Below are positions 1 through 64,000 of a stretch of DNA of 64,000 nucleotides, piece after piece. The notes under the pieces were generated by a model, which was not told the DNA's origin, searched no databases, and saw only the letters and a list, made by a program, of their open reading frames with translations. The translations under genes were made by a program, and so were the position numbers. This DNA is from Chthonomonadaceae bacterium (GTDB lineage: Bacteria; Armatimonadota; Chthonomonadetes; Chthonomonadales; Chthonomonadaceae): contig DAIDKH010000012.1 of assembly GCA_027450145.1 (NCBI GenBank), positions 1 to 64,000 on the forward strand, written 5' to 3'. The stretch's first letter is position 1. Each line of letters starts with the position of its first letter.

Positions 1-656
1 ACGTCTGCTCCAGCAGTGATCGCATCATGAACCTGTGCCATGGTATCACATTCCACAGTAATCGTCATTGTGTGAGGCGCGTTATTGCGAGCACATGTAA
101 CGGCGTTGTTTATAGAGCCACATGCAGCGATGTGATTGTCCTTGATGAGTACCGCGTCGTAAAGACCAAATCGATGGTTATGGCCGCCGCCGCACCTTAC
201 TGCATACTTTTCAACAGCACGAAGCCCGGGAGTGGTCTTGCGTGTGTCGACGATCTTGGCCGATGTTCCTACAGTTCGCTCTACGAATGCCCGTGTGAGT
301 GTTGTTACAGCGCTTAACCGTTGGAGGAAATTGAGTGCAACTCGTTCACCGGTTAGAATTGTGCGCGCATCTCCTTCAATCGTACAAATAATTGTACCGG
401 GTTCAAGCCGGTCACCATCGCAACACATGTCATGAACTACAATACCGCTATGCATTTGACTGTAAACTTCATGAACAATTGGCAGGCCAGACAGATAACC
501 AGCGGATCTTGATACCATTAATGCCGAAATGATGATGCCTGTGGGTACAGTTAGTGTGGATGTTATGTCTCCCGTTCCTATATCCTCATTGAGTGCGGTG
601 CGCACCACTCGCAGGATATCGTCTTTGGGGATCCATGTAGGTATCAGCGCACTCAA
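1..656 (-). CDS. nadC: Nicotinate-nucleotide pyrophosphorylase (quinolinate phosphoribosyltransferase), 3' end cut by window edge
   Basis: Converts quinolinate and PRPP to nicotinate mononucleotide, CO2 and PPi in de novo NAD synthesis. About 218 N-terminal residues are visible; the rest (families are near 280) lies beyond position 1. Residues 137-146 read DTRKTTPGLR, the family signature, followed near 158 by GGGHNHRFGL and at 170-174 by LIKDN, the phosphate- and quinolinate-binding segments. An N-terminal ALNEDIGTGDIT is typical. The start is a TTG at 656-654 preceded by GGAGG with 7 bases of spacing. The TTG overlaps the TGA of the upstream STAS-USP gene, so translational coupling is likely. 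Identification is secure; the TTG start is inferred from the ribosome site. Confidence 0.95.
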   Translation of the reverse strand, partial: MSALIPTWIPKDDILRVVRTALNEDIGTGDITSTLTVPTGIIISALMVSRSAGYLSGLPIVHEVYSQMHSGIVVHDMCCDGDRLEPGTIICTIEGDARTILTGERVALNFLQRLSAVTTLTRAFVERTVGTSAKIVDTRKTTPGLRAVEKYAVRCGGGHNHRFGLYDAVLIKDNHIAACGSINNAVTCARNNAPHTMTITVECDTMAQVHDAITAGAD

Positions 657-1468
657 TTGGCCGCCTCCGATGCACGCAGCCTACCAATGATGACCTCGCA
701 GGGTGCGCGATGAAGCAGGGAGTCGACCAGCTTGTCGAAACGGTCATGCCCCTCATGCTCTACAGCGTGATGTGAGGCGCCAAGAAGCACGAGGTCGGCA
801 TTGTGACTCTTGATGCTGCCCAGTACTCCATCTACAGCGTCCCGTACGCGCTCAATGTGCTCAGCAGCTGTGCAACCGTGGTTAGCAACAAACTGGCGCG
901 CAATCTGCATTGTCTGTTCCGCCGCCTGCTCTTGTGCCGGCAAAGGAGCATTCAACGGTAAGTCACGAGTGACCTCAAGCAGGTAGACAAGCCGCAGATC
1001 GGCGTTTGCCATGTTTGAGTAGCGTGCTGCAAGATCGGCTCCGTAGGTAAGATCGACCTCTGCCATGAGTGGCACCACTACGACCCGCGGTTTTGCACCG
1101 GTAGTTTGAGCAACCACCGGTTGATTACCGGCGCGACGATGCATTGATAGCGAGGCACGCGCCGCATCCACAGACTCTGCTATAGGTAGCTGGGACCGTA
1201 CACCAGGTATTGACTTTAGTACCTGTAAAACATTGGCTGGCAGGTTAGCGACGATAATCCTGGTGTGTGCCGCCTCTATATCCTTCATGGCATCTAAGAA
1301 GGTTTTGGCTCCCGCCTCAGAAACCTCCTGCAAGCCGCTGCAGTCGACGATTATGCCCTCGGGAAAGTCGCGCAGCAACATACCAGCGGCAGCTCTAATG
1401 GTAAGCCACTGATTCTTGTGCAGCATACCAGATAGAAGCACTACATCCTTCCGAGTTTCAATGATCAT
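653..1468 (-). CDS. STAS domain - universal stress protein (UspA) fusion
   Basis: Predicted cytoplasmic protein of 271 residues. Residues 1-105 fit a STAS (anti-sigma-antagonist-like) fold; residues 128-262 fit a UspA fold with alternating hydrophobic strands and LVLLGASHH. The second glycine of the usual ATP motif is not seen, so nucleotide binding is uncertain. In the STAS part the segment aligning with the SpoIIAA phospho-serine loop (D-S-S-G) reads S-E-A-G, putting Glu51 at the acceptor position. I chose ATG 1468 over ATG 1480 because GGAG lies 6 bases upstream. The gene overlaps the end of the KimA-like permease gene by 11 bases, so they are co-transcribed and probably coupled. A regulatory role for the permease is inference. 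Confidence 0.8.
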   Translation of the reverse strand: MIIETRKDVVLLSGMLHKNQWLTIRAAAGMLLRDFPEGIIVDCSGLQEVSEAGAKTFLDAMKDIEAAHTRIIVANLPANVLQVLKSIPGVRSQLPIAESVDAARASLSMHRRAGNQPVVAQTTGAKPRVVVVPLMAEVDLTYGADLAARYSNMANADLRLVYLLEVTRDLPLNAPLPAQEQAAEQTMQIARQFVANHGCTAAEHIERVRDAVDGVLGSIKSHNADLVLLGASHHAVEHEGHDRFDKLVDSLLHRAPCEVIIGRLRASEAAN

Positions 1469-3548
1469 GCGATGCTCCATGATGAGAACCGTGTGCAGTT
1501 GCCAACACGGGTGGCTCTTCTTCTGTTAGTGAATCGGATGGAGGTGGTTCCACACTCGTTTGCAAATAGTATCGCACATTTGCTACAACTACATCCCGCC
1601 TGCTCAACAGCGCAAGCTTCAATCGCGCGGCACTTTGGCCATGTAGAAGTGCGTGCCATGGTTTTGTAGGTACATATTCGGGGATGACAACCGTAACGGT
1701 GTGGCCCTGGCGCTCAATGCGAACCGAGTCAAGATATGCCATAAGAGGTTCAATAAGGGTCCTGTACGGCGAATTCAGAATGACGAGCGGAACATCGTCT
1801 GCCCAGTGCTCCCAACGTTCCCTCAACATAGGGGTTTTCTCGGGATCTGTACACACGTGTACCGCCCTGCAGTCTGGCGAAAGCGTGCGGGCATATTCCA
1901 GTGCCGGCATTACTCCGCGATGCAGTGCAGGCACCAACACCAGAACCGTGTTTGTTGTAGAATCATGAGTGGGAGTGTAATTTGACATGCGAAGCTGATT
2001 GGCAACATCCATATAGTGATGGTTTGTCTTCTTAAAGAGGAACACCATAACGATTATGCCAACAACTACGAGCAGATCCGCCGGGGCCTTCTCAATAAGG
2101 ATGTCGCTTAGAACGGTGAATGTTGCCAGTGCGCCAATGCCGTTGATTAGTGCGCGAACGCGCCAGCCCGAACCCCTAATACGAAACCAGTGCACTACCA
2201 TGCCAGATTGAGACAATGTAAACGCGGTGAATACGCCAATGGCATAGAGCGGGATAAGAGCATCCACATTGCCATCTTTAATAACGAGAAGGAAGATCGC
2301 GGAAGCCCCAAGGATTAGGATGCCGTTGTTGAATACGAGTTTGTCACCCAAATTCGACAGCTGCTTGGGCATAAAACGGTCGCGTGCGAGTATGGACGAT
2401 AGGCGAGGGAAATCTGCAAAGCTCGTGTTCGCCGCAAGTACAAGGATTGCTGCCGTGAAGAATTGCGTTAAATAGTAGCCAACAGCAGTCGGTCCGGTTT
2501 TGCCAAACACTGCACCAGAAATCTGGTCGATTACTGCCGGGGTTTCTGCTGCGCCGTCATAAACAACATGCAGCTTCATCGCAAGCGCCGACACACCTAA
2601 GAACACCGTTCCCAAAATTACACCCATCATGATGAGCGTGAGAGCGGCGTTATGAGATTTTGGCTCCTTAAACGCCGGTATGCCGTTACTTACAGCCTCA
2701 GTTCCGGTCATTGCGGAACATCCATTGGCAAACGCGCTTAGTAGCACGGCAATGCCGAAGGTTCGCGCGGCTGGTTCCACCGTCCAGGTTTGCACGACGT
2801 ACTGATAATGGGGGTGCCAATGAAAGCCTGGCAGCAACGGAGCGAGAAATCCTACCGCTATCATCACGTAGCACATGACCACGAAGCCGTAGGTAAAAAC
2901 TGCAAACAGGCTGCCGGACTCTTTCAAGCCTCGAAGGTTAGCTAACATAAGAACCAGCGTAAACAGGCAACACCACACCACGAGATATCGGGGCTCAAAG
3001 AACCTGGGCCCCACGACAGGTAGGTTTTTAAGGTTTTGAACACCGGACGCAATCGAGACAGCCACTGTCAGTATGTAATCAATGAGAAGCGCGGCTGCGG
3101 CTATGAGACCAGGATAGGTACCAAGATTGTCCTTGGATACAATGTAGGATCCGCCACCATTTGGATAACCATGTATGGTTTGCCAATAGGAAAATACAAC
3201 GACAGCCAACAGTGCCACAATGAGGCCAGTGAGCAGCATTGTGTAGTGCTGGTACGCAAGCCGGTTTTTGACTTCCCAAAGCCCAACGCCACCTATTGTA
3301 GACATGCCGAGGAACAGAATGATTTCCTGAGTTGCGTATGCCACCGAGGAGATTGCGTCGGATGCAAAAACGGGTAGTGCGAGAAACTTGGACAGAAGGG
3401 TGTGTTCCATTTTCTCGCTGGATAGTGGCTGGCCTATAACGCAGGTACGGGCCCAGGTAAGTACTCTACGAAGAAGCCGTCGGTCCTCCGCTTTTACCGG
3501 AGCGAGAGGCATCCTAGACTGGCCGTTGGGCGGCGGAGTTTGATCCAT
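1458..3548 (-). CDS. APC-superfamily permease, KimA/YdaO-like
   Basis: Inner-membrane transporter of about 696 residues with roughly 12 hydrophobic segments and a cytoplasmic C-terminal region of about 170 residues that looks UspA-like. The N-terminal run FASDAISSVAYATQE and the later GYPNGGGSY are characteristic of the KimA/YdaO branch of the APC superfamily. In Bacillus this branch imports potassium and is controlled by c-di-AMP; the substrate here is not proven. I place the start at ATG 3548 (MDQTPPPNG...) with GGAG about 10 bases upstream; a longer reading from 3599 would run through an upstream hairpin and has no ribosome site. The STAS-USP gene follows with an 11-base overlap. Confidence 0.85.
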   Translation of the reverse strand: MDQTPPPNGQSRMPLAPVKAEDRRLLRRVLTWARTCVIGQPLSSEKMEHTLLSKFLALPVFASDAISSVAYATQEIILFLGMSTIGGVGLWEVKNRLAYQHYTMLLTGLIVALLAVVVFSYWQTIHGYPNGGGSYIVSKDNLGTYPGLIAAAALLIDYILTVAVSIASGVQNLKNLPVVGPRFFEPRYLVVWCCLFTLVLMLANLRGLKESGSLFAVFTYGFVVMCYVMIAVGFLAPLLPGFHWHPHYQYVVQTWTVEPAARTFGIAVLLSAFANGCSAMTGTEAVSNGIPAFKEPKSHNAALTLIMMGVILGTVFLGVSALAMKLHVVYDGAAETPAVIDQISGAVFGKTGPTAVGYYLTQFFTAAILVLAANTSFADFPRLSSILARDRFMPKQLSNLGDKLVFNNGILILGASAIFLLVIKDGNVDALIPLYAIGVFTAFTLSQSGMVVHWFRIRGSGWRVRALINGIGALATFTVLSDILIEKAPADLLVVVGIIVMVFLFKKTNHHYMDVANQLRMSNYTPTHDSTTNTVLVLVPALHRGVMPALEYARTLSPDCRAVHVCTDPEKTPMLRERWEHWADDVPLVILNSPYRTLIEPLMAYLDSVRIERQGHTVTVVIPEYVPTKPWHALLHGQSAARLKLALLSRRDVVVANVRYYLQTSVEPPPSDSLTEEEPPVLATAHGSHHGASHDH

Positions 3549-3575
3549 TGTAAATGCACTCCAGTTAATATGGCA

Positions 3576-3613
3576 GACCGGTAGGTCATAGTGCGACAAT
3601 GGCCCTACCGGTC
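3576..3613 (-). promoter_or_regulatory. 10-bp inverted repeat in the leader of the KimA-like gene
   Basis: Perfect 10-base arms (gaccggtagg at 3576-3585 and its complement at 3604-3613) enclose an 18-base loop. The repeat lies between the predicted promoter and the chosen ATG at 3548, and its outer arm begins almost at the predicted transcription start. No T-run follows on either strand, so it is not a normal intrinsic terminator. It may be a 5'-end stabilising hairpin, an operator or a regulatory RNA element; the sequence does not decide. Confidence 0.5.
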
Positions 3614-3629
3614 GAAGAAAAGTATACCA
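3613..3629 (-). promoter_or_regulatory. Extended -10 promoter for the KimA-like gene
   Basis: On the minus strand TGGTATACT (3629-3621) matches an extended -10 element (TGn plus TATAcT). No good -35 is visible, which is acceptable for extended -10 promoters. Initiation would fall near 3614, just at the start of the inverted repeat. Confidence 0.45.
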
Positions 3630-3710
3630 CGCTTAAGATGGCTTATTATTGCGCAAAATGGCAAAAATAGCGTACTGTGTCGTGATTTGTCTGAATGCCA
3701 ATCTTTGGAG

Positions 3711-4868
3711 TTATTCCTGGCACGAAGTGAACGTAAACGAATACAGACCAAATCCTTGTGCCTGCGGAATAAGTGTGAGAACGTGCGATCCATACTTTGC
3801 CAAATGTGTGAGGACATACATTCTGGGAGTATCCACCAGAACATAGCTCTGACCAGTAGGAGTGTAACGAATGTCGGCGCCCTTGTCCGCAGGCGGAATT
3901 GGTTTGCCGTCTTGCAAGACCACTACGCGCAACGGTTGACCTAGCTCTGGTTTTATTACGGCATTTGCTGTGAGTGCGTGGTAACGCAACATAATTGCAT
4001 TGGGTTGACCCGGAACTTGAACTCCTTCCCGAAGAGATTCAGTCTCCTCCACCCAGTTACCCACGGGGTATACGATCCCGTCCTGCAGCGAACTTGTAGG
4101 TGCAGCGATTTGGAGGTGGGTACCCGGTACCCAATTCGAAACCCCAGATATCACGCCTTCTTGAAACCCACGACCGCCGCAATATGTCTCGGCTGTCATA
4201 GGATAACACACTGAACCAGGTGAATCAGCGCTGTGTACTGGTGCCATCACTGGTGGGAACTTAAGGTTAGGATGGACTTGCTTTAGCAGTTCCTGAATTG
4301 TCTTTTCCGTCCTACCATATCCACCTTCGCCTTCGTGATCTTCGACCACCTCACCGTTTGCATCGACTAGATAGTCGCGCGGCCAAACGCCTTCTGCGCC
4401 CTGCCAGGCCTGCCAGTTGCGGTAGTTACTGTCGACAAGTACGGGCCAGGTTATACCAAGTCGAGGGAGCGCCGCAACTACATTCGCTCGTTTGTGTGCA
4501 AACTTAAATTCCGGAGTGTGGATACCTATGATTACGAGACCGTCTTTCGCATAGCGACGATTCCATTCCTGCAGGTACGGAAGCGTCCGCAAGCAGTTGA
4601 CGCACGTGTACTCCCAAAAATCGATCAACACCACTTTGTGCTCTTTAGTGAGTTGAGTCATACTCAACGCTTTGCCGTTCGTATTCAGCCAATCGCTGGT
4701 CGAACCGTACAACCGCGGAGCGGGCACGGGATAATTATTTGATGCCAAAGCTGCCGGGGCGCTGTCTATGGGTGCTGTTGCGGAGGCCCGTGGCGCATTA
4801 GTAATTGCAAGTACTGCAAACGCCGCAGCGGCAACAAAAGCAATAATTATTAGTAGGCGTGAACGCAT
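3711..4868 (-). CDS. TlpA/DipZ-like thioredoxin with C-terminal carbohydrate-binding-like module
   Basis: Exported thiol-disulfide protein of 385 residues. Residues 1-30 form a signal peptide or membrane anchor. The thioredoxin fold follows, with active-site Cys89-Val-Asn-Cys92 in FWEYTCVNC and the downstream GIHTPEF. From about residue 215 the protein continues into a beta-rich region (YCGGRGFQEG, later QSYVLVDTPRMYVL). This order resembles the soluble C-terminal half of mycobacterial DipZ, without the CcdA-type membrane domain that normally supplies electrons. Start ATG 4868 has AAGGAG 9 bases upstream. It is divergent from the aldo/keto reductase and lies 162 bases upstream of the KimA-like gene, which has its own promoter candidate. 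Role in periplasmic disulfide chemistry is inferred from the family. Confidence 0.85.
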   Translation of the reverse strand: MRSRLLIIIAFVAAAAFAVLAITNAPRASATAPIDSAPAALASNNYPVPAPRLYGSTSDWLNTNGKALSMTQLTKEHKVVLIDFWEYTCVNCLRTLPYLQEWNRRYAKDGLVIIGIHTPEFKFAHKRANVVAALPRLGITWPVLVDSNYRNWQAWQGAEGVWPRDYLVDANGEVVEDHEGEGGYGRTEKTIQELLKQVHPNLKFPPVMAPVHSADSPGSVCYPMTAETYCGGRGFQEGVISGVSNWVPGTHLQIAAPTSSLQDGIVYPVGNWVEETESLREGVQVPGQPNAIMLRYHALTANAVIKPELGQPLRVVVLQDGKPIPPADKGADIRYTPTGQSYVLVDTPRMYVLTHLAKYGSHVLTLIPQAQGFGLYSFTFTSCQE

Positions 4869-5035
4869 TGCATTAGTCTCCTTATGAAGTCATACTTACC
4901 CATATACGGTTGGCTGTCGGTAAATATTGGCAATGGAAATTGACCAATCACCTTTACGCGCAGGGGGCTATATGCCATTATGGTACAAATATTCTAGCAA
5001 GCAGACGGAGGCTGGATTTTCAGGAGGTCGAAAAT

Positions 5036-6043
5036 ATGAAGATGAAGCGGTTGGGACGTACAGGTCTACACGTCAGCGAGATCTGTTTAGGAACTATGAC
5101 ATTCGGTAAGCAGGCCGATGAGTCGGTTGCATTCAGAATTATGGATACCGCTGCGGCAGGCGGCGTCAACTTCATTGACACCGCGGACGTTTATCCGGTT
5201 CCGGTCGCGGCTGACACAAGGGGTCGTACAGAGGAAATCGTGGGTAAATGGTTGAAGGGGCGGCGTGACAATTTCATTCTGGCGACGAAGTGTCGAGCGG
5301 AGATGGGGCCATTACCCTGGAATGGCGGACTTTCACGCAAGCACATCTTGCAGGCCGTGGAAGATAGCCTGCGAAGGCTTCAAACAGATTATATAGATCT
5401 GTATCAGACGCACTCTCCGGATACCGACACGCCCATTGACGAAACACTTGCCGCACTTGACGTGCTTGTTAAGAGTGGCAAAGTGCGTTACATAGGGTGC
5501 TCAAATTACGGTACGTGGCGGTTAGCTGAGGCGTTGTGGACGAGTGACAAACTGGGTCTCACCCGTTATGACTGTGTTCAACCACGCTACAATCTGTTGT
5601 TCCGCCAGATCGAAGATGAACTGCTAACTTTGTGCAAAGAGCAGGGCGTTGGAGTAATTGCGTACAACCCCCTTGCTGGCGGGTTTTTAACGGGCAAGTT
5701 TAAGAAAGATGCCCCGCCTGAGACTGGTTCACGCTTTGACCTTATGAAAGAGGGTAATAGCTTGTACCATGAACGTTACTGGAAGGATGCACAGTTTAAC
5801 GCGGTTGAAAAACTCGCAAACCATTTTGAGAACAGGAATATTAACCTTGCTCAGGCAGCTATTGCATGGGTTTTGCAGAATCAAGTGGTTACCTCGGCTA
5901 TAGTGGGTGCTAGCAAACCAGAACAACTCGCAGCAACCCTGCCTTCCGTAAGTCTAATACTTACGAAGGAAGATCTAGAGGTGTGCAACGCTGCCTGGTA
6001 TAGTATCCCTCGGCCGATGGATCCTACGGTTGCTCTACGGTAA
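5036..6043 (+). CDS. Aldo/keto reductase
   Basis: NADPH-dependent oxidoreductase of 335 residues, normal for the family. The catalytic tetrad is readable: Asp48 and Tyr53 in FIDTADVY, Lys85 in LATKC, His126 in YQTHSPD. A late IVGASKPEQL matches the cofactor phosphate-binding loop. The physiological substrate cannot be told from sequence. I chose ATG 5036, which has AGGAGG 8 bases upstream; the frame is open back to 4910 but that stretch looks unlike the family N-terminus. It stands alone, divergent from the thioredoxin gene. Confidence 0.92.
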   Translation: MKMKRLGRTGLHVSEICLGTMTFGKQADESVAFRIMDTAAAGGVNFIDTADVYPVPVAADTRGRTEEIVGKWLKGRRDNFILATKCRAEMGPLPWNGGLSRKHILQAVEDSLRRLQTDYIDLYQTHSPDTDTPIDETLAALDVLVKSGKVRYIGCSNYGTWRLAEALWTSDKLGLTRYDCVQPRYNLLFRQIEDELLTLCKEQGVGVIAYNPLAGGFLTGKFKKDAPPETGSRFDLMKEGNSLYHERYWKDAQFNAVEKLANHFENRNINLAQAAIAWVLQNQVVTSAIVGASKPEQLAATLPSVSLILTKEDLEVCNAAWYSIPRPMDPTVALR

Positions 6044-6324
6044 CAGCTCCTGACATCGACCGGATGGCTGGTTTCGTTATGCCATTCGCTGTGACAATCG
6101 GGCGCTAAGGTTTGATCACCTGCCCCAAATTCCACGGTAGCAGCCTTGTAAGATCTGTTGGTTTCCTGTGAACCGAAGGGTCTATCGGGCTGCACCGTCG
6201 GCATTTAGCTTGAACGCAGTCATCATAGATAATTACAGATGCAATGGATCGCGTGCAGGACAACAGGTGGCTAAAACTATGAAGCGGTTGGTTATTACTA
6301 ACAGACGCGCGGGATTTGCCAAGG

Positions 6325-7299
6325 TCAAACGATATTTAGGCCTTTACTCTGCTCTACTGCACTAGACCAAAGATCGCGTACCACATCTACCGCAGAGAGA
6401 ATCTCTGTTACAAAACTAACGCCCGTTCCTGCGTAACAGCACATTGCCTCTACATCTCCGTTCATACCTTCCATCGGTGCAGTGTCCTCGTAACGAAATA
6501 TAGGACATCCACCTTGGGTTGTCGCAATAATCTCGTTTTTACCGGGCCGCGACTCGCCACTTGCATACCCCGATGCCTCCCATGCTTCAAATGTACTGTT
6601 ACGGAGTACCCGGTGTGGCGCCATTGGCCATCCAACATCAAAGCAACCAGTTAGTACTGTCTTATCCGCAGTGGCCTCTACAAGTAACTTACGATAGTCG
6701 TTGTGAGCTCTACTCTCCGTCGTGGCCACAAATCTTGTCCCCATCATAACCGCATCGGCCCCCAGGCCCAGAAATTTCGCAATTTGCGCGCCACTAGCAA
6801 TTCCACCCGAGGCAACCACCGGTATGTCACCAGAAATCTCCAGGATTTGAGGTAGAAGAGTCTGCAATTGCGTGGATGACTGCACGTGGCCGCCGGCTTC
6901 ACATCCCTGCACCACGAGAAAATCTACTCCATCTTGCAGCGCAATGTCAGCTCCTTTGGCCGAGCCTACGGCGACGCCAGCAAGCGCTCCTGAGTTTTGA
7001 ACAGTCTTCACGAGACCCGCAGGTTGCCCCCAGGAAAACGAAACTATAGGTGCACCAGCATCTAACACGGCGCTTAATGATTGTGGTGGGAATGCCAGTG
7101 CAAAATTAACCATGAAAGGCTGCGCGGTTTCATTGCGTACATTATGAACCGCGAGGACAGCGTCCTCAATCGATGTCCAGGTTAGGCCCATAGATCCCAT
7201 GCCGCCTGCGCTACTCACTGCGATACATAGTCTCGAGCCGGCAATTGAACCGGTTGGCGCCTGCCAAATTGGAATAGGACGCTGCAATAGAGGATGCAT
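6325..7299 (-). CDS. Nitronate monooxygenase (2-nitropropane dioxygenase family)
   Basis: FMN-dependent TIM-barrel oxidoreductase, 324 residues. QGCEAGGH (residues 131-138) is the family motif and contains the catalytic His138; ASGGIASG (163-170) and GADAVMMGTRF (180-190) are the FMN phosphate-binding loops. Relatives detoxify nitronates such as propionate-3-nitronate, and the fold is shared with FabK enoyl reductases; the longer form and the motif favour nitronate monooxygenase. Its ATG overlaps the stop of the upstream DUF1992 gene as TAATG, so the two are probably translated together. Confidence 0.85.
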   Translation of the reverse strand: MHPLLQRPIPIWQAPTGSIAGSRLCIAVSSAGGMGSMGLTWTSIEDAVLAVHNVRNETAQPFMVNFALAFPPQSLSAVLDAGAPIVSFSWGQPAGLVKTVQNSGALAGVAVGSAKGADIALQDGVDFLVVQGCEAGGHVQSSTQLQTLLPQILEISGDIPVVASGGIASGAQIAKFLGLGADAVMMGTRFVATTESRAHNDYRKLLVEATADKTVLTGCFDVGWPMAPHRVLRNSTFEAWEASGYASGESRPGKNEIIATTQGGCPIFRYEDTAPMEGMNGDVEAMCCYAGTGVSFVTEILSAVDVVRDLWSSAVEQSKGLNIV

Positions 7300-7901
7300 T
7301 ATTTAGAACCGCCCAATATCGATCTCAATCTAGCCCAAGTGAGCGCGATAATTCCAGTGTGGTGCCCACCGGTATTATGCGCCGGGGTCGGAATCTTGGC
7401 CGCGATATGCGCGCTATTTAGATCGGTTGGCACTAGTTCGTCAAACTCTTCCAGCATCTGGTGAGTGTTTAACGGGTGGGCAGTCACAAAATGTTGCGGG
7501 CCTACCATACACAGCTTTAGCACCATATGATTACATGCCTTTAACCTGGCTGCAAACTGTGAACGCTCGTATTGGCGCCATTCGTCATACCTATAACTAC
7601 GCTCACTGAACGTACCTCGAAGTGTCAGGATATACGACGCAGCGGCCTTTGCGCGCTGGGCTGGAAGAGCGAGAATAAGCTGCTGTTCTCTAGCAATTTC
7701 CTGTTGAAGCTGTGCCCATTCAGGAAGCACGCCGGCGTTTTTCAGCAGTTTTACAGCGGCGCGTTGTGCAGGCGGAACCAAGGAGTCGTCAAGTAATCGA
7801 ATGGGCTTTCCCATTCCCGGCAGATTATCGAATTGGCCTTCGTCCAATGCTTCGCGAATCCGGTTTTCAGCAATTCGTCTGACACCGTCCAAGTTTTGCA
7901 C
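7299..7901 (-). CDS. DUF1992 (DnaJ-homologue subfamily C member 28-type) protein
   Basis: Predicted cytoplasmic protein of 200 residues. The N-terminal 70 residues carry the DUF1992 signature: AENRIREALDEGQFDNLPGMGKP, broken here as IREALDEGQFDNL then PGMGKPI. Bacterial members lack a J-domain and have no assigned biochemical role. The C-terminal half is charged and helical, ending in a region not recognised. Start is GTG 7901 with GGAGAG about 10 bases upstream. The stop overlaps the ATG of the nitronate monooxygenase. Confidence 0.75.
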   Translation of the reverse strand: MQNLDGVRRIAENRIREALDEGQFDNLPGMGKPIRLLDDSLVPPAQRAAVKLLKNAGVLPEWAQLQQEIAREQQLILALPAQRAKAAASYILTLRGTFSERSYRYDEWRQYERSQFAARLKACNHMVLKLCMVGPQHFVTAHPLNTHQMLEEFDELVPTDLNSAHIAAKIPTPAHNTGGHHTGIIALTWARLRSILGGSK

Positions 7902-7971
7902 TATTGATCAGCTCTCCAATCCGTAGTACGCTATCTATCTAACAAATTGCTTGCCAGCAACGTTAGGCCAG

Positions 7972-9462
7972 TTAGTTCACCATACGAGCACCAAATTGTA
8001 TTGCGCCAGGCGAACTGCCCGTAAAGACGCGTGGTTGTCGTCCAGTCTCTTGTTCATACGCGCTACAAATCTCCAGGATTGCCGCGTCTGCCGGCGGAAA
8101 ATCGGCCCGAGTCAAAAGTGCAACCGTGCCTCCAGATCCACCTCCAGTTATCCTGGCGCCGTATAGTCCCTTCGCCTTACCGTGAGTCTCTGCAAGCTTA
8201 ACTAACAGGTCTGTTTCCGGGGAACCAAGGTTGAGCCGTGACGAATAGGACTCATGTGATCGAAGCATTAGTGCACCGGCTTCACTCAAAAGATACTCAT
8301 CGGGGCCGGCATCGGTATTGCTTGAGTGGTTCTCTTCATGATGCATCGTTGCGAGGTGCATCAGTGCGATGAATGAACGGGCTCTTTCGTTGTCAAGGAT
8401 AGGATGCTCGGTGCAAGAACGAGGATGATATGTTTCGTCTGGATCAACCGAGGTTACTGTGTCCGGAAGCAGTCCGTATTCCTGTTGATACTGGCGACCG
8501 GTTAATGTTTCAGGGATAAGATCGCGGTATGCCTTGAATTCATCTGCGCTCATGCGGCAAAGGTAGTTGTCAAGCAGTTGTCCGCCACTTTCCAATTGAA
8601 TGATTTTTAAGCCCATGAATGCGCCTACTCTGGCCCTAGTATAATGTCCGCCACCGACTGCGTGCTTAACACGAGAATCGATACCGACAAATCTCCATCC
8701 AGGCGGCGCTGGTTGATTGCCCATAAGGTCGTGTGGTTGACACCGCATGGTCAGAAGTGTGTTCTCTCGGCCCAGTGCGGAGGTCACCTGGTCCATAATT
8801 CCGCATGGAGCGCCAACCACCTGGTTCTCCACACGTTGGCACCATGCGGCTAAGGTTAGGTCACTGGGCTTTATACCGGCGGCCTCGCTAAGGGCGTGCA
8901 TGGTTGCAACCTCAAGGGCAGCAGATGAGGAAATGCCTGCACCAGAAGGAACAGCACTCGAGATGAGGATGTTGGCGCCTACGGTTCCCAGCCGCTCATC
9001 GGCTCGGCCCTGGTTCATTTTGGTATAAGCGTTTAGCATGACGTAGAAGCAACCCAAAACGTACGAGGCCCAGCGTTGATCCTGGTTTTTTTGCAGGATC
9101 GCGCGTACCTCTTCAAGGGGTCTGGGATGCCGATCCTGAGTTACGAAGTCTCCGACCCGAAAATGAGCTTCCGGTACAACAAGCTCCATTTCAGGTGTTT
9201 CCGACCTCACAATAAATTTGTCGTCATGTCTCCATTGCCATGCCGCAAATGCCGCACATGCCAACGGCATCTCCAGAACGATGCTTCCAGAATAATCCGC
9301 GACTCCTCCCATCACGTCGAGTCTCCCCGGGGCCCGCGCGCCAAAAATGGGAACATCTGGCGCAAAAAAGGATGGCTTCCGAGTGACAACGTGATGAACA
9401 AACTGCTGCCATTGCACTTCCGCGGCAACGGGTTGAATAAAACCATAATCTCCGTGGGTCAT
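7972..9462 (-). CDS. GHMP-family sugar kinase, L-arabinokinase/galactokinase-like
   Basis: Phosphorylates the anomeric hydroxyl of a sugar with ATP. At 496 residues it is longer than ordinary galactokinase (about 390). GHMP motif 1 is ARAPGRLDVMGG (residues 42-53), the ATP loop is PSGAGISSSAALE (172-184), and motif 3 is ITGGGSGGTVALL near residue 450. The wording RLDVMGGVADYSGS resembles the kinase half of plant L-arabinokinase (ARA1) more than GalK, where RVNLIGEHTDY is usual. L-arabinose or another pentose is therefore a plausible substrate, but that is inference. ATG 9462 has AGGAGA 10 bases upstream and a strong promoter close behind. Confidence 0.85.
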   Translation of the reverse strand: MTHGDYGFIQPVAAEVQWQQFVHHVVTRKPSFFAPDVPIFGARAPGRLDVMGGVADYSGSIVLEMPLACAAFAAWQWRHDDKFIVRSETPEMELVVPEAHFRVGDFVTQDRHPRPLEEVRAILQKNQDQRWASYVLGCFYVMLNAYTKMNQGRADERLGTVGANILISSAVPSGAGISSSAALEVATMHALSEAAGIKPSDLTLAAWCQRVENQVVGAPCGIMDQVTSALGRENTLLTMRCQPHDLMGNQPAPPGWRFVGIDSRVKHAVGGGHYTRARVGAFMGLKIIQLESGGQLLDNYLCRMSADEFKAYRDLIPETLTGRQYQQEYGLLPDTVTSVDPDETYHPRSCTEHPILDNERARSFIALMHLATMHHEENHSSNTDAGPDEYLLSEAGALMLRSHESYSSRLNLGSPETDLLVKLAETHGKAKGLYGARITGGGSGGTVALLTRADFPPADAAILEICSAYEQETGRQPRVFTGSSPGAIQFGARMVN

Positions 9463-9484
9463 GGGGTACGTGTCTCCTAAGCGT

Positions 9485-9514
9485 ATTCTATCCTGCCAGC
9501 ATAGGGGTTGTCAA
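9485..9514 (-). promoter_or_regulatory. Sigma-70-type promoter of the GHMP kinase
   Basis: On the minus strand TTGACA (9514-9509) and TAGAAT (9490-9485) are separated by 18 bases. The predicted start near 9478 gives a leader of only about 16 bases containing the ribosome site. Confidence 0.65.
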
Positions 9515-9543
9515 TCTAATAGAGCGAGGGTTTAATAATATTA

Positions 9544-9572
9544 TTTACAAAACAGCGTTTTAGATCTATTCT
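9544..9572 (+). promoter_or_regulatory. Candidate sigma-70 promoter toward the glycosyltransferases
   Basis: TTTACA (9544-9549) and TATTCT (9567-9572) are 17 bases apart. It would give a leader of nearly 390 bases before the GTG start at 9967, so it is plausible but not certain. Confidence 0.35.
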
Positions 9573-9966
9573 CCCCTTGTGTATCATGAATTTTCTAAAA
9601 GGTTGGCAGCGGCTAGTTCACTCGTGTGTCGTGATTACGCACGGCAGCAGATGTAATCTAGCTTCATGATAACGATGAAACTGCGGCGGAAATTCGGTTT
9701 GCCGCAAAGGGGTGGTAGGGTACAATTATTTGCCGTCTGCAGTTGGTTGCTTCCCAGGACCTCGTCCAGCACCGTGACCTCATTGTGCTACCTTCTCTAC
9801 CACCACTTGCCATATATACAGTGAGAATGTACGCCCTGGTAGAGCAACCTGGCGGGACTCGATGGAGGCGATGTGAGTGTGGCGCAGCATCACATTTCGT
9901 CGTATGGATGTGAATGAGCGCAGCCAGATATCTATGCAGACGTTGTTCAGAGGAAGGTCTAAGATA

Positions 9967-11124
9967 GTGTCTAACCGTGTCCTGTATGTCGACCACACTT
10001 CCATGTTGGGAGGTGGCGAGATAGCGTTGTTTAATCTGACTACAGGGTTAAACAGAGAAGAATTCGAACCCGTAGTGGTGCTCTTTGAAACGGGAAAACT
10101 ATGGGACAAGCTTGTTGCGCAAGGTATTGATGTTCGGCTGTTTACCATAAAATCCACGGTAAAATCAGCACGTAAGGATCAGTTGGGGATACGTTCACTT
10201 CTCAGGTTTAGGGATATCATCGCAGTTGTATCATCCATTGTGAGCCTGTCAAAACTCATCCGGGAGATCAACCCGAAAATTGTACATTGCAATAATCTCA
10301 AATCAAATCTCATAGGCGGGGTGGCCGGCAGATTAGCACGAAAGAAGGTAATTTGGCATATCCGCGATCGTTACGAAAGTGACTACTTGCCGATGTCTGT
10401 GGTGAAGGTGCTGCGAATACTTGCCAGGTACGTACCGCATGCCGTGGTGGCGAATTCCCAGAGCACCTTAGACACAGTGAAATTACCGGCTGGCAAACCA
10501 TCTTTTGTAATATATAGTGGAATAAGACTACCAGCTGAACGTCCAGACAGGCCGTTTAACTCACCAGTGCGTGTTGGTATGGTAGGTAGAATTGCCCCGT
10601 GGAAGGGGCAGCACATCTTCCTGGAGGCCGCTGCAGTAGTTCTGAAGCGGTTTCCTGACGTGGAGTTTGTAGTGATAGGTGCGGCGCTGTTCGGTGAGGA
10701 TGAATACACCAACAGAGTTAAGCAACGGTCAAACCAACCAGACTTGTCTGGTAAGGTGCTTTGGGAAGGGTTCCGCGACGACGTTATAGACGCCATCGAT
10801 TCGTTGGACATTGTGGTGCATGCCAGCATAACGGCCGAGCCATTCGGGCAGGTTGTGGTAGAGGGCATGGCGATGAAGAAGCCCGTCATTGCCACTGCGG
10901 GCGGCGGAGTTTTGGAGATCATTCAGGATCAACAGAACGGGTTCCTTGTGCCGATGAATGATATGCAGGCGATGGCAGAGGCTATTTGTAGGGTATTGTC
11001 TCAGCCTGAGACGAGCGTGGATATGGGGCGTAAAGCCAGACAGCGGGTAATCGATTGCTTTACCACCGAAATAAGCGTTGCTAAGGCGTGCGAGGTTTAT
11101 AGGGCACTTCTGAAATCGCAATGA
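9967..11124 (+). CDS. GT4-family glycosyltransferase (first of a tandem pair)
   Basis: Transfers a sugar from a nucleotide-sugar donor, with retention, during polysaccharide synthesis. The N-terminal LYVDHTSMLGGGE is the glycine-rich loop of the GT-B fold; the second domain has WKGQHIFLEAA and EPFGQVVVEGM, the EX7E-type donor-binding motif. The protein is 385 residues. I chose GTG 9967 (VSNRVLYVD...) because AGGAAGG lies 9 bases upstream and the paralogue downstream starts at the same point; an ATG-initiated frame from 9877 adds residues with no counterpart. It is clearly paralogous to the next gene. Donor and acceptor are unknown. Confidence 0.88.
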   Translation: MSNRVLYVDHTSMLGGGEIALFNLTTGLNREEFEPVVVLFETGKLWDKLVAQGIDVRLFTIKSTVKSARKDQLGIRSLLRFRDIIAVVSSIVSLSKLIREINPKIVHCNNLKSNLIGGVAGRLARKKVIWHIRDRYESDYLPMSVVKVLRILARYVPHAVVANSQSTLDTVKLPAGKPSFVIYSGIRLPAERPDRPFNSPVRVGMVGRIAPWKGQHIFLEAAAVVLKRFPDVEFVVIGAALFGEDEYTNRVKQRSNQPDLSGKVLWEGFRDDVIDAIDSLDIVVHASITAEPFGQVVVEGMAMKKPVIATAGGGVLEIIQDQQNGFLVPMNDMQAMAEAICRVLSQPETSVDMGRKARQRVIDCFTTEISVAKACEVYRALLKSQ

Positions 11125-11484
11125 GTGCGGTTACCCTTCACTAGGTCACAACTTGCCTATTCATAGTGCAAACATTGAGGTATGTTGCCCAAATCACCAA
11201 AACTATCAGTTTCTCCGTGATAACTCCCGTCAGGTCAGGTATAATATTTTAAATTGTTTTATTGACGAGGTGCGAATCAAAGTAAAGTTACTGTATTAAT
11301 AATTTGCGGAACGAACCAAGCATTTTGTCTGTTAGAATGTATCAAGCGTGAGCATGTTTTTAGTGGCTGTAATTACAGTACTCACACATGGTTGTATCAT
11401 TGTTTTACATCGTTCGTTGGTTAGGTGCAAGTTACGTTCGGAATTATTTTTTAACATTATTCTTAGCATTTAACGGAGTCTACT
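11125..11484. other. 360-bp AT-rich spacer between the two glycosyltransferases
   Basis: No open frame of note on either strand. It contains a TATAAT-based promoter candidate (11217-11245) and ends in the ribosome site of the next gene. The size and base composition suggest the two paralogues are not simply one tight operon. Confidence 0.6.
11217..11245 (+). promoter_or_regulatory. Candidate promoter for the second glycosyltransferase
   Basis: A perfect TATAAT (11240-11245) lies 17 bases after GTGATA (11217-11222, four of six matches to -35). It would give a leader of about 230 bases. Confidence 0.35.
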
Positions 11485-12708
11485 GTGGCTGCAACGGTGC
11501 TGTTCATTGATCATACCGCCAAATTAGGTGGCGGTGAAATCTTCTTGCTTAATCTATTGCCACTATTGGCACGTGAGGTTAGGCCAATCGTGCTACTATT
11601 CGATGACGGTCCATTACGACATGAACTGGAACGTCGCAACATTGAAGTGAAGGTGTTTAGGGCATCTGGCGCCGTAGTGAACTCTACGCGCGATTCAGTG
11701 TCACACTTTTCGGGAGATACGCTTCAACGCGGCTTATCTGCCGTCAAGATGAGTTTGCAATTAGCCCGTGTAATTTCGTCTCTTAAGCCGGATGTTGTAC
11801 ATACGAACAATTTGAAGGCGTGCCTTATTGGCGGGGTAGCTACACAGTTGGCAGGCAAGCCGCTGGTATGGCACATACACGACCGCATTTCCGAGGACTA
11901 TTTGCCAATGAAGTTGGTTAGAGTTGTGCGGATGATGGCTCGACTGATGCCGCATGCGGTTATCGCCAACTCCCTTGCCACCCAGGCAACACTTCGTATG
12001 CAGCGCAGCAAGCTTACTCGGGTCATTTATCCTGGAGTCAACGTGCAAGGGGCCGTGCGGAAACCTGCACGCTCTCAACCAATAAAAATTGGGATTGTGG
12101 GCCGACTCAGCGAATGGAAGGGGCAGCACATCTTTTTAGAGATTGCCGCTGATGTGTTGAAGGAATATCCACGAACCGAATGGGTGATTGTGGGGGCGGC
12201 ACTCTTTGGCGAGGATGATTACAGCGATCAGCTTAAGGCTCGTGCTGCTCAATCAGACCTACGCGGGCACGTTGTTTTTCGAGGTTTTCAGAGTGATGTC
12301 GTAGCCGAAATGCAAAATCTCGACATTATCATGCATTGTTCAACCTCACCAGAGCCATTCGGACAGGTTATTACCGAAGCCATGGCCTTACAGAAGCCTG
12401 TAATCGCAACTCGCGCGGGTGGTGTTCTCGAGATCATTGAAGACGGGAAGAGCGGTCTTCTCGTCGAGATGGGCAATGTAAATGCTGCCAGTGAGCTCGT
12501 TAAAATGCTAATTGAAAAGCCGCTGGTTGCAAAGGTGCTCGGCGAAAACGGTAGGAAGAGAGTAATCGAGCACTTTACTATCGAGGCGTCGGCCGAAGCG
12601 ACGCTTGCGTTATACTCAGACATTCTTGGTTACGACCGCCCCCATAATGATGGAGGCGCGGATTCGAACCGGGTTGAAGAGAACAAACCAAGGTCGGCTA
12701 CCAGCTAG
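11485..12708 (+). CDS. GT4-family glycosyltransferase (second of a tandem pair)
   Basis: Paralogue of the preceding gene with shared blocks throughout: VLFIDHTAKLGGGE at the N-terminus, IVHTNNLKA-type segment (here VVHTNNLKA), GRLSEWKGQHIFLE and PEPFGQVITEAM. GT-B fold, retaining, probably acting on a lipid-linked glycan at the inner face of the membrane. Start is GTG 11485 with CGGAG 7 bases upstream. The protein has about 25 extra C-terminal residues compared with its paralogue, and the DNA encoding them includes a stretch resembling the 3' end of a tRNA. It converges on the wzz-like gene with only 6 bases between stops. Confidence 0.88.
   Translation: MAATVLFIDHTAKLGGGEIFLLNLLPLLAREVRPIVLLFDDGPLRHELERRNIEVKVFRASGAVVNSTRDSVSHFSGDTLQRGLSAVKMSLQLARVISSLKPDVVHTNNLKACLIGGVATQLAGKPLVWHIHDRISEDYLPMKLVRVVRMMARLMPHAVIANSLATQATLRMQRSKLTRVIYPGVNVQGAVRKPARSQPIKIGIVGRLSEWKGQHIFLEIAADVLKEYPRTEWVIVGAALFGEDDYSDQLKARAAQSDLRGHVVFRGFQSDVVAEMQNLDIIMHCSTSPEPFGQVITEAMALQKPVIATRAGGVLEIIEDGKSGLLVEMGNVNAASELVKMLIEKPLVAKVLGENGRKRVIEHFTIEASAEATLALYSDILGYDRPHNDGGADSNRVEENKPRSATS
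12651..12673 (-). other. tRNA 3'-end-like fragment inside the glycosyltransferase tail
   Basis: Read on the minus strand, the segment has a T-loop-like GGTTCGAATCC followed by GCGCCTCCA, as at the end of many tRNAs. No matching acceptor strand, anticodon arm or D-arm is found upstream, and the T-stem has one mismatch. I regard it as a fragment or chance match, not a working tRNA. If real, it could be a relic of tRNA-targeted integration. Confidence 0.25.
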
Positions 12709-12714
12709 CAGCGT

Positions 12715-14121
12715 CTATTCTGTAGCCGATGGGGTAGGTGAGGGTATCACAGACGACCTCGCCTCATATTCTCGTAGATAGTCTCTTCCCAGTTGCAGCA
12801 TGCAAATTACGATGCTGGCAAAGATGGAGAGCACCAGGATACGGACGATTCCGGGTGCGCCACTCGCTGGGACGAGTGCGCTGTCAACGACCGTCACGCG
12901 GCTACGACCAGAAACCGTGCTAAGCTTAACATCTACGTATCTAGTGAGTGTTTCCTTCAGCCTGCCAAATTGAAGCTCTTGATCCGCCTTTAATTGCGAC
13001 ATCTGAAATGCAAGGTCGCGTTGTGCTGGTAAACGGCGTGCAGTCGCTTTGATTGAATTGGTAATGGCAGTTAGCTTTGCTCGCAGCGATGCTATATTGG
13101 CCGACATCGTAACATTGTCTGTGGTGTAGTACTGCCGATATGCAGTCTCCTGGCGTGCCAACGCCGCCTCGGCCGCATTGAGGCGAGCCGCTGCCCGCAC
13201 TACGAGAGGATTCTTATTAGCTAGCATTTCCACCTGTGTTAATTCGTGGAACTGCAACTGGGCTTGGCTTAGCCGTTCGCGCTCAGCCTGTAGAAACGGA
13301 TCTTCTAATGGTAAGTGGTTAATTTCAGTCAACTGCCGGTGGATGCCGCTGGCTTTGTCCGCTTGAGCGGCCAGCGCAGCCTGAAGATCGGCATCTGTAG
13401 CGGCGGCATCCTGATAAAATTGTGCAAGGTTTGCCGTGGCAGAAGTATCAGGTGATGTTCGAGGGTCGTAAGACCTTAGACCATTCGTGAAGTTCAGTAT
13501 ATTGTTTGAAGCAGTGTCGTAGTCCCGTCGGGCTAAAGCGAGCTCGTGCTTTGCGCTACGTTGAATAACGCTGTCACGTGTATTGTCGTATTCACTGTAG
13601 TAATCTGCCAGAGCTTTAGTGTATGCATTGGCACATTCGGCACTAAGATCCCGAATCTCCTTCTTGCGACCACCGGTCCCGGGTCTCATCAGCGGTGGAC
13701 CGGGTAGAGTTACCGTTACCTCAAGGAGGCCGGTTGTACTATTTTCTTCGGCTTTTATTCCCTTCGTTAACAATCCTGCTGCTGCGAGTAAATTTGGTAG
13801 TGCATAGTCGCGCTGGACGGGCACCCGTTTTGCAACCATTTCCGCCAGTCGTCGGCTCTCCAAGAGCCCGATAACCTTTGAGTCTGCGGACTGTCCCGTC
13901 AACATGGCTAACGGGGACGAAGCATCTGCCGGTGCACTGCTTTGCAGTGACATCGTAGCAGTTGCGCTGTATTTTTGCGATTGAACTAGAACCTGAAGTG
14001 CCACGCAGGCAAGTACAACTCCCGGTGCGAGTACTAACCAGGTTTTCGTCCTCTTCCGTATGAGTCTAAGCAACATACCAGTGTCTAGCGCAAGATCACT
14101 GTCCGGTGAAATTTTTTCCAT
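12715..14121 (-). CDS. Wzz/GumC-like polysaccharide chain-length (co-polymerase) protein
   Basis: Inner-membrane protein of 468 residues that likely sets glycan chain length and links synthesis to export. Topology is typical: N-terminal membrane segment near residues 28-48, a large periplasmic part with long helical coiled-coil stretches (about 170-400), and a second membrane segment near 430-450 (IVRILVLSIFASIVICMLQL). The residues before it, VVDSALVPASGAPGI, resemble the Pro-rich motif of this family. There is no cytoplasmic tyrosine-kinase domain. It follows the Wza-like gene after 34 bases and is probably co-transcribed with it. Confidence 0.85.
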   Translation of the reverse strand: MEKISPDSDLALDTGMLLRLIRKRTKTWLVLAPGVVLACVALQVLVQSQKYSATATMSLQSSAPADASSPLAMLTGQSADSKVIGLLESRRLAEMVAKRVPVQRDYALPNLLAAAGLLTKGIKAEENSTTGLLEVTVTLPGPPLMRPGTGGRKKEIRDLSAECANAYTKALADYYSEYDNTRDSVIQRSAKHELALARRDYDTASNNILNFTNGLRSYDPRTSPDTSATANLAQFYQDAAATDADLQAALAAQADKASGIHRQLTEINHLPLEDPFLQAERERLSQAQLQFHELTQVEMLANKNPLVVRAAARLNAAEAALARQETAYRQYYTTDNVTMSANIASLRAKLTAITNSIKATARRLPAQRDLAFQMSQLKADQELQFGRLKETLTRYVDVKLSTVSGRSRVTVVDSALVPASGAPGIVRILVLSIFASIVICMLQLGRDYLREYEARSSVIPSPTPSATE

Positions 14122-14155
14122 ATCCTCTAATTTAACTCCGTAAAGATCACCATGT

Positions 14156-17100
14156 TTAGAGCCGGAAGGCTCCTGTGACTAGACGGAACAGAATTGCACC
14201 GTTGGTGAGAGATTGCATGAATGTTTGTATGTCGCTTGTGTGGTTAGTCAGCCTTTGGACCATAACCCGTGTGGGAACATAGATTACGTCTCCAGCCTGA
14301 ATGCCACCAGCCTTCCTAATGGGTGATAGTGCCCCGTTGGCTCGAATTACCACGATGTGCTGCATGTCAATATCTGGTGTAGCCCCGCCGGTACTAGTAA
14401 TGTAGTAATCAAGCTGCGCGCCTGGTTTCCACAGCACGGCTCTTGGATTCACCACCGCGCCTAACACCAACACAGTGGTAGGTGTGGATGGCACTGTCAA
14501 CCTGTCTCCATCCTTCAGAAGAATATCGCTGCTACTCCCAGGCTCTTTAATGGCTTGAGTTAGGTTGATAGCAATGTTGCCGCTAGGCAAAAGGTCGTTA
14601 GAGGTGAACTGGCGGGCCATAGTAACAAGGGAATGCTTCGCAAGATCTGCGGCTAGTATGGCTGCAGCAGGGTTGTTGAGCCCAGCTGACGATACTGGTC
14701 CACCCAATGCGATAAGCGAATTGTTGTTGACCGCACTGTCCGATGATCGGATGCGCTCCAGATCGGAGAGCGCGAGCGCCCGTTCATACTCGGATTTACT
14801 GTAGACCTGATCGAGATCATTAACAATATTTGCAAGTTGCGTTTGCTCCGGTGAGCCTAGCTTTACAGGATCTCGGTGGAATTGTGCACCTTCAGCGAAA
14901 GCATTGGATCGCAGGCCGCCCGCCATTTTCACGACCTGGCTTAGTCGCGTATTCGGTGCAATAAAGTAGGGCCCTGGATGTTCGACCTCGCCGGTGATCG
15001 TTACTACGCGGGGATGATCGACAAATCCAGACTTACCGTCTACAAGGACCACATCACCATCCTGAAGGCGCACGTCCCGTCCTTGTACCGCCGTGTGCGC
15101 AGAATTGAACGTAACAGTAATGGAGGATGCAGGTGGAGTAGTAAGAGATGCATGTTCAAATTCGCGTGAATGGGCAATCTGCACCGTCGTTCCTGCATTG
15201 GGAGTGAACCCGCCGGCAAGCTTTAGCAAGTCGCTGAGACGCATTCCAGATCCACGATCGTACTGACCAGGTGAAATTACATCTCCCTCAATAGTTACTC
15301 TGTGATCCGGTATGAACTGTGTTTGCGCGTTAGTGTAAACTGCCACAATGTCGTTGTCGTGCAACAAGAAGTCGTTGGAAGAACCCTCATGTTCAATATC
15401 AGAGGTGGCTGCGTATTGATAGGTTTTGGTACCATTGCCGTGTTGGTGTTCAACTACCACCATATCTGCGTTGGGCAGTGGACCACCCGCACGCAGGAGG
15501 AGATCGCTTACTCGAGTGTTGTTGTCGTAGGTGTAAATGCCTGGGTGCTGCACGGCGCCTCGCAACGTAACCTTCCCGGTACCAATGAACCTGGCGTCTT
15601 CCTGACTGTACACTCTTAGCTCATCCCATCGACTAACTTTAACGTCGTATTTGGGGTCGCCTTTCATGGCAAGTGCGAGGTCAATAGGGATCAGTGTTCG
15701 AACACCATTTGGTCCCCAGCGGTAAAGTGCCGCCCGACCCATGTAGGCCTCCGGCAGCGGTTCACGGGCGTCACGAAGAAGGTCTGCGACGGTCATTCCC
15801 TTAGTTACGGCGTAATCGCCTGGTTGAGTGACAGCCCCAGAAACAGTCACCATATTCTGCACAGTAGACTTAATGCGCAGAATGCGGATAATGTCCCCGT
15901 CATACAGCGGTGTTGCAGCAGCGACTGACGACGCAATATCAAGCGTCTTGATGATATGGGCTCGGCCCGGCGCAAGTGTGGAAAGCTCCACAGTTGTAGA
16001 AGCATCCGCGGCCCGTGGTCCACCCGCAACCTTAATTGCTTCCGCAAGAGTTTCACCTGCCGTCAACTCATAGATTGCTGGTGTGTGTACGGCGCCCTCT
16101 ATGGAGACTCGTGATTGAGCATAGGGTACGTACAGCACGTCACCTGGCTGCAAATTGATGTCTGGCGCATACGTGCCATGAAGCCGAGGTACTGCCGCAC
16201 CCGCAAGCATGTAATAGAAGTCGAGGTGCAGTGTGGCACCGTTACGGCGGACTTGAATGTCGCGCAATGAGCCGTCGCGGGTTGGGCCGCCCGCAGCATA
16301 CAGTACGTTGAATGCAGTCGCAACAGCCGGCACCACGTATGTACCAGGAACCTGAACCTGACCAGCTACCGTGATAGAGATGGTATGCAATTCATGCAAC
16401 GTTACGGTTACCGAAACATTTCTAAAATCGCGCGACAGCCGCTCTTTAATAACGCGCTCGGCCTGTGTAAGCGTTAAACCAGCAACATTCACAACTCCGT
16501 GGGAGTTGAGCTGAATTCTACCAGACGATTGCACCGTCGTACTGATCTCGCGAGGCTCCATTGCAGGGTTGGAATAATGGATTACAAGCTGATCGCCACC
16601 GGTAAGTCGGTAACTTGCAGGCGCGTTGGCGGCCACATTGAATGCCATCTGCTGGTACGGCGTTATGATGCCTTTAAAGGCGCTTTGAGTTGATGGCGAG
16701 GTTTCCCTGGTTGGCTGCATGCCAGCAGGAGCATATGGATAGCCATAGGGATAATAGACTGGATTGTTATTATCGTATGGATACGAAGTTGTGGGCTGTT
16801 GTGCATTTACTGGCACTCCCACAGTGGCGGCTGGGTTAGCCACACCGCCGGCAGGTGGCACATAGCCCGGAGGTGGTAGAACCAATGGCTTGGTGGAGGA
16901 ACTGGATTTGACTGGCACCTGCCCAGTCGGACTATTGGTTTCGCCTTTTTTGTTGGAATTCGCCATAAGGGCGCGATACTGAGCACTCACGTAGGCTCTA
17001 GCAGGTGCAAAAAACGAGTAACCAAATAGGTGAAGTTGGGCGGCCGACGAAATAGTACGATTGGTATTCCCGTTCATGTTTGGTGCAGCTGGTGTGGCGT

Positions 17101-17281
17101 CAGCGGTGACCTCCTTAATGGGGCCACCTGCCTGCAATGTACGCTGTGGGATGGGCTCCACTAAAGGGTTTGACTGTTGTGCCAATGAAGTCTGCGTGGT
17201 AAAGGCACCGCTAACTGCCGCCGCAATAAGGATGCCTATGCACGCGGTTTTATATCGCTTATTTTGCTGCCATGAAAACAT
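14156..17281 (-). CDS. Wza-like polysaccharide export protein with about seven SLBB modules
   Basis: Exported protein of about 1041 residues, several times larger than ordinary Wza (about 380). A signal peptide (MFSWQQNKRYKTACIG... to SLAQQ) is followed by a Pro-rich linker (YPYGYPYAPAG). A Poly_export domain comes next (YRLTGGDQLVIHYSNP, with LNSHGVVNVAGLT). Then come repeated SLBB units, each with a G.V..PG.Y core: ITVAGQVQVPGTY, VSIEGAVHTPAIY, VTVSGAVTQPGDY, VTLRGAVQHPGIY, VTIEGDVISPGQY, VTITGEVEHPGPY and a last VLVLGAVVNPRAV. I chose ATG 17281, which begins the signal peptide; a longer reading from 17320 is possible. It pairs with the Wzz-like gene to form the export machine. Confidence 0.9.
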   Translation of the reverse strand: MFSWQQNKRYKTACIGILIAAAVSGAFTTQTSLAQQSNPLVEPIPQRTLQAGGPIKEVTADATPAAPNMNGNTNRTISSAAQLHLFGYSFFAPARAYVSAQYRALMANSNKKGETNSPTGQVPVKSSSSTKPLVLPPPGYVPPAGGVANPAATVGVPVNAQQPTTSYPYDNNNPVYYPYGYPYAPAGMQPTRETSPSTQSAFKGIITPYQQMAFNVAANAPASYRLTGGDQLVIHYSNPAMEPREISTTVQSSGRIQLNSHGVVNVAGLTLTQAERVIKERLSRDFRNVSVTVTLHELHTISITVAGQVQVPGTYVVPAVATAFNVLYAAGGPTRDGSLRDIQVRRNGATLHLDFYYMLAGAAVPRLHGTYAPDINLQPGDVLYVPYAQSRVSIEGAVHTPAIYELTAGETLAEAIKVAGGPRAADASTTVELSTLAPGRAHIIKTLDIASSVAAATPLYDGDIIRILRIKSTVQNMVTVSGAVTQPGDYAVTKGMTVADLLRDAREPLPEAYMGRAALYRWGPNGVRTLIPIDLALAMKGDPKYDVKVSRWDELRVYSQEDARFIGTGKVTLRGAVQHPGIYTYDNNTRVSDLLLRAGGPLPNADMVVVEHQHGNGTKTYQYAATSDIEHEGSSNDFLLHDNDIVAVYTNAQTQFIPDHRVTIEGDVISPGQYDRGSGMRLSDLLKLAGGFTPNAGTTVQIAHSREFEHASLTTPPASSITVTFNSAHTAVQGRDVRLQDGDVVLVDGKSGFVDHPRVVTITGEVEHPGPYFIAPNTRLSQVVKMAGGLRSNAFAEGAQFHRDPVKLGSPEQTQLANIVNDLDQVYSKSEYERALALSDLERIRSSDSAVNNNSLIALGGPVSSAGLNNPAAAILAADLAKHSLVTMARQFTSNDLLPSGNIAINLTQAIKEPGSSSDILLKDGDRLTVPSTPTTVLVLGAVVNPRAVLWKPGAQLDYYITSTGGATPDIDMQHIVVIRANGALSPIRKAGGIQAGDVIYVPTRVMVQRLTNHTSDIQTFMQSLTNGAILFRLVTGAFRL

Positions 17282-17370
17282 GCTGAAAGCTGCTCCACCG
17301 TTGGTTATATGCCTGCACACCCTACGTGACCGATGTCGATGTGGCAGGTGAAGAGATTACAATCCGAAGT

Positions 17371-17394
17371 GGGGCGGATCTGCTGAGCCGCCCC
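17371..17394 (-). terminator. GC-rich hairpin between the parvulin and wza-like genes
   Basis: Seven-base arms (ggggcgg and ccgcccc) around a 10-base loop lie 31 bases after the parvulin stop. No T-run follows on the minus strand, so it may attenuate rather than end transcription. Confidence 0.35.
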
Positions 17395-17424
17395 GAGTGA
17401 ATGCAAGAGGATACTCCCTAAAAA

Positions 17425-18558
17425 CTAGTTAGAGTCCTGCTGCACCGGCGGTGCGGGCAAGTTCTTCTGCAGGTTGTTAACGAGTTTTGCCTGCTTCTGA
17501 AGCTCTTCATTGAACTGGCCAATGATCATGTTCTCACGCTGCCGCAACGCCGTTGTACGCTGGTCGTGAGTAAGTTCATTGCCTAACTTGGTAACCAGGA
17601 TGAGGTGATAGCCGTAATGGGACCGTACTGGTTCACTCACAACGCCTTTTTTAAGTGCAAACACGGCTTTGTCGAATGAGGGCGTCATCATACCACGCAT
17701 GAACACCCCAAGGTCACCGCCCTGAGTTTTGGTTGAGTCTGTCCCATATTTGGCAGCCGCAGCGGCAAATGTCATCTTGCCTGATACGATTTCTTGACGA
17801 ATGGCCTTAATCTTGGTAAGTGCTTCAGCATCCTTTTGCTTGGCCGCTGCGGTAGGATTGGGGCCCAGGGGCGCAGCCGGAATAAGGATGTGGCTTGCTT
17901 GCAGGAAGTCGGAATCACCAATTGGGTGACCCTGCAGCTGTGCGATATGCTGGTCCAACAGGGCAGTTAGCTCAGCAACCGGCTTGAACAGGCTCTCTAA
18001 TTTAGCCTCGCTGAGGTGTCGTTGAGCAAGGAACTGTTCGTTGGTTACGCCTGGCGGGATTTGTCCGCCCTTTCGCATGGCGGCTAACCTTTCGGAAACA
18101 ATTTCCTGGACCTGCGCAGGAGTGATGGTGATGTTGGCCTTCTGCGCGGCTGTCTTAACCATATCGCGCTCGAGTAGCGACTCGAGTACCTCGCTCATTG
18201 CAGGTGGCGGGTTGCTGCGAAGCTGCTGAAATGCCTCGTCTTTTGTAATTGTTACGGTGCCCGTAGCATTCGGAGCCAGTAGTTGACCTGACACGTAAGG
18301 GCCGACGGTTTGGGATATAAATGCATCGAACTCGGATGGGTTCGTTCGCTGAATATATGCAAATAGATCATCCCATGTAACTTTGGTATCGTAAACGGAA
18401 CCAACGACGTCCGTGCCAGATGGCGGTGCCACTTTTGTGGGCGAAGTAACGGCTGTACCTGGCGCCGTTGGGGGTGCGGCATTCTGCGCGGCGGCCACCA
18501 ACGGCAAACTGAGGCACACTACTGCAGCAGTTAGGGCTGGCAGCGGGAACCTTTTCAT
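17425..18558 (-). CDS. Periplasmic parvulin-type peptidyl-prolyl isomerase (PpiC/SurA-like)
   Basis: Predicted periplasmic folding factor of 377 residues. Residues 1-24 are a signal peptide ending near VAAAQ. A helical SurA-N-like chaperone region follows (about 50-210), then a parvulin domain beginning ASHILIP and containing KYGTDSTKTQGGDLGVF and SHYGYHLILV, the family core motifs. The C-terminus is charged and Gln-rich. The upstream acuC gene ends 57 bases away on the same strand, and the wza-like gene follows after 143 bases. A role in folding of outer-membrane or export proteins is inferred from family and position. Confidence 0.9.
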   Translation of the reverse strand: MKRFPLPALTAAVVCLSLPLVAAAQNAAPPTAPGTAVTSPTKVAPPSGTDVVGSVYDTKVTWDDLFAYIQRTNPSEFDAFISQTVGPYVSGQLLAPNATGTVTITKDEAFQQLRSNPPPAMSEVLESLLERDMVKTAAQKANITITPAQVQEIVSERLAAMRKGGQIPPGVTNEQFLAQRHLSEAKLESLFKPVAELTALLDQHIAQLQGHPIGDSDFLQASHILIPAAPLGPNPTAAAKQKDAEALTKIKAIRQEIVSGKMTFAAAAAKYGTDSTKTQGGDLGVFMRGMMTPSFDKAVFALKKGVVSEPVRSHYGYHLILVTKLGNELTHDQRTTALRQRENMIIGQFNEELQKQAKLVNNLQKNLPAPPVQQDSN

Positions 18559-18615
18559 CTAGGCAATGCTCCTTTCGGATGGCTATAACGACCATCACTT
18601 TGCACGTGGCTAACC

Positions 18616-19755
18616 CTATGACATTCGATTTTGGGAGCCACGACCAATATGGTAGTAATCTTTAAGATCCTGTTGAAGTTCTGATGAGAATGCATCGGTT
18701 CGAGCGGCTGCATACTCAAAATCCCGCACGTTGGGGTGATATTCTTCTGCATCCAACAAGCAGGTATCATACTTAAGAAAGGCACTGTTGCTCGGCACGG
18801 CATTTTCCAGTCTGGTTCCCGCTACCAATGCGGTTGCCAGTGTCCACATACGCGTTACCGTTGCAAGATTGTACCCTCCACCGCCCAACACCACTAATGG
18901 TTTGCCTTGGTTGATTGTATCTTGCACGGCTTTCAGCCATCCCTGGGCTGAAAGCATAAGGTGCGCAAGCGGATCGTGGGCATGTGCATCAGCGCCCATT
19001 TGTAGAACAATCACCTCTGGATTATAGTCACGAAGTATTGGTACTGCCGCTAATCGCCACGCCTTTAGCCAAATCTCATCATTCGCGTTTGCTGCAATGT
19101 TAATGTTTACACTAGCACCCTCTCCTTCGCCAGCGCCAATTTCAGACGATGACCCTGTACCGGGATAGAGAGTTCGTCCATTTTCATGAATGGACAGAGT
19201 TAATACAGAAGGATCAGAATAAAAAAGTTCCTGCACACCATCACCGTGATGAACATCAATATCAACGTATGCGATTCGTCGGTATTTTCGCTGCAGACGG
19301 TGGATAGCGGCCGCACAATCATTCAGGACGCAGAAACCGGCGGCTCTGCCTGCATGAGCATGGTGTAATCCACCCGATATATTCACTGCCGCTGGTTCTC
19401 CATCAATTACCGCCTGGGCCGCATCCAAGGAAGCGCCTGTATAGAGCAATGAAGCCGAATATATCCCTTCGAATAGGGGATTATCCGTCGTCATGAGGCC
19501 ATATTTACGCACATCTAGCCGTGCCTGTCCACTCTCACAGGTCTGCAGGGCGGCGAGGAAATCTGGTGTGTGAATGCCCTTCAACTCATCCTCAGCTGCT
19601 GGATTTGGTGCGCAAAGGGATAACGAGCGACCGAACAAGCCATAGTCCGTTAGCAGGTCCTTCACCATTCTAAGCCGCTCTGGCTTCATAGGGTGTGAGG
19701 GACCCATATTGTACTGAAGCATTTGGTCGGTGTAAAAGAACGGGATGGCGCTCAT
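18616..19755 (-). CDS. acuC: AcuC-type histone-deacetylase-family protein
   Basis: Zn-dependent deacetylase of 379 residues, a normal AcuC length. The family signatures are present: SGGLHHAHAG with the paired catalytic histidines, VDIDVHHGDGVQELF with two zinc ligands, QMGADAHAHDPLA with the third, and the closing GGGGYN. Bacillus AcuC deacetylates acetyl-CoA synthetase. No acuA, acuB or acsA is nearby, so the target here is unknown. A 7-bp inverted repeat (19770-19791) sits just upstream of its start. A longer hairpin follows the upstream apt gene, so acuC may be transcribed on its own. Confidence 0.9.
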   Translation of the reverse strand: MSAIPFFYTDQMLQYNMGPSHPMKPERLRMVKDLLTDYGLFGRSLSLCAPNPAAEDELKGIHTPDFLAALQTCESGQARLDVRKYGLMTTDNPLFEGIYSASLLYTGASLDAAQAVIDGEPAAVNISGGLHHAHAGRAAGFCVLNDCAAAIHRLQRKYRRIAYVDIDVHHGDGVQELFYSDPSVLTLSIHENGRTLYPGTGSSSEIGAGEGEGASVNINIAANANDEIWLKAWRLAAVPILRDYNPEVIVLQMGADAHAHDPLAHLMLSAQGWLKAVQDTINQGKPLVVLGGGGYNLATVTRMWTLATALVAGTRLENAVPSNSAFLKYDTCLLDAEEYHPNVRDFEYAAARTDAFSSELQQDLKDYYHIGRGSQNRMS

Positions 19756-19769
19756 GGCATATCATCTCG

Positions 19770-19791
19770 CATACCCGTATTAGTGGGTATG
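19770..19791. promoter_or_regulatory. Inverted repeat just upstream of acuC
   Basis: Arms cataccc (19770-19776) and gggtatg (19785-19791) flank an 8-base loop, ending 15 bases before the acuC ATG. It could be an operator or could occlude the weak ribosome site. Confidence 0.3.
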
Positions 19792-19953
19792 GTAAGGCGG
19801 CTAGACCCTGAGAAGCGAATACCCTGAAAATCGATGTACATTCTGCCGATATTTAAAACGCGGAATTGAATAGGTTGTGTGTGCACAAAAAAGAGTATAC
19901 CGGCAAAATTAAATAGAGCGTGAGAGTCCAGGTGAATTTCACCAGGATAAACT

Positions 19954-19995
19954 AATGCGGTGCTGCTACCAAATACAATTTAGCGGCACCGCATT
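19954..19995 (-). terminator. 15-bp stem-loop after apt
   Basis: Arms 19954-19968 and 19981-19995 pair over 15 positions with a single non-Watson-Crick position and a 12-base loop. It begins 27 bases after the apt stop. Only a weak T-rich stretch (TTTAT) follows on the minus strand. A shorter perfect palindrome (GGTGAATTTCACC, 19931-19943) lies next to it. Confidence 0.45.
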
Positions 19996-20021
19996 AATTC
20001 CCACTTCGGTTGCGTTAATGA

Positions 20022-20546
20022 TTAATCGTAGTGTAACAGCGAGCACAACGGATACTTTTCGAGTGCCTTTCGCCCTTCCAGAAAGTCCAACTCCGCCAAA
20101 AAGCAGAATCCCGCCACAACTCCATGGGCGCGTTCGACCAGTCTAGCTGCCGCCGCTGCGGTACCACCCGTGGCCAGCAGGTCGTCGACAATAAGTATGC
20201 GCATTCCGGGTTCGATTGCATCATTATGCATCTCTACCGTATTGGTGCCGTACTCCAAGGCGTACTCTTCTGTAATTCTGTTTCCAGGTAATTTCCCCAG
20301 TTTGCGCAACGGAACAAAGCCAGTGTTCAGCTCAAGCGCGATCGGTGCCCCAAAAAGGAAGCCCCTTGCTTCAATGCCTACCACCAGGTCTACCTTGCTG
20401 GTTCGCCCAAATTCTGCCATCTTCTCTATAACCTCTTTGAAGGCGGCATAGTTTTGTACTACGGGAGTAATGTCTTTGAAAAGGATTCCAGGTTTTGGGA
20501 AATCAGGAATATCCCGTACTAGGCTCTCGGCCAGCAGTTTTGTCAT
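20022..20546 (-). CDS. apt: Adenine phosphoribosyltransferase
   Basis: Makes AMP from adenine and PRPP. The 174-residue length is standard. The start reads IPDFPKPGILFKDITP, the APT signature; the PRPP-binding motif is ILIVDDLLATGGT (about residues 117-129). VGIEARGFLFG is the adenine-side loop. The gene lies 56 bases after mtnA, so adenine released by MtnP in the same operon can be recaptured directly. Start ATG 20546 has GAGGAG upstream. Confidence 0.97.
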   Translation of the reverse strand: MTKLLAESLVRDIPDFPKPGILFKDITPVVQNYAAFKEVIEKMAEFGRTSKVDLVVGIEARGFLFGAPIALELNTGFVPLRKLGKLPGNRITEEYALEYGTNTVEMHNDAIEPGMRILIVDDLLATGGTAAAAARLVERAHGVVAGFCFLAELDFLEGRKALEKYPLCSLLHYD

Positions 20547-20602
20547 CGTATCATCTCCTCTATTCGTATTAGCGTTGGGAAAACCACATTGCGACCAACA
20601 CG

Positions 20603-21661
20603 TTACTGGTTTTCGTTCTGCAGATTGGCGATGCTCGTGGAAAATGGTGGTTTTAGGACACCGCGTTCAGTGATAATTGCGGTTACCAGTTCCGCCGGCG
20701 TTACGTCAAACGCTGGATTCCACGCAGTAAGGTTCGATGGTCCAAGAGCGATGTCATCAAGGTGGGTCACTTCCGCGGGATCCCGTTGTTCAATGGGAAT
20801 CGCAGCACCTGTGGCAAGATTGAAATCGAATGTAGAAACTGGGGCGGCAACGTAAAACGGCACGTTGTGATGCCGTGCAATTACTGCTAGGCCGTAGGTG
20901 CCGATCTTATTTGCTGTGTCACCATTCGCCGCAATACGGTCCGCACCCACTATCACGCAATCAATAACACTGGTGTTCATAAGCGCCGCGCTCATGTTAT
21001 CTGTGATCACAGTAACGGGTATTCCGCTCTCCATGAGCTCCCAAGCAGTCAGTTTCATTCCTTGCAACCGCGGCCTTGTTTCATCGGCAAATACCGTGAC
21101 ATTCTTACCGCTTTCGACTGCTGCCCTTATTACGCCAAGTGCGGTACCGTACCCTGCAGTAGCTAAAGCACCAGCATTGCAATGAGTAATAACTCTGCAG
21201 GAGTCCGGCAAAAGTGCGGCTCCATACTGTCCCATAGTGCGGTTAATCTGAATGTCCTCATTGAGCATCCGAAGTGCTTCATCAATGAGTAGCTGCTTAA
21301 TCTCTGTGACCTCAGGCAGCGTTCGGGCGAGACACATAAGCCTATTAACTGCCCAGCTAAGGTTCACGGCGGTTGGTCGTGCATTACACAAGCCATCCGC
21401 GGCAATTTGCAACTTGTCGAGAAATGCCTCCCTGCCGGGCGCAATAGCGCTACGACCCGCCAATGCTAATCCAAGAGCAGCCGTGCATCCGATGGCAGGC
21501 GCGCCTCGCACGATCATTGTTTTAATGGCGTCAGCTGCATCGCGCCAGTTATCAATTTCAACCCAGTTCACGCTATGAGGCAGCCTAGTCTGGTCAAGCA
21601 GGCGAATGCGGCCATTGACCCACGCTATCGGTTCAATGTCGGAGTTCAGATTTGAAGTCAA
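20603..21661 (-). CDS. mtnA: S-methyl-5-thioribose-1-phosphate isomerase
   Basis: Isomerises 5-methylthioribose-1-phosphate to 5-methylthioribulose-1-phosphate in methionine salvage. The 352 residues include MIVRGAPAIGCTAALG, the catalytic cysteine loop ITHCNAGALATAGYGTALG and the catalytic aspartate segment IVGADRIAANGDTANKIGTYG. It belongs to the eIF2B-like fold. The start is a TTG at 21661 that overlaps the TGA of mtnP as TTGA. None of the later salvage genes (mtnB, mtnC, mtnD, mtnK) is in this window. Confidence 0.96.
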   Translation of the reverse strand: MTSNLNSDIEPIAWVNGRIRLLDQTRLPHSVNWVEIDNWRDAADAIKTMIVRGAPAIGCTAALGLALAGRSAIAPGREAFLDKLQIAADGLCNARPTAVNLSWAVNRLMCLARTLPEVTEIKQLLIDEALRMLNEDIQINRTMGQYGAALLPDSCRVITHCNAGALATAGYGTALGVIRAAVESGKNVTVFADETRPRLQGMKLTAWELMESGIPVTVITDNMSAALMNTSVIDCVIVGADRIAANGDTANKIGTYGLAVIARHHNVPFYVAAPVSTFDFNLATGAAIPIEQRDPAEVTHLDDIALGPSNLTAWNPAFDVTPAELVTAIITERGVLKPPFSTSIANLQNENQ

Positions 21662-22473
21662 GCCTGCACCCTTGCGAAATCAAGTGCGTGATGGCACGGG
21701 CTCTCAAGATCAAGCGGTATGGTTCGAATGAGCTCGGAAACGACAGATTTAACCCGAGAAGCGTTTTGCAAGAACACCCTGTAGACCTCTTCCTGAGTAA
21801 CCGGTGCGATGTGCTCTTCAGCTACCAGGCCACAGTCGTAGTCGGTAATCAAGGCGATGTTCACCACAGCGATATTCTGCTCGAGAGCAAGATAGGCCTC
21901 TGGATACTGCGTCATGTTAATGACTTCCCAACCTGCACGAGTAAACCACTGACTCTCTGCGCGAGTAGAGAAGCGAGGACCCTGTATGACGACGACAGTG
22001 CCCTTTTCATGCACGTTGATTCCCTGGCCCTTAATCGCTTGAATCGCCAATTCACGCAGGTGTGGGCAATACGGTTCTGCACTAGAAACGTGGTAAACCT
22101 CAGGACCGTCATAAAACGAGTCTTTGCGTCCCGTAGTGCGATCGACATATTGATCACAAACCACAAAATCCCCGGGTTTTACATGGCGCTGCAAACTGCC
22201 GGCAGCACACGGGCTGATGAGGTAGCGTACGCCAAGCTGCTTCATTGCAGCGACATTCGCACGGTAGTTAATTCCGTGAGGCGGAATAGTATGATGACGG
22301 CCATGCCGCGGTAGGAATGCAACTCGCTTTCCATGCGCCTCTGCAAGAAATACCGAGTCACTGGGAGCGCCGTACGGTGTCTCGACCTTTACTTCCTGAA
22401 CGTTTTCAAACAGGCTGTAAAAGCCACTTCCACCAAAAACTCCGATGTCTGCCTTAATAGTTTGATCTGTCAC
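21658..22473 (-). CDS. mtnP: S-methyl-5'-thioadenosine phosphorylase
   Basis: Cleaves 5'-methylthioadenosine with phosphate to adenine and 5-methylthioribose-1-phosphate. The 271 residues show the nucleoside phosphorylase II pattern: GVFGGSGFY at the N-terminus, LPRHGRHHTIPPHGINYRAN for phosphate binding (written here as RHGRHHTIPPHGINYRAN), and MTQYPEAYLA near the base-binding site. Start is GTG 22473 with GGAG 8 bases upstream. It heads the mtnP-mtnA-apt operon; the GTG also overlaps the stop of a possible 24-codon leader frame. Confidence 0.95.
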   Translation of the reverse strand: MTDQTIKADIGVFGGSGFYSLFENVQEVKVETPYGAPSDSVFLAEAHGKRVAFLPRHGRHHTIPPHGINYRANVAAMKQLGVRYLISPCAAGSLQRHVKPGDFVVCDQYVDRTTGRKDSFYDGPEVYHVSSAEPYCPHLRELAIQAIKGQGINVHEKGTVVVIQGPRFSTRAESQWFTRAGWEVINMTQYPEAYLALEQNIAVVNIALITDYDCGLVAEEHIAPVTQEEVYRVFLQNASRVKSVVSELIRTIPLDLESPCHHALDFARVQA

Positions 22474-22544
22474 GTCAGATTCTCCAGACTTCCTTGAAAG
22501 GTACCTTGTAAACTCTTCCTCAAGCCTAATTGTACCCGCAGCAT
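22470..22544 (-). CDS. Possible 24-residue leader peptide upstream of mtnP
   Basis: ATG 22544 opens a 24-codon frame that ends in a TGA overlapping the GTG start of mtnP (GTGA). An AGGAGG lies 11 bases before the ATG, somewhat far. The peptide (MLRVQLGLRKSL...) resembles nothing I know. It could couple translation to mtnP or be a chance frame; the good ribosome site of mtnP itself makes coupling unnecessary. Confidence 0.25.
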   Translation of the reverse strand: MLRVQLGLRKSLQGTFQGSLENLT

Positions 22545-22903
22545 CGCGAATCCGTCCTCCTATGTCATTCTATATCGGTTTGAAACCGCGAATTAGTAGC
22601 TCTGCTATTTTATTATCTTGCTACCAAATTAGCTTGCGCAGGGAATGTATAGAGTATGGCGGAATACGAAATGTCAGAGCAAAGAACTAGGTCTAATGGT
22701 TGTGCGCATGCTGCGTTCGATCGGACGGTGGAATATCGCGCAAATAGGTCACAGTTGTGTGGATTTGAGGGGTTGAGGGCATGCATCCCCCAATGCGTCC
22801 TTCATGAAGACGATTAGTGGTCCTTCCGCATCGGGGAGAATTGGACATCGCAAGTAGGGCCAATGGGATGCTGCACCGCTGACGCGGTACAGCATCGAGC
22901 AGA
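22474..22903. other. 430-bp intergenic region between the DUF1015 gene and mtnP
   Basis: Contains the leader frame described above, an AT-rich stretch near 22590-22640 that may hold the mtnP promoter without clear -35/-10 boxes, and the hairpin at 22867-22896. A 72-codon minus-strand frame (22693-22911) has no family resemblance and I do not call it a gene. Confidence 0.5.
22867..22896 (-). terminator. Stem-loop after the DUF1015 gene
   Basis: Thirteen-position stem (22867-22879 with 22884-22896) closed by a 4-base loop, 8 bases after the stop. In the minus-strand RNA all positions pair, one as G-U. No U-run follows. Confidence 0.5.
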
Positions 22904-24226
22904 TTACCCAAGTGATCGGACGATTAGTCCGCTGTATAGTTTGGGATAGAAAAACGTAGACTTCTGAGGCATCTTGTCACCCGCAGAAGCAACATCTCTG
23001 ATATCTTTAACCGATGGCGTTTGCAGGATGCAGGCCACGTCTATGTCGCCCGAGATAATCAACTGTAACGCCTCTGCTGCGTCGCGTGTGTACGATATGT
23101 CCGGGGTGGTGGCCATATCTGCCCATTTAAGACCAAAGGCAGGTTCTAGCACCAGTAACTGAAGTATTGTCACATCAAGCTCGGCCCAAGCTCGGCTATG
23201 TTGAGCGGCCTCTGGCATCGACTTAATCCCATTTGCTTTGAGCGTCAAGCATAGCGCATTCTCTTTAGTGAGGATGGTAAATTTCTGGTCGTCACTTCGA
23301 GGTTGAGAGATCCAGGCAAGAGCCTCGGTGTGTCCTCTCTCCTCTATTACAAAGCAATCTGATAACACAGCACGAAGTCCCGCTAGTCTCTCACGGCTAA
23401 CGTTCTTAACAAGCCGATGTGTAGGAAGGACCACGAGACCGGGATCCTCGAAGGCGCTAAGACCTATCATGATGCTGTCATAGTCTTGCTGATCGCGCGG
23501 ATCGCCTTCCTCTGCTCTACGCTCAGCCTGGTAATTTAAAGCGGTCTCATAGCGATGATGTCCATCTGCAATCCATATTCGGTGGCCTTCAAAGAACTCA
23601 CTTATCTTGGAAACAATATCCGGGCTGTTATGTCGGTAAACCGTGTGGTGCTCGGTGTGAACCGCACCTGGCCCCGAGTAATCTGTATCCAATATGCATG
23701 TAGCATCTTCGCGTGCGCTGGCAAGCAGTGATGTAAGTACACAAGAACTATCCTCATACAGCCCGTAAATTGGCTCCGGGTTGGCGTGCGTAGCCCGCAT
23801 GAGATTTAATCGATCTGTCTTGGCTTTTGAGAGGGTCTCCTCGTGTGGTAACACAACACCGCTATTGTAATTCTCTAACTTAAGAGCTGTAAGCAGCGTA
23901 GTTCGCGAAACAGAAACGGAACTATCTAAGGGGTGAGGAAAGGTCTGAATATACTCGTAGAAGGCTGGCTCGACATCGCTCATTATGTGGTTGTGCGCAC
24001 GCATATCATGTAGATATGCCGCTGCGCGAAGGTATCTGTTATCGCCAGGCAAGTCGTGCGGCGTCTCACGATTTAGTATTAAGCGGACAATATTAAAGAC
24101 ACTTCGCGTGTAAAGTTCGTCCTGGTCAGCAGGGGAAAGAACATCATACGGTGGAGCAATGGCGTCTTGCAACGGTACCAAATCGGTGTTGAAATAGAGA
24201 CCTTTAAACGGTCGAACAGTAGCCAT
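22904..24226 (-). CDS. DUF1015 family protein
   Basis: Predicted cytoplasmic protein of about 440 residues belonging to the DUF1015 family, whose members often sit near serine or sugar metabolism genes but have no proven activity. The opening RPFKGLYFN...APPYDVLSPAD is typical, as is WIADGHHRYETALNY (residues about 215-230) and the preceding H-rich stretch. I place the start at ATG 24226 (MATVRPF...), where the family normally begins; the frame is open to 24334 with a non-matching extension. No obvious operon partner. Confidence 0.8.
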   Translation of the reverse strand: MATVRPFKGLYFNTDLVPLQDAIAPPYDVLSPADQDELYTRSVFNIVRLILNRETPHDLPGDNRYLRAAAYLHDMRAHNHIMSDVEPAFYEYIQTFPHPLDSSVSVSRTTLLTALKLENYNSGVVLPHEETLSKAKTDRLNLMRATHANPEPIYGLYEDSSCVLTSLLASAREDATCILDTDYSGPGAVHTEHHTVYRHNSPDIVSKISEFFEGHRIWIADGHHRYETALNYQAERRAEEGDPRDQQDYDSIMIGLSAFEDPGLVVLPTHRLVKNVSRERLAGLRAVLSDCFVIEERGHTEALAWISQPRSDDQKFTILTKENALCLTLKANGIKSMPEAAQHSRAWAELDVTILQLLVLEPAFGLKWADMATTPDISYTRDAAEALQLIISGDIDVACILQTPSVKDIRDVASAGDKMPQKSTFFYPKLYSGLIVRSLG

Positions 24227-24383
24227 CAGAAATCTAGATCCTTTCGTGCCAGCGGCGCATTGCACTTGATTACTTAGGATATTGTACCTTGTGAAATCAG
24301 TGCCTAATCGATTGGTCAAATTGGGTAGTTGCAAATCACTTGCTGATATGAAAATCGGACCTGAGGTAGACCGTAGGTCGAGT

Positions 24384-25595
24384 CTATCGGGGTTGATCCG
24401 GTAGTTCCAACCGTTTCATGTTCCGAATCACGCTGAAATCTGGTATTGCCAGCACCTTAAGCTTGACCGCGTGCCTTTTGCCATTACGGGAATACACGAT
24501 TGGTACTACTTGCCCAGCAAGCAATTGTTGGGAGGCGTTTCGCACGTCTTGCGGGCGCTCAACCGCCACGTTATCAAGCATAAGAATGCGATCACCAGGA
24601 CGAATACCGGCCTTGTAGGCTGATCCGCCAACGAAGACTGCTTTTACAATTGCTTTGAGATGGTCGTGCGAAAGAAACAGCCCAAACCAGCCTGGCGCAG
24701 GGAGCATTGTGGATGTTCCTTTGCGAAGCTGGATGACGGCAGCCTCCACCAATGGTGCGGGGAGAGCAAAGCCAGTCATCGAGCCGGCAAGCAATGGAGG
24801 TAGGGCAGGAAGTGGATGATGCGCATCACCTCGTACATCCCACGGCGCCGGCGGTGACCAGCTTGAAACACCCACCAGCATTCCTACCACTCGTCCATGA
24901 GCATCGATAAGCGGGCTGCCGCTACTACCGGCGCCCACGTTGCCTTGAAACTGGAGAAGATGGTGATAATGCCACCGTCCATCTGTGGATCGAGCGGAAC
25001 GCCCATTGGATGCAATGATACCAAGAGTTGCAGAGTTTGGGAAGCCGCCTTGCTCGCCGATTGAGATAACAAGTGAACCTGAGCGAGGGGGAGCATCTTG
25101 GGAGAATAGTAAGCCAGGTATTGGAAACAGCGGGTGAATGCGCAATAGCGCTACGTTATCCCTTACGTTGTAGGCCACGGAACTGGCTTTAAGTTGCCAT
25201 CCGTTGGCGAGTACGATGTAGGGATTAGCAACTCCCTGTACGACTTCTGCAGTTGTTACAACGTATCCGTCATCAATGAAAAACCCACTTCCAATGGTAG
25301 GAACGGGGTGAAAGAGCTGTTTGCCCCGCGAGGCAACCGACGAGAGAGCCCTGCCGCGAATGGAGACCACGTAAGGATCTACATGGGCGACTAATGTCTG
25401 CAGCTCATTGCTTAGTGCAACCATTGTAGGGCAGGAAAGGACAGTTTGCATTTTGATCGCATCCTGCCCTCGTTCACGATCTGCCGAGTTGGACCGAGCG
25501 TCATTTGTAGACGGCGGTGTCGCAGGAACTGCGATTGCTGCAACCGGAACACAAAGTATGAGAGCACTTACGAACGATGCCAGTAACCCACGCAT
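24384..25595 (-). CDS. HtrA/DegP-like protein with PDZ domain; catalytic His replaced by Glu
   Basis: Exported trypsin-like protein of 403 residues: signal peptide (1-22), chymotrypsin-fold domain (about 65-270) and one PDZ domain (about 305-395, with AGIRPGDRILMLDN). In the usual GYVVTNNHVV block this protein has GYVVTTAEVV, so Glu117 (codon GAA) stands where the catalytic His should be. Asp146 (RDNVALL) and the nucleophile Ser225 (GSSGSPL) are present. Classical proteolysis is therefore doubtful; a chaperone or sensor role is possible. Its ATG overlaps the anti-sigma gene stop (TAATG), placing it in the ECF sigma operon like RpoE-controlled degP genes. Confidence 0.85.
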   Translation of the reverse strand: MRGLLASFVSALILCVPVAAIAVPATPPSTNDARSNSADRERGQDAIKMQTVLSCPTMVALSNELQTLVAHVDPYVVSIRGRALSSVASRGKQLFHPVPTIGSGFFIDDGYVVTTAEVVQGVANPYIVLANGWQLKASSVAYNVRDNVALLRIHPLFPIPGLLFSQDAPPRSGSLVISIGEQGGFPNSATLGIIASNGRSARSTDGRWHYHHLLQFQGNVGAGSSGSPLIDAHGRVVGMLVGVSSWSPPAPWDVRGDAHHPLPALPPLLAGSMTGFALPAPLVEAAVIQLRKGTSTMLPAPGWFGLFLSHDHLKAIVKAVFVGGSAYKAGIRPGDRILMLDNVAVERPQDVRNASQQLLAGQVVPIVYSRNGKRHAVKLKVLAIPDFSVIRNMKRLELPDQPR

Positions 25596-26413
25596 TAATA
25601 TGGGGTATCCGGTCCGTAGGGGTCTGGTTGCAGTGCAGACATTACGTAATGCGCGTCTCCACCATCCGAACTGGCAGAAACAAGGGTTGCTTGTTGCTGC
25701 AGATCATTGATGGTCGTGTTCTGGCGGTGATCACGGGCTACCGGAGAATTTATATTGTGCGAAGGTGACTTTATGTCCCTGTAGTGCTTGCTAAAAGTTT
25801 TGGCCGGTGGCGTTATATTGGCGATGAGCGCCAACGTTGCATCTTCGAATCCCAAGCGAGCGGACTGGCTTCCACGATCTGAATGCTGCTTTGCAACTTG
25901 AGTATTATCGCGAACTTCGATAATACGCGTTACAGTTTTAGGTGCAGAAGGGCGCGATTTTCGGACAGCAGTGGATTTGGGTACCGACAGAACTGCTACT
26001 TTTTGTGGGGCAGCTTGAACCGTATGGTAATGAACATTCACTGGCTGAGGTTTGGCGAGTAGCAACATGATTACTGCCGCGGCAGTACCACCAACAGCAG
26101 ACCAGAGGAGGGGCCCCGTTCTGTACGGCGTTTTTTGCTGTACTTGCGAAATCATCTGTACAGGAGGCGGCAGCTCTTCAAGGACTGCGCGCAATCCTGC
26201 CCAGTCTAATGTTGGTTCGGGCAGGCGATTGCCCCTGCCACCGCTGATCAACTTTTGCGCAGATTTATACTCAGCTAGCTCTTTGCTACAGGTTGAACAC
26301 CGCGCGATGTGAAATTCAAGTTGTTCCATTCGCTCTTCGGGAAGGCGGGCTGCCGCGTAGTCCCAGAGAAATGGCCGAAGCTTACGACATTCTAGTTTTG
26401 TTATCAATCTCAT
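25595..26413 (-). CDS. Zinc-finger anti-sigma factor, single membrane span
   Basis: 272-residue membrane protein. The N-terminus has the ZAS pattern Cys9 ... His35-x3-Cys39-x2-Cys42 (FHIARCSTC). One membrane segment near residues 102-122 (LLWSAVGGTAAAVIMLLLA) separates it from a periplasmic tail of about 150 residues rich in basic residues, Ser and Gln. This fits an anti-sigma that holds the ECF sigma encoded 28 bases upstream. Release probably depends on regulated cleavage or an envelope signal; the neighbouring HtrA-like protein is a candidate partner. The tail is not recognised. Confidence 0.85.
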   Translation of the reverse strand: MRLITKLECRKLRPFLWDYAAARLPEERMEQLEFHIARCSTCSKELAEYKSAQKLISGGRGNRLPEPTLDWAGLRAVLEELPPPVQMISQVQQKTPYRTGPLLWSAVGGTAAAVIMLLLAKPQPVNVHYHTVQAAPQKVAVLSVPKSTAVRKSRPSAPKTVTRIIEVRDNTQVAKQHSDRGSQSARLGFEDATLALIANITPPAKTFSKHYRDIKSPSHNINSPVARDHRQNTTINDLQQQATLVSASSDGGDAHYVMSALQPDPYGPDTPY

Positions 26414-26441
26414 TGTTTTAACCCTGTTGTTGGGCGAACTT

Positions 26442-27026
26442 CTAGCGCTCGGCTAATAATGCCTGCATTCGATCCTTAAAGCTGCGCCGCGCGCGAAATA
26501 GACGTAACTTCACACTCGCTACGGAGCACGAAAGCCTCTCTGCGATCTGCATGTAACTAAGTTCCTGAACATCTCGCAGTACAATAAGCTCACGTTGGGC
26601 AGGCGGAAGGGCGTCCAAAACCCGATAGAGCATCGAGTGCAAATCTTGTCGCTCCATCTTCTCTGCTGGATCCTCACCACGGCTGCTTAGATCTGGTAGA
26701 TCGGGGAAGTACTCGGAATTAAGTGCTACGTCCCCACGTCTGTTTGTCCTTTTTACTCTGTCAAGACATAGGTTACCAGCCACCTTCATGAGCCAGGTTT
26801 GAAGGCTGCAGTCACCGCGAAATCCTGCTAAATTGCGATGAGCTTTAACGAACGTATCTTGCATGATATCGTTAGCCTCTTCCACATCACCAATCATGTG
26901 ATACGCGTAACGGAACACCGCCCGAGCATACCGTTCGTAGAGTTCTCCAAAGGCCTCCATGTCACCCATTTGGCATCGAGTGAGCAGGCCCTGTTCAATC
27001 TTCGGTAGAAGTTTATCCTGGCTCAT
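26442..27026 (-). CDS. ECF-subfamily RNA polymerase sigma factor
   Basis: RpoE-like sigma factor of 194 residues. Region 2 is readable (FRYAYHMIGDVEEANDIMQDTF, split here as VFRYAYHMIG and DVEEANDIMQDTFVK) and region 4 carries the helix-turn-helix LSYMQIAERLSCSVASVKLRL. It heads the sigma/anti-sigma/HtrA-like operon, the arrangement of envelope-stress regulons. I looked for a self-recognised GGAAC/CGTC-type promoter upstream and found no convincing spacing. Confidence 0.95.
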   Translation of the reverse strand: MSQDKLLPKIEQGLLTRCQMGDMEAFGELYERYARAVFRYAYHMIGDVEEANDIMQDTFVKAHRNLAGFRGDCSLQTWLMKVAGNLCLDRVKRTNRRGDVALNSEYFPDLPDLSSRGEDPAEKMERQDLHSMLYRVLDALPPAQRELIVLRDVQELSYMQIAERLSCSVASVKLRLFRARRSFKDRMQALLAER

Positions 27027-27081
27027 AGCTTTTCCAGCTTTTTAGTAGATTATTCTTATTGACGAAACAGGAATCATTCCG

Positions 27082-28266
27082 TTATCGTGCTTGATTCATC
27101 GTGTTCAAAAAACTAGTTCCGTGACTGCCAACAGGCAGATTGTAAGCCTGCCGAATAGTCGCCGCGATATCTGCGTAGGTTTCTCGGCTGCCGAGATCTC
27201 GTCCCGAGCTGAGATTTGGGCCAGTGACGAGCAAAAACGGATATTCTCGCGAGTGATCGGTAGATGGGGTGGTTGGGTCATTACCGTGATCGGATGTAAT
27301 CATGAACAGGTCACCCGGGCGAAGTGCAGCCAGAATTCCCGGTAGGGCGGTGTCCCAGGTTTCTAGTGCATGCGCCATTCCCTCGGGATCATTACGGTGT
27401 CCATAGAGCATGTCAAAATCTTCCAGGTTGGCAAAAATGAGCGGGCTCTGGTTATCTTGAACGGCGCGCAATAATGCTTGGGTATGAGCGGCATTGTTCG
27501 TTGTGTGGTCCCAGGTGGTGATAGATCGGCCGTTGAATATCTCGAAGATCTTCCCGATGGCATGTACCGTCCTACCGCTCTCAACTACGTCGTCTAGCAC
27601 AGTTCTAGGCGGGTCTAGAGGGAAATCCTTGCGCCGTTCTGTTCGCGTGAAATTGCCAGGGCTTCCGGTGAACGGACGGCAAATGACTCTGCCAACAGCA
27701 TGCTTGTTTACCAAGATCGACCTTGCGGTAGAGCATATTGCGTATTGTTGATCGATTGGATAGATGTCTTCATGCATCGCTATTTGGAATACGCTGTCCG
27801 CCGACGTGTAGACAATCGGTTTGCGTGTTTTTAAATGTTCAGCGCCTAATTCGGCAATGATTGTGGTGCCCGAAGAAGGGTAGTTGCCCAAAGTAGAGGT
27901 ACCGATTTTCCCTTCAAACTCACGTATAACTTCCGGCGGAAATCCGTGAGGATAGGTAGGAAATGGCTGGTCTAAAACTACACCGGACATCTCCCAATGT
28001 CCAGTAATCGTGTCCTTACCCGGTGATGCCTCGCGCATGCGACCCCAACAGGCCGATGCCGTTGGGCATGGAGCAACACCTTGTATGCTCGTAACATTGC
28101 CTAAGCCCATTGCCTGCATTGTGGGGACGGAAAGCCCACCTACTTTGTGCGCGGTATTGGCGAGAGTGTTACTACCTTCATCGCCGTAAACACTGGCGTC
28201 GGGAAGTTCACCTGCGCCCACGCCATCTAGCACGGCAATAATAATACGCTTTATCTCCTGCTGCAT
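27082..28266 (-). CDS. deoB: Phosphopentomutase
   Basis: Interconverts (deoxy)ribose 1- and 5-phosphates in nucleoside salvage. 394 residues from ATG 28266, which has GAGGGG 8 bases upstream; a longer frame from 28299 has no ribosome site. Metal ligands of the alkaline-phosphatase fold are seen in IIIAVLDGVGAGELPDA, MITSDHGNDPTTPSTDHSREYP (written as ITSDHGNDPTTPSTDHSREY) and the phospho-acceptor threonine in KDTITGHWEMSG. Its product links to the purine and pyrimidine genes upstream on the same strand. Confidence 0.96.
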   Translation of the reverse strand: MQQEIKRIIIAVLDGVGAGELPDASVYGDEGSNTLANTAHKVGGLSVPTMQAMGLGNVTSIQGVAPCPTASACWGRMREASPGKDTITGHWEMSGVVLDQPFPTYPHGFPPEVIREFEGKIGTSTLGNYPSSGTTIIAELGAEHLKTRKPIVYTSADSVFQIAMHEDIYPIDQQYAICSTARSILVNKHAVGRVICRPFTGSPGNFTRTERRKDFPLDPPRTVLDDVVESGRTVHAIGKIFEIFNGRSITTWDHTTNNAAHTQALLRAVQDNQSPLIFANLEDFDMLYGHRNDPEGMAHALETWDTALPGILAALRPGDLFMITSDHGNDPTTPSTDHSREYPFLLVTGPNLSSGRDLGSRETYADIAATIRQAYNLPVGSHGTSFLNTMNQAR

Positions 28267-28307
28267 TACAAAGCCCCTCTTCCTAAAAGACCGCATCAAC
28301 TCGTGTG

Positions 28308-28589
28308 CTACCGCTTTGCAGCAAACTGCTTGCGGATTCTAACGAGGTGATATATGGATAGGCCAATTCGCAAGACGCCGAATGCAACTACCACGATGCC
28401 GCTAATTATTGCCATCTGGAATACGCGACCCGCCGAGTGTAGACTGAGCGCTTGCTCAACAAGCAGAATGCCTACCGCTACACAGGCACTTCCCATTGCG
28501 ATATATACCAACATCATCACGATGGCTACCTTGCGCGGCATTCGGACACCCGACTTGCGAACGACTTCCATAAGTGGACTTCTCATCAT
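28308..28589 (-). CDS. Small membrane protein with two hydrophobic spans, unknown function
   Basis: 93 residues; two membrane segments (about 22-44 and 56-78), a basic N-terminus and a basic C-terminus, which suggests both ends in the cytoplasm. Start ATG 28589 overlaps the pyrG stop as ATGA, so it is translated with pyrG, and deoB follows 41 bases later. I do not recognise a family. Confidence 0.65.
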
Positions 28590-30295
28590 GCCTCCGCTGC
28601 CTCGGCCTCTTCAACAGACATAACTGAACGAGAACCTGCACACTGCGCATCTTCAACGGCGTGACCTGTAGCAAATGGTTTGTGGCCGTTGCGATCGAGT
28701 GCCGCTGCAATGAGCCCCTTAAATAGGGGGTGTGCGCGATTCGGCCTGGATTGGAACTCTGGATGAAATTGGGTTGCGATGAAATAAGGATGATCTGGTA
28801 ATTCAACAATTTCCACCAACCTATAGTCTGGTGAAAGCCCGGAGGATACCATCCCGGCTTTACTCAGTTGTTCTCGGTAGTCGTTGTTGAGTTCATATCT
28901 GTGTCGGTGCCGCTCAAATACATAGTTCGAGCCGTATAGGCGTTCAGCTAGTGTGCCAGCAACGAGGAGGCACCGATGCGATCCTAATCGCATTGTAGCC
29001 CCTACATCTTGCACGTTCTTCTGGTCGGGCAGAATGTGGATTAGCTGGTGCGGGGAGTCTGGGCGCACTTCCTCTGTGTGCGCTTCTTTCAAGCCCAGAA
29101 CGCTTCTACCATATTCCACAACAGCCATTTGCATTCCGTAGCATATTCCCAAGAACGGCATCTGCTGTTGCCGTGCGTAATGGGCAGTACGTATTTTTCC
29201 TTCCACACCTCGCGAGCCGAAGCCCGGGCATACAAGTACCCCGTCCATCCCTGCAAGCGTCTCCTCAATGGGGAGCTGCTCTACTGTTTCACTATCTAGC
29301 CAGTGAAGATTTACACGAGCATCGTTTGCAATACCGGCATGACGCAACGCTTCAGTGATGGATATATAGGCATCACCATTCTCGATGTATTTGCCCACCA
29401 CTGCAATGTCTGTTACAAACTTGGGGTGTTTAATGCGCTCAACCAGGGCTCGCCATTCATCCAATTCTGGGCGAGTTTTGGGTAGACCCAGCCTTCGCAC
29501 CACGAGTTCCGCCAGGCCGGCATCCTCGAACATTAGAGGCGCTTCGTAAATGGTATCCACATCCTGGGCTTCTATAACTGCTTCTGGTTCAACGTCGCAG
29601 AAGAGTGAAATCTTGTTCTTTATCTCCTGTGAAATAGATAACCTTGTACGGCAAATTAAGACGTCGGGCTGAATACCAATTTCTCGCAGTTTAATAACAC
29701 TGTGCTGAGTTGGCTTGGTCTTCACCTCGCTCCACGGTCCAACATAGGGTATGAGGGTGACGTGAACATACATAACGTTCTCCTCACCAACATCCTTTTT
29801 AAACTGACGAATGGCTTCGAGGAAAGGAAGTCCCTCAATGTCGCCTACAGTTCCACCAACTTCTGCAATTACAACGTCGACGTCGGGCTCTCCGTTTTTG
29901 CCTTGTGCGGCCTCCTTAACCCGTCGCTTTATCTCGTCCGTGACGTGCGGAATCATCTGCACGGTACCGCCAAGGTAGTCGCCTCTGCGCTCTTTTTCAA
30001 TGACCGTACGATATACGCTGCCAGTGGTTACACTCGCGCTCCTGGTAAGCGCAACGTCCACAAAACGTTCATAATGACCCAAGTCAAGGTCGGTAACCGC
30101 ACCATCTTCCGTTACAAACGCCTCACCGTGCTGATACGGGTTCATCGTATCGGCATCCACGTTAATGTAGGGGTCTAACTTCTGCATCGTAACGCGAAAA
30201 CCGCGACTGCGCAGCAGCCTACCAAGGCTGGCAGTCGAAATGCCCTTGCCAATGCTGCTTACAACCCCACCCGTTACGAAGATGTACTTTGTCAT
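28586..30295 (-). CDS. pyrG: CTP synthase
   Basis: Makes CTP from UTP, ATP and glutamine. 569 residues, slightly longer than usual (about 540) because of an acidic C-terminal tail. The synthetase half opens [17 protein letters not shown]; the class I glutamine amidotransferase half has [10 protein letters not shown] with the catalytic Cys and ATQFHPEF with the His and Glu. ATG 30295 has GAGAGG 6 bases upstream. The 67-residue small gene lies 37 bases upstream and the small membrane gene overlaps its stop. Confidence 0.98.
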
Positions 30296-30332
30296 CGGAA
30301 CCTCTCGCTTGTTTTAGCTTCCCAAATGCAAC

Positions 30333-30536
30333 TCAATCTCGAGCAATCTCTTCAAAAGGAATATTGTTTTCGCTTAATGCAGATAGATACTCGCGCTCGA
30401 CCAGGAATACATCACCCGGAAGCGCCTGCATTTTGCCTCCACTCTTGCGCATCAGCAACATGTAGGCTCGGCTGCTAAGCTGGGTTGCTACGCGAATGCG
30501 AACCTGATTCTTGCGTTGTTCCTGAAACTGAGGCAT
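30333..30536 (-). CDS. Small 67-residue protein, unknown function
   Basis: Starts at ATG 30536 with AGGAG 8 bases upstream, a strong site that marks it as a real gene even though the frame is open further. The protein (MPQFQEQRKNQ... PFEEIARD) is basic at the N-terminus and acidic at the C-terminus, with GDVFLVEREYLSAL in the middle. No cysteine pair or membrane span. It sits between the purA terminator and pyrG. I do not recognise it; it may act on nucleotide metabolism or be an independent small protein. Confidence 0.6.
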   Translation of the reverse strand: MPQFQEQRKNQVRIRVATQLSSRAYMLLMRKSGGKMQALPGDVFLVEREYLSALSENNIPFEEIARD

Positions 30537-30577
30537 TTTCGTGTCTCCTGAGCGCTGTTTCGCACAACATAAATTAG

Positions 30578-30609
30578 AAAAGGCACAGCGGGAATCGGCC
30601 CGCAGTGCC
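30578..30609 (-). terminator. Intrinsic terminator after purA
   Basis: Eleven-position stem (30582-30592 with 30599-30609, one mismatch) and 6-base loop, followed on the minus strand by TTTTCTAATTT. It lies about 80 bases after the purA stop and before the 67-residue gene. Confidence 0.75.
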
Positions 30610-30688
30610 CATTTCATTATAGCCGACGATTCTGTTGATTGGCAACGGTATCTATGTCGGCCCACCGTAGTTGCGGTACTTGGTTAGT

Positions 30689-31993
30689 TTATGCTCGACC
30701 TGTTTGCAACACCTTTTCATTCAATATGATGGTTTGGTGGCGCGCCGGCCCTAGTGACAAGGTCACAATGGGGACACCAATTAATTCCTGCACGCGCTCT
30801 ACAAACGAGCGTGCGTTTTTAGGTAGGTCTGTCCACTGACTAACCTGATCTATCTCCTCAGACCAGCCTGGAAGCGCTTCGTAAATTGGCGTGAGATCTG
30901 CGCGGCTCGCCAAGTTTGAGGGCATATCCGATATCGTAGTACCTTCGCCTGTCCGATATCCTACACATATTTTTACTTCGTTAAACCCACTAAGTACGTC
31001 TAGGTGCCCAAGAGCGAGTGCACTTAGCCCATTGACGCGACATGCATACCGTAGGATTACCGCATCCAGCCACCCGCACCTACGTGCCCTGCCAGTTGTA
31101 GTGCCGTACTCATGTCCTCGCTCTCGAATCGTGGCCCCGATTCCGTCGTTAAGTTCGGTAGGAAATGCACCAGAACCAACACGTGTGGTGTAGCTTTTGG
31201 CAACACCAATTACACCATCTATGAGTGTTGGGCCAATACCAGTGCCAAGCAGTGCTCCTCCGGCGATAGGGTGAGAGGATGTTACGTAGGGGTACGTGCC
31301 CAAGTCGATGTCTAGCAGCGTGCCTTGTGCGCCCTCAAATATAACCCCCTTACCACCTGCAGCGGCGTCGTAGATGAGCCCAGGGGTATCTGTCACGAAA
31401 GGTGCAAGAAATTTAGCATATTCGCGGTATTCAGTGAGAATTGCATCCGCATCCAATGGCGCTCGCCCAAAGACTTTTGTGAAAACAGCATTTTTGGCGG
31501 CAAGCACCGTCCGCAATCTGGCAGCGAACCGATCGTCGTCGATGAACTCACCCATTCGTATTCCGTGGCGTGCGGATTTATCTGCGTATGCCGGCCCTAT
31601 ACCGCGTCCCGTGGTGCCAATTTTCTCGTCACCTCGGCTCTCTTCTTCTAGCTCGTCCTGCAGCCTGTGGTACGGTAAAATGACGTGACAAGCTGCTGAA
31701 ATCTTGAGGTTCGCGAGGGATACACCGCGATCACCCAGCGCTTTAAGTTCCTTAACCAAGATGCCTGGATCCGCTACAACACCGTCGGCAATGACACAGA
31801 GAAGATTGGGGTGCAAGATACCTGCGGGTACCAAGTGAAACTTGAATTCTTCGTCGCCTACTATAACTGAGTGCCCGGCGTTGTTCCCGCCACTGTAGCG
31901 AACGACCATGCTCCCACGCTGAGCAAGGTAATCTACAATTTTGCCTTTTGCTTCATCGCCCCACTGGGCGCCCACAACAATGATGTTTGCCAT
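30689..31993 (-). CDS. purA: Adenylosuccinate synthetase
   Basis: Joins IMP and aspartate using GTP, the first committed step to AMP. 434 residues, normal length. The N-terminal VGAQWGDEAKGKIVDYLA carries the GDEGKGK-type GTP loop (here GDEAKGK), followed by GGNNAGH; TTTGRARRCGWLD is the IMP-binding signature. ATG 31993 has AGGAG 10 bases upstream. It has its own consensus promoter and a leader of about 160 bases with predicted structure. Confidence 0.97.
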   Translation of the reverse strand: MANIIVVGAQWGDEAKGKIVDYLAQRGSMVVRYSGGNNAGHSVIVGDEEFKFHLVPAGILHPNLLCVIADGVVADPGILVKELKALGDRGVSLANLKISAACHVILPYHRLQDELEEESRGDEKIGTTGRGIGPAYADKSARHGIRMGEFIDDDRFAARLRTVLAAKNAVFTKVFGRAPLDADAILTEYREYAKFLAPFVTDTPGLIYDAAAGGKGVIFEGAQGTLLDIDLGTYPYVTSSHPIAGGALLGTGIGPTLIDGVIGVAKSYTTRVGSGAFPTELNDGIGATIRERGHEYGTTTGRARRCGWLDAVILRYACRVNGLSALALGHLDVLSGFNEVKICVGYRTGEGTTISDMPSNLASRADLTPIYEALPGWSEEIDQVSQWTDLPKNARSFVERVQELIGVPIVTLSLGPARHQTIILNEKVLQTGRA

Positions 31994-32008
31994 TTTAATC
32001 GCTCTCCT

Positions 32009-32096
32009 GCCCTACGGGATGACTTACCGGTTGCGGCTGACCGCAGGGCGGTTTAGTCCTCCCTTTTCCCTCAATATATGAGAGGGGATTCGGAGG
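32009..32096 (-). promoter_or_regulatory. Structured purA leader
   Basis: Two elements in the predicted 5' untranslated RNA. Near 32058-32096 two nested 5-bp stems (32058-32062 with 32092-32096; 32068-32072 with 32082-32086). Near 32009-32049 a closing stem (32009-32013 with 32045-32049) next to a tight hairpin tgcgg-ctga-ccgca (32032-32045); the two share base 32045. No known riboswitch consensus was recognised. Confidence 0.4.
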
Positions 32097-32161
32097 CGAT
32101 GCAAAAACAGGTGCAATGACAACCGTGTTAATTTCTCGCTAGGATGTCAAGTACAACAAGT

Positions 32162-32190
32162 ATTATATTCCGCAAATAGATGTTTGTCAA
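32162..32190 (-). promoter_or_regulatory. Consensus sigma-70 promoter of purA
   Basis: On the minus strand TTGACA (32190-32185), 17 bases, TATAAT (32167-32162): both boxes match consensus. Start is predicted near 32155, giving a leader of about 160 bases. Confidence 0.8.
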
Positions 32191-32245
32191 TCGTCTAGCA
32201 ACGGCTTTACTAACTCGGCGAGATGACACGAGGGGCCTCTCATCG

Positions 32246-32274
32246 TGAATAGACAAGAAGACGTCTACTATAAT
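32246..32274 (+). promoter_or_regulatory. Candidate promoter of the SbcD-like gene
   Basis: TATAAT at 32269-32274 with a weak -35 (TGAATA, three of six matches) 17 bases upstream. The gene starts 120 bases further on. Confidence 0.35.
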
Positions 32275-32393
32275 GGGAAGGAAATAACCGGCTCCTTCAG
32301 TAACTAAATTGTATTAAGCGTTAGCCTCTCTGTTTTGCCTGTGCCGTACGGCATTCTAACCGCCTTGATTACCTAAATTGTTGGGAGTACGGT

Positions 32394-33671
32394 ATGAAGT
32401 TTTTACACACAGCAGACCTCCATTTGGGCGCTCCCTTTAAATCGATCAACGCTTCCGATGCAGAAACTGGCAGGAAGCTGCGCGATGCTACATTAACTGC
32501 CTATGAAGGAATTGTGCAACTGGCAATCGATGAGGATGTCGACTTTGTGTTGTTTGCCGGTGACATTTTTAACGCTGAGCATGACATGCAGCATGCCCAG
32601 GTGCAGTTTCGTAAGGGTATTCGCCGGTTGCATGACTTTGGAATACAGTCCTTTGTTATTTGCGGTAATCACGATCCGCTTGTACGAAATCAGAAGAGGC
32701 TTGAACTCCCTTCGTCGTGTACCCTATTTTCGACGGACAGTGTAACCGCTGTTCCGGTTATTAAGAACGGTCAAGTGCTGGCGCAGGTACTCGGTATCAG
32801 CTATCCAGACGCGCGCGTTACCGAGCGATTGGTGGCCCGGTTTCCTTCAGCCTCCGGTAATGAATTTACCATTGGTATGCTGCACGGCAACCTGGCAAAT
32901 TCCGTTGGGCACGAAAATTACGCACCGTTTACTTTAGCAGAGTTAGCGCAACCAGGATATGATTACTGGGCACTGGGCCATATCCACATTCACCAGGAAT
33001 TTCGCGCTGGCAAGGCTGTTGCCGTTTTTCCTGGCTCGCCTCAGGGACTGGACCCTACAGAGACCGGGCCTCATGGTTGCGTGATTGGCGAGCAGCATTC
33101 AAATGGTGACTTCTCCACAACCTTCTATCCTACATGCGCGGTGCAGTGGGAGAATGTGGAGATTGCCTGCGGTACCGGACAGGCCTGGGAAACGCAGGAA
33201 GACCTGGAGCAACTGCTAGATGACTGTTTGACAGGCTTTGTGGAGCAGGCGACTAATTACGGCCGTTCATTTGCACTGAGAATTAAACTAAGTGGCCGAA
33301 CGCCGCTCTATCATACGTTTGCAACTGCCGGTTCAAGAAGTGCACTACACAGTGAATATCATCGCCGCAATGCAGGAGAGTTTTTCGTCTGGGTGGAGCA
33401 ATTTGACTGGAATCTGCGCCCAGATATCGATATGGACGAGCTGTTGAAGCAGCCGTCGTTTCAGGCGGAAGTAGCGAAGGAGTGTAATACTGCGTTAGGT
33501 GATCCCGCGCGGTTGACTTCTTACTTCGCGCCAGACGCGGCCGGATTGGTGTGGCGGAATCCCGTACTCGACCGGCTGCTTGCTCACTTTAAACAACCGG
33601 AGTACCAGAAGTATCTAATGGAGCGTGCTCGAGATCTTGCACTGGATCGCTTGATGGAAGAGGACAACTAA
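32394..33671 (+). CDS. SbcD/YhaO-like DNA repair metallophosphoesterase
   Basis: Predicted Mn-dependent nuclease of 425 residues. Phosphoesterase motifs in order: LHTADLHLG (Asp8, His10), LFAGDIFN, ICGNHDP, a later MLHGNL and ALGHIHIHQ. The C-terminal half (about 260-425) is the YhaO-type extension rather than the E. coli SbcD capping domain. The YhaN-like ATPase gene starts one base after its stop, so the two make a Mre11-Rad50-like pair. Start ATG 32394 has GGGAG 7 bases upstream. Confidence 0.88.
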   Translation: MKFLHTADLHLGAPFKSINASDAETGRKLRDATLTAYEGIVQLAIDEDVDFVLFAGDIFNAEHDMQHAQVQFRKGIRRLHDFGIQSFVICGNHDPLVRNQKRLELPSSCTLFSTDSVTAVPVIKNGQVLAQVLGISYPDARVTERLVARFPSASGNEFTIGMLHGNLANSVGHENYAPFTLAELAQPGYDYWALGHIHIHQEFRAGKAVAVFPGSPQGLDPTETGPHGCVIGEQHSNGDFSTTFYPTCAVQWENVEIACGTGQAWETQEDLEQLLDDCLTGFVEQATNYGRSFALRIKLSGRTPLYHTFATAGSRSALHSEYHRRNAGEFFVWVEQFDWNLRPDIDMDELLKQPSFQAEVAKECNTALGDPARLTSYFAPDAAGLVWRNPVLDRLLAHFKQPEYQKYLMERARDLALDRLMEEDN

Positions 33672-33672
33672 A

Positions 33673-36600
33673 ATGCGCATAGTCAGCATTAAAATCGATG
33701 GCTATGGTATTTTTCAGGATGCAGTCCTGGACAACCTCAACCCTGGGTTGGTAGTCATCTATTCGCCCAATGGCGGCGGAAAAACGACATTAAAGTCATT
33801 TCTGCAAAATGTGCTGTTTGAAGACACAGGCCGAAAACAGCCCAAATACCATCCATGGTACGGAAATCGCCATCAGGGCCGAGTCACTGTGATGACAAAG
33901 GATAAAGCCTCCTATGAGGTCGCTGCCGATTTCGCAGCAACTCGGCAGAACCGCTACACGGTCACGCGCCTCTCTGGAGCCCCAGCAGCCTCCTTGCCAG
34001 ACATCACTTCCCATGTGAGTCATCAACTTTACACAAGCATTTTTGCTATTGGACTCGATGATCTTCGTGACACAACACTGAAAGATGATGAAGTTAAGTC
34101 GCTAATAGGTGGTATTCCGCGTATCGGTGGTAAAAAGGGTCTCACCGGAGTCCTGCAGGCGTTAGAGAAAGATGCAGATCTTCTCTACAAGAAGTCCGGG
34201 TCGCAACCATCCCTAAACGTCCTGATTACCGCGTGGAACAACGTGAACGCTCAAATAAAATCGCTACTTGCGGAGCAGCACAGCATTGGCAATTTGGAGG
34301 ACGCTCTTGAAAAATGCAAGCGCCAAATTGAGGAACTCAACAACCTACTTGCGGGTGCTTTGGAGCGCGAACGTCACTACAAGCAATTAGACAAGGCGTG
34401 GGAGTATTGGCCTGAATTCCACCGCTTGGCCGGGCAGATGGATGCACTCGCGACAAGGGCGTCACGATTTCATCCGGATGGTGCGGAGAAGCTTGCCACA
34501 TTGCAGGACGATATAACGCGGTTGAAAGGCAAACTAACCGAGCAACGAAGGCAAATTGCGGAGGTTGAGCATGAGAAGGATGACCTGCAAGTGGATGATG
34601 GGATCCTTCTGGTGGATTCCAGAATTAGAACTGCTGAGCGGACTGTGGACGAATTCCGTTCCAATGAATTGGCGCTGCTGAAGCATCAGGATGAACTGGA
34701 GGATGCCCGTGCAAAGGCCCAAATCGCCATAAACCAGCTTCCAAACGATGGCACCTGGACCGAAGAGCGCGTATTGGCTACTAATCGGTCGACCACAGCA
34801 ACCGAACAGAGACGTCTTGCCGGAAACCTAGACAGGGCAGCCGCCCGGCTGGGAGATTGCGAAAAGAAAGTGGAAGAGATTTCCGTCAGTGAGGAGCTAA
34901 ACTCGGACGGTAACGAAGCTGCTCATGACGGCAGCAGCGCACTCCTGCAGAAAATCGACGAATTAAACGCATTACTTCTTGAATCCGCGCCTGCATTAGA
35001 TCCAGTAATTTTGGAAAAGGATCTTGAACCGCTAAAGCGTGATCTGGTTCTTTTCGAAAAGAACCAGACGACCCTGGAAGCATTGCATCGTCAAAGAGAT
35101 GATTGCCGGAATGCAATTGCCGCCTTTTTGAACGATAGCGGCTTTAGTAAGACAGATCTTGCTAACTTCAACATTCCTGCGGCAGAGCAGGCAATTACGC
35201 AATCTACGCAAGATTTGCAAAATGCACAGTCAAGAGTGAATGATGCAACTGATAGGCTGAACGAAGCACGGCACCAAGCGGACTCTGACAGCAAGGCCTT
35301 GGAAGCCGCCGAGTCGGCGATGCGTGATACGTGGGCCGTTGAACCAGAGGACGATACCCAGCTTGATATCAGGCAATCTCTTTTACGGAGGGCCCTAGGC
35401 TTACTTCCGGAACGGAGAGCGGCAGAGAGCGCAGTCATCAGGTGTGAGGCTGCACTTAAGGACGCCCAACAGGAGGCAGCCGCAGTAACACAACCACCTG
35501 CCACCGCAACCCGCAATCCACGGTTAACAGCGGGTGGGATAATGGTGGTTGCTGGATTAGTTCTTTCCATCGTCTTCCATACTAAAGTTCCTTTGTTAGC
35601 AGTTGGGATCCTCGTGCTCGCGGTCGGCGTAGCCCTTCTGGTTTGGCCCCAGCAACCACCGGTTACTGCGCTTCCTGCAGCAGAGGATCGTAAGAACGAG
35701 ATACTTAAGCGCTTGCAAAATGAGCTTGAGTCAGCAAAAAATGAGGTTGCAAAGGTTATTGAGAAGGGTGAAGCTTTAGCTAGGGAACTCGGTTGTGAGA
35801 TAAGTGACTCCGCTTTAGATGAAGCACAGAATAAGTTGGACACCAATAGGCGGGCACGGCGAAATTATGAGGTTAGCCTGGAGAAGATTGGAGCCCTGCG
35901 AGAACGGGCTGACGCTGCGGCCCAGAAGATCACGAATGCCCAGCAAAAGTTCGATTCGGCGGCTACAGATCTGCAGGCCGCACGTGAAATATGGATGAAG
36001 TTACTGGATTCTTGGCACCTGCCCAATACTACCTTGCAGTCAGAAGCGGTCGCCTTTTTGCGGTCGGTAAAGATGTACCAGGATCAGGTCGGTCATTTAC
36101 ATGAACTTGAGGATGAGATCCTTGCACTATCGTCCGAACAGGCTGCAATCTGCTCTAAAAGCATAGCTCCAAGCCGTATATTGAACGTTCCTCCTCCAAA
36201 CGAAGAAGCGCTACTCCGGTTTATTGACTTGGCTGATCAGGAACTCGACAAGCTGAAATCGCAGGCTCAACGTTGCGAGGCCATAAAACAGCAGATTGGT
36301 GCAGCGGAGTCTGATTTGCGCGTCGCCCGTAGCGAACAAGGTAACAGGGTTCGAACTCAACAGCAGCTAATTGCGGAATTGGATGAAGCGCGGCTGGATT
36401 TCCGTAAGGCGGAAACCGAATGGCGATCGTTTCTTGGCAAAATAGGGTTCGACGAGAACCTAGATCCTGAGACATTGGAGGCCCTTTACCGGCAAATTGA
36501 AAGCGCAGCTGCCAGCCTGACGGACGTAAGGGTTCAACAGGACTATGTCAGCAAACTTTGCGAACGACAGGCTAAGATGTTACAACAACTTAATGCACTT

Positions 36601-37656
36601 CTGACAGAACTTAAATTGCCGGCCTGTAGTACAGAAAACTACCTCGAAACAGTGGGGCAGCTTGCAGAGCGACTTCAGAAGGCGCAAGACACCTGCTCTC
36701 GGCAAAAGACATTGGATGCGACATTAGCAAGTGAACAGCGAGTCCTCCACGACCTCGGCTTAGATCTTGAAAAGCAGATGAATGCCGTTTCAAACCTATT
36801 TGCTGAATGCGGCGTAGAGGATGAAGAAGCATTCCTAAAGGGCGTAGAAATAAGCCGGGAATACAACAAGGTTCAAGCCGATTATAACAAGATCAAATCA
36901 CAATTGGAAGGTCTTTCTGCACCGGGTGAACCCTATGAAAGATTAATTTCGGAGCTTAGTACGATTCAACGTCCGATGCTGGACGAACAGGTGGAGGAAG
37001 CGAACGAACGTGTTGTCACGTTACGCTCATCATTGGATGAAAAGCGTCAGGAGCTTGGCAGGTTGGAACAACAGATCTCAACCGCAGAACAATCTAGTGA
37101 GATTGCCGAGCTTTTGATTCAGAAAGAAAGCCTTTCAGCACAGATTGCCGCTCAGGCAGAGCAGTGGATGATTGATAAGATTGCGGTGAACCTCATGACG
37201 AACGCGCGCCAGGCCTACGAGCGCGAGCGGCAGCCAGAGGTTACAAAATGGGCGGGCAGCTATCTCTCGATCATGAGCGGCAACGAATACAGCGGCATTT
37301 TATTGAACATGGAAAACGAGGAGTATGTACTGCAGGATGGTTCAGGCAAACCGAAGGATGTGCCGTGGAATCGCGCGCTGCAGGATCAGGTTTACCTTGC
37401 GTTGCGCATGGCGATCGTGAGGCAGCATGCCAGCACGCATGAACCACTGCCCGTAATCATGGATGATCTTCTAGTAAACTGCGATCATGATCGTGTAGAG
37501 GGCGCAACCAGAGCCGTGACGGAGTTGGCGCGGGAATTTCAGGTCTTTTATTTCACATGCCATGCGCCTACACAGCAGTTGTTGCGAGTCTATGATCCTG
37601 GGTGCGATTGCGTCGTTTTGCAGGACGGCAGGTTTAGGCGACAAACCCCAGTCTAG
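33673..37656 (+). CDS. SbcC/YhaN-like ATPase with long coiled coils and a central hydrophobic hairpin
   Basis: Rad50-type partner of the preceding nuclease, 1327 residues. The N-terminal lobe has IYSPNGGGKTTL (residues 29-40) as the phosphate loop, with Ser where the first Gly is usual. Long heptad-rich coiled coils fill about residues 180-600 and 680-1190. Between them, about residues 620-660, are two adjacent hydrophobic segments (MVVAGLVLSIVFH and LLAVGILVLAVGVALLVW) where SbcC would have a zinc hook. The C-terminal lobe has LQDQVYLALRMA and the Walker B PVIMDDLLVN. YhaN of Bacillus has a similar design. Ends at an intrinsic terminator. Confidence 0.85.
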   Translation: MRIVSIKIDGYGIFQDAVLDNLNPGLVVIYSPNGGGKTTLKSFLQNVLFEDTGRKQPKYHPWYGNRHQGRVTVMTKDKASYEVAADFAATRQNRYTVTRLSGAPAASLPDITSHVSHQLYTSIFAIGLDDLRDTTLKDDEVKSLIGGIPRIGGKKGLTGVLQALEKDADLLYKKSGSQPSLNVLITAWNNVNAQIKSLLAEQHSIGNLEDALEKCKRQIEELNNLLAGALERERHYKQLDKAWEYWPEFHRLAGQMDALATRASRFHPDGAEKLATLQDDITRLKGKLTEQRRQIAEVEHEKDDLQVDDGILLVDSRIRTAERTVDEFRSNELALLKHQDELEDARAKAQIAINQLPNDGTWTEERVLATNRSTTATEQRRLAGNLDRAAARLGDCEKKVEEISVSEELNSDGNEAAHDGSSALLQKIDELNALLLESAPALDPVILEKDLEPLKRDLVLFEKNQTTLEALHRQRDDCRNAIAAFLNDSGFSKTDLANFNIPAAEQAITQSTQDLQNAQSRVNDATDRLNEARHQADSDSKALEAAESAMRDTWAVEPEDDTQLDIRQSLLRRALGLLPERRAAESAVIRCEAALKDAQQEAAAVTQPPATATRNPRLTAGGIMVVAGLVLSIVFHTKVPLLAVGILVLAVGVALLVWPQQPPVTALPAAEDRKNEILKRLQNELESAKNEVAKVIEKGEALARELGCEISDSALDEAQNKLDTNRRARRNYEVSLEKIGALRERADAAAQKITNAQQKFDSAATDLQAAREIWMKLLDSWHLPNTTLQSEAVAFLRSVKMYQDQVGHLHELEDEILALSSEQAAICSKSIAPSRILNVPPPNEEALLRFIDLADQELDKLKSQAQRCEAIKQQIGAAESDLRVARSEQGNRVRTQQQLIAELDEARLDFRKAETEWRSFLGKIGFDENLDPETLEALYRQIESAAASLTDVRVQQDYVSKLCERQAKMLQQLNALLTELKLPACSTENYLETVGQLAERLQKAQDTCSRQKTLDATLASEQRVLHDLGLDLEKQMNAVSNLFAECGVEDEEAFLKGVEISREYNKVQADYNKIKSQLEGLSAPGEPYERLISELSTIQRPMLDEQVEEANERVVTLRSSLDEKRQELGRLEQQISTAEQSSEIAELLIQKESLSAQIAAQAEQWMIDKIAVNLMTNARQAYERERQPEVTKWAGSYLSIMSGNEYSGILLNMENEEYVLQDGSGKPKDVPWNRALQDQVYLALRMAIVRQHASTHEPLPVIMDDLLVNCDHDRVEGATRAVTELAREFQVFYFTCHAPTQQLLRVYDPGCDCVVLQDGRFRRQTPV

Positions 37657-37687
37657 CTGCTCACAGTTATATTTGTGTAGAAGTTGT

Positions 37688-37725
37688 ACAGGAGGCGTTA
37701 AAGCTCTATCACGTCTCCTGTTTTT
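37688..37725 (+). terminator. Intrinsic terminator of the SbcDC-like operon, overlapping the addA 3' end
   Basis: Ten-position stem (37688-37697 with 37712-37721, one G-U) and 14-base loop followed by TTTTT. The right arm and loop lie inside the last codons of the convergent addA gene, whose stop is at 37698. Confidence 0.8.
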
Positions 37726-40700
37726 GTAAATACTAACTTTGCTGTCACATATTCATTCGCCAGACCAAGCATAATTGTGACCGCGGTGCGATAAATCTCC
37801 AGTTGGCGGGTATGACGCTGCACCGCACGGCTCCGGTCTGCACTGGTGGGGATTTCATCTGTTTTGTAGTCAATTATGTGGGCCATTACAGGAACGTTGT
37901 TTCGGATCCATACTACCACGCGATCGAACACCCCGGTGAGCAGTCGACCACCGTCCATCTCCAGGAACTGTCTCTCGCGCCATACCTCAATCCGCTCATT
38001 AGGCTGCAATACAGGTCGCCGTAATACGTCGGCAATTGCCGGAAAACCAAGAGCGCCTTTAAACGCCTGCTGCCACAGTGCCATCTCAGGTGGCCGTGCA
38101 TCTGAGATGGCGCGGCGGACTGCTGCGGCTATCTCGCCGGATGCCGGCATTGAGGTGTCAGTCCATTCCACCAGGCAGAGCATTGCGTGTATCGCAATTC
38201 CTTGTCGCAAACTCTCGGCGTGGGCATCCACACCTAACAGCGTATCTGCAAGTGACGCGCGATAGTTCTGGGAAGCGCTCGGTCGTTCTGCTCGCATTAG
38301 GTGCTTTGGCCAGCCGCTAAGATCGCCTGGAGACTGCACAGGCTGGGAGGGTACCGGTACCAATGCGCCGCGAGATTCAGCGGTTACCATCCAATTAGGC
38401 TCCCCTTGCTCATAAAGAACTGTTATATCGGGTTCATCTACGGCAGGTCTATTCTCACCCAAACACTCCATGATATAAGTGGCCAGTGAGATCTTTGCGA
38501 CTTTTGCGGGTAAGAGTATATGGAGTGCATGTCGGGGGCGCGTCATGGCAACATAAAGTAGACAAAGTGCCTCGCGCAGATCGCGCGTTTTTTGTGCTTC
38601 CCAGATAGATTGCAACTGCGGGCAAATGGATCTAACTGCTGCGTTTGGGTAAAGCATTGCTGCCGTTACCTGCATTGTTTCGATGTTGTGTTCGATGACA
38701 CTAACTGGCCGCGACTCTACAGACTTTTCCAGCTCAGGTAGTATGGCAATGTCAAACTCCAGGCCTTTAGCTGCATGAATGGTCATTACGCGAACCGTTG
38801 AGAACGACGGATCCTCTACCAGTCGCGTATTGACAAGCTGCATAAATTCTGATGGGCGCACTCGCTTTGATTTGTCAAACTCATCGGCGAGCAGAATGAG
38901 CTGCTCCAGCCTACGCGCAGATCGTCGGTCAAGAGTTTCTGCCAGTACGCTAGCTAAATGAAGAAACGTAGTAGCATATCCTTCGGATACAAGGTGGCGA
39001 CGAAGTTCCCGAGACGATTTAAAGGCATCGGCTGCCCCATGTATGTTTAAATAAGCCGACAGTGGACTAACTGAAAGGTGGAAGGCTGAGGCTGTATCAC
39101 CGGGATGATCTGCAAGTTTCACTGCCGACATAAGTAATAGAACAGCTGGATCGTCGGTTAAGAGAGATTTCCCTTCGGCGCTCGCTGGTATGCCGAGCTC
39201 CTTGAGCTGAAAAATCATCTGGCCAACGCGTTCGTTGGTTCGCATAAGCACACCCACGGTTGCATCGGGGGCTGCGCGAGCTATTTCAGCAATTCGTAAT
39301 GCGGCCTTGCGTGTTGCGGTGCCAACGGGTACCTCAACAGTAACTCCACTGCCATCGTCATTTTCAGAGGTTTCGTGCCCAAAGTCCTCATGGAATTGTT
39401 CTATGCGAACATAACCCGGTACGTCGCGAGCAGCCTGGTGCGCTTCGTAGTTTTGCCTCCACCAATCTGCGACGCTTCGTGAGTGCTCCGCTAAGAGGCT
39501 ATCGGGTAGGTTTGTGTAGAGTCGATTAACTGCGTCCAGTACTATTTGGCTGGATCGATAGCTAGTACTGGTTTCGCTCCAACTCAAGCTCGGAATACTT
39601 CGGTGCAGATATTCAAATATCTCGGGCGCAGCCCCGCGCCATCCGTAGATCGACTGCTTCAGGTCGCCGACACAGTACAGCAGTCCGTAATTAGCACCGC
39701 GCGCCTCAATTTGGCGAATGAACCACTGTAAAATATCAAACTGTACTGGATCAGTGTCCTGAAATTCGTCAAGAAGCAAGTGGCTGGCGACGATATCCAG
39801 GCGAAATTCAATTTCTTGTGCTACATCGCCAGGAAGCATTTTTGCGAGCAATCTAGGTACATCCGAAAAGAACAGCAGCCGCTCGTTAGCCTGTTCAATC
39901 TGAAATTGATGATGAAACCTGGCAAGTAAGTTCAACACAGCTTGCGTACGTTCGTTGTACCGCTGTACAAGGCAGTATTTGGCGTGCTCGACCAGGGGCC
40001 GCACGCTATCTACGGTCGCCTCTAGCAGCGGGACATTGTAGTACGTTGGTGTGTCGCTCGTAATGGCTCTGGCAATCCCATTGCTGAGTAATTTCTCCCA
40101 TTTGGCACTTTTCGCGAGCGTGGTGAGCTCCATCACCGCTCTGGCAGTGCGCTTTGTCTCGGTGAGTGCAACCTCCTCCAGGCACCTCACTGCTGTCTCT
40201 AGCTGTGCGGCCGGTAGCTTCTCACCGACGGGTGTGGCTACAACCCAGGCATTTGTTGGTACCGCCACGTAATACCGATAAAGCTCAGGCAGTACTCTAT
40301 GAAGTTCACTCGCAACCCGTGCCTCGAGCCGCGAGTCTTGCAGTATATCCAACAGTTCAGCAACTTCGTTAGAAACGTCCCCTGAAAGTAGGGCATTGAT
40401 TGCGTTGTGGGCAATTCGGGTGGCCTCTGGCGATGTGGTGTCTGTGATCGTAACGCGAGCGTCATGCCCAAGTTCCAGTGCAAACGCCTGTAGAAGTCGA
40501 TTAAACAGTCCGTCTATAGTAGAAATCGAGACTCTGTGCATCTGCCTGCACAGGATCTGAAGGTTCTGTAAAATAAACTCTTGGTCGAGGTTGGAAAGCC
40601 CTATATCCCTGCTTAGTGCCTGTGCAGAATTCGCGCTCTTGGCAGCATCTGCAAGGCGGCTTAATATTCGCGACAGAATTTCTCCTGCAGCCTTTCTCGT

Positions 40701-40862
40701 GAAGGTAGCGGTAATGAGGGAAGAGGGCGGCGTTCCGGTAAGTAGACTACGCAGATAGCAGCTGGTTAGGCCATAGGTCTTACCGGACCCGGCAGACGCC
40801 TTGACACCTTGACGCGGGTGGTACGCGCTCGTACGAGTATCGTCTGAGGTGTTTGATCTCAT
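37698..40862 (-). CDS. addA: AddA-like UvrD-family helicase/nuclease
   Basis: Double-strand break processing helicase of 1054 residues. Walker A is ASAGSGKT (about residues 22-29), motif Ia ITATFTRKAAGEI, motif II LLLDEFQDTDPVQF, motif III GDLKQSIYGWRGA, and motifs V-VI VMTIHAAKGLEFD with YVAMTRPRHAL. The C-terminus has a RecB-type nuclease with GVFDRVVVW and HIIDYKTDE. It is shorter than Bacillus AddA (about 1230). Its ATG overlaps the addB stop as ATGA. The pair should act with RecA to load recombination intermediates. Confidence 0.88.
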   Translation of the reverse strand: MRSNTSDDTRTSAYHPRQGVKASAGSGKTYGLTSCYLRSLLTGTPPSSLITATFTRKAAGEILSRILSRLADAAKSANSAQALSRDIGLSNLDQEFILQNLQILCRQMHRVSISTIDGLFNRLLQAFALELGHDARVTITDTTSPEATRIAHNAINALLSGDVSNEVAELLDILQDSRLEARVASELHRVLPELYRYYVAVPTNAWVVATPVGEKLPAAQLETAVRCLEEVALTETKRTARAVMELTTLAKSAKWEKLLSNGIARAITSDTPTYYNVPLLEATVDSVRPLVEHAKYCLVQRYNERTQAVLNLLARFHHQFQIEQANERLLFFSDVPRLLAKMLPGDVAQEIEFRLDIVASHLLLDEFQDTDPVQFDILQWFIRQIEARGANYGLLYCVGDLKQSIYGWRGAAPEIFEYLHRSIPSLSWSETSTSYRSSQIVLDAVNRLYTNLPDSLLAEHSRSVADWWRQNYEAHQAARDVPGYVRIEQFHEDFGHETSENDDGSGVTVEVPVGTATRKAALRIAEIARAAPDATVGVLMRTNERVGQMIFQLKELGIPASAEGKSLLTDDPAVLLLMSAVKLADHPGDTASAFHLSVSPLSAYLNIHGAADAFKSSRELRRHLVSEGYATTFLHLASVLAETLDRRSARRLEQLILLADEFDKSKRVRPSEFMQLVNTRLVEDPSFSTVRVMTIHAAKGLEFDIAILPELEKSVESRPVSVIEHNIETMQVTAAMLYPNAAVRSICPQLQSIWEAQKTRDLREALCLLYVAMTRPRHALHILLPAKVAKISLATYIMECLGENRPAVDEPDITVLYEQGEPNWMVTAESRGALVPVPSQPVQSPGDLSGWPKHLMRAERPSASQNYRASLADTLLGVDAHAESLRQGIAIHAMLCLVEWTDTSMPASGEIAAAVRRAISDARPPEMALWQQAFKGALGFPAIADVLRRPVLQPNERIEVWRERQFLEMDGGRLLTGVFDRVVVWIRNNVPVMAHIIDYKTDEIPTSADRSRAVQRHTRQLEIYRTAVTIMLGLANEYVTAKLVFTKTGDVIEL

Positions 40863-43858
40863 TGCACGTTGGCCGTTTCGGGATTATTCCGGTGACCGGT
40901 TGAAAGCATAGAAGACGTGCATTGTCGTTTAATAACCCCGGCTCGAACGGGATATGTATCTAGGGCTATTCGTTCAAAACCATCGGCATATACTTCCCTG
41001 GGATCCGACGGCGGCCAGAAACAATGCGCCCGAACATTTCGGATCACGTTGTAGGCAGTATCGTCTGCGCGCGCAATATCCTCCGGTGTCCATGAATCTG
41101 CCATAGAAACGCCAATTTCCTCCAAAACGGCTGGCAGCAGGACGTAACCTGGCATTACAGAGACGTAAGACGGGTTGAACTGACGTGCTAAGTGTACGTA
41201 CAGGGGTAACTGCAGGTCGATCCAACGTTTGTCGCTCTTAGGACCCTTTCTGTGAATCTGGTCGGGCGTTTTGGCTCGAGAGGCGGTTTTGTAGTCCAAG
41301 ATCCTGCATTGACCCGATTTCACGTTGACATCTATTCGATCCACCCGTCCATAGATGGTAAACGGGGAGCCATCTACCATAAGATCTGCGCTGAGTTCCT
41401 GTTCCGCTGCAACAATGCGCCAGCCCTGGCTAAATAGTTCGTGTTGCTTTACCGCAAATGCCCGTAAGCGAGCATGAAGACGGTTACACTGTAACACTGC
41501 AGCGGCACGTGCGGCTTTACCTAGTTGCCGCTGCACGACGTCCTTGAGTGCAGTGGATAACTCTTCAGCGATTTCTTCGGCAGATTGCATGGATATTCCA
41601 TCTTCGTTCTCGAGAACGCGGTTGGCGAATGAATGTAGCGCAAAATGTGCAAGGTGACCAAACTGGTTAGCCGCAAGTTCCCGCGGATCCTCGTCTACGG
41701 TTCTTAGCCTTAATATGTGGCGCAGGTAGAAGCGGTATGGACAGGTAAGATAGTCGCGAAAGGCGGTGACATTCAACCTGGTGAGAGTAGTTGTAACCTC
41801 GGGCATTGGGAGCATGGCCAGTTTGCTTGTCTCGGCAAACGGGAGCAGAGGCTCGGGAGTGGATTGGTTCTGGTCGACGTAAAACCGCAATGTGCGCGCA
41901 ACCAGGCGATCATTATCACACGCCGTGAGTAGTCGGCTTGGTGCGAGCGGACTGTTATCGGCCGTCACTCTTGCGGTGACCACATGCGTTAGAGGCCTGC
42001 ATTTAAGTGCGGTGGATAATACAAAGAGATCCTGTGCATACCGTGATTTGTTACATTGCAACCCAAGCTCCTCCCGAATGGAATCTGGTATGAAGGGATC
42101 GGTGTTTACGCTCCTGGGTAGTGTGCCTTCATTTACGCCCGTAACAATGAGCACAGGCGAGTCGTCAAGCGAAACCTCTAGCCAGCCAGAAAGTTGAACG
42201 CTCTCCATTTCTTCCTGTGGCGTTATCTCCTTGTCACCCGCCTGCCAAATCAACAGCTCCAGAGCTTCAGCTAACGTAAGCATGCACTGAACAATTGAGG
42301 GGAGTTGCGTCATACGCCAGGCCCGCAAGTGGTCACCTAGCACTGTAATCGCCTGGGCTGACGGCTGGTCTTGCGGTTTGCTATGGCGAAACTTCCGACC
42401 TCTGTAAATCGAGCTAATTATGTTTCTTAGTGGGACTGCCCAATCAGCTGGAGAAGATTTGTGGCTGGTTGCAGTCTGTTCCAACCCTAGAATCAACTCT
42501 ACTGAGTGATTTAATTGAGGAGGCATAGCGGGCTCGCCCGCCTCTACTGTACCCGGGATTGCCTGCTGAAGGTAGACATCAAGAAGTGCCGATAGCGGTA
42601 ATCTCGTTGACGTTTGGTTCCGAGTTTGCCCCTCGTTAGCCGAGCACGTATGATTGCTACGTTGTTGACGCCATTCCCGGCTCAACCAATCCTCTATGTC
42701 AGGATGCCTAATCAGCCGCGCGAAAGCCTCCGGGCTATGCGAGCGAAGAAACTCGGCTAGAAGCCCCAACATTACAAAGGGTGGGGTGCGGGTGGCACCA
42801 TCAAGACTGGGGGGCCGTGCATCAATTCCGCGCAGCTCAATCGCTTGTTCTACAGGGCCAAGAAGTGTCTCATCTGCGCACGAGACAAATATGTGTTCGG
42901 GCCTAATTGTACCCCCGCCGGGCTGCGACGTAGTCTCGGGCTGCATTGTCTTTACCGGCGGACAAAGCAGTTCGCCTATAATTCTGGCGGTCTCCCGTGC
43001 CTGGTCTGTTGGTGACTGAACCATCGAGATGTTTCGATCATCCAATTCAACCGCGCGTGCTAGCCAGAAATCGGGGTTAATGGCTCCAAATTCAGTAAAA
43101 CCTTCCTTAAGGGTACCATCCGCATGGATCAGCGCGACAACAGGGCAGCTACAAACATGAAGCAGCGAAGTGACGGGATATGGAGCATCCATGATGCCAA
43201 GAAGAATGACAGTATCGTAACTAGCTCCAACGAATCCCACAGGCGTTGAAATGAGCGTTGCTTCGCGTACAGTTTCACGATCGTGCAACCCCGCCGAGGC
43301 CAAAATAGAGTTACATCGCTCCTGTACAGTGTCCAGCATCTGCCAGCGTCGTGTGGTTGCTGCACCATTTGTGGTGCGTCCTGAGGTGGACATCACCTGA
43401 GCAAACGTAACGCCACCTGCAGCGAGCTCTCTTCGAAGTTCTATGAGTTGGGCGGCAGCGCGTAGCCATGGCATCATTTTCCCAGAAGTGAATGCGCCGG
43501 GTATTAACTCCGCTGCATCCTGTGGAGTAAGAGATTGTAATGCGAATGTCATCGCCAAGAGGTGATCGACATCGCTCACGGTGGCGAGAGTTGGAGGATT
43601 TAGTAGTTCAGGAAGGTCACCGGTTGTACATATTACCGGCGGTAGAAGTCGGATTTGCCGGTCTTCGCCTAAATTGACATCGCTGACTTTAAGAACCAGC
43701 AGCTCCCGTAGGCGTCGCGCGGCACGACGAGACGACAGCACCACCAGACTGCGGGACATGTTCCAAAGTTCTCCTTCACAGAACTTAGCGAACATAAATT
43801 CCACCGCAAGGTGTAGTGCTGGTTTACTATCGCCTAAAAATACTCGCTCCGCCGGCAT
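40859..43858 (-). CDS. addB: AddB-like subunit with PD-(D/E)XK nuclease domain
   Basis: Partner of AddA, 999 residues from ATG 43858, which has AGGAG 7 bases upstream; the frame is open to 43933. The C-terminal part shows FRDYLTCPYRFYLRHIL and, further on, GRVDRIDVN and CRILDYKTA, the nuclease core. The N-terminus lacks a Walker A motif (it reads ERVFLGDSKPALHL), and only the first of the four cysteines of the AddB iron-sulfur site is apparent. The helicase-like part is thus probably inactive and the cluster probably absent. Assignment rests on domain plus operon with addA. Confidence 0.8.
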   Translation of the reverse strand: MPAERVFLGDSKPALHLAVEFMFAKFCEGELWNMSRSLVVLSSRRAARRLRELLVLKVSDVNLGEDRQIRLLPPVICTTGDLPELLNPPTLATVSDVDHLLAMTFALQSLTPQDAAELIPGAFTSGKMMPWLRAAAQLIELRRELAAGGVTFAQVMSTSGRTTNGAATTRRWQMLDTVQERCNSILASAGLHDRETVREATLISTPVGFVGASYDTVILLGIMDAPYPVTSLLHVCSCPVVALIHADGTLKEGFTEFGAINPDFWLARAVELDDRNISMVQSPTDQARETARIIGELLCPPVKTMQPETTSQPGGGTIRPEHIFVSCADETLLGPVEQAIELRGIDARPPSLDGATRTPPFVMLGLLAEFLRSHSPEAFARLIRHPDIEDWLSREWRQQRSNHTCSANEGQTRNQTSTRLPLSALLDVYLQQAIPGTVEAGEPAMPPQLNHSVELILGLEQTATSHKSSPADWAVPLRNIISSIYRGRKFRHSKPQDQPSAQAITVLGDHLRAWRMTQLPSIVQCMLTLAEALELLIWQAGDKEITPQEEMESVQLSGWLEVSLDDSPVLIVTGVNEGTLPRSVNTDPFIPDSIREELGLQCNKSRYAQDLFVLSTALKCRPLTHVVTARVTADNSPLAPSRLLTACDNDRLVARTLRFYVDQNQSTPEPLLPFAETSKLAMLPMPEVTTTLTRLNVTAFRDYLTCPYRFYLRHILRLRTVDEDPRELAANQFGHLAHFALHSFANRVLENEDGISMQSAEEIAEELSTALKDVVQRQLGKAARAAAVLQCNRLHARLRAFAVKQHELFSQGWRIVAAEQELSADLMVDGSPFTIYGRVDRIDVNVKSGQCRILDYKTASRAKTPDQIHRKGPKSDKRWIDLQLPLYVHLARQFNPSYVSVMPGYVLLPAVLEEIGVSMADSWTPEDIARADDTAYNVIRNVRAHCFWPPSDPREVYADGFERIALDTYPVRAGVIKRQCTSSMLSTGHRNNPETANVQ

Positions 43859-44049
43859 ATCACACTCCTCCGTTATGTTAAACCCAAACGTATTGTAAAG
43901 CGTAACCATTAGGTTAATATTACGCTGGCGCAATAATTGTCGAATTTATCGAAAAATTAATGCGGTTTAGCAGGATTAGCATGCTTTTAGGACTAAATTA
44001 GAACGCGTATACTACAATGAACAACGCCATTACGGAAACGGGAGATTTT

Positions 44050-44889
44050 ATGACTGAACATATACATCATTTGCGCATAGCTAGAGCCGCGTTAGCTGCG
44101 GCTGCTACTCTTGTGCTTCCCAATCATGCCGCCGCGCAGCAGCGACATCATGAGACAGGGGTCAATCACAAGGCGGAGCAGATGACACTTCATCGCGGCA
44201 GAGTGACTGCAGTATCGTTAGGATACCACCTTACGTTTAGCAGCAATTTCAACGGAACAAAGCTAAACCGATCTAAGTGGATAGACAGCTACCCTGGTGG
44301 AGTGCGTACTCATAGTAACAACGAGCAGCAATACTATTCTCCGCATGGATATTCGGTTTCTCATGGCGCTTTGCATCTTATTGGAACGAATAAGCCAATG
44401 GGTGGAATGCGCTATACATCCGGGATGATCGCCTCCTATGGCCACTTTTCTCAAAAGTATGGCTGGTTCGAAATACGTGCCAAGTTCCCTGCGGGAAAAG
44501 GGTATTGGCCGGCCTTCTGGTTGCTTCCGGCTGATGGGTCGTGGCCACCAGAAATCGACATCCTAGAGATACTGGGCGACCAACCTGACAAAGTCTACCT
44601 TACCAATCACTACTCTCAGGATGGTCACCCGGCGGGCAAGGGCGGCTTTTATGTGGGACCAGACTTTTCGAAGGGATACCACACATTTTCCCTACAGTGG
44701 ACACCTACCAAGCTAGTCTGGTACGTAGACGGAGTGGCACGCTACTCAACCCACGAGAACATTCCACACGTACCTATGTATGTGATTGCGAATTTAGCAA
44801 TTGGGGGTGATTGGCCAGGAATGCCGGATGCAAGCACGAAGTTTCCTCAATCCATGGACATAGACTGGATAAGGGTGTACCAAAAATAG
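44050..44889 (+). CDS. Secreted glycoside hydrolase family 16
   Basis: Endo-acting beta-glucanase-type enzyme with signal peptide (about residues 1-29, cut near AAAQ). The catalytic motif EIDILE (168-173) supplies nucleophile Glu168, Asp170 and acid/base Glu173; YWPAFWLLP and GWFEIRAKFP are family blocks. Length 279 residues, a single domain with no binding module. The precise substrate (laminarin, lichenan, other) is not clear. I chose ATG 44050 with GGGAG 5 bases upstream; the earlier ATG 44017 sits at a probable transcription start (TATACT at 44008-44013). Confidence 0.9.
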   Translation: MTEHIHHLRIARAALAAAATLVLPNHAAAQQRHHETGVNHKAEQMTLHRGRVTAVSLGYHLTFSSNFNGTKLNRSKWIDSYPGGVRTHSNNEQQYYSPHGYSVSHGALHLIGTNKPMGGMRYTSGMIASYGHFSQKYGWFEIRAKFPAGKGYWPAFWLLPADGSWPPEIDILEILGDQPDKVYLTNHYSQDGHPAGKGGFYVGPDFSKGYHTFSLQWTPTKLVWYVDGVARYSTHENIPHVPMYVIANLAIGGDWPGMPDASTKFPQSMDIDWIRVYQK

Positions 44890-44899
44890 CTTTTGACAG

Positions 44900-44932
44900 G
44901 GCATGTGGGTAACCTTCCTGTTCCCACATGCC
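44900..44932. terminator. Hairpin between convergent GH16 and phosphatase genes
   Basis: Perfect 10-bp arms (ggcatgtggg at 44900-44909 and complement at 44923-44932) with a 13-base loop. It begins 11 bases after the GH16 stop and could serve both strands; no clear T-run on either side. Confidence 0.5.
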
Positions 44933-44946
44933 GAAGTATTGGTGTT

Positions 44947-45615
44947 CTACTCTAGTGGGGCACCAGTAACGCGTTTGAGGTGGGAGACATCGTTTAGAAG
45001 GACGACACCCTTCGTGCGACCCAGGGGCTTATCCACTTCGTGTAGAATGCTGATCGAAGCGTTATCAAGCCAAATTGCCCTCATGGTTGGTAGTGGAGCG
45101 TCCAGTGCCGCACAGACGAGTGATCGCAGACAGCTTCCATGCGCCACAATGACTACGGTCCCTTCGACATGAGCCTTACGGATTCTGTCTTGAGCGCCCA
45201 ACATACGCGCCCACATGGCATTAAGCGACTCGCCGTTGGGGGGTCTAAAGGTGTAAGAGTCGTGAAGGTATTTTTGAAGTAGGTCTCCGTCGCCTCGTTC
45301 CACTATCTCCGCGTGATTAAGCCCTTCCCAGGATCCCAACATGGTCTCCCTTAAGTCCACCGTACACTGCAATGGTATGTCTAGCACACGGGATATGGTT
45401 AGCGCCGTCTCCTGGGCTCTGGAAAGGTCGCTGCTCCATATAGCTACAGGCTGTTCGTCGAGGCTTTTCAGTCGTTCAGCTACGCGTCGAGCCTGCTCGC
45501 GCCCCTCGTCGTTTAACGGAACATCGGTATGGCCCTGCATTCTACCGGCCGAATTCCAATCGGTAGTGCCATGCCGAACCAGTATAAATCTGCGATTACG
45601 TACTTCGGATGTCAA
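44947..45615 (-). CDS. Histidine phosphatase (phosphoglycerate-mutase-like)
   Basis: 222-residue phosphatase of the branch-1 histidine phosphatase superfamily. LVRHGTTDWN (about residues 12-21) holds the phospho-accepting His, SSDLSRAQETA the arginine segment and VIVAHGSCLRSL the second His. Relatives include CobC (alpha-ribazole phosphatase), phosphoglycerate mutase and nucleotide phosphatases; substrate cannot be fixed from sequence. The start codon is TTG 45615 with GAGG 7 bases upstream. It lies 25 bases after the terminator of the LolA-like gene. Confidence 0.88.
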   Translation of the reverse strand: MTSEVRNRRFILVRHGTTDWNSAGRMQGHTDVPLNDEGREQARRVAERLKSLDEQPVAIWSSDLSRAQETALTISRVLDIPLQCTVDLRETMLGSWEGLNHAEIVERGDGDLLQKYLHDSYTFRPPNGESLNAMWARMLGAQDRIRKAHVEGTVVIVAHGSCLRSLVCAALDAPLPTMRAIWLDNASISILHEVDKPLGRTKGVVLLNDVSHLKRVTGAPLE

Positions 45616-45639
45616 TCAGCAACCTCACTTTTAAACTGT

Positions 45640-45682
45640 AAAAACAGCAGGCCGCGCAATTTGGCGCAATTACGCGGCCTGC
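45640..45682 (-). terminator. Intrinsic terminator of the LolA-like gene
   Basis: Perfect 10-bp GC-rich stem (45647-45656 with 45673-45682), then TGTTTTT on the minus strand. It starts 7 bases after the stop codon at 45689. Confidence 0.85.
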
Positions 45683-45688
45683 GGGCAA

Positions 45689-46450
45689 CTACTTGCCGGG
45701 CATCCCCGGGGCTGCAGCAGGGTGAAATTCCTTGGCTCCAGCAGGAATTGTAAAGCGGAAGTGTGCTGGTGATATTGCACCATTCACTACCTGATCCTTG
45801 ATAGTTTCAGTTAGACCTGCGCTGGCCGAGAATAGCCGGAGAAGTTTATGGGTGGATTTGTCAATCGTTAGCACGACAAGGGCCTGCTTGTGTATTTCTT
45901 CTTGACGCTGCTTTGGAAGTTGCGCAACTGATGGAAGCAACATGGCTTCGACCTTTACTTGATAAGCAGGGCGACCGAACAACGAAGTAGAACCTATGAT
46001 GCGTGCAGTCGCAAGATTGAACTTCATTTGCAGTACTGCGATTGGACTGGCTTTTTTTGGTGCAGGGTTTTTTGTATACATGCGATGGATGGGATCATAA
46101 GCAATAATGGTACTCCCGTTACTGGTGGTGATCACCTCGCTATGCACCTTAGCTGCAAGGCCCGTACCCGATATATGTACATGCTGAGAAAACAGGTTGG
46201 GAGCCTTGTAATACGTCTCTTCGGATATAGTCTCAGTAAACGAACCCTGGGGTACCTTGCCACTACGCTCCGCGGTGATGTTGGCAGAGAAAGTTCGAAG
46301 GTTACTGTAGATGTCCTGTGTCGACTTGACGATTCGCGCTGCCTCAGACAATGCTGCGTGCGCCGGCAAGCTTGAGGCCATGGTAGCGGTGATGCATAGT
46401 GCGGTGGCAGCAACCCCAAATTTCAGGCGCTGTGCCTTAACAAAAGCCAT
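45689..46450 (-). CDS. Exported LolA-like/outer-membrane lipoprotein carrier-type protein
   Basis: 253 residues. A signal peptide (1-32, cut near PAHAA) precedes a mature part that starts with a helical segment (AARIVKSTQDIYSNLRTF) and continues as alternating beta strands (YYKAPNLFSQHVHISG, GSTIIAYDPIHRMY), the LolA/LolB-like half-barrel pattern. It may carry lipid or lipoprotein across the periplasm; a precise role is inference. ATG 46450 has AGGAG 7 bases upstream. The gene seems monocistronic, ending at a strong terminator. Confidence 0.7.
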   Translation of the reverse strand: MAFVKAQRLKFGVAATALCITATMASSLPAHAALSEAARIVKSTQDIYSNLRTFSANITAERSGKVPQGSFTETISEETYYKAPNLFSQHVHISGTGLAAKVHSEVITTSNGSTIIAYDPIHRMYTKNPAPKKASPIAVLQMKFNLATARIIGSTSLFGRPAYQVKVEAMLLPSVAQLPKQRQEEIHKQALVVLTIDKSTHKLLRLFSASAGLTETIKDQVVNGAISPAHFRFTIPAGAKEFHPAAAPGMPGK

Positions 46451-46659
46451 TATATTCTCCTGGTAATCCGAAACTGAAATTTTGGAAGAAACACCTTATG
46501 ACCGAATTGGGACATACGATTGCATATCCCCGAAATTCATTATCGGTGACGTTTAACTTCCGTTGAGAGCAATGCTGCCAAACCGCAATCACGTTCGTGT
46601 GCTGTTACCACGGCTTGTGCACAACCTAACAATTATACCACGCCGAGTCTTACGGGTAT

Positions 46660-47457
46660 TTACACCGCAGCAGGTACTGCCATGAGATTGCGCACTGCCG
46701 TTATCACATCTGCCTCCCGCATGAAGGCCTCGCCGACGAGAATAGCATCAACTCCCGCCTGGCGCAATTTTTCTACATCTGCCGGGGTGTTTATGCCGCT
46801 TTCGCTTACGACAATCGTGCCGGGCGTGTTTCGCATAGCGGGCAACAGGTCGGTGGTCACCTTCAGCGAGGTGTTGAAGGTGTGCAGATCCCGGTTGTTA
46901 ATTCCGATGGTGGTTGCTCCTGCTTCTAATGCCTCTCGCATCTCCTGCTCGTCGTGGACTTCTACAAGAGCACACATTCCATATTCTGCGGCAGTGGCCA
47001 GCATCTCGCGTAGAGAGTCCGGTGTCAGTGCCGCTACAATCAGTAGAATGGCATCTGCGCCGCTAGCCCTACTCTCAAGTATCTGCCATGGATCGATCAT
47101 GAAATCTTTGCGCAGAATTGGAATATTAACTGCGTGACGAACATCGCAAAGGTATTGCAGACACCCTTTGAAATACTGTTCATCGGTTAATACGCTGAGG
47201 CACTGTGCGCCTCCCGCTTCATAGGCTTGAGCAATTGCTACCGGGTCGAAATCGTGCCGAATTATGCCTTTCGACGGTGATGCACGTTTTACTTCTGCTA
47301 TAAGCCCAGGTTTGTTGCCACCTGTGAGCGCTGCGCGAAAGGGTCTCACTGGCGGTGCATCAATCAGCTTCTCCTGTAGAACCTGCACGCCCTGAAGGGC
47401 CTTGCGATGAGCCACTTCCGTTTTTTTGGTGGCTAAAATCTCAGATAGGACACTCAT
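46660..47457 (-). CDS. trpC: Indole-3-glycerol-phosphate synthase
   Basis: Closes the indole ring in tryptophan synthesis. 265 residues, single (not fused to TrpF). Signature segments: IAEVKRASPSKG with the catalytic Lys, VLRKDFMIDPWQ-type segment (here ILRKDFMIDPWQ), IGINNRDLHTF and VSESGINTPADV for phosphate binding. ATG 47457 follows the trpD stop after one base. Confidence 0.97.
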   Translation of the reverse strand: MSVLSEILATKKTEVAHRKALQGVQVLQEKLIDAPPVRPFRAALTGGNKPGLIAEVKRASPSKGIIRHDFDPVAIAQAYEAGGAQCLSVLTDEQYFKGCLQYLCDVRHAVNIPILRKDFMIDPWQILESRASGADAILLIVAALTPDSLREMLATAAEYGMCALVEVHDEQEMREALEAGATTIGINNRDLHTFNTSLKVTTDLLPAMRNTPGTIVVSESGINTPADVEKLRQAGVDAILVGEAFMREADVITAVRNLMAVPAAV

Positions 47458-47458
47458 A

Positions 47459-48505
47459 TTATGTACTTTCCATACCCGATGTTAAAGTGACAAACTGATG
47501 TAACAGTTGAAGCGCTTTTCCAGAAGAAATGATGCTTTGCGCAAGTTCAACCCCTTGGGCAAGCGTGTCACTCTTCCCTGCCAGGTAAAGTGCTGCGGCA
47601 GCGTTTACGGCTACAAGTTCCCGACGACCGCCACAATCTGCTTGGCCTCGCAGAATTTGGGTAACGAATTCCGCGTTTTGGTGCGACGTCAGCGCAGGAG
47701 CCAGTTCTTCTAGTGTAGGGGCGGTTCCATGAAGGCCAAGAGTTGCGCGGCTTTCGGTGCGGCTCTCCATGCATCCGTCGCGAAGTTCGGTTATCCTGGT
47801 TAATCCTACAGTTGATATCTCGCCCAAGCCGGGTTCGCCGTGCAAAACCAGGGCACGAGAGCAATTGAGATTGGCTAGAACAGCAGCGACTTTTACCTCC
47901 AACCCCGACTCATATACCCCTAGCACCTGCATCTGTGCAGAAGCGGGATTGCAGAGAGGACCAAGCAGGTTGAACACGGTGCGAACCGCCAACTCGGCCC
48001 GAGGCTTTCCAACGTGCCGAAGAGCGGGATGATGGCGTTGTGCGAACATAAAACCTATGCCTAGTACATCAATACACTGGGCAATCGAACTAGGCGTTAT
48101 GGCCAGATTAACCCCAAGTGCCTCCAGTACGTCCGCACTACCACATACTCCGGAGACGGCACGATTGCCGTGTTTGGCTATGTTCACGCCACCCGCCGCC
48201 GCGACGAATGCTGCGGTTGTTGAAACGTTGAAGACCTTGTGTACGCTTCCGCCAGTGCCGCACGTATCTAACAAAGGGGTTCGAGAACATTTTACCGGAA
48301 TGAGGTGCGCTCGCATCTCCGCTGCAAAGCCCGTTATTTCCTCTACCGTCTCTCCCTTGGCGCGGAGAGCAGCGAGCATCGCACCAATTTGAGCGTCCGT
48401 TAACTCGCCCTCCATCATCAGGTGCATAATGTTCGAGGCGCTTTTCCTGTCCAAATCCTTACCGTGAAGCACGGTGTCTAAGAGCTCTCTATACTGCAAT
48501 GTCAT
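47459..48505 (-). CDS. trpD: Anthranilate phosphoribosyltransferase
   Basis: Transfers the phosphoribosyl group of PRPP to anthranilate. 348 residues. LLDTCGTGGS (PRPP loop), AKHGNRAVSGVCGSADVLEALG, and RTVFNLLGPLCNPA are family landmarks. It lies 3 bases after the DUF1444-like gene and 1 base before trpC, so the three form an operon. No trpE or trpG is in the window. Confidence 0.97.
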   Translation of the reverse strand: MTLQYRELLDTVLHGKDLDRKSASNIMHLMMEGELTDAQIGAMLAALRAKGETVEEITGFAAEMRAHLIPVKCSRTPLLDTCGTGGSVHKVFNVSTTAAFVAAAGGVNIAKHGNRAVSGVCGSADVLEALGVNLAITPSSIAQCIDVLGIGFMFAQRHHPALRHVGKPRAELAVRTVFNLLGPLCNPASAQMQVLGVYESGLEVKVAAVLANLNCSRALVLHGEPGLGEISTVGLTRITELRDGCMESRTESRATLGLHGTAPTLEELAPALTSHQNAEFVTQILRGQADCGGRRELVAVNAAAALYLAGKSDTLAQGVELAQSIISSGKALQLLHQFVTLTSGMEST

Positions 48506-48508
48506 GGA

Positions 48509-49531
48509 CTAACCACGCCTCGATGAGCCCGATGGTGGCGGGGGCGTGTCCGTGACAGACTCACTTAGACCCATAAATTGATCAAACGCTACGCCCTGGG
48601 AAATGCCTTGTGCGGCCTGAGTGATAGAAGGTAATGATCTCGTAACACCGGAAGCAAACATGTTGTCATTGGTGAGTGCCAGCGTGTCGTTATCCAGCAC
48701 CGAAACCGCTCCTCCTGTTAGCGCCATGTCTACTTTGAACAACTGAGCCGTGAGTGGATAGGGTAGGGTATGAAAATTGCGGCTCTGGTTGCGAAGCGTA
48801 GCCACCAAACCCGTTTCATCAGCGCGAACCGCTGTTAGCTTGCTGCGGCTGCAGGCACTTACTACGTAGTTTCCTTGAAGGCGTTGGCCCACGTAATCTC
48901 GAAATCTGTCCATCACGAGCCACGTTGCAGTGAGGTGGTCTCCGTCAAAAACCAGCCCCAATTCTTCCATACCACCCGCGGCGGTGAAGGTGGAACTAGG
49001 CGTGGGAAAGCTCAGCATACTCATGTTATTGTGAGCGGTCTTTAGCACCTCGTTAATATCTACTCCCCATTGGTCGAGACCGTTTTGGGTTACTGCCCAG
49101 AGCCTACTCTTAAATTCCACCACAGAAATAACGTGAAGGTCACCTGCGAATGGTATGGAAGGCAGCGAATCTGGTTCCTTCTGACGTGCAAGACTTCGTG
49201 CGGCTGCTTCTAAAAAGGCGACACTTCGAATTGACGGCCGTAATAACGGCTGCGCATCTTGCCATGAGTGCACGGGATTCTCTACTTGAAGTGACTCCAG
49301 ATACTGCTTTGTAATCCTCTCAAGGTCGGCAGGGTTTTTACAGTAAGAGGCGTAAACTCCCCGAATATTGCAAGTCTCTGTTCTACCATTGATCGTGAGG
49401 GTGAACCCATTTTCGCCATTTTCCAATGTGCATCCCGCATATAATCGGCGAGCATGCAGCCGCATGGCGTCACGAAATTCTTCAAATGTTAGTGCTTTCG
49501 GCTTACCAACCTGAACGCCAAATAGTTTCAT
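48509..49531 (-). CDS. DUF1444 (YtpQ)-like protein
   Basis: 340-residue predicted cytoplasmic protein. Its opening (TFEEFRDAMRLHARRLY), a middle LLRPSIRS and a segment DLHVISVVEFKSRLWAVTQ resemble the DUF1444/YtpQ family, which has no known function. The C-terminal 40 residues are low-complexity (TPPPPSGSSRRG). Position immediately before trpD with a 3-base gap points to shared expression; whether it has any link to tryptophan synthesis is unknown. Family assignment is moderate. Confidence 0.6.
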   Translation of the reverse strand: MKLFGVQVGKPKALTFEEFRDAMRLHARRLYAGCTLENGENGFTLTINGRTETCNIRGVYASYCKNPADLERITKQYLESLQVENPVHSWQDAQPLLRPSIRSVAFLEAAARSLARQKEPDSLPSIPFAGDLHVISVVEFKSRLWAVTQNGLDQWGVDINEVLKTAHNNMSMLSFPTPSSTFTAAGGMEELGLVFDGDHLTATWLVMDRFRDYVGQRLQGNYVVSACSRSKLTAVRADETGLVATLRNQSRNFHTLPYPLTAQLFKVDMALTGGAVSVLDNDTLALTNDNMFASGVTRSLPSITQAAQGISQGVAFDQFMGLSESVTDTPPPPSGSSRRG

Positions 49532-49770
49532 ACTCGACCGGTCGCCTCCTCTACCATGACTGCGCGCACCGAGTTTCTCATGTACTATTCAATGTACCCG
49601 AAAGTTTTATACTCGCCATGATGTAGCGGTAGATCATAGGTATTTTTGGTAAACATACCTGACCGTTGCAATATTGTGCCATGCATGTGCATACACTTTG
49701 CAGCAGGAACCCTGAAAGCCAGTGTTCAAACTTACTGCTATGCCGATATCTGCGAGTTCAAGGATGTGTC

Positions 49771-52092
49771 ATGACATACTCACGAGCGTGGTTAACTGAG
49801 CCTATACGGATTGATACGGCGCTTTGGTACCGCAACCCTGCCGCCAATTGGAATGAAGCGTTACCCCTGGGAAATGGCAGGTTAGGAGCAATGGTTTTTG
49901 GTGGGATCACCGAAGAGGTTCTTCAGATTAATGAAGAGACCGTGTGGAGCGGAAGTTCATGGCCAGCCGAAAACCCCAACGCGCTACGCAGCTTGGGTAA
50001 GGTGCGCCAGCTGCTATTTGATGGCCGTCCGCAAGAAGCCGCGAAACTTGCGGAAAGTGACTTAATGGGATCGCCGTTACGGATGCCGCCTTACCAAACC
50101 CTGTGCAACCTAGTTATTCGACGTGAAGAGCCTGGTGAAACCATATGGTATCGACGTCTGTTAGATCTCGATGACGGAGTTGCTGCATTACGGCATCAAG
50201 GGTCGACAGACGCCATATACGAGGAGGTCTTCTGCTCTGCGGTGCACCAGGTACTCGTCTGTTGCATTGACTCCGAGACTGCGCGTGGGATTCACTGTAC
50301 AATTAGTATGACGCGCGAGGCAGGTGCTCGGTCTTCTGTTGTCTCGCCTAATGAACTGGTTTTAGAGGGTGTTTGTGACAACGGTGAGGGAATAACGTTT
50401 GTTGCAGTATTGTCTATTGAACCTGTAGGCGGTGTGAGTTACGCGCAAGACGACACTGTTAGAGTTGAGGGCGCAAAGCGCCTTGTGCTTCGCCTAGCAG
50501 CTGCAACATCCTTCCGTGTGCCAGATCCGTTATTGCAGTGCAGGACTGTGCTAGAACACGCACCAAAAGACTATGCAGCGCTGTTGCGAGCCCATCGACG
50601 GGATCACCGGCGCAAATTTAGGCGAGTAGGTCTCATTTTGGGTCAAGGAAACCATGAAACCTTAAGCACGGATGAAAGGCTCGCGGCCGTAAGAGATGGT
50701 AAATCCGATCCTGGTCTTATGGCACTCTATTTTCATTACGCAAGATATCTTTTGCTCGCTAGCAGCCGAGAGGGATGCCTTCCTGCGACACTGCAGGGAA
50801 TTTGGAACGATAGCCTTCACCCTGCCTGGGAAAGCAAGTTTACCATCAACATTAACACGGAGATGAATTATTGGCTGGCTGAACCGTGCGGGTTGGGAGA
50901 CTGTCACCTTCCATTATTTGGACTTTTGGAGAGCATGTTACGACACGGTAGGGAAACCGCAGCACGTCACTATGGAGCCCGTGGTTTCGTTGCTCACCAC
51001 AATACTGACATTTGGGGCCACACTGCTCCTGTGGACGGTGCGAGATGGGGTCTATGGGCAATGGGAGGCGCGTGGCTTTGTTTGCACATCGGGACTCATT
51101 ATAATTACTCCAGAAATAAGGCTTTCCTTCGCAGGTACTACCCAATCATGAAGGAGGCTTGTACCTTCCTGCTGGATTACCTCGTGGAGGACCCACGCAC
51201 TGGTTACCTGGTGACGGGGCCATCACTTTCTCCGGAGAATGAGTACATCCTCCCGAACGGGAATAGGGGTGTACTCTGCATGGGGCCATCCATGGATAGC
51301 CAGATAGTGCGTGCGTTGTTTAGAGATACTGTGAGCGCAGCGGAGGTATTGCAGAGGGACAGCTCGTTTTGCGCCAAGCTAGCAGCGACGGCTGAGAAGC
51401 TGCCACCTATGCAAATTGGTCGGCACGGACAGTTGATGGAGTGGCAGGTAGATTATGAAGAGGCAGAACCAGGTCACCGGCATATGTCGCATCTATTCGC
51501 ACTGCATCCCGACAACGCCATAACACCGCGCAACACGCCCGAGCTCGCCAACGCAGCACGCAAGACCCTAGAACGCCGTATTGCCAACGGAGGCGGACAT
51601 ACGGGTTGGAGCCGAGCATGGATTGCGTGCTTCTATGCCCGATTGCTTGACGGTGATGAGGCCCATAGCCACTTAACCGCACTCCTTGCTCATAGTACAC
51701 AGCTGAATATGTTAGACAGTCACCCGCCGTTTCAGATTGATGGAAATTTTGGCGGCGCTGCCGCCATGGTGGAGCTGTTACTGCAGGTTCATGATGGAGC
51801 TATTCACATACTGCCGGCGCTTCCTAAAGCATTTAAAGACGGGAAGGCTTACGGTCTTGTTGCGCCTGGGCGCTTTACTATAGACGTGGAATGGAAGAAC
51901 CATTGTGTTAGCGCTGTAAGAGTAACGGCAAAAGCCGCCAAGAGGTGCACATTGCGGTTTTCAAGACCTTTTGCAGTTGAGGCGAGTATCACGGGGGGAA
52001 CGTTGACGCCGGTCGGCAGTGATGAGTCTGGTGACTATGAGCTAGTCATTAAGAGCGGACAAACCTGCCAGCTAACGTGCGACGTGCAGTAA
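49771..52092 (+). CDS. GH95 alpha-L-fucosidase-type glycoside hydrolase
   Basis: About 773 residues from ATG 49771, which has AAGGA 7 bases upstream; the frame runs open to 49666. N-terminal beta domain begins LWYRNPAANWNEALPLGNGRLGAM (here LWYRNPAANWNEALPLGNG), the GH95 signature, followed by LQINEETVWSG. The (alpha/alpha)6 catalytic barrel has NTDIWGHTAPVDGARWGLWAMG and PGHRHMSHLFALHP. Relatives act on alpha-1,2-L-fucosyl or L-galactosyl ends. No signal peptide is visible, so it probably acts in the cytoplasm on imported oligosaccharides. Confidence 0.9.
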   Translation: MTYSRAWLTEPIRIDTALWYRNPAANWNEALPLGNGRLGAMVFGGITEEVLQINEETVWSGSSWPAENPNALRSLGKVRQLLFDGRPQEAAKLAESDLMGSPLRMPPYQTLCNLVIRREEPGETIWYRRLLDLDDGVAALRHQGSTDAIYEEVFCSAVHQVLVCCIDSETARGIHCTISMTREAGARSSVVSPNELVLEGVCDNGEGITFVAVLSIEPVGGVSYAQDDTVRVEGAKRLVLRLAAATSFRVPDPLLQCRTVLEHAPKDYAALLRAHRRDHRRKFRRVGLILGQGNHETLSTDERLAAVRDGKSDPGLMALYFHYARYLLLASSREGCLPATLQGIWNDSLHPAWESKFTININTEMNYWLAEPCGLGDCHLPLFGLLESMLRHGRETAARHYGARGFVAHHNTDIWGHTAPVDGARWGLWAMGGAWLCLHIGTHYNYSRNKAFLRRYYPIMKEACTFLLDYLVEDPRTGYLVTGPSLSPENEYILPNGNRGVLCMGPSMDSQIVRALFRDTVSAAEVLQRDSSFCAKLAATAEKLPPMQIGRHGQLMEWQVDYEEAEPGHRHMSHLFALHPDNAITPRNTPELANAARKTLERRIANGGGHTGWSRAWIACFYARLLDGDEAHSHLTALLAHSTQLNMLDSHPPFQIDGNFGGAAAMVELLLQVHDGAIHILPALPKAFKDGKAYGLVAPGRFTIDVEWKNHCVSAVRVTAKAAKRCTLRFSRPFAVEASITGGTLTPVGSDESGDYELVIKSGQTCQLTCDVQ

Positions 52093-52184
52093 ATCGTCAA
52101 CTATGCTTCCGTGCGGTGGGCTACGCAGTTGAACCGCATTAAGAACAGATCGCATAGGGAACTTTGTGGAGACGATATGAGCTG

Positions 52185-52225
52185 TAAATGTGTGCCTACT
52201 CGCCAACGGAGTAGACACACATTTA
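52185..52225. terminator. 17-bp hairpin between convergent genes
   Basis: Arms 52185-52201 and 52209-52225 pair over 17 positions with one G-U (minus RNA), 7-base loop. It lies between the GH95 stop and the DUF4380 stop and could end transcription from both; no U-run on either strand. Confidence 0.5.
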
Positions 52226-52249
52226 GACTTGCAGGGAAAGTGGATCGGC

Positions 52250-53278
52250 TTACTTTTCGTTCAACTGGTGTGCAGTTTCCTGTACAATTGGGTGCATTGC
52301 CGCTGCAATACCGGCTTCACCGTGACCCAACTCCACATTCTTAAACAGCCACCAATGCTCTGTATGCGTTAATGTAGCACCCGGTTGAAGTTCCGTCAGC
52401 GGTCCAACTGACTCCATCTCCAGGAACTCGTTGTTGGTGTAGGCCTCATTATTGCAGTTGTAATCTGGGTACTGCGCATCTGGATGAAAACCAAACCGCT
52501 TGATAAATAGCAGACCATCGCGATCATACGCGGCCCATCCCTGCTTGTTCAAAATACCCAGCTTCTGTGGCGCAGAGTCATTAGGATCCTGGGTTAGAGT
52601 AATGAATTCCTTACCCCAGAACCAGCGATGATCAGCCATATTCGTGTATGTCCAAAGAACAACTGGTCTGGCCGGAAGTAGACTACCGCCATGACCAGCA
52701 AAAGGCTCCTGGGGAAGAATGGCCTTACCTCCCGGATGCATTGCGGAGAGTGTCCAACCTGCGAGATGCACTGCCCACAATCCCTTGTTGGTAAGATGCT
52801 CTACCACGGTGACGCGGGTACCGGTGGGATCGAGCGTAATTGTCGCGGATTTCTGAATTCCAGTTGCGGCTTCTGTTGGTTCAATAAGCTCCACGCTGTT
52901 AGGGCCAAGTATCTTGTAGCTTATAGGGGTGTTATCAGGCACGTAGGTTCGGGGATCGTTCTCTGGTGAGTGCCAGAAGCGAGTGCCTCCCCTAATCCTC
53001 CAATCGCCCAGCACGGTTTTTAGCGTTACGCCCGGCAGGGTAGCGAAAACGTTGCCATTGTCACCGGAGCCAACAAACGCGTATCTCATGACACGCGGGC
53101 CATAATCTGTGGTGAGTATCAGCTCGACGGTGCCATTGGTTAGGCGGATGTTATTGGAATACCCTAGGTATTTTACGTGCTCTTCCACTTTGACCTTTCC
53201 CTGTGCTAACCCAACTGCCGGTACAAACAGTGATGCCAGCGATAAAGCGCAAACTGCTGCCCCCATGAGTTTATTCAT
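52250..53278 (-). CDS. Exported DUF4380-like protein
   Basis: 342 residues with a signal peptide (1-25, cut near GLAQG). The body is beta-rich and has motifs seen in DUF4380 proteins: LILTTDYGPRVMRYAFVG, GGTRFWHSPENDPRTY, and FIKRFGFHPDAQYPDY, with YTNNEFLEMESVGPL near the end. The family resembles galactose-mutarotase folds but no activity is proven. It converges on the GH95 gene, and a carbohydrate-related periplasmic role is plausible by context only. Confidence 0.7.
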   Translation of the reverse strand: MNKLMGAAVCALSLASLFVPAVGLAQGKVKVEEHVKYLGYSNNIRLTNGTVELILTTDYGPRVMRYAFVGSGDNGNVFATLPGVTLKTVLGDWRIRGGTRFWHSPENDPRTYVPDNTPISYKILGPNSVELIEPTEAATGIQKSATITLDPTGTRVTVVEHLTNKGLWAVHLAGWTLSAMHPGGKAILPQEPFAGHGGSLLPARPVVLWTYTNMADHRWFWGKEFITLTQDPNDSAPQKLGILNKQGWAAYDRDGLLFIKRFGFHPDAQYPDYNCNNEAYTNNEFLEMESVGPLTELQPGATLTHTEHWWLFKNVELGHGEAGIAAAMHPIVQETAHQLNEK

Positions 53279-53363
53279 GCAGGTTCCTCCTTGAATGTTG
53301 AGTACACTCTCACCGGCAGAACATTCAACAAGGTTCTTTGTTTATCCTTCAAATCAACAAAAA

Positions 53364-55025
53364 TCATGCGGGCAATACGATGGTTATGGTGGTTCCTTTT
53401 CCGCGTTCGCTCTCTATGGTCATTCTGCCCCTATGGGCTTCGCAAATGGATCGGCAGATAGAAAGTCCCAGGCCCGTTCCTCCTCCTGAGCGCGCCCTGC
53501 TGTCGTCTACCCTGTAAAATCGTTCCCCAAGGTGCGGTAAATGCTGTGCGGCAATTCCCGCCCCAGTATCCTGCACCATTGTAATTATGTGGTCATTGCT
53601 GCGCGTGGCCGTTAGGCGAATAGTTCCCTCTGGCGAAGTGAAATTGCAAGAGTTATCCAGTAGGTTACTGTACAATCTAACGAGATCATCGAAGCTGCCG
53701 GTAACCATGAGATCAGTTGGCGTTACCTCAGCAGTGATTGTGGCTTCGCACTGACGAACGCCGCGGCGAATGGCTTCAGTAAAAACGTCTGCCACAAGCA
53801 CCCGTTCATGAGGAGGTGGACTTACCTGTGTATCATAGCGAGCAAGAAGAAGCAGATCCTGGACCAGCTTGCGCATTACGCCTGCCGCTAGATCCATGTC
53901 GGTTACCGCTTCACGAACCGGCTCCGGCAAGTCAGGATCACGTAGAAGGATACCTGTGTTGGCCATTATGACTGTCAAAGGCGTTTTTAACTCGTGACTG
54001 GCATCTGCAGTGAATCGCTTCTGCTGCTCTATTAATGCGCGTTGTTTTTGCAGCAATTCTTCCCTGGTTTTAAAAGCAAGGTATAAGCGGGCAAGCAGAT
54101 CATTGCAAGCATGCGTTAGCCGGGCGAATTCGTCGTTCCCGTGTTCTGGTAACTGGCTACCGAGATCATCTGCGGTTAGTCTGCGCAGCCCGACCTCAAG
54201 GTTGCGTACCGGTCGCAGCGCCCTATCGGTCAGTGCAGCACCGCCGAACGCAGCCAGAAGCAGGCCGACTGGCAATAGTGTGAGTAAAGCCTGATTCATC
54301 TGCTGTATAGCGGCTCGTACATCCGCAAGCGGGTAGGCGAACTGAACGACCCCGATGGCATGGCCCCAGCGGTAGAGCGGACGGGTCAAAAGACGTACTA
54401 CCTCTCCGTTGTGAGTGACTGTCGACAACACCGTTTCCCCACGAAGCGCTCGTCGATATGAGGCCATATCCCAGGGCGCATCTGTCGACTTTTGGTCTGG
54501 TGGCAGATTCAGTGGATATAGGCGAGGAGCGTCTACCGGACGCGTCACGTGATCGTTTGGTTGCATGCTGTCGAAAGGAGCCATCGCTCCGCTCCCGGGT
54601 GGAGGCGAGGGGCCGGGTCCTCCGGGCAGACCAAACGGTGATGGCGGCGGCTGGTGAGGATCTCGACCGCCGGGTCTGTTCATGTAAGCGCCTGGTGGAG
54701 GCATGGGCTGCCCGCCAAAGAAATCCTGAGGGGGGCGTCCACGCTGCAGAGGTGGGGTATTTAATGGAGCTTGGCCTCGGTGATCTTGCCACAACGGACC
54801 GGGAGGCGGCCCGCCGGGCCCACCAGGTCCACCAGGTCCACCGGGACCTGGTCCTGGCCCGCCAAGGCGGCGTGATAGGAGTGAGTTGTCAACTGCCGCC
54901 AAAAGGTTGCGCTGCACCGTAATGTGAATAATAACGCCTAATACGGCGAGCATGGCCGCCATCAAGCTGATGTTCCACAATAAAAGTCGCGTCCGCACGG
55001 ACTCTGGTCGCGGCAAGCGTGCCAT
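53364..55025 (-). CDS. Sensor histidine kinase with a Gly/Pro-rich periplasmic region
   Basis: 553 residues. Membrane segment near 17-37, then a periplasmic region of about 200 residues with a Gly-Pro tract (55-76) and Pro-rich stretches to about 148, then a folded part to about 240. A second membrane segment (246-266) leads to HAMP (about 267-320), HisKA with FTADASHELKTPL (His344) and an ATPase domain with DTGAGI and GGTGLGLS. It phosphorylates the response regulator encoded 2 bases upstream. The Gly-Pro tract matches the neighbouring Spy-like protein in composition. Confidence 0.92.
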   Translation of the reverse strand: MARLPRPESVRTRLLLWNISLMAAMLAVLGVIIHITVQRNLLAAVDNSLLSRRLGGPGPGPGGPGGPGGPGGPPPGPLWQDHRGQAPLNTPPLQRGRPPQDFFGGQPMPPPGAYMNRPGGRDPHQPPPSPFGLPGGPGPSPPPGSGAMAPFDSMQPNDHVTRPVDAPRLYPLNLPPDQKSTDAPWDMASYRRALRGETVLSTVTHNGEVVRLLTRPLYRWGHAIGVVQFAYPLADVRAAIQQMNQALLTLLPVGLLLAAFGGAALTDRALRPVRNLEVGLRRLTADDLGSQLPEHGNDEFARLTHACNDLLARLYLAFKTREELLQKQRALIEQQKRFTADASHELKTPLTVIMANTGILLRDPDLPEPVREAVTDMDLAAGVMRKLVQDLLLLARYDTQVSPPPHERVLVADVFTEAIRRGVRQCEATITAEVTPTDLMVTGSFDDLVRLYSNLLDNSCNFTSPEGTIRLTATRSNDHIITMVQDTGAGIAAQHLPHLGERFYRVDDSRARSGGGTGLGLSICRSICEAHRGRMTIESERGKGTTITIVLPA

Positions 55026-55027
55026 GG

Positions 55028-55699
55028 CTACTCCCCGGAGCGCAGGGTGTAGCCCAGTCCGCGCACTGTGTGTATTAGTTTCGTTCCGTCTCCATTTTCA
55101 AGCTTCTTTCGCAAGAGCCCGATATAAACATCCACTACATTCGAGAAACTGTCATCGTCCATCCATATTCGCTCCTGAATTACATCTCTGGTGAGGACTC
55201 GTCCTTCGTTGGCCGCCAGCGCCTCTAGCAGCAAGAACTCGCGTTGACTAAGATGAATCTCCTGGCCACCTCTGGTCACACGGTGAAGGGTTGTATCAAT
55301 TTCAAGATCAGCGACGTGTATCCACCGGCTTCTATTCATTTTGTCACGGCGAAGAAGAGCTTGAACGCGCGCGAGCAGCTCGTCAAATTCAAAAGGCTTT
55401 GCAAGATAGTCATCTGCGCCGATGTCGAGGCCCATTACCTTTTCAGCAGTCGTCCCCCGAGCGGTGAGCATCAAAACAGGTACCAGCCTTTTATTGTTGC
55501 GCAGTTCACGGCACACGGAGTGACCATCACGGCCCGGTAACATGATGTCCAGAATGATTAGCCCGTACTCCCCTTCAAGTGCAACACGCAAGCCCTCCTC
55601 GCCATCGTGCACAGTATCGACCAGGTAGCCTTGCTTTTCCAGACCGCGCTTGACTGCTCGAGCGATACCAATATCATCTTCAATTACTAGTATATTCAT
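55028..55699 (-). CDS. OmpR-family response regulator
   Basis: 223 residues. Receiver domain with acidic pocket IEDD (7-10), phospho-acceptor Asp51 in LILDIMLPG, Thr in MLTARG and Lys in AKPFEF; C-terminal winged helix with DLEIDTTLHRVTRGG, LSQREFLLLEALA and VVDVYIGLLRKKL. Two bases separate its stop from the kinase ATG. It is preceded by a strong hairpin terminator that would lower read-through from the Spy-like gene. Confidence 0.95.
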   Translation of the reverse strand: MNILVIEDDIGIARAVKRGLEKQGYLVDTVHDGEEGLRVALEGEYGLIILDIMLPGRDGHSVCRELRNNKRLVPVLMLTARGTTAEKVMGLDIGADDYLAKPFEFDELLARVQALLRRDKMNRSRWIHVADLEIDTTLHRVTRGGQEIHLSQREFLLLEALAANEGRVLTRDVIQERIWMDDDSFSNVVDVYIGLLRKKLENGDGTKLIHTVRGLGYTLRSGE

Positions 55700-55713
55700 T
55701 GCGTTTAACTCTC

Positions 55714-55757
55714 AAAAGCACCTGCTGCAACGGCTATTACCCGATGCAGCAGGTGCT
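55714..55757 (-). terminator. Intrinsic terminator between the Spy-like gene and the response regulator
   Basis: Perfect 13-bp stem (55717-55729 with 55745-55757), 15-base loop, followed on the minus strand by TTTT. It lies 20 bases after the Spy-like stop and before the response-regulator ATG at 55699. Confidence 0.8.
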
Positions 55758-55776
55758 TGTGTACCGACGTTAAGTG

Positions 55777-56730
55777 TCAGTTACCGGGAGGTGGCGGAGG
55801 CGGAAAGCCAGGCCCGCCGGGTCCACCGGGACCACCAGGTCCCACAAAACCGGGTCCACCAGGACCTGCGGGCCGCCCGAAACCCGGTCCACCAGGTCCC
55901 CCAAAGCCCGGCCCGCCAGGACCTCTTCGCATTCCCATTGGCGGCCGCTGTTTCGCTTGCTGTACTTTCATCCGCTGATCAGATGTTAGTATCGAGGAAA
56001 CCGTTTTGTCGATATCTTCATGCATAGATCGCATGGCGTCCATCGTCTTGCCATTGTCTCCGTCAGCTATGGCCGCAGCCACCTTAGATGCCGCACTAGA
56101 ACGCACAGTTTTCACATCATTCTCAATTTTTTGTACCTGCTCAGTAGAGAGGTGCAAAGTACCAATGAGCTGTAGCGGAATTTGTGCACTTTGGTACAAT
56201 CTCGCTCGAGAGACCAGTTCGCCGGCCTTCGCACGCTGTTCTGCATTCAGTACGCTGTTGATCTTGTTGCTTATGGCTTTTTGTTTCTTCTCCATCTCTG
56301 CCCGATCTAACGGGGGCATACCAGGGCCACCAAAGCCGGGTCCACCGGGCCCACCAGGTCCACCAAAGCCGCGAGGTCCACCAGGGCCGCCAGGGCCACC
56401 AAAGCCGGGTCCGCCAGGGCCGCCAGGACCACCAAAGCCGCGAGGTCCGCCAGGACCGCCAGGGCCTAATTCGGACGATATGATCTCATGAATTTTCTGC
56501 ATCTGCTCACGAGTAAGGTTTAGGTGCGCCATCAGCACGGGCATGGGAATGTCCAGCAGGTTGGCTTTGTGGCCGATGCCTCCCATCATTCCTGGTCCTC
56601 CCATGGGGCGATTCATCATTCTACCTCCGCCGAAAGGCGGTGGGCCGCCGGGGCCCTGTGCGAATGCCTGGTTGGTGCCCAACAGAGCGCCTAGTGATAG
56701 CGCGACCGCTCCGAGTATTTTTGCTTTCAT
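55777..56730 (-). CDS. Periplasmic Spy/CpxP-like protein with collagen-like Gly-Pro repeats
   Basis: 317 residues. Signal peptide (1-24, QAFAQ). Four LTxxQ-like helices occur: LTREQ (72-76), LNAEQ (161-165), LSTEQ (194-198) and LTSDQ (248-252), as in Spy/CpxP chaperones. Two low-complexity tracts break them up: residues 89-138 with a 23-residue tandem repeat of the type [14 protein letters not shown], and 269-317 ending in a proline run. Unlike true collagen the tracts are GPG-based rather than strict G-X-Y. The two-component genes follow. By analogy with CpxP it may bind the kinase or misfolded proteins. Confidence 0.8.
56330..56464 (-). repeat. Gly-Pro coding tandem repeat
   Basis: Near-identical DNA units of about 69 bases, built from ggtccaccagggccgcc-like codons on the plus strand, encode the first Gly-Pro tract of the Spy-like protein. 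Related runs at 55810-55925 and 54800-54870 encode the second tract and the kinase tract. Confidence 0.7.
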
Positions 56731-57285
56731 GGTTACCGAACTCCTCTATGCTTCCTGCGTGTTGCGCAGCTCATGTCTCGATTCTGAGTGTATTTCGCCA
56801 CTCACATCACTACTATACAGAGGCAAGATGAAGCGAATATGAAAATCCCCAGTGTTTTATATATTCCCGCTGCAAAATGGTTTTCTTTTTCTATAATGCC
56901 GCATTGATATTGAGGGTGTTTGCCGTTCATTAACGCGGGGTGCTGCCAAAATGTAGCGTATGCCCTTAGGGCGGATACTGTCTATAAGCTCCATTATTCC
57001 TGCTTGGCAGGCTAAGCGGTACAGGTTGGCGCGTACCTTAGGGGCGAATTTGCAGGATAATACCTGGATTAACGCGACTGGGACATTACTCCCGTGGCAA
57101 AGTCAAAATTGGTTTCAAACTTGTACCATTAATGCTAAACTAAAGGCTGCAAGCTGAGCGCGACTGTTTTGAAGGAAATAATGGTTAGAGTGAACGTAAT
57201 TTGCTAGCCATTAAGTAAAGTGGCAATGCTAACGCCGCATAAGTAGGAATGTTATCGTGGCAAGCACTATTTTGGAGGTGCCTAA
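56731..57285. other. 555-bp intergenic region
   Basis: Upstream side of the Spy-like operon on minus and of the TPR-like gene on plus. It contains a perfect TATAAT (56892-56897, weak -35), short stem-loops near 56962-56972 and 56999-57011, and an 8-codon frame at 57181-57207 with AAGGA upstream. A 65-codon frame at 56960-57157 has no family resemblance and I do not call it. Confidence 0.4.
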
Positions 57286-58056
57286 ATGTCTAACGGCGCA
57301 CCTGGGTCTAATAACGCCAAAAACGCAATTTATGCATTGTATTTTGTTATAGCATTTATTTGTATCGCTCCACCAAGCTATATAATGCTCCGCAGTTGTA
57401 TTATCGAACTTGACAGGCGCTGTGCAAATTTCTTTTGGCAGGAATTAAACCGCCAATCGGCCGGCAGTAAGGTGAGTGCAAACACTTATAATGTGCCAAT
57501 AAAAAATTACGAGTCCTTTAACGCTCCGGTCCACCCGTCTACCGCTCCAGTCGATCAGTCTAACACTCAAGTCGAGCCAACACAAACGACGACCAACACC
57601 GTTAGCACTGCGGAACTGGAAAGTGAGGAAAGACAGCTTAATCAAGCGGATGATGATTATACCCGTGGACATTATGCCGATGCCGAGCGCTTGTATCGAA
57701 AGATAGATGACAATGACCCCAACACTCTCATGGGAGATATTGCTCGCCATAAGTTGTCTGCCTTATTGGCACAACAGCAGCAAAGAGCTCAGCGTCAAAA
57801 TATCTATTACACGGAGCAATACGGTTCTAACCAGGGTGGTGCATCGACAGGCAATCTTGCAGAGCAGTCTGAAGCCTACGCCGCGTCTCAAAATCGGCTT
57901 GGAGACGAGTATTTAAACGCCGGTAGGCTTAATGCCGCAAGAGCCGCGTACTCTCGCGCTGTATCTACTGCGCCATTAAGTACCGACGGCAAATATGCGA
58001 ATGACAGAATAGAGCAGATTGACGCGCAATTAGGTTCATCGGAGCCTGGACGCTAG
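57286..58056 (+). CDS. Membrane-anchored TPR-like protein, unknown function
   Basis: 256 residues. A single N-terminal membrane segment (about 15-37) is followed by a Thr/Ser/Pro-rich linker (75-107) and then helical repeats from about 108 on, with YTRGHYADAERLYRKI and YLNAGRLNAARAAYSRAV resembling TPR units. A Gln-rich stretch (QQQQRAQRQ) lies between. Strong ribosome site GGAGGT 6 bases before ATG 57286. No family recognised beyond the TPR-like pattern; likely a scaffold facing the periplasm or cytoplasm. Confidence 0.65.
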   Translation: MSNGAPGSNNAKNAIYALYFVIAFICIAPPSYIMLRSCIIELDRRCANFFWQELNRQSAGSKVSANTYNVPIKNYESFNAPVHPSTAPVDQSNTQVEPTQTTTNTVSTAELESEERQLNQADDDYTRGHYADAERLYRKIDDNDPNTLMGDIARHKLSALLAQQQQRAQRQNIYYTEQYGSNQGGASTGNLAEQSEAYAASQNRLGDEYLNAGRLNAARAAYSRAVSTAPLSTDGKYANDRIEQIDAQLGSSEPGR

Positions 58057-58208
58057 GCACAGGAAAACCGACGATCTATAAGCGCATTCATGTGGCTACC
58101 GTCTCTTTTTACGCGGCCATAATGTGGCAGCGTTTACCTTGGATATTCCTGCGCCGCTACGTTGGCACCGTACGTTCAGGCAAAACTCTCTGTGGCACCC
58201 GGGCGAAT

Positions 58209-58229
58209 ATATCGTTTAGTTCACGATAT
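58209..58229. promoter_or_regulatory. Inverted repeat upstream of the Tat-exported protein gene
   Basis: Arms atatcgt and acgatat with a 7-base loop, 14 bases before the ATG at 58244. Possible operator; nothing more can be said. Confidence 0.25.
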
Positions 58230-58243
58230 TGGGAGCGCGTCTC

Positions 58244-59959
58244 ATGATTCACGATGGTATTACTGATCAATGTACCGCGGTTCCTACCCGCCGCCAACTA
58301 TTGCGTGGTCTCGTTGCGACTACTATGGCGACGGGCATGTTGTCGATGGAAGGCACGCAAGCTCAAACCGCTGACCGTACCGTACGGGCGGTCAATATAA
58401 TGAATTTCATCCGCGCTGAAGAACCTCGGGAGCCCATGGATTTAATTTTGCCAGTGCGCGAGCAGATGAAACACATAAAAGCGCACGGACTCGCTGCGAC
58501 GTGGCTACTGCAGTACGACGCGCTGGTGGAGGGGCCATTTGTAGAGTTCCTAAAGTCGGAGATGCCTCCCAGCCATGAAGTGGGTATCTGGTTTGAGATG
58601 AACCGTAAGATTTGCGACGCTGCGGGTATACCATGGCGGGGTAATCCAAACTGGGAGTGGGATTACCATGTCCCTGTAGCCTATGCGATAGGATACACGC
58701 CAACAGAGCGCCGGAAATTGGTAGACACGGCGATGAGAACATTCCGACGAGTATTCGGGAAGGATGCTCGGTCCATCGGGTCGTGGAACCTTGATGCCGT
58801 CTCCGTTGCACACCTTTCCGATCACTACGACATTGATGCATTTGCAAATTGCCGTGATCAACTTGCAACCGATGGATTCACGATTTGGGGAGCGCCAATA
58901 TGCGGATATTACCCAAATCGGGTGAATGCCTGGAGCCCTGCCGTTAACCACAAAAATCAACTCAAGAGTCCTATTTTTCGCCTGCTGGGGCAGGATCCCG
59001 TTTATTACTACGATAACCAGCTCTCCTATCCGGATACCATGGAGCCCGTGTGGCCATCTGGTCAGTCACCTATTTTTGTCGACAACTTCTTGCACATGAT
59101 GGAGAAGGCGCCAGCAAGTTCGTTCACCTACGCACAATTAGGACAGGAGAACAGTTTTGGCTGGGCTGCTATGCGCAACGGCTACGCGATGCAGATGACC
59201 AAGCTGGCTGCAATGGCTCAACGCGGCGCGGTAAGCGTTGAAACGATGGGAGAAACGGGTCGCAAGTTTAAGCGATTGTTTCAAGCAACACCTACACAGG
59301 CACAGGTAATGCTAACAGATCCCTATGGACATACCACTACACCTGAGCGTACCATTTGGTATCAGAGCCGTTTCTTGCGGGCTAACCTGCATTTTAGAGG
59401 AAATGAATTTTATCTGCGTGATATGCATGTTTATCACGATGAATATGAGCAGCCGTACCTAACCAACCCGGCAACAATACACGGTATAGAACAACGGATG
59501 CTCGCTATGCTGGATGGTTATCACTGGAGCGATGAGAATGTGCGGCAGGGAAGACCCGGGGTTCGGGCCATGGGTAAGTTTGCCGTACTACAAAAAGACG
59601 GAACGGTTACGCCATTAACTATGACTGGCGGGCCAGATACGACCGAACATGGATCCTCAATGACGGCGACAGTGGCTGTTGGTGGTGGTGATTTGTTTGA
59701 AGTGCGGTTTACAGAACGGGATTTAATCTTCAAGCTTACAAAGAACCCACAGCAAGGACGCCTGCTGATTATTTTCGACTGGGTGCCTGGAAACAGCTCC
59801 CTAGTGGGGGTTCAACCAAACAGGCTGCTGTACCGATATCGCGGATTTGGCTACCAGATGCACATCAGCGGTGGCACAGCCGCAGTGACTGCCCACGGCG
59901 TACAGATTACGAGTGCCACCGCGAAATCGCTTACTTTAACTTTGGCGCAGGTAACGTGA
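58244..59959 (+). CDS. Tat-exported protein of unknown function, possibly carbohydrate-related
   Basis: 571 residues. The N-terminus has twin arginines in TRRQLLRGL (16-17) before a hydrophobic stretch and TQAQ, a Tat signal, so the protein is probably exported folded. The central part contains HEVGIWFEMN, GYTPTERRKLVDTAM, RSIGSWNLDA and DGFTIWGAPICGYYPNRVNAW, which remind me of polysaccharide-deacetylase or GH57-like barrels but are not a secure match. The last 130 residues are beta-rich. I chose ATG 58244 (GGGAG 9 bases upstream) rather than a TTG at 58229. Function is not assigned. Confidence 0.65.
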   Translation: MIHDGITDQCTAVPTRRQLLRGLVATTMATGMLSMEGTQAQTADRTVRAVNIMNFIRAEEPREPMDLILPVREQMKHIKAHGLAATWLLQYDALVEGPFVEFLKSEMPPSHEVGIWFEMNRKICDAAGIPWRGNPNWEWDYHVPVAYAIGYTPTERRKLVDTAMRTFRRVFGKDARSIGSWNLDAVSVAHLSDHYDIDAFANCRDQLATDGFTIWGAPICGYYPNRVNAWSPAVNHKNQLKSPIFRLLGQDPVYYYDNQLSYPDTMEPVWPSGQSPIFVDNFLHMMEKAPASSFTYAQLGQENSFGWAAMRNGYAMQMTKLAAMAQRGAVSVETMGETGRKFKRLFQATPTQAQVMLTDPYGHTTTPERTIWYQSRFLRANLHFRGNEFYLRDMHVYHDEYEQPYLTNPATIHGIEQRMLAMLDGYHWSDENVRQGRPGVRAMGKFAVLQKDGTVTPLTMTGGPDTTEHGSSMTATVAVGGGDLFEVRFTERDLIFKLTKNPQQGRLLIIFDWVPGNSSLVGVQPNRLLYRYRGFGYQMHISGGTAAVTAHGVQITSATAKSLTLTLAQVT

Positions 59960-60033
59960 CGAACTGGTCAATTTGCGATGGATTGCTGCCACTTAGCCAC
60001 CAAACTCATAGGTGTTTTAAACCGTAAGTTGCC

Positions 60034-61176
60034 TTAGTGGTGCCTCATCGGTTCCAATTTAGGGCGAAGAGATACCACAACGGCAATGCCGGGAGGTACC
60101 ATGAGGCGGGCGCCAATACGACCAGGTTCCCCACTTGTAACCATTTCTACCGGAATGCTGGATGTTAGCCGCTTGCCCTTCCACACTGCCTGAACCATTG
60201 CGGTCGCTGGGGTTAGCGCACCCTTATCGAACTCAACGAGCACGGGAACTGCACTGGCGTTGTAGTTGCACACTAGCGCGGACTGCCATTCGTTGGGCTC
60301 CTTCGGTCCAATTTCAACCGAGAGGCGCCATGGTTGCAGCACGGAAGTTTTGATGGTTGGGCCGTCCACCTTAACGAGGAGGTAGTGGAGAAACCCCCCT
60401 TTATTTGGTGGCGCGTCCATAGGAGCACCACCTCCTCCTGTAACTATGTAATGCACGCCACCATGAACCGACGTACAGTAGATGTGTTCATGGCCACTAA
60501 ATACGTAGTCGACATGGTATTGCGTAAACAGTCGTTGAAGAGCCGCACGCATGGACTCACTTTTGAGTGCATCGCCCGCAAATAGGGGATACAGCGGGTG
60601 GTGCATGAAGACAAATGTATGCAGTGCGCCTCTGCTGGCAGCAAGATCGTTCTTAAGCCACGTGAGCTGCTTGCCGCTAAACCCACCCTTTACGCCAACT
60701 TCTTCCGTGTCTAGTGCGACAAAATGACACCCACCGTAGTTGAATGAGCCGTAGAGCATTCCCATACGCTTACGATAGACCGCTTGCAGGTCGTTACGAT
60801 CGAAGATTTCATGGTTGCCGGGCACGTTGTAGATTGGAGTGCCGGCGGACTGCGCAGCGGTCAGAAAGTGTCTGTACTCAGCTGCCGCCTCTCCGGGCGT
60901 GTCCGTGAAGCCATAGATTGTATCCCCTGTCCAAAGTGCAAACGCCGGGTGTATATTACCGATCTCTTTGAAGATGCGGGCCGCCGTGGGAGGCATTGGA
61001 ACCGCGTGCCCGGCTGCACGATTGTCGCCACCCACAACAAAGATGAAGTGACCGGGCGATTGAGCTGCCTGCAGCACATTGCCTGTGGGTAGTGGGGGGA
61101 AATTGTAGGCAGACTGCGCTGCACAACAAAGTGATGATGTGAGTAATAGAGCGCACGCCGCGAAATAATATTTCAT
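60034..61176 (-). CDS. Secreted calcineurin-like metallophosphoesterase
   Basis: 380 residues with a signal peptide (1-20, CCAAQ). Metal-binding motifs in order: VVGGDNRA, LWTGDTIYG, VPGNHEIF, FMHHPLY and FSGHEHIY. The C-terminal 120 residues form a beta-rich domain. Related to purple-acid-phosphatase-like enzymes; substrate is unknown. It is convergent with the Tat-exported protein gene and divergent from nothing nearby on its 5' side. Confidence 0.88.
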   Translation of the reverse strand: MKYYFAACALLLTSSLCCAAQSAYNFPPLPTGNVLQAAQSPGHFIFVVGGDNRAAGHAVPMPPTAARIFKEIGNIHPAFALWTGDTIYGFTDTPGEAAAEYRHFLTAAQSAGTPIYNVPGNHEIFDRNDLQAVYRKRMGMLYGSFNYGGCHFVALDTEEVGVKGGFSGKQLTWLKNDLAASRGALHTFVFMHHPLYPLFAGDALKSESMRAALQRLFTQYHVDYVFSGHEHIYCTSVHGGVHYIVTGGGGAPMDAPPNKGGFLHYLLVKVDGPTIKTSVLQPWRLSVEIGPKEPNEWQSALVCNYNASAVPVLVEFDKGALTPATAMVQAVWKGKRLTSSIPVEMVTSGEPGRIGARLMVPPGIAVVVSLRPKLEPMRHH

Positions 61177-61283
61177 AGTGATGTGCTCTGTGTCATTTGC
61201 AGGTTGTTAATTCTCATCATGCTGCCTGTCGCGGACGTAACCGGTAGTAGAACAGACCGTCGGCTATGTTGTTGTTACCGTTC

Positions 61284-62981
61284 TTACCGCTTTACCTTTT
61301 CAGGAATTGGGAGTTGCCGCTCGCGCGCTGCAGTTGGTGGAAGAAGGTTGAATATAATGTTGACCTGTTTACTTCGCAGCCGGTAGGAGAGACCTATCTG
61401 CATGCAGTCGAAGTTGCGCAATACCGCTAGTTCACCGTCGTACGCCCGTGAATGATCCAGATCTATAAATGACTGGATACCAAATGCCCACGGTCCTCCA
61501 ACCTGATACATCAGCCGGAGTTCGTTTCGTACATCCCGCCTATCGAAAAGGAATGGTGTGCGGCCGGCATCGCTAAGATACCGGTAGGCGGCAGCAAATC
61601 GCGATGTGCGCGTCGGGACGTAGTCGATTTCAGCCTCTGGGGACAGTATGTTGTAAATGCTTCCTGTAGTGTAAAGATTGAGCCAGCCGGAGGCAGCTAC
61701 CCTGAACGAGATACGGCGGCCGATTAGGAACGGTTGGCTGGCAGCCCGCAACCGCAGGGCTAACCGCCCAGCTTGCGCGCCAGTTGGATCCTCCCTAAGG
61801 TAGCCAAACGAAGCGCGGGCATTTAGAAGTAAAGGCGCTCCGGGAATACGCTGAAGAGCACCCTCCGCGCTTCCAAGTATTCGGTTATCGGGTGGCGCAG
61901 AGACCGGTAAATTATGGCCAAGGATATTCGTTACACGTATGCCCACTTCAGGAAATCGCGAGATAACCAGGTTGTTGTAGCTTCGGTTATAAACATATTC
62001 GCGGTTTTCAACGAGGGCATAAGCAGTAGATCGTGGAGAGAACTGCAGGTTAAAGTCATTGGCGGCGTAATCTGAGTACACCGGCGGATTTAACTCGCTC
62101 ATGGTGGAACGTAAGGGGTTATTTGCGCCGTATAACAGGTCGCTCGGAGGCGCAATGTCCTTAGCTGTACCGGCAATATCTTGTTCGTATGACACGTCAC
62201 CTGTTGGGAGATGGCGGAAATTCACCCGTAAATTGAGGTCGAGGTTTTGATGCTGCGTAAGTATGGGTGTGCGGTGCACCTGAACAAAAATGCCGTCGGT
62301 GGTGTTATACCCGGGCAGCGGGGTAGGTGCTCCACCACCCGCATGCAGTGAAATCTTGTACGAGGGTAGTGTAATTAATGTAGTGGAACCCGCATAAAAT
62401 GTCACATCGCGTGCAACGATCACCTTACCCGGCGTGACCGTAAGTGTATGAGCCTTGACGTGGTAGTCTGGATGGGCGTGTATGCAAGTGGTAAAGGTGC
62501 CGTTGGTTAGTACATAGGATCCGTCGCTGCGAGCAGTGATTTTCTGTCCGCGCATGCGAAAATAGTCTGTCTCTACAATGGCGTCCTCTACCGATCCCTC
62601 ACGGGTTTTGACATTGTAGACCATATGATCACCCAGAAACGTTCCCTCAGATCGTTGAATACGCACGGGGCCGTTAGAAGTTGCAACACCCGTAACGGCG
62701 TTATAGGCAAAATCGGGTGTGGTAAGAGTAGTGACGCTATTATCCGTGGGGTCTGTAAACTCTACAACGACGTTTCCCGTTGCTGTCACACTACCCGTGA
62801 CAAGATCCTGATGTAAGTGGGAGGCGTGTTCTACTACGATCTGCGCCCGTTGCGGGCCAGTCTCAGGTTGTTTAGGCTTACCGGGTTGCGCTGCATATAC
62901 CGGCGTAGCAGCAAGGATAGCCAGTATAGAGGTCGGCAGGAGAGACCCAACGCCTGTGGCTGATCGGTGGACTCGTTTCAT
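61284..62981 (-). CDS. lptD: LptD-like outer-membrane LPS-assembly protein
   Basis: 565 residues with a signal peptide (1-30, PVYAA). Residues 45-190 are an LptA/OstA-like beta-jellyroll (TATGNVVVEF, GDHMVYNVKTREGSVEDA). Then comes the LptD-type YVLTNGTFTTCIHAHPDYHVKAHTLTVTPG (here quoted in parts: LTNGTFTTCIHAHPDY, ARDVTFYAG), followed by beta-barrel strands to the C-terminus. It is shorter than proteobacterial LptD (about 780). It overlaps ruvA by 4 bases (ATGA). It implies an outer membrane with LPS-like lipid. Confidence 0.8.
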   Translation of the reverse strand: MKRVHRSATGVGSLLPTSILAILAATPVYAAQPGKPKQPETGPQRAQIVVEHASHLHQDLVTGSVTATGNVVVEFTDPTDNSVTTLTTPDFAYNAVTGVATSNGPVRIQRSEGTFLGDHMVYNVKTREGSVEDAIVETDYFRMRGQKITARSDGSYVLTNGTFTTCIHAHPDYHVKAHTLTVTPGKVIVARDVTFYAGSTTLITLPSYKISLHAGGGAPTPLPGYNTTDGIFVQVHRTPILTQHQNLDLNLRVNFRHLPTGDVSYEQDIAGTAKDIAPPSDLLYGANNPLRSTMSELNPPVYSDYAANDFNLQFSPRSTAYALVENREYVYNRSYNNLVISRFPEVGIRVTNILGHNLPVSAPPDNRILGSAEGALQRIPGAPLLLNARASFGYLREDPTGAQAGRLALRLRAASQPFLIGRRISFRVAASGWLNLYTTGSIYNILSPEAEIDYVPTRTSRFAAAYRYLSDAGRTPFLFDRRDVRNELRLMYQVGGPWAFGIQSFIDLDHSRAYDGELAVLRNFDCMQIGLSYRLRSKQVNIIFNLLPPTAARERQLPIPEKVKR

Positions 62982-63607
62982 CTGCCTCCATCCGAAAGGA
63001 TTTTTATTGCCGAGTGAATAATATCAGCAGCGCTCGGGCGCGTGGTTGCACTCTGTGCTACTGCGCGTTCCGCTGCTCGGCGGGAATCTAACCGTGCAAA
63101 TCCCAAGCTTACCAGCGCCTCCACCGCGTCGTGTAACTCCGCACTTTGGTCAGAGGACTCCTGCCTACTTGTAGAGATCGTCGGCACGGCAGCCTCCAAT
63201 GAAATTGCTGCGAGCTTGTCGCCAACTTCCAGGCAAATACGCTGCGCTAATCGCGGGCCGACGCCTGGGGCAAGGGCAACGGTCTTCGTGTCGTTTGCCG
63301 CAACAGCTCGCGCCAATTCTTCCACGGAGAGCGTGGAGAGAAGTGCAAGGGCCACACGCGGTCCTACTCCCGACGCCGCGATGAGTAGCCTAAACGCAAG
63401 AAGCTCCTGTAGCGAAGCAAATCCATATAAGGATAGATCGTCTTCGCGTACCACCAGGTGGGTATGCAAACAGGTCACGGTACCCACGCTTGGACCCATG
63501 CCTGTGGCGTAGCTGATCGTGTTTACGAGGTATCCAACCCCGGCAACATCTATTATGACGATACCGGGTTCTGTTCGTGCCACCGTACCACGTAGTTGCG
63601 CAATCAT
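62978..63607 (-). CDS. ruvA: Holliday junction branch-migration protein RuvA
   Basis: 209 residues, normal length. N-terminal OB domain MIAQLRGTVARTEPGIVIIDVAGVGY (quoted as MIAQLRGTVA and VGYLVN), helix-hairpin-helix pair LLIAASGVGPRVALALL and LAPGVGPRLAQRI, then an acidic linker and the C-terminal UBA-like domain EALVSLGFARLDSRRA that contacts RuvB. It sits between hisG and the lptD-like gene; ruvB and ruvC are not in the window. Confidence 0.97.
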   Translation of the reverse strand: MIAQLRGTVARTEPGIVIIDVAGVGYLVNTISYATGMGPSVGTVTCLHTHLVVREDDLSLYGFASLQELLAFRLLIAASGVGPRVALALLSTLSVEELARAVAANDTKTVALAPGVGPRLAQRICLEVGDKLAAISLEAAVPTISTSRQESSDQSAELHDAVEALVSLGFARLDSRRAAERAVAQSATTRPSAADIIHSAIKILSDGGR

Positions 63608-63614
63608 TATGTGG

Positions 63615-64000
63615 CTAGTAAACTACTTTGTTCAGCGGGTATTCCACGATTCCTTCGGCACCGCCGCGCTTCAATTTGGGAAGGAGGTCACGAACGGTGT
63701 GTTCGGCTACAATGATTTCCAGCGCAACCCAATCGCCATTTGCAAGCGGAGAAATGGTGGGATTTTTAAGCGCAGGTAGCAGTTGATTTATTGCCTCCAA
63801 GTCTCTCCGAGCGACGTTCATCTTAAGACCAACAAGCTGCTCGGCATTGAGGGCGCCCTGCAACAGCATTGCAAGATTCTCAATCTTGGCGCGCTTCCAG
63901 TCGTCCGACCACGAATCGCGATTCACTACGAGCCTCGTTGTAGAGGGGAGTAGGGTGTCGATAATTTTAAGATCGTGGGCTCGCAGGCTGCTACCTGTTT
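63615..64000 (-). CDS. hisG: ATP phosphoribosyltransferase, C-terminal part only
   Basis: First enzyme of histidine synthesis. Only the last 128 or so residues are in the window; the gene continues past 64000. The visible start TGSSLRAHDLKIID and TLLPSTTRLVVNR are HisG catalytic-domain ends, and LLQGALNAEQLVGLKMNV to the end matches the HisG_C regulatory domain of the long (hexameric, histidine-regulated) form. An in-frame GTG at 63926 is an internal codon, not a start. The ruvA gene follows after 7 bases. Confidence 0.93.
   Translation of the reverse strand, partial: TGSSLRAHDLKIIDTLLPSTTRLVVNRDSWSDDWKRAKIENLAMLLQGALNAEQLVGLKMNVARRDLEAINQLLPALKNPTISPLANGDWVALEIIVAEHTVRDLLPKLKRGGAEGIVEYPLNKVVY

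Follow-up and report, generated by a model that had tools for sequence, protein, structure and literature searches.

An HtrA-like protein of 403 amino acids, encoded within an ECF sigma factor operon of a Chthonomonadaceae bacterium, lacks two of its three catalytic triad residues (His and Asp), and Ser225 is the only one left. Comparison with relatives indicates that this triad loss is a conserved trait and not decay, and the protein is very probably a non-protease. The gene lies in the window, by which we mean the whole stretch of 64,000 nucleotides that was analysed, and the features discussed below are collected in Table 1. The reading that we somewhat favour from the sequence data is that the dead HtrA is an envelope regulator devoted to the ECF sigma/anti-sigma pair of its own operon, wherein its PDZ domain would hold the tail of the anti-sigma factor and so regulate the proteolysis of that factor.

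Table 1. Features of the ECF sigma operon in the window, with the basis for each.
Feature	Position	Strand	Basis
HtrA-like pseudoprotease ORF, 403 aa	24384..25595	minus	intact ORF; Pfam; AlphaFold2; Foldseek
Dead protease core, residues 96-245	24861..25310	minus	Pfam; remodelled cleft; purifying selection
Glu117 (GAA) at catalytic His position	25245..25247	minus	ORF sequence, alignment
Asn147 at catalytic Asp position	25155..25157	minus	phmmer alignment, spacing, paralogues
Ser225 (AGC) at catalytic Ser position	24921..24923	minus	sequence; GSSGSPL context
PDZ domain, residues 298-385	24441..24704	minus	Pfam; carboxylate-binding loop motif W303-F-G305-L intact
zf-HC2 anti-sigma factor, 272 aa	25595..26413	minus	ORF; PF13490
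Anti-sigma transmembrane segment (predicted), residues 102-120	26054..26110	minus	hydropathy
Last 22 anti-sigma residues, GGDAHYVMSALQPDPYGPDTPY	25598..25663	minus	proposed PDZ ligand (C-terminal Tyr) and YV[MI] motif
ECF sigma factor, 194 aa	26442..27026	minus	ORF; Pfam and NCBIfam
ECF-type promoter GATAAC-N16-CGTC	27061..27086	minus	upstream of sigma gene; kept in 9/9 E-type operons

A degenerate HtrA active site and its distribution

The protein begins with a hydrophobic N-terminus (a signal peptide or anchor), which is followed by the dead trypsin-like domain and one PDZ domain. This is the architecture of HtrA/DegP (S1C) proteins, wherein a trypsin-like domain precedes at least one PDZ domain. 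A Pfam scan recovers Trypsin_2 (4.8e-22) together with PDZ_6 and PDZ_2 (both about 2e-8). The AlphaFold2 model has a mean pLDDT of 81, with values over 90 across most of the protease and PDZ cores, and its Foldseek matches are DegP, DegS and AlgW. The closest solved structures to the protein are those of DegP, HTRA2, DegS and AlgW. The PDZ loop W303-F304-G305-L306 has the X-hydrophobic-G-hydrophobic pattern for carboxylate binding that is characteristic of the DegS type; W-x-G is kept among relatives, and G305 is invariant in 45 aligned sequences.

The first-pass annotation had proposed that Glu117 replaces the catalytic His within GYVVTTAEVV, that no single base change could restore the His, and that Asp146 and Ser225 are retained. 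The first two statements hold, as the GAA codon is two changes away from a His codon, and Ser225 is indeed present, with GSSGS in the place of the G-N-S-G-G of S1C proteases. Asp146, however, is not the catalytic Asp. The catalytic His and Asp are H198 and D228 in HTRA2 and H105 and D135 in DegP. The two residues of HtrA proteins are thus spaced by 30 positions, as can be counted for HTRA2 in the phmmer alignment, and 117 plus 30 gives 147; the same alignment pairs Asn147 with the Asp of DIATL/DVAVL. Spacing and alignment therefore place Asn147, rather than Asp146, at the Asp position. Intact HtrA paralogues from the same genome (contigs 17 and 9) have H/D/S at the triad columns, with Asp at column 147, and column 146 is variable (D/A/N/S/L/T/M).

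When 291 Armatimonadota genomes were searched with a profile, members of the dead HtrA group were found in family f1, to which both the window's genome and the single-contig genome G007 belong, in families f16 and f19, and in one f33 genome. There are no members in the remaining Armatimonadota families at that score level, and a sharp gap separates the full-length members (322-442 bits) from the next HtrAs (264 bits at most). A search of genome contigs with the single protein gave only one match, which is a contig of G011.

Alignment with homologues from the same sigma operon, a check that the first-pass annotation had proposed, reveals that the missing His is common to the whole clade of relatives. 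It is absent in 45 of 45 aligned sequences, and Asp or Glu stands in its place in 43 of them (D 24, E 19, S 1, N 1). Position 147 is almost as uniform, with Asn or Gly in 44 of the 45 (N 29, G 15, D 1). The resulting triads are E-N-S or D-N-S in the 19 f1 relatives, with one S-N-N, D-N-S in f19, [E/D]-G-[P/Q/S] or E-N-P in f16, and N-D-S in G227. The S-N-N protein, which has Ser at the His position, is that of G010 (L043), the most degenerate f1 member, and its operon partners lie beyond the contig end. The HtrA consensus is also gone at positions 115, 182, 216-218, 221, 224, 227 and 240, and on the evidence of the alignment the substrate cleft is remodelled by more than one mutation. The possibility that another His fills the active site was considered and rejected: there is no conserved His column near the site in the window's family, in which position 174 is the sole His-rich column (8 of 19).

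These alignments also bear on the idea of a still-active peptidase whose catalytic group has been rearranged, for example to Glu/Asp-Asn-Ser. Such an enzyme could draw on Ser225, on the oxyanion Gly223, which is kept in the window's protein, and on the nearly universal acid at position 117, and residual chemistry is conceivable in f1, f19 and f33, where every member except that of G010 has Ser225. Nevertheless, we regard this idea as very improbable. In 13 of the 16 aligned f16 relatives the Ser has changed to Pro or Gln while the acid at 117 is kept, so this acid is not retained to activate the Ser, and the cleft positions listed above have lost the HtrA consensus in addition.

When the triad columns are removed, the dead proteins fall on one side of a branch and the intact HtrAs on the other. 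The trees are quick and unrooted, with SH-aLRT support and no bootstrap. Support for the dead clade is 88 in a tree to which 33 intact HtrAs contribute, the top-scoring ones among them, and rises to 99 when the two long branches (G227 and G247) are omitted; it is 94 with the whole active-site neighbourhood removed. A single loss of catalysis is favoured, albeit not proven. G247 (L073:3230-4801) encodes a 523-amino-acid HtrA-like protein with an R/R/A triad that is located outside any sigma operon. This protein groups with the intact HtrAs on the trees and is probably an independent pseudoprotease.

The window's protein and its G011 counterpart share 95% identity in the dead protease core, where 89 of 150 codons nonetheless differ synonymously, and 92% identity in the PDZ domain. 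This degree of identity despite so many synonymous changes indicates that the core is under strong purifying selection and that the protein is functional. A degenerate triad that is retained by selection, the mark of a MamO-type pseudoprotease, is thereby found here. The earlier proposal of a functional non-protease is strongly supported by the universal lack of the His, the remodelled cleft, the lack of a conserved His column and the purifying selection. Although the window's source is a draft genome of 168 contigs, in which a decaying gene or a sequencing or assembly error might be suspected, the chance of either is negligible. Another 18 members of the family and three additional families show the same state, E-N-S recurs in the single-contig genome G007, and the gene is under selection, such that the comparative data refute decay or error as the cause of the triad loss.

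The sigma operon and the tail of its anti-sigma factor

The gene is intact, coupled to the anti-sigma gene and part of an ECF sigma operon, as had been recognized in the first-pass annotation. The full 403-amino-acid ORF shares a single base (25595, within TAATG) with the anti-sigma ORF, and Pfam identifies the ECF sigma and zf-HC2 genes upstream. The anti-sigma factor has the features of its class, namely an N-terminal zf-HC2 domain (PF13490, 23.4 bits against a cut-off of 22.2), one predicted transmembrane segment and an adjoining ECF sigma gene. The genes are ordered sigma, anti-sigma, dead HtrA at all loci on contigs of sufficient length (f1, f16, f19 and G227). Downstream of the dead HtrA gene in the window is a DUF1015 gene (22904-24334, minus strand), with the same arrangement in G011, and another DUF1015 gene (L047:2479-3798) is convergent with, and adjoins, a D-type copy. 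The f16 genomes have a second operon composed of sigma, a zf-HC2 anti-sigma and an intact H/D/S HtrA (L074:3121-5891, L066:3134-5971). In G166 and G171 this intact-HtrA operon is located directly beside the dead-HtrA operon and served as a natural control.

The extracytoplasmic region of the anti-sigma factor is nearly unalignable between relatives; its last residue is fixed within groups. All nine E-type operons have Tyr there, eight of the nine D-type operons have Trp, and all 17 f16 operons have Phe. Two of the D-type tails and one of the f16 tails were read after the pattern had been stated, and all three fitted. An aromatic end (Y, W or F) is absent from all 30 of the remaining zf-HC2 ORFs of f1 genomes, of which 6 were read away from the exact match and are less certain. 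The anti-sigmas of the f16 operon whose HtrA is intact have polar ends (EIQR, ETLR or MGWR). There is also a Y-[VIL] motif some 12-26 residues before the anti-sigma end.

The last 22 anti-sigma residues of the window and G011 are identical (22/22) with 10 synonymous codon changes, and the linker is 52% identical. The f16 tail overlaps the signal peptide of the HtrA in another frame (L074:1120-1187, and other f16 loci), wherein the Ser-Phe of the anti-sigma is invariant and the residues in the HtrA frame vary, and the anti-sigma frame is thus the constrained one. The Trp codon of D-type operons shares bases with the [AG]TG start codon of the gene that follows, and this overlap may account for part of the Trp conservation.

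Because the carboxylate loop of the PDZ domain is intact and a ligand-like residue is conserved only beside a dead HtrA, we infer that the anti-sigma tail is probably the PDZ ligand. The first-pass annotation had suggested that the protein may act on the anti-sigma factor as a PDZ sensor; the conserved operon and the conserved last residue lend this suggestion circumstantial support. The main misfit comes from f19, where the last residue is Glu in 10 of 10 cases, in the form of Val/Ile-Glu (L054-L064), which would be an unusual PDZ ligand and a poor fit to a simple hydrophobic pocket. The G227 tail ends in Leu. Covariation of the PDZ pocket with the last anti-sigma residue, viewed by eye in the alignment, followed no clear rule. 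In a structure prediction of the anti-sigma factor the tail is disordered (mean pLDDT 60), a result that carries no information on binding.

Other proteins with a PDZ domain might read this end instead, such as an intact HtrA, RseP or a Prc/Tsp-type tail protease, with the dead HtrA modulating that protease in the manner of MamO and MamE. There is a precedent in that MamO activates MamE-dependent proteolysis non-catalytically (PMC4794232), and intact HtrAs and an M50 protease are encoded in the genome. We nonetheless give this scheme only a small chance, since the other anti-sigmas of the same genomes lack an aromatic end and the trait follows the partner encoded in this operon.

The sigma factor is inferred to autoregulate its own operon through the ECF-type promoter in front of the sigma gene. 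The G008 genome contains no exact match to GATAAC-N16-CGTC other than the one before the sigma gene. Exact promoter matches over the whole genome do not exceed those of a reversed-pattern control in three of four genomes, and lone matches elsewhere are weak. Sites common to the window's genome and G011 are found in front of the operon, an HlyD-type adaptor and a small secreted-looking protein, and G007 has sites in front of an HlyD-type adaptor and of an LTXXQ (Spy-like) protein whose gene is close behind the site (L144:375-1493). The predicted targets fit an envelope-stress regulon. Most D-type operons seem, when inspected by eye, to have TGATACGC-N15/16-CGTC instead upstream of the sigma gene (L042, L044, L045, L046, L048). 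This -35 element differs from the GATAAC of E-type operons, which suggests that the promoter specificities of the paralogous sigmas have diverged.

The predicted regulon offers some support for a simpler role, wherein the dead HtrA works in the periplasm as a chaperone or holdase, is merely co-regulated by the sigma factor and makes no contact with the anti-sigma. HtrA chaperone activity is independent of proteolysis, as is generally known for DegP (PMC11642142), and an LTXXQ/Spy-like protein and HlyD-type adaptors are among the predicted targets. This role is unlikely, though the strongest of the competing accounts, and it leaves unexplained the conservation of the last anti-sigma residue, a trait that neither the other zf-HC2 ORFs nor the f16 operon encoding an intact HtrA shows.

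A candidate mechanism and its known counterparts

If the dead HtrA is a regulator that holds the anti-sigma tail, the following scheme can be envisaged. The anti-sigma factor would span the membrane, and the terminal aromatic residue of its extracytoplasmic tail would occupy the groove of the PDZ domain, and the Y-V-[MI/L] motif close by may be gripped as a pseudosubstrate by the cleft of the dead protease. The bound tail would be shielded from intact site-1 proteases, for which the other HtrAs of the genome are candidates. Perhaps misfolded outer-membrane proteins, which may also be aromatic-ended, compete for the PDZ domain and cause the tail to be released. The freed anti-sigma would then be cut by the site-1 protease and subsequently by an RseP-like M50 protease, and the sigma factor would induce its regulon, including its own operon. 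The same genome encodes an RseP-like M50 protease and an Omp85 protein that ends in Phe, so the remaining parts of such a pathway are available.

The net effect would be that the ligand sensor of DegS is kept and is given a protective role like that of RseB/MucB without cutting. A protective rather than an activating function is put forward tentatively, since DegS and RseB/MucB, taken as analogues, make it the best-fitting option (PMC8545111). More speculative is the complete picture of a non-proteolytic DegS, in which the anti-sigma bears its own C-terminal PDZ ligand, the dead HtrA latches onto it, the C-termini of misfolded proteins compete, and the cleft is a pseudosubstrate clamp held by the conserved carboxylate at the old His position.

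The arrangement is reminiscent of DegS-RseA in E. coli and AlgW-MucA in Pseudomonas, where a one-PDZ HtrA-type protein faces the membrane anti-sigma of an ECF sigma factor in the way that is proposed here, and the predicted envelope-stress regulon and autoregulation extend this likeness. The PDZ domains of the DegS/AlgW type read hydrophobic C-terminal peptides such as YxF and WVF (PMC8545111). Unlike in those systems, the HtrA described here is dead and is encoded inside the sigma operon, and the PDZ-type ligand is apparently carried by the anti-sigma itself. The 403-amino-acid protein scores 77 bits with the DegS model TIGR02038, whose cut-off is 423. The mycobacterial sigE-rseA-htrA operon has the same order of ECF sigma, anti-sigma and HtrA genes, but its HtrA has an intact H/D/S triad, whereas the one described here is dead and scores 33 bits against the cut-off of 800 for SerProtHtrAMycob (NCBIfam).

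The magnetosome protein MamO is another HtrA pseudoprotease, in which an HtrA fold without a working triad is selected for a non-catalytic role (PMC4794232). It differs in that His116 and Asp149 are kept and Thr225 stands for the Ser, and in having two-His metal binding, a TauE-like domain and no sigma operon (PMC4794232); its model NF040961 (NCBIfam) gives 28 bits with the 403-amino-acid protein against a cut-off of 800. The role proposed for the dead HtrA, which is to shield the periplasmic part of an anti-sigma from site-1 cleavage, resembles that of RseB/MucB. These are lipid-binding proteins (PMC8545111) and not HtrAs, and they share no Pfam family with the dead HtrA.

Dead HtrAs (MamO, PMC4794232) and HtrAs that regulate ECF anti-sigmas (DegS, AlgW) are both already known. 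A search of the open-access literature returned no report of a dead HtrA within a sigma operon, and no paper that ties Armatimonadetes/Armatimonadota to ECF or anti-sigma factors. The automated annotation of these proteins is serine protease, which would mislead the inference of pathways. The conserved last residue of the anti-sigma factor makes a direct and cheap binding test possible.

The HtrAs of sigma/anti-sigma systems have hitherto been understood as cutters. This lineage has kept the HtrA scaffold, the PDZ domain and the overlap with the anti-sigma gene, and has dropped the residues that cut. If the proposed role is true, it would show that ligand sensing can be separated from proteolysis, much as pseudokinases did for kinases, and the comparisons made here suggest that several Armatimonadota families possess a stress switch in which sensing depends on binding rather than on cutting.
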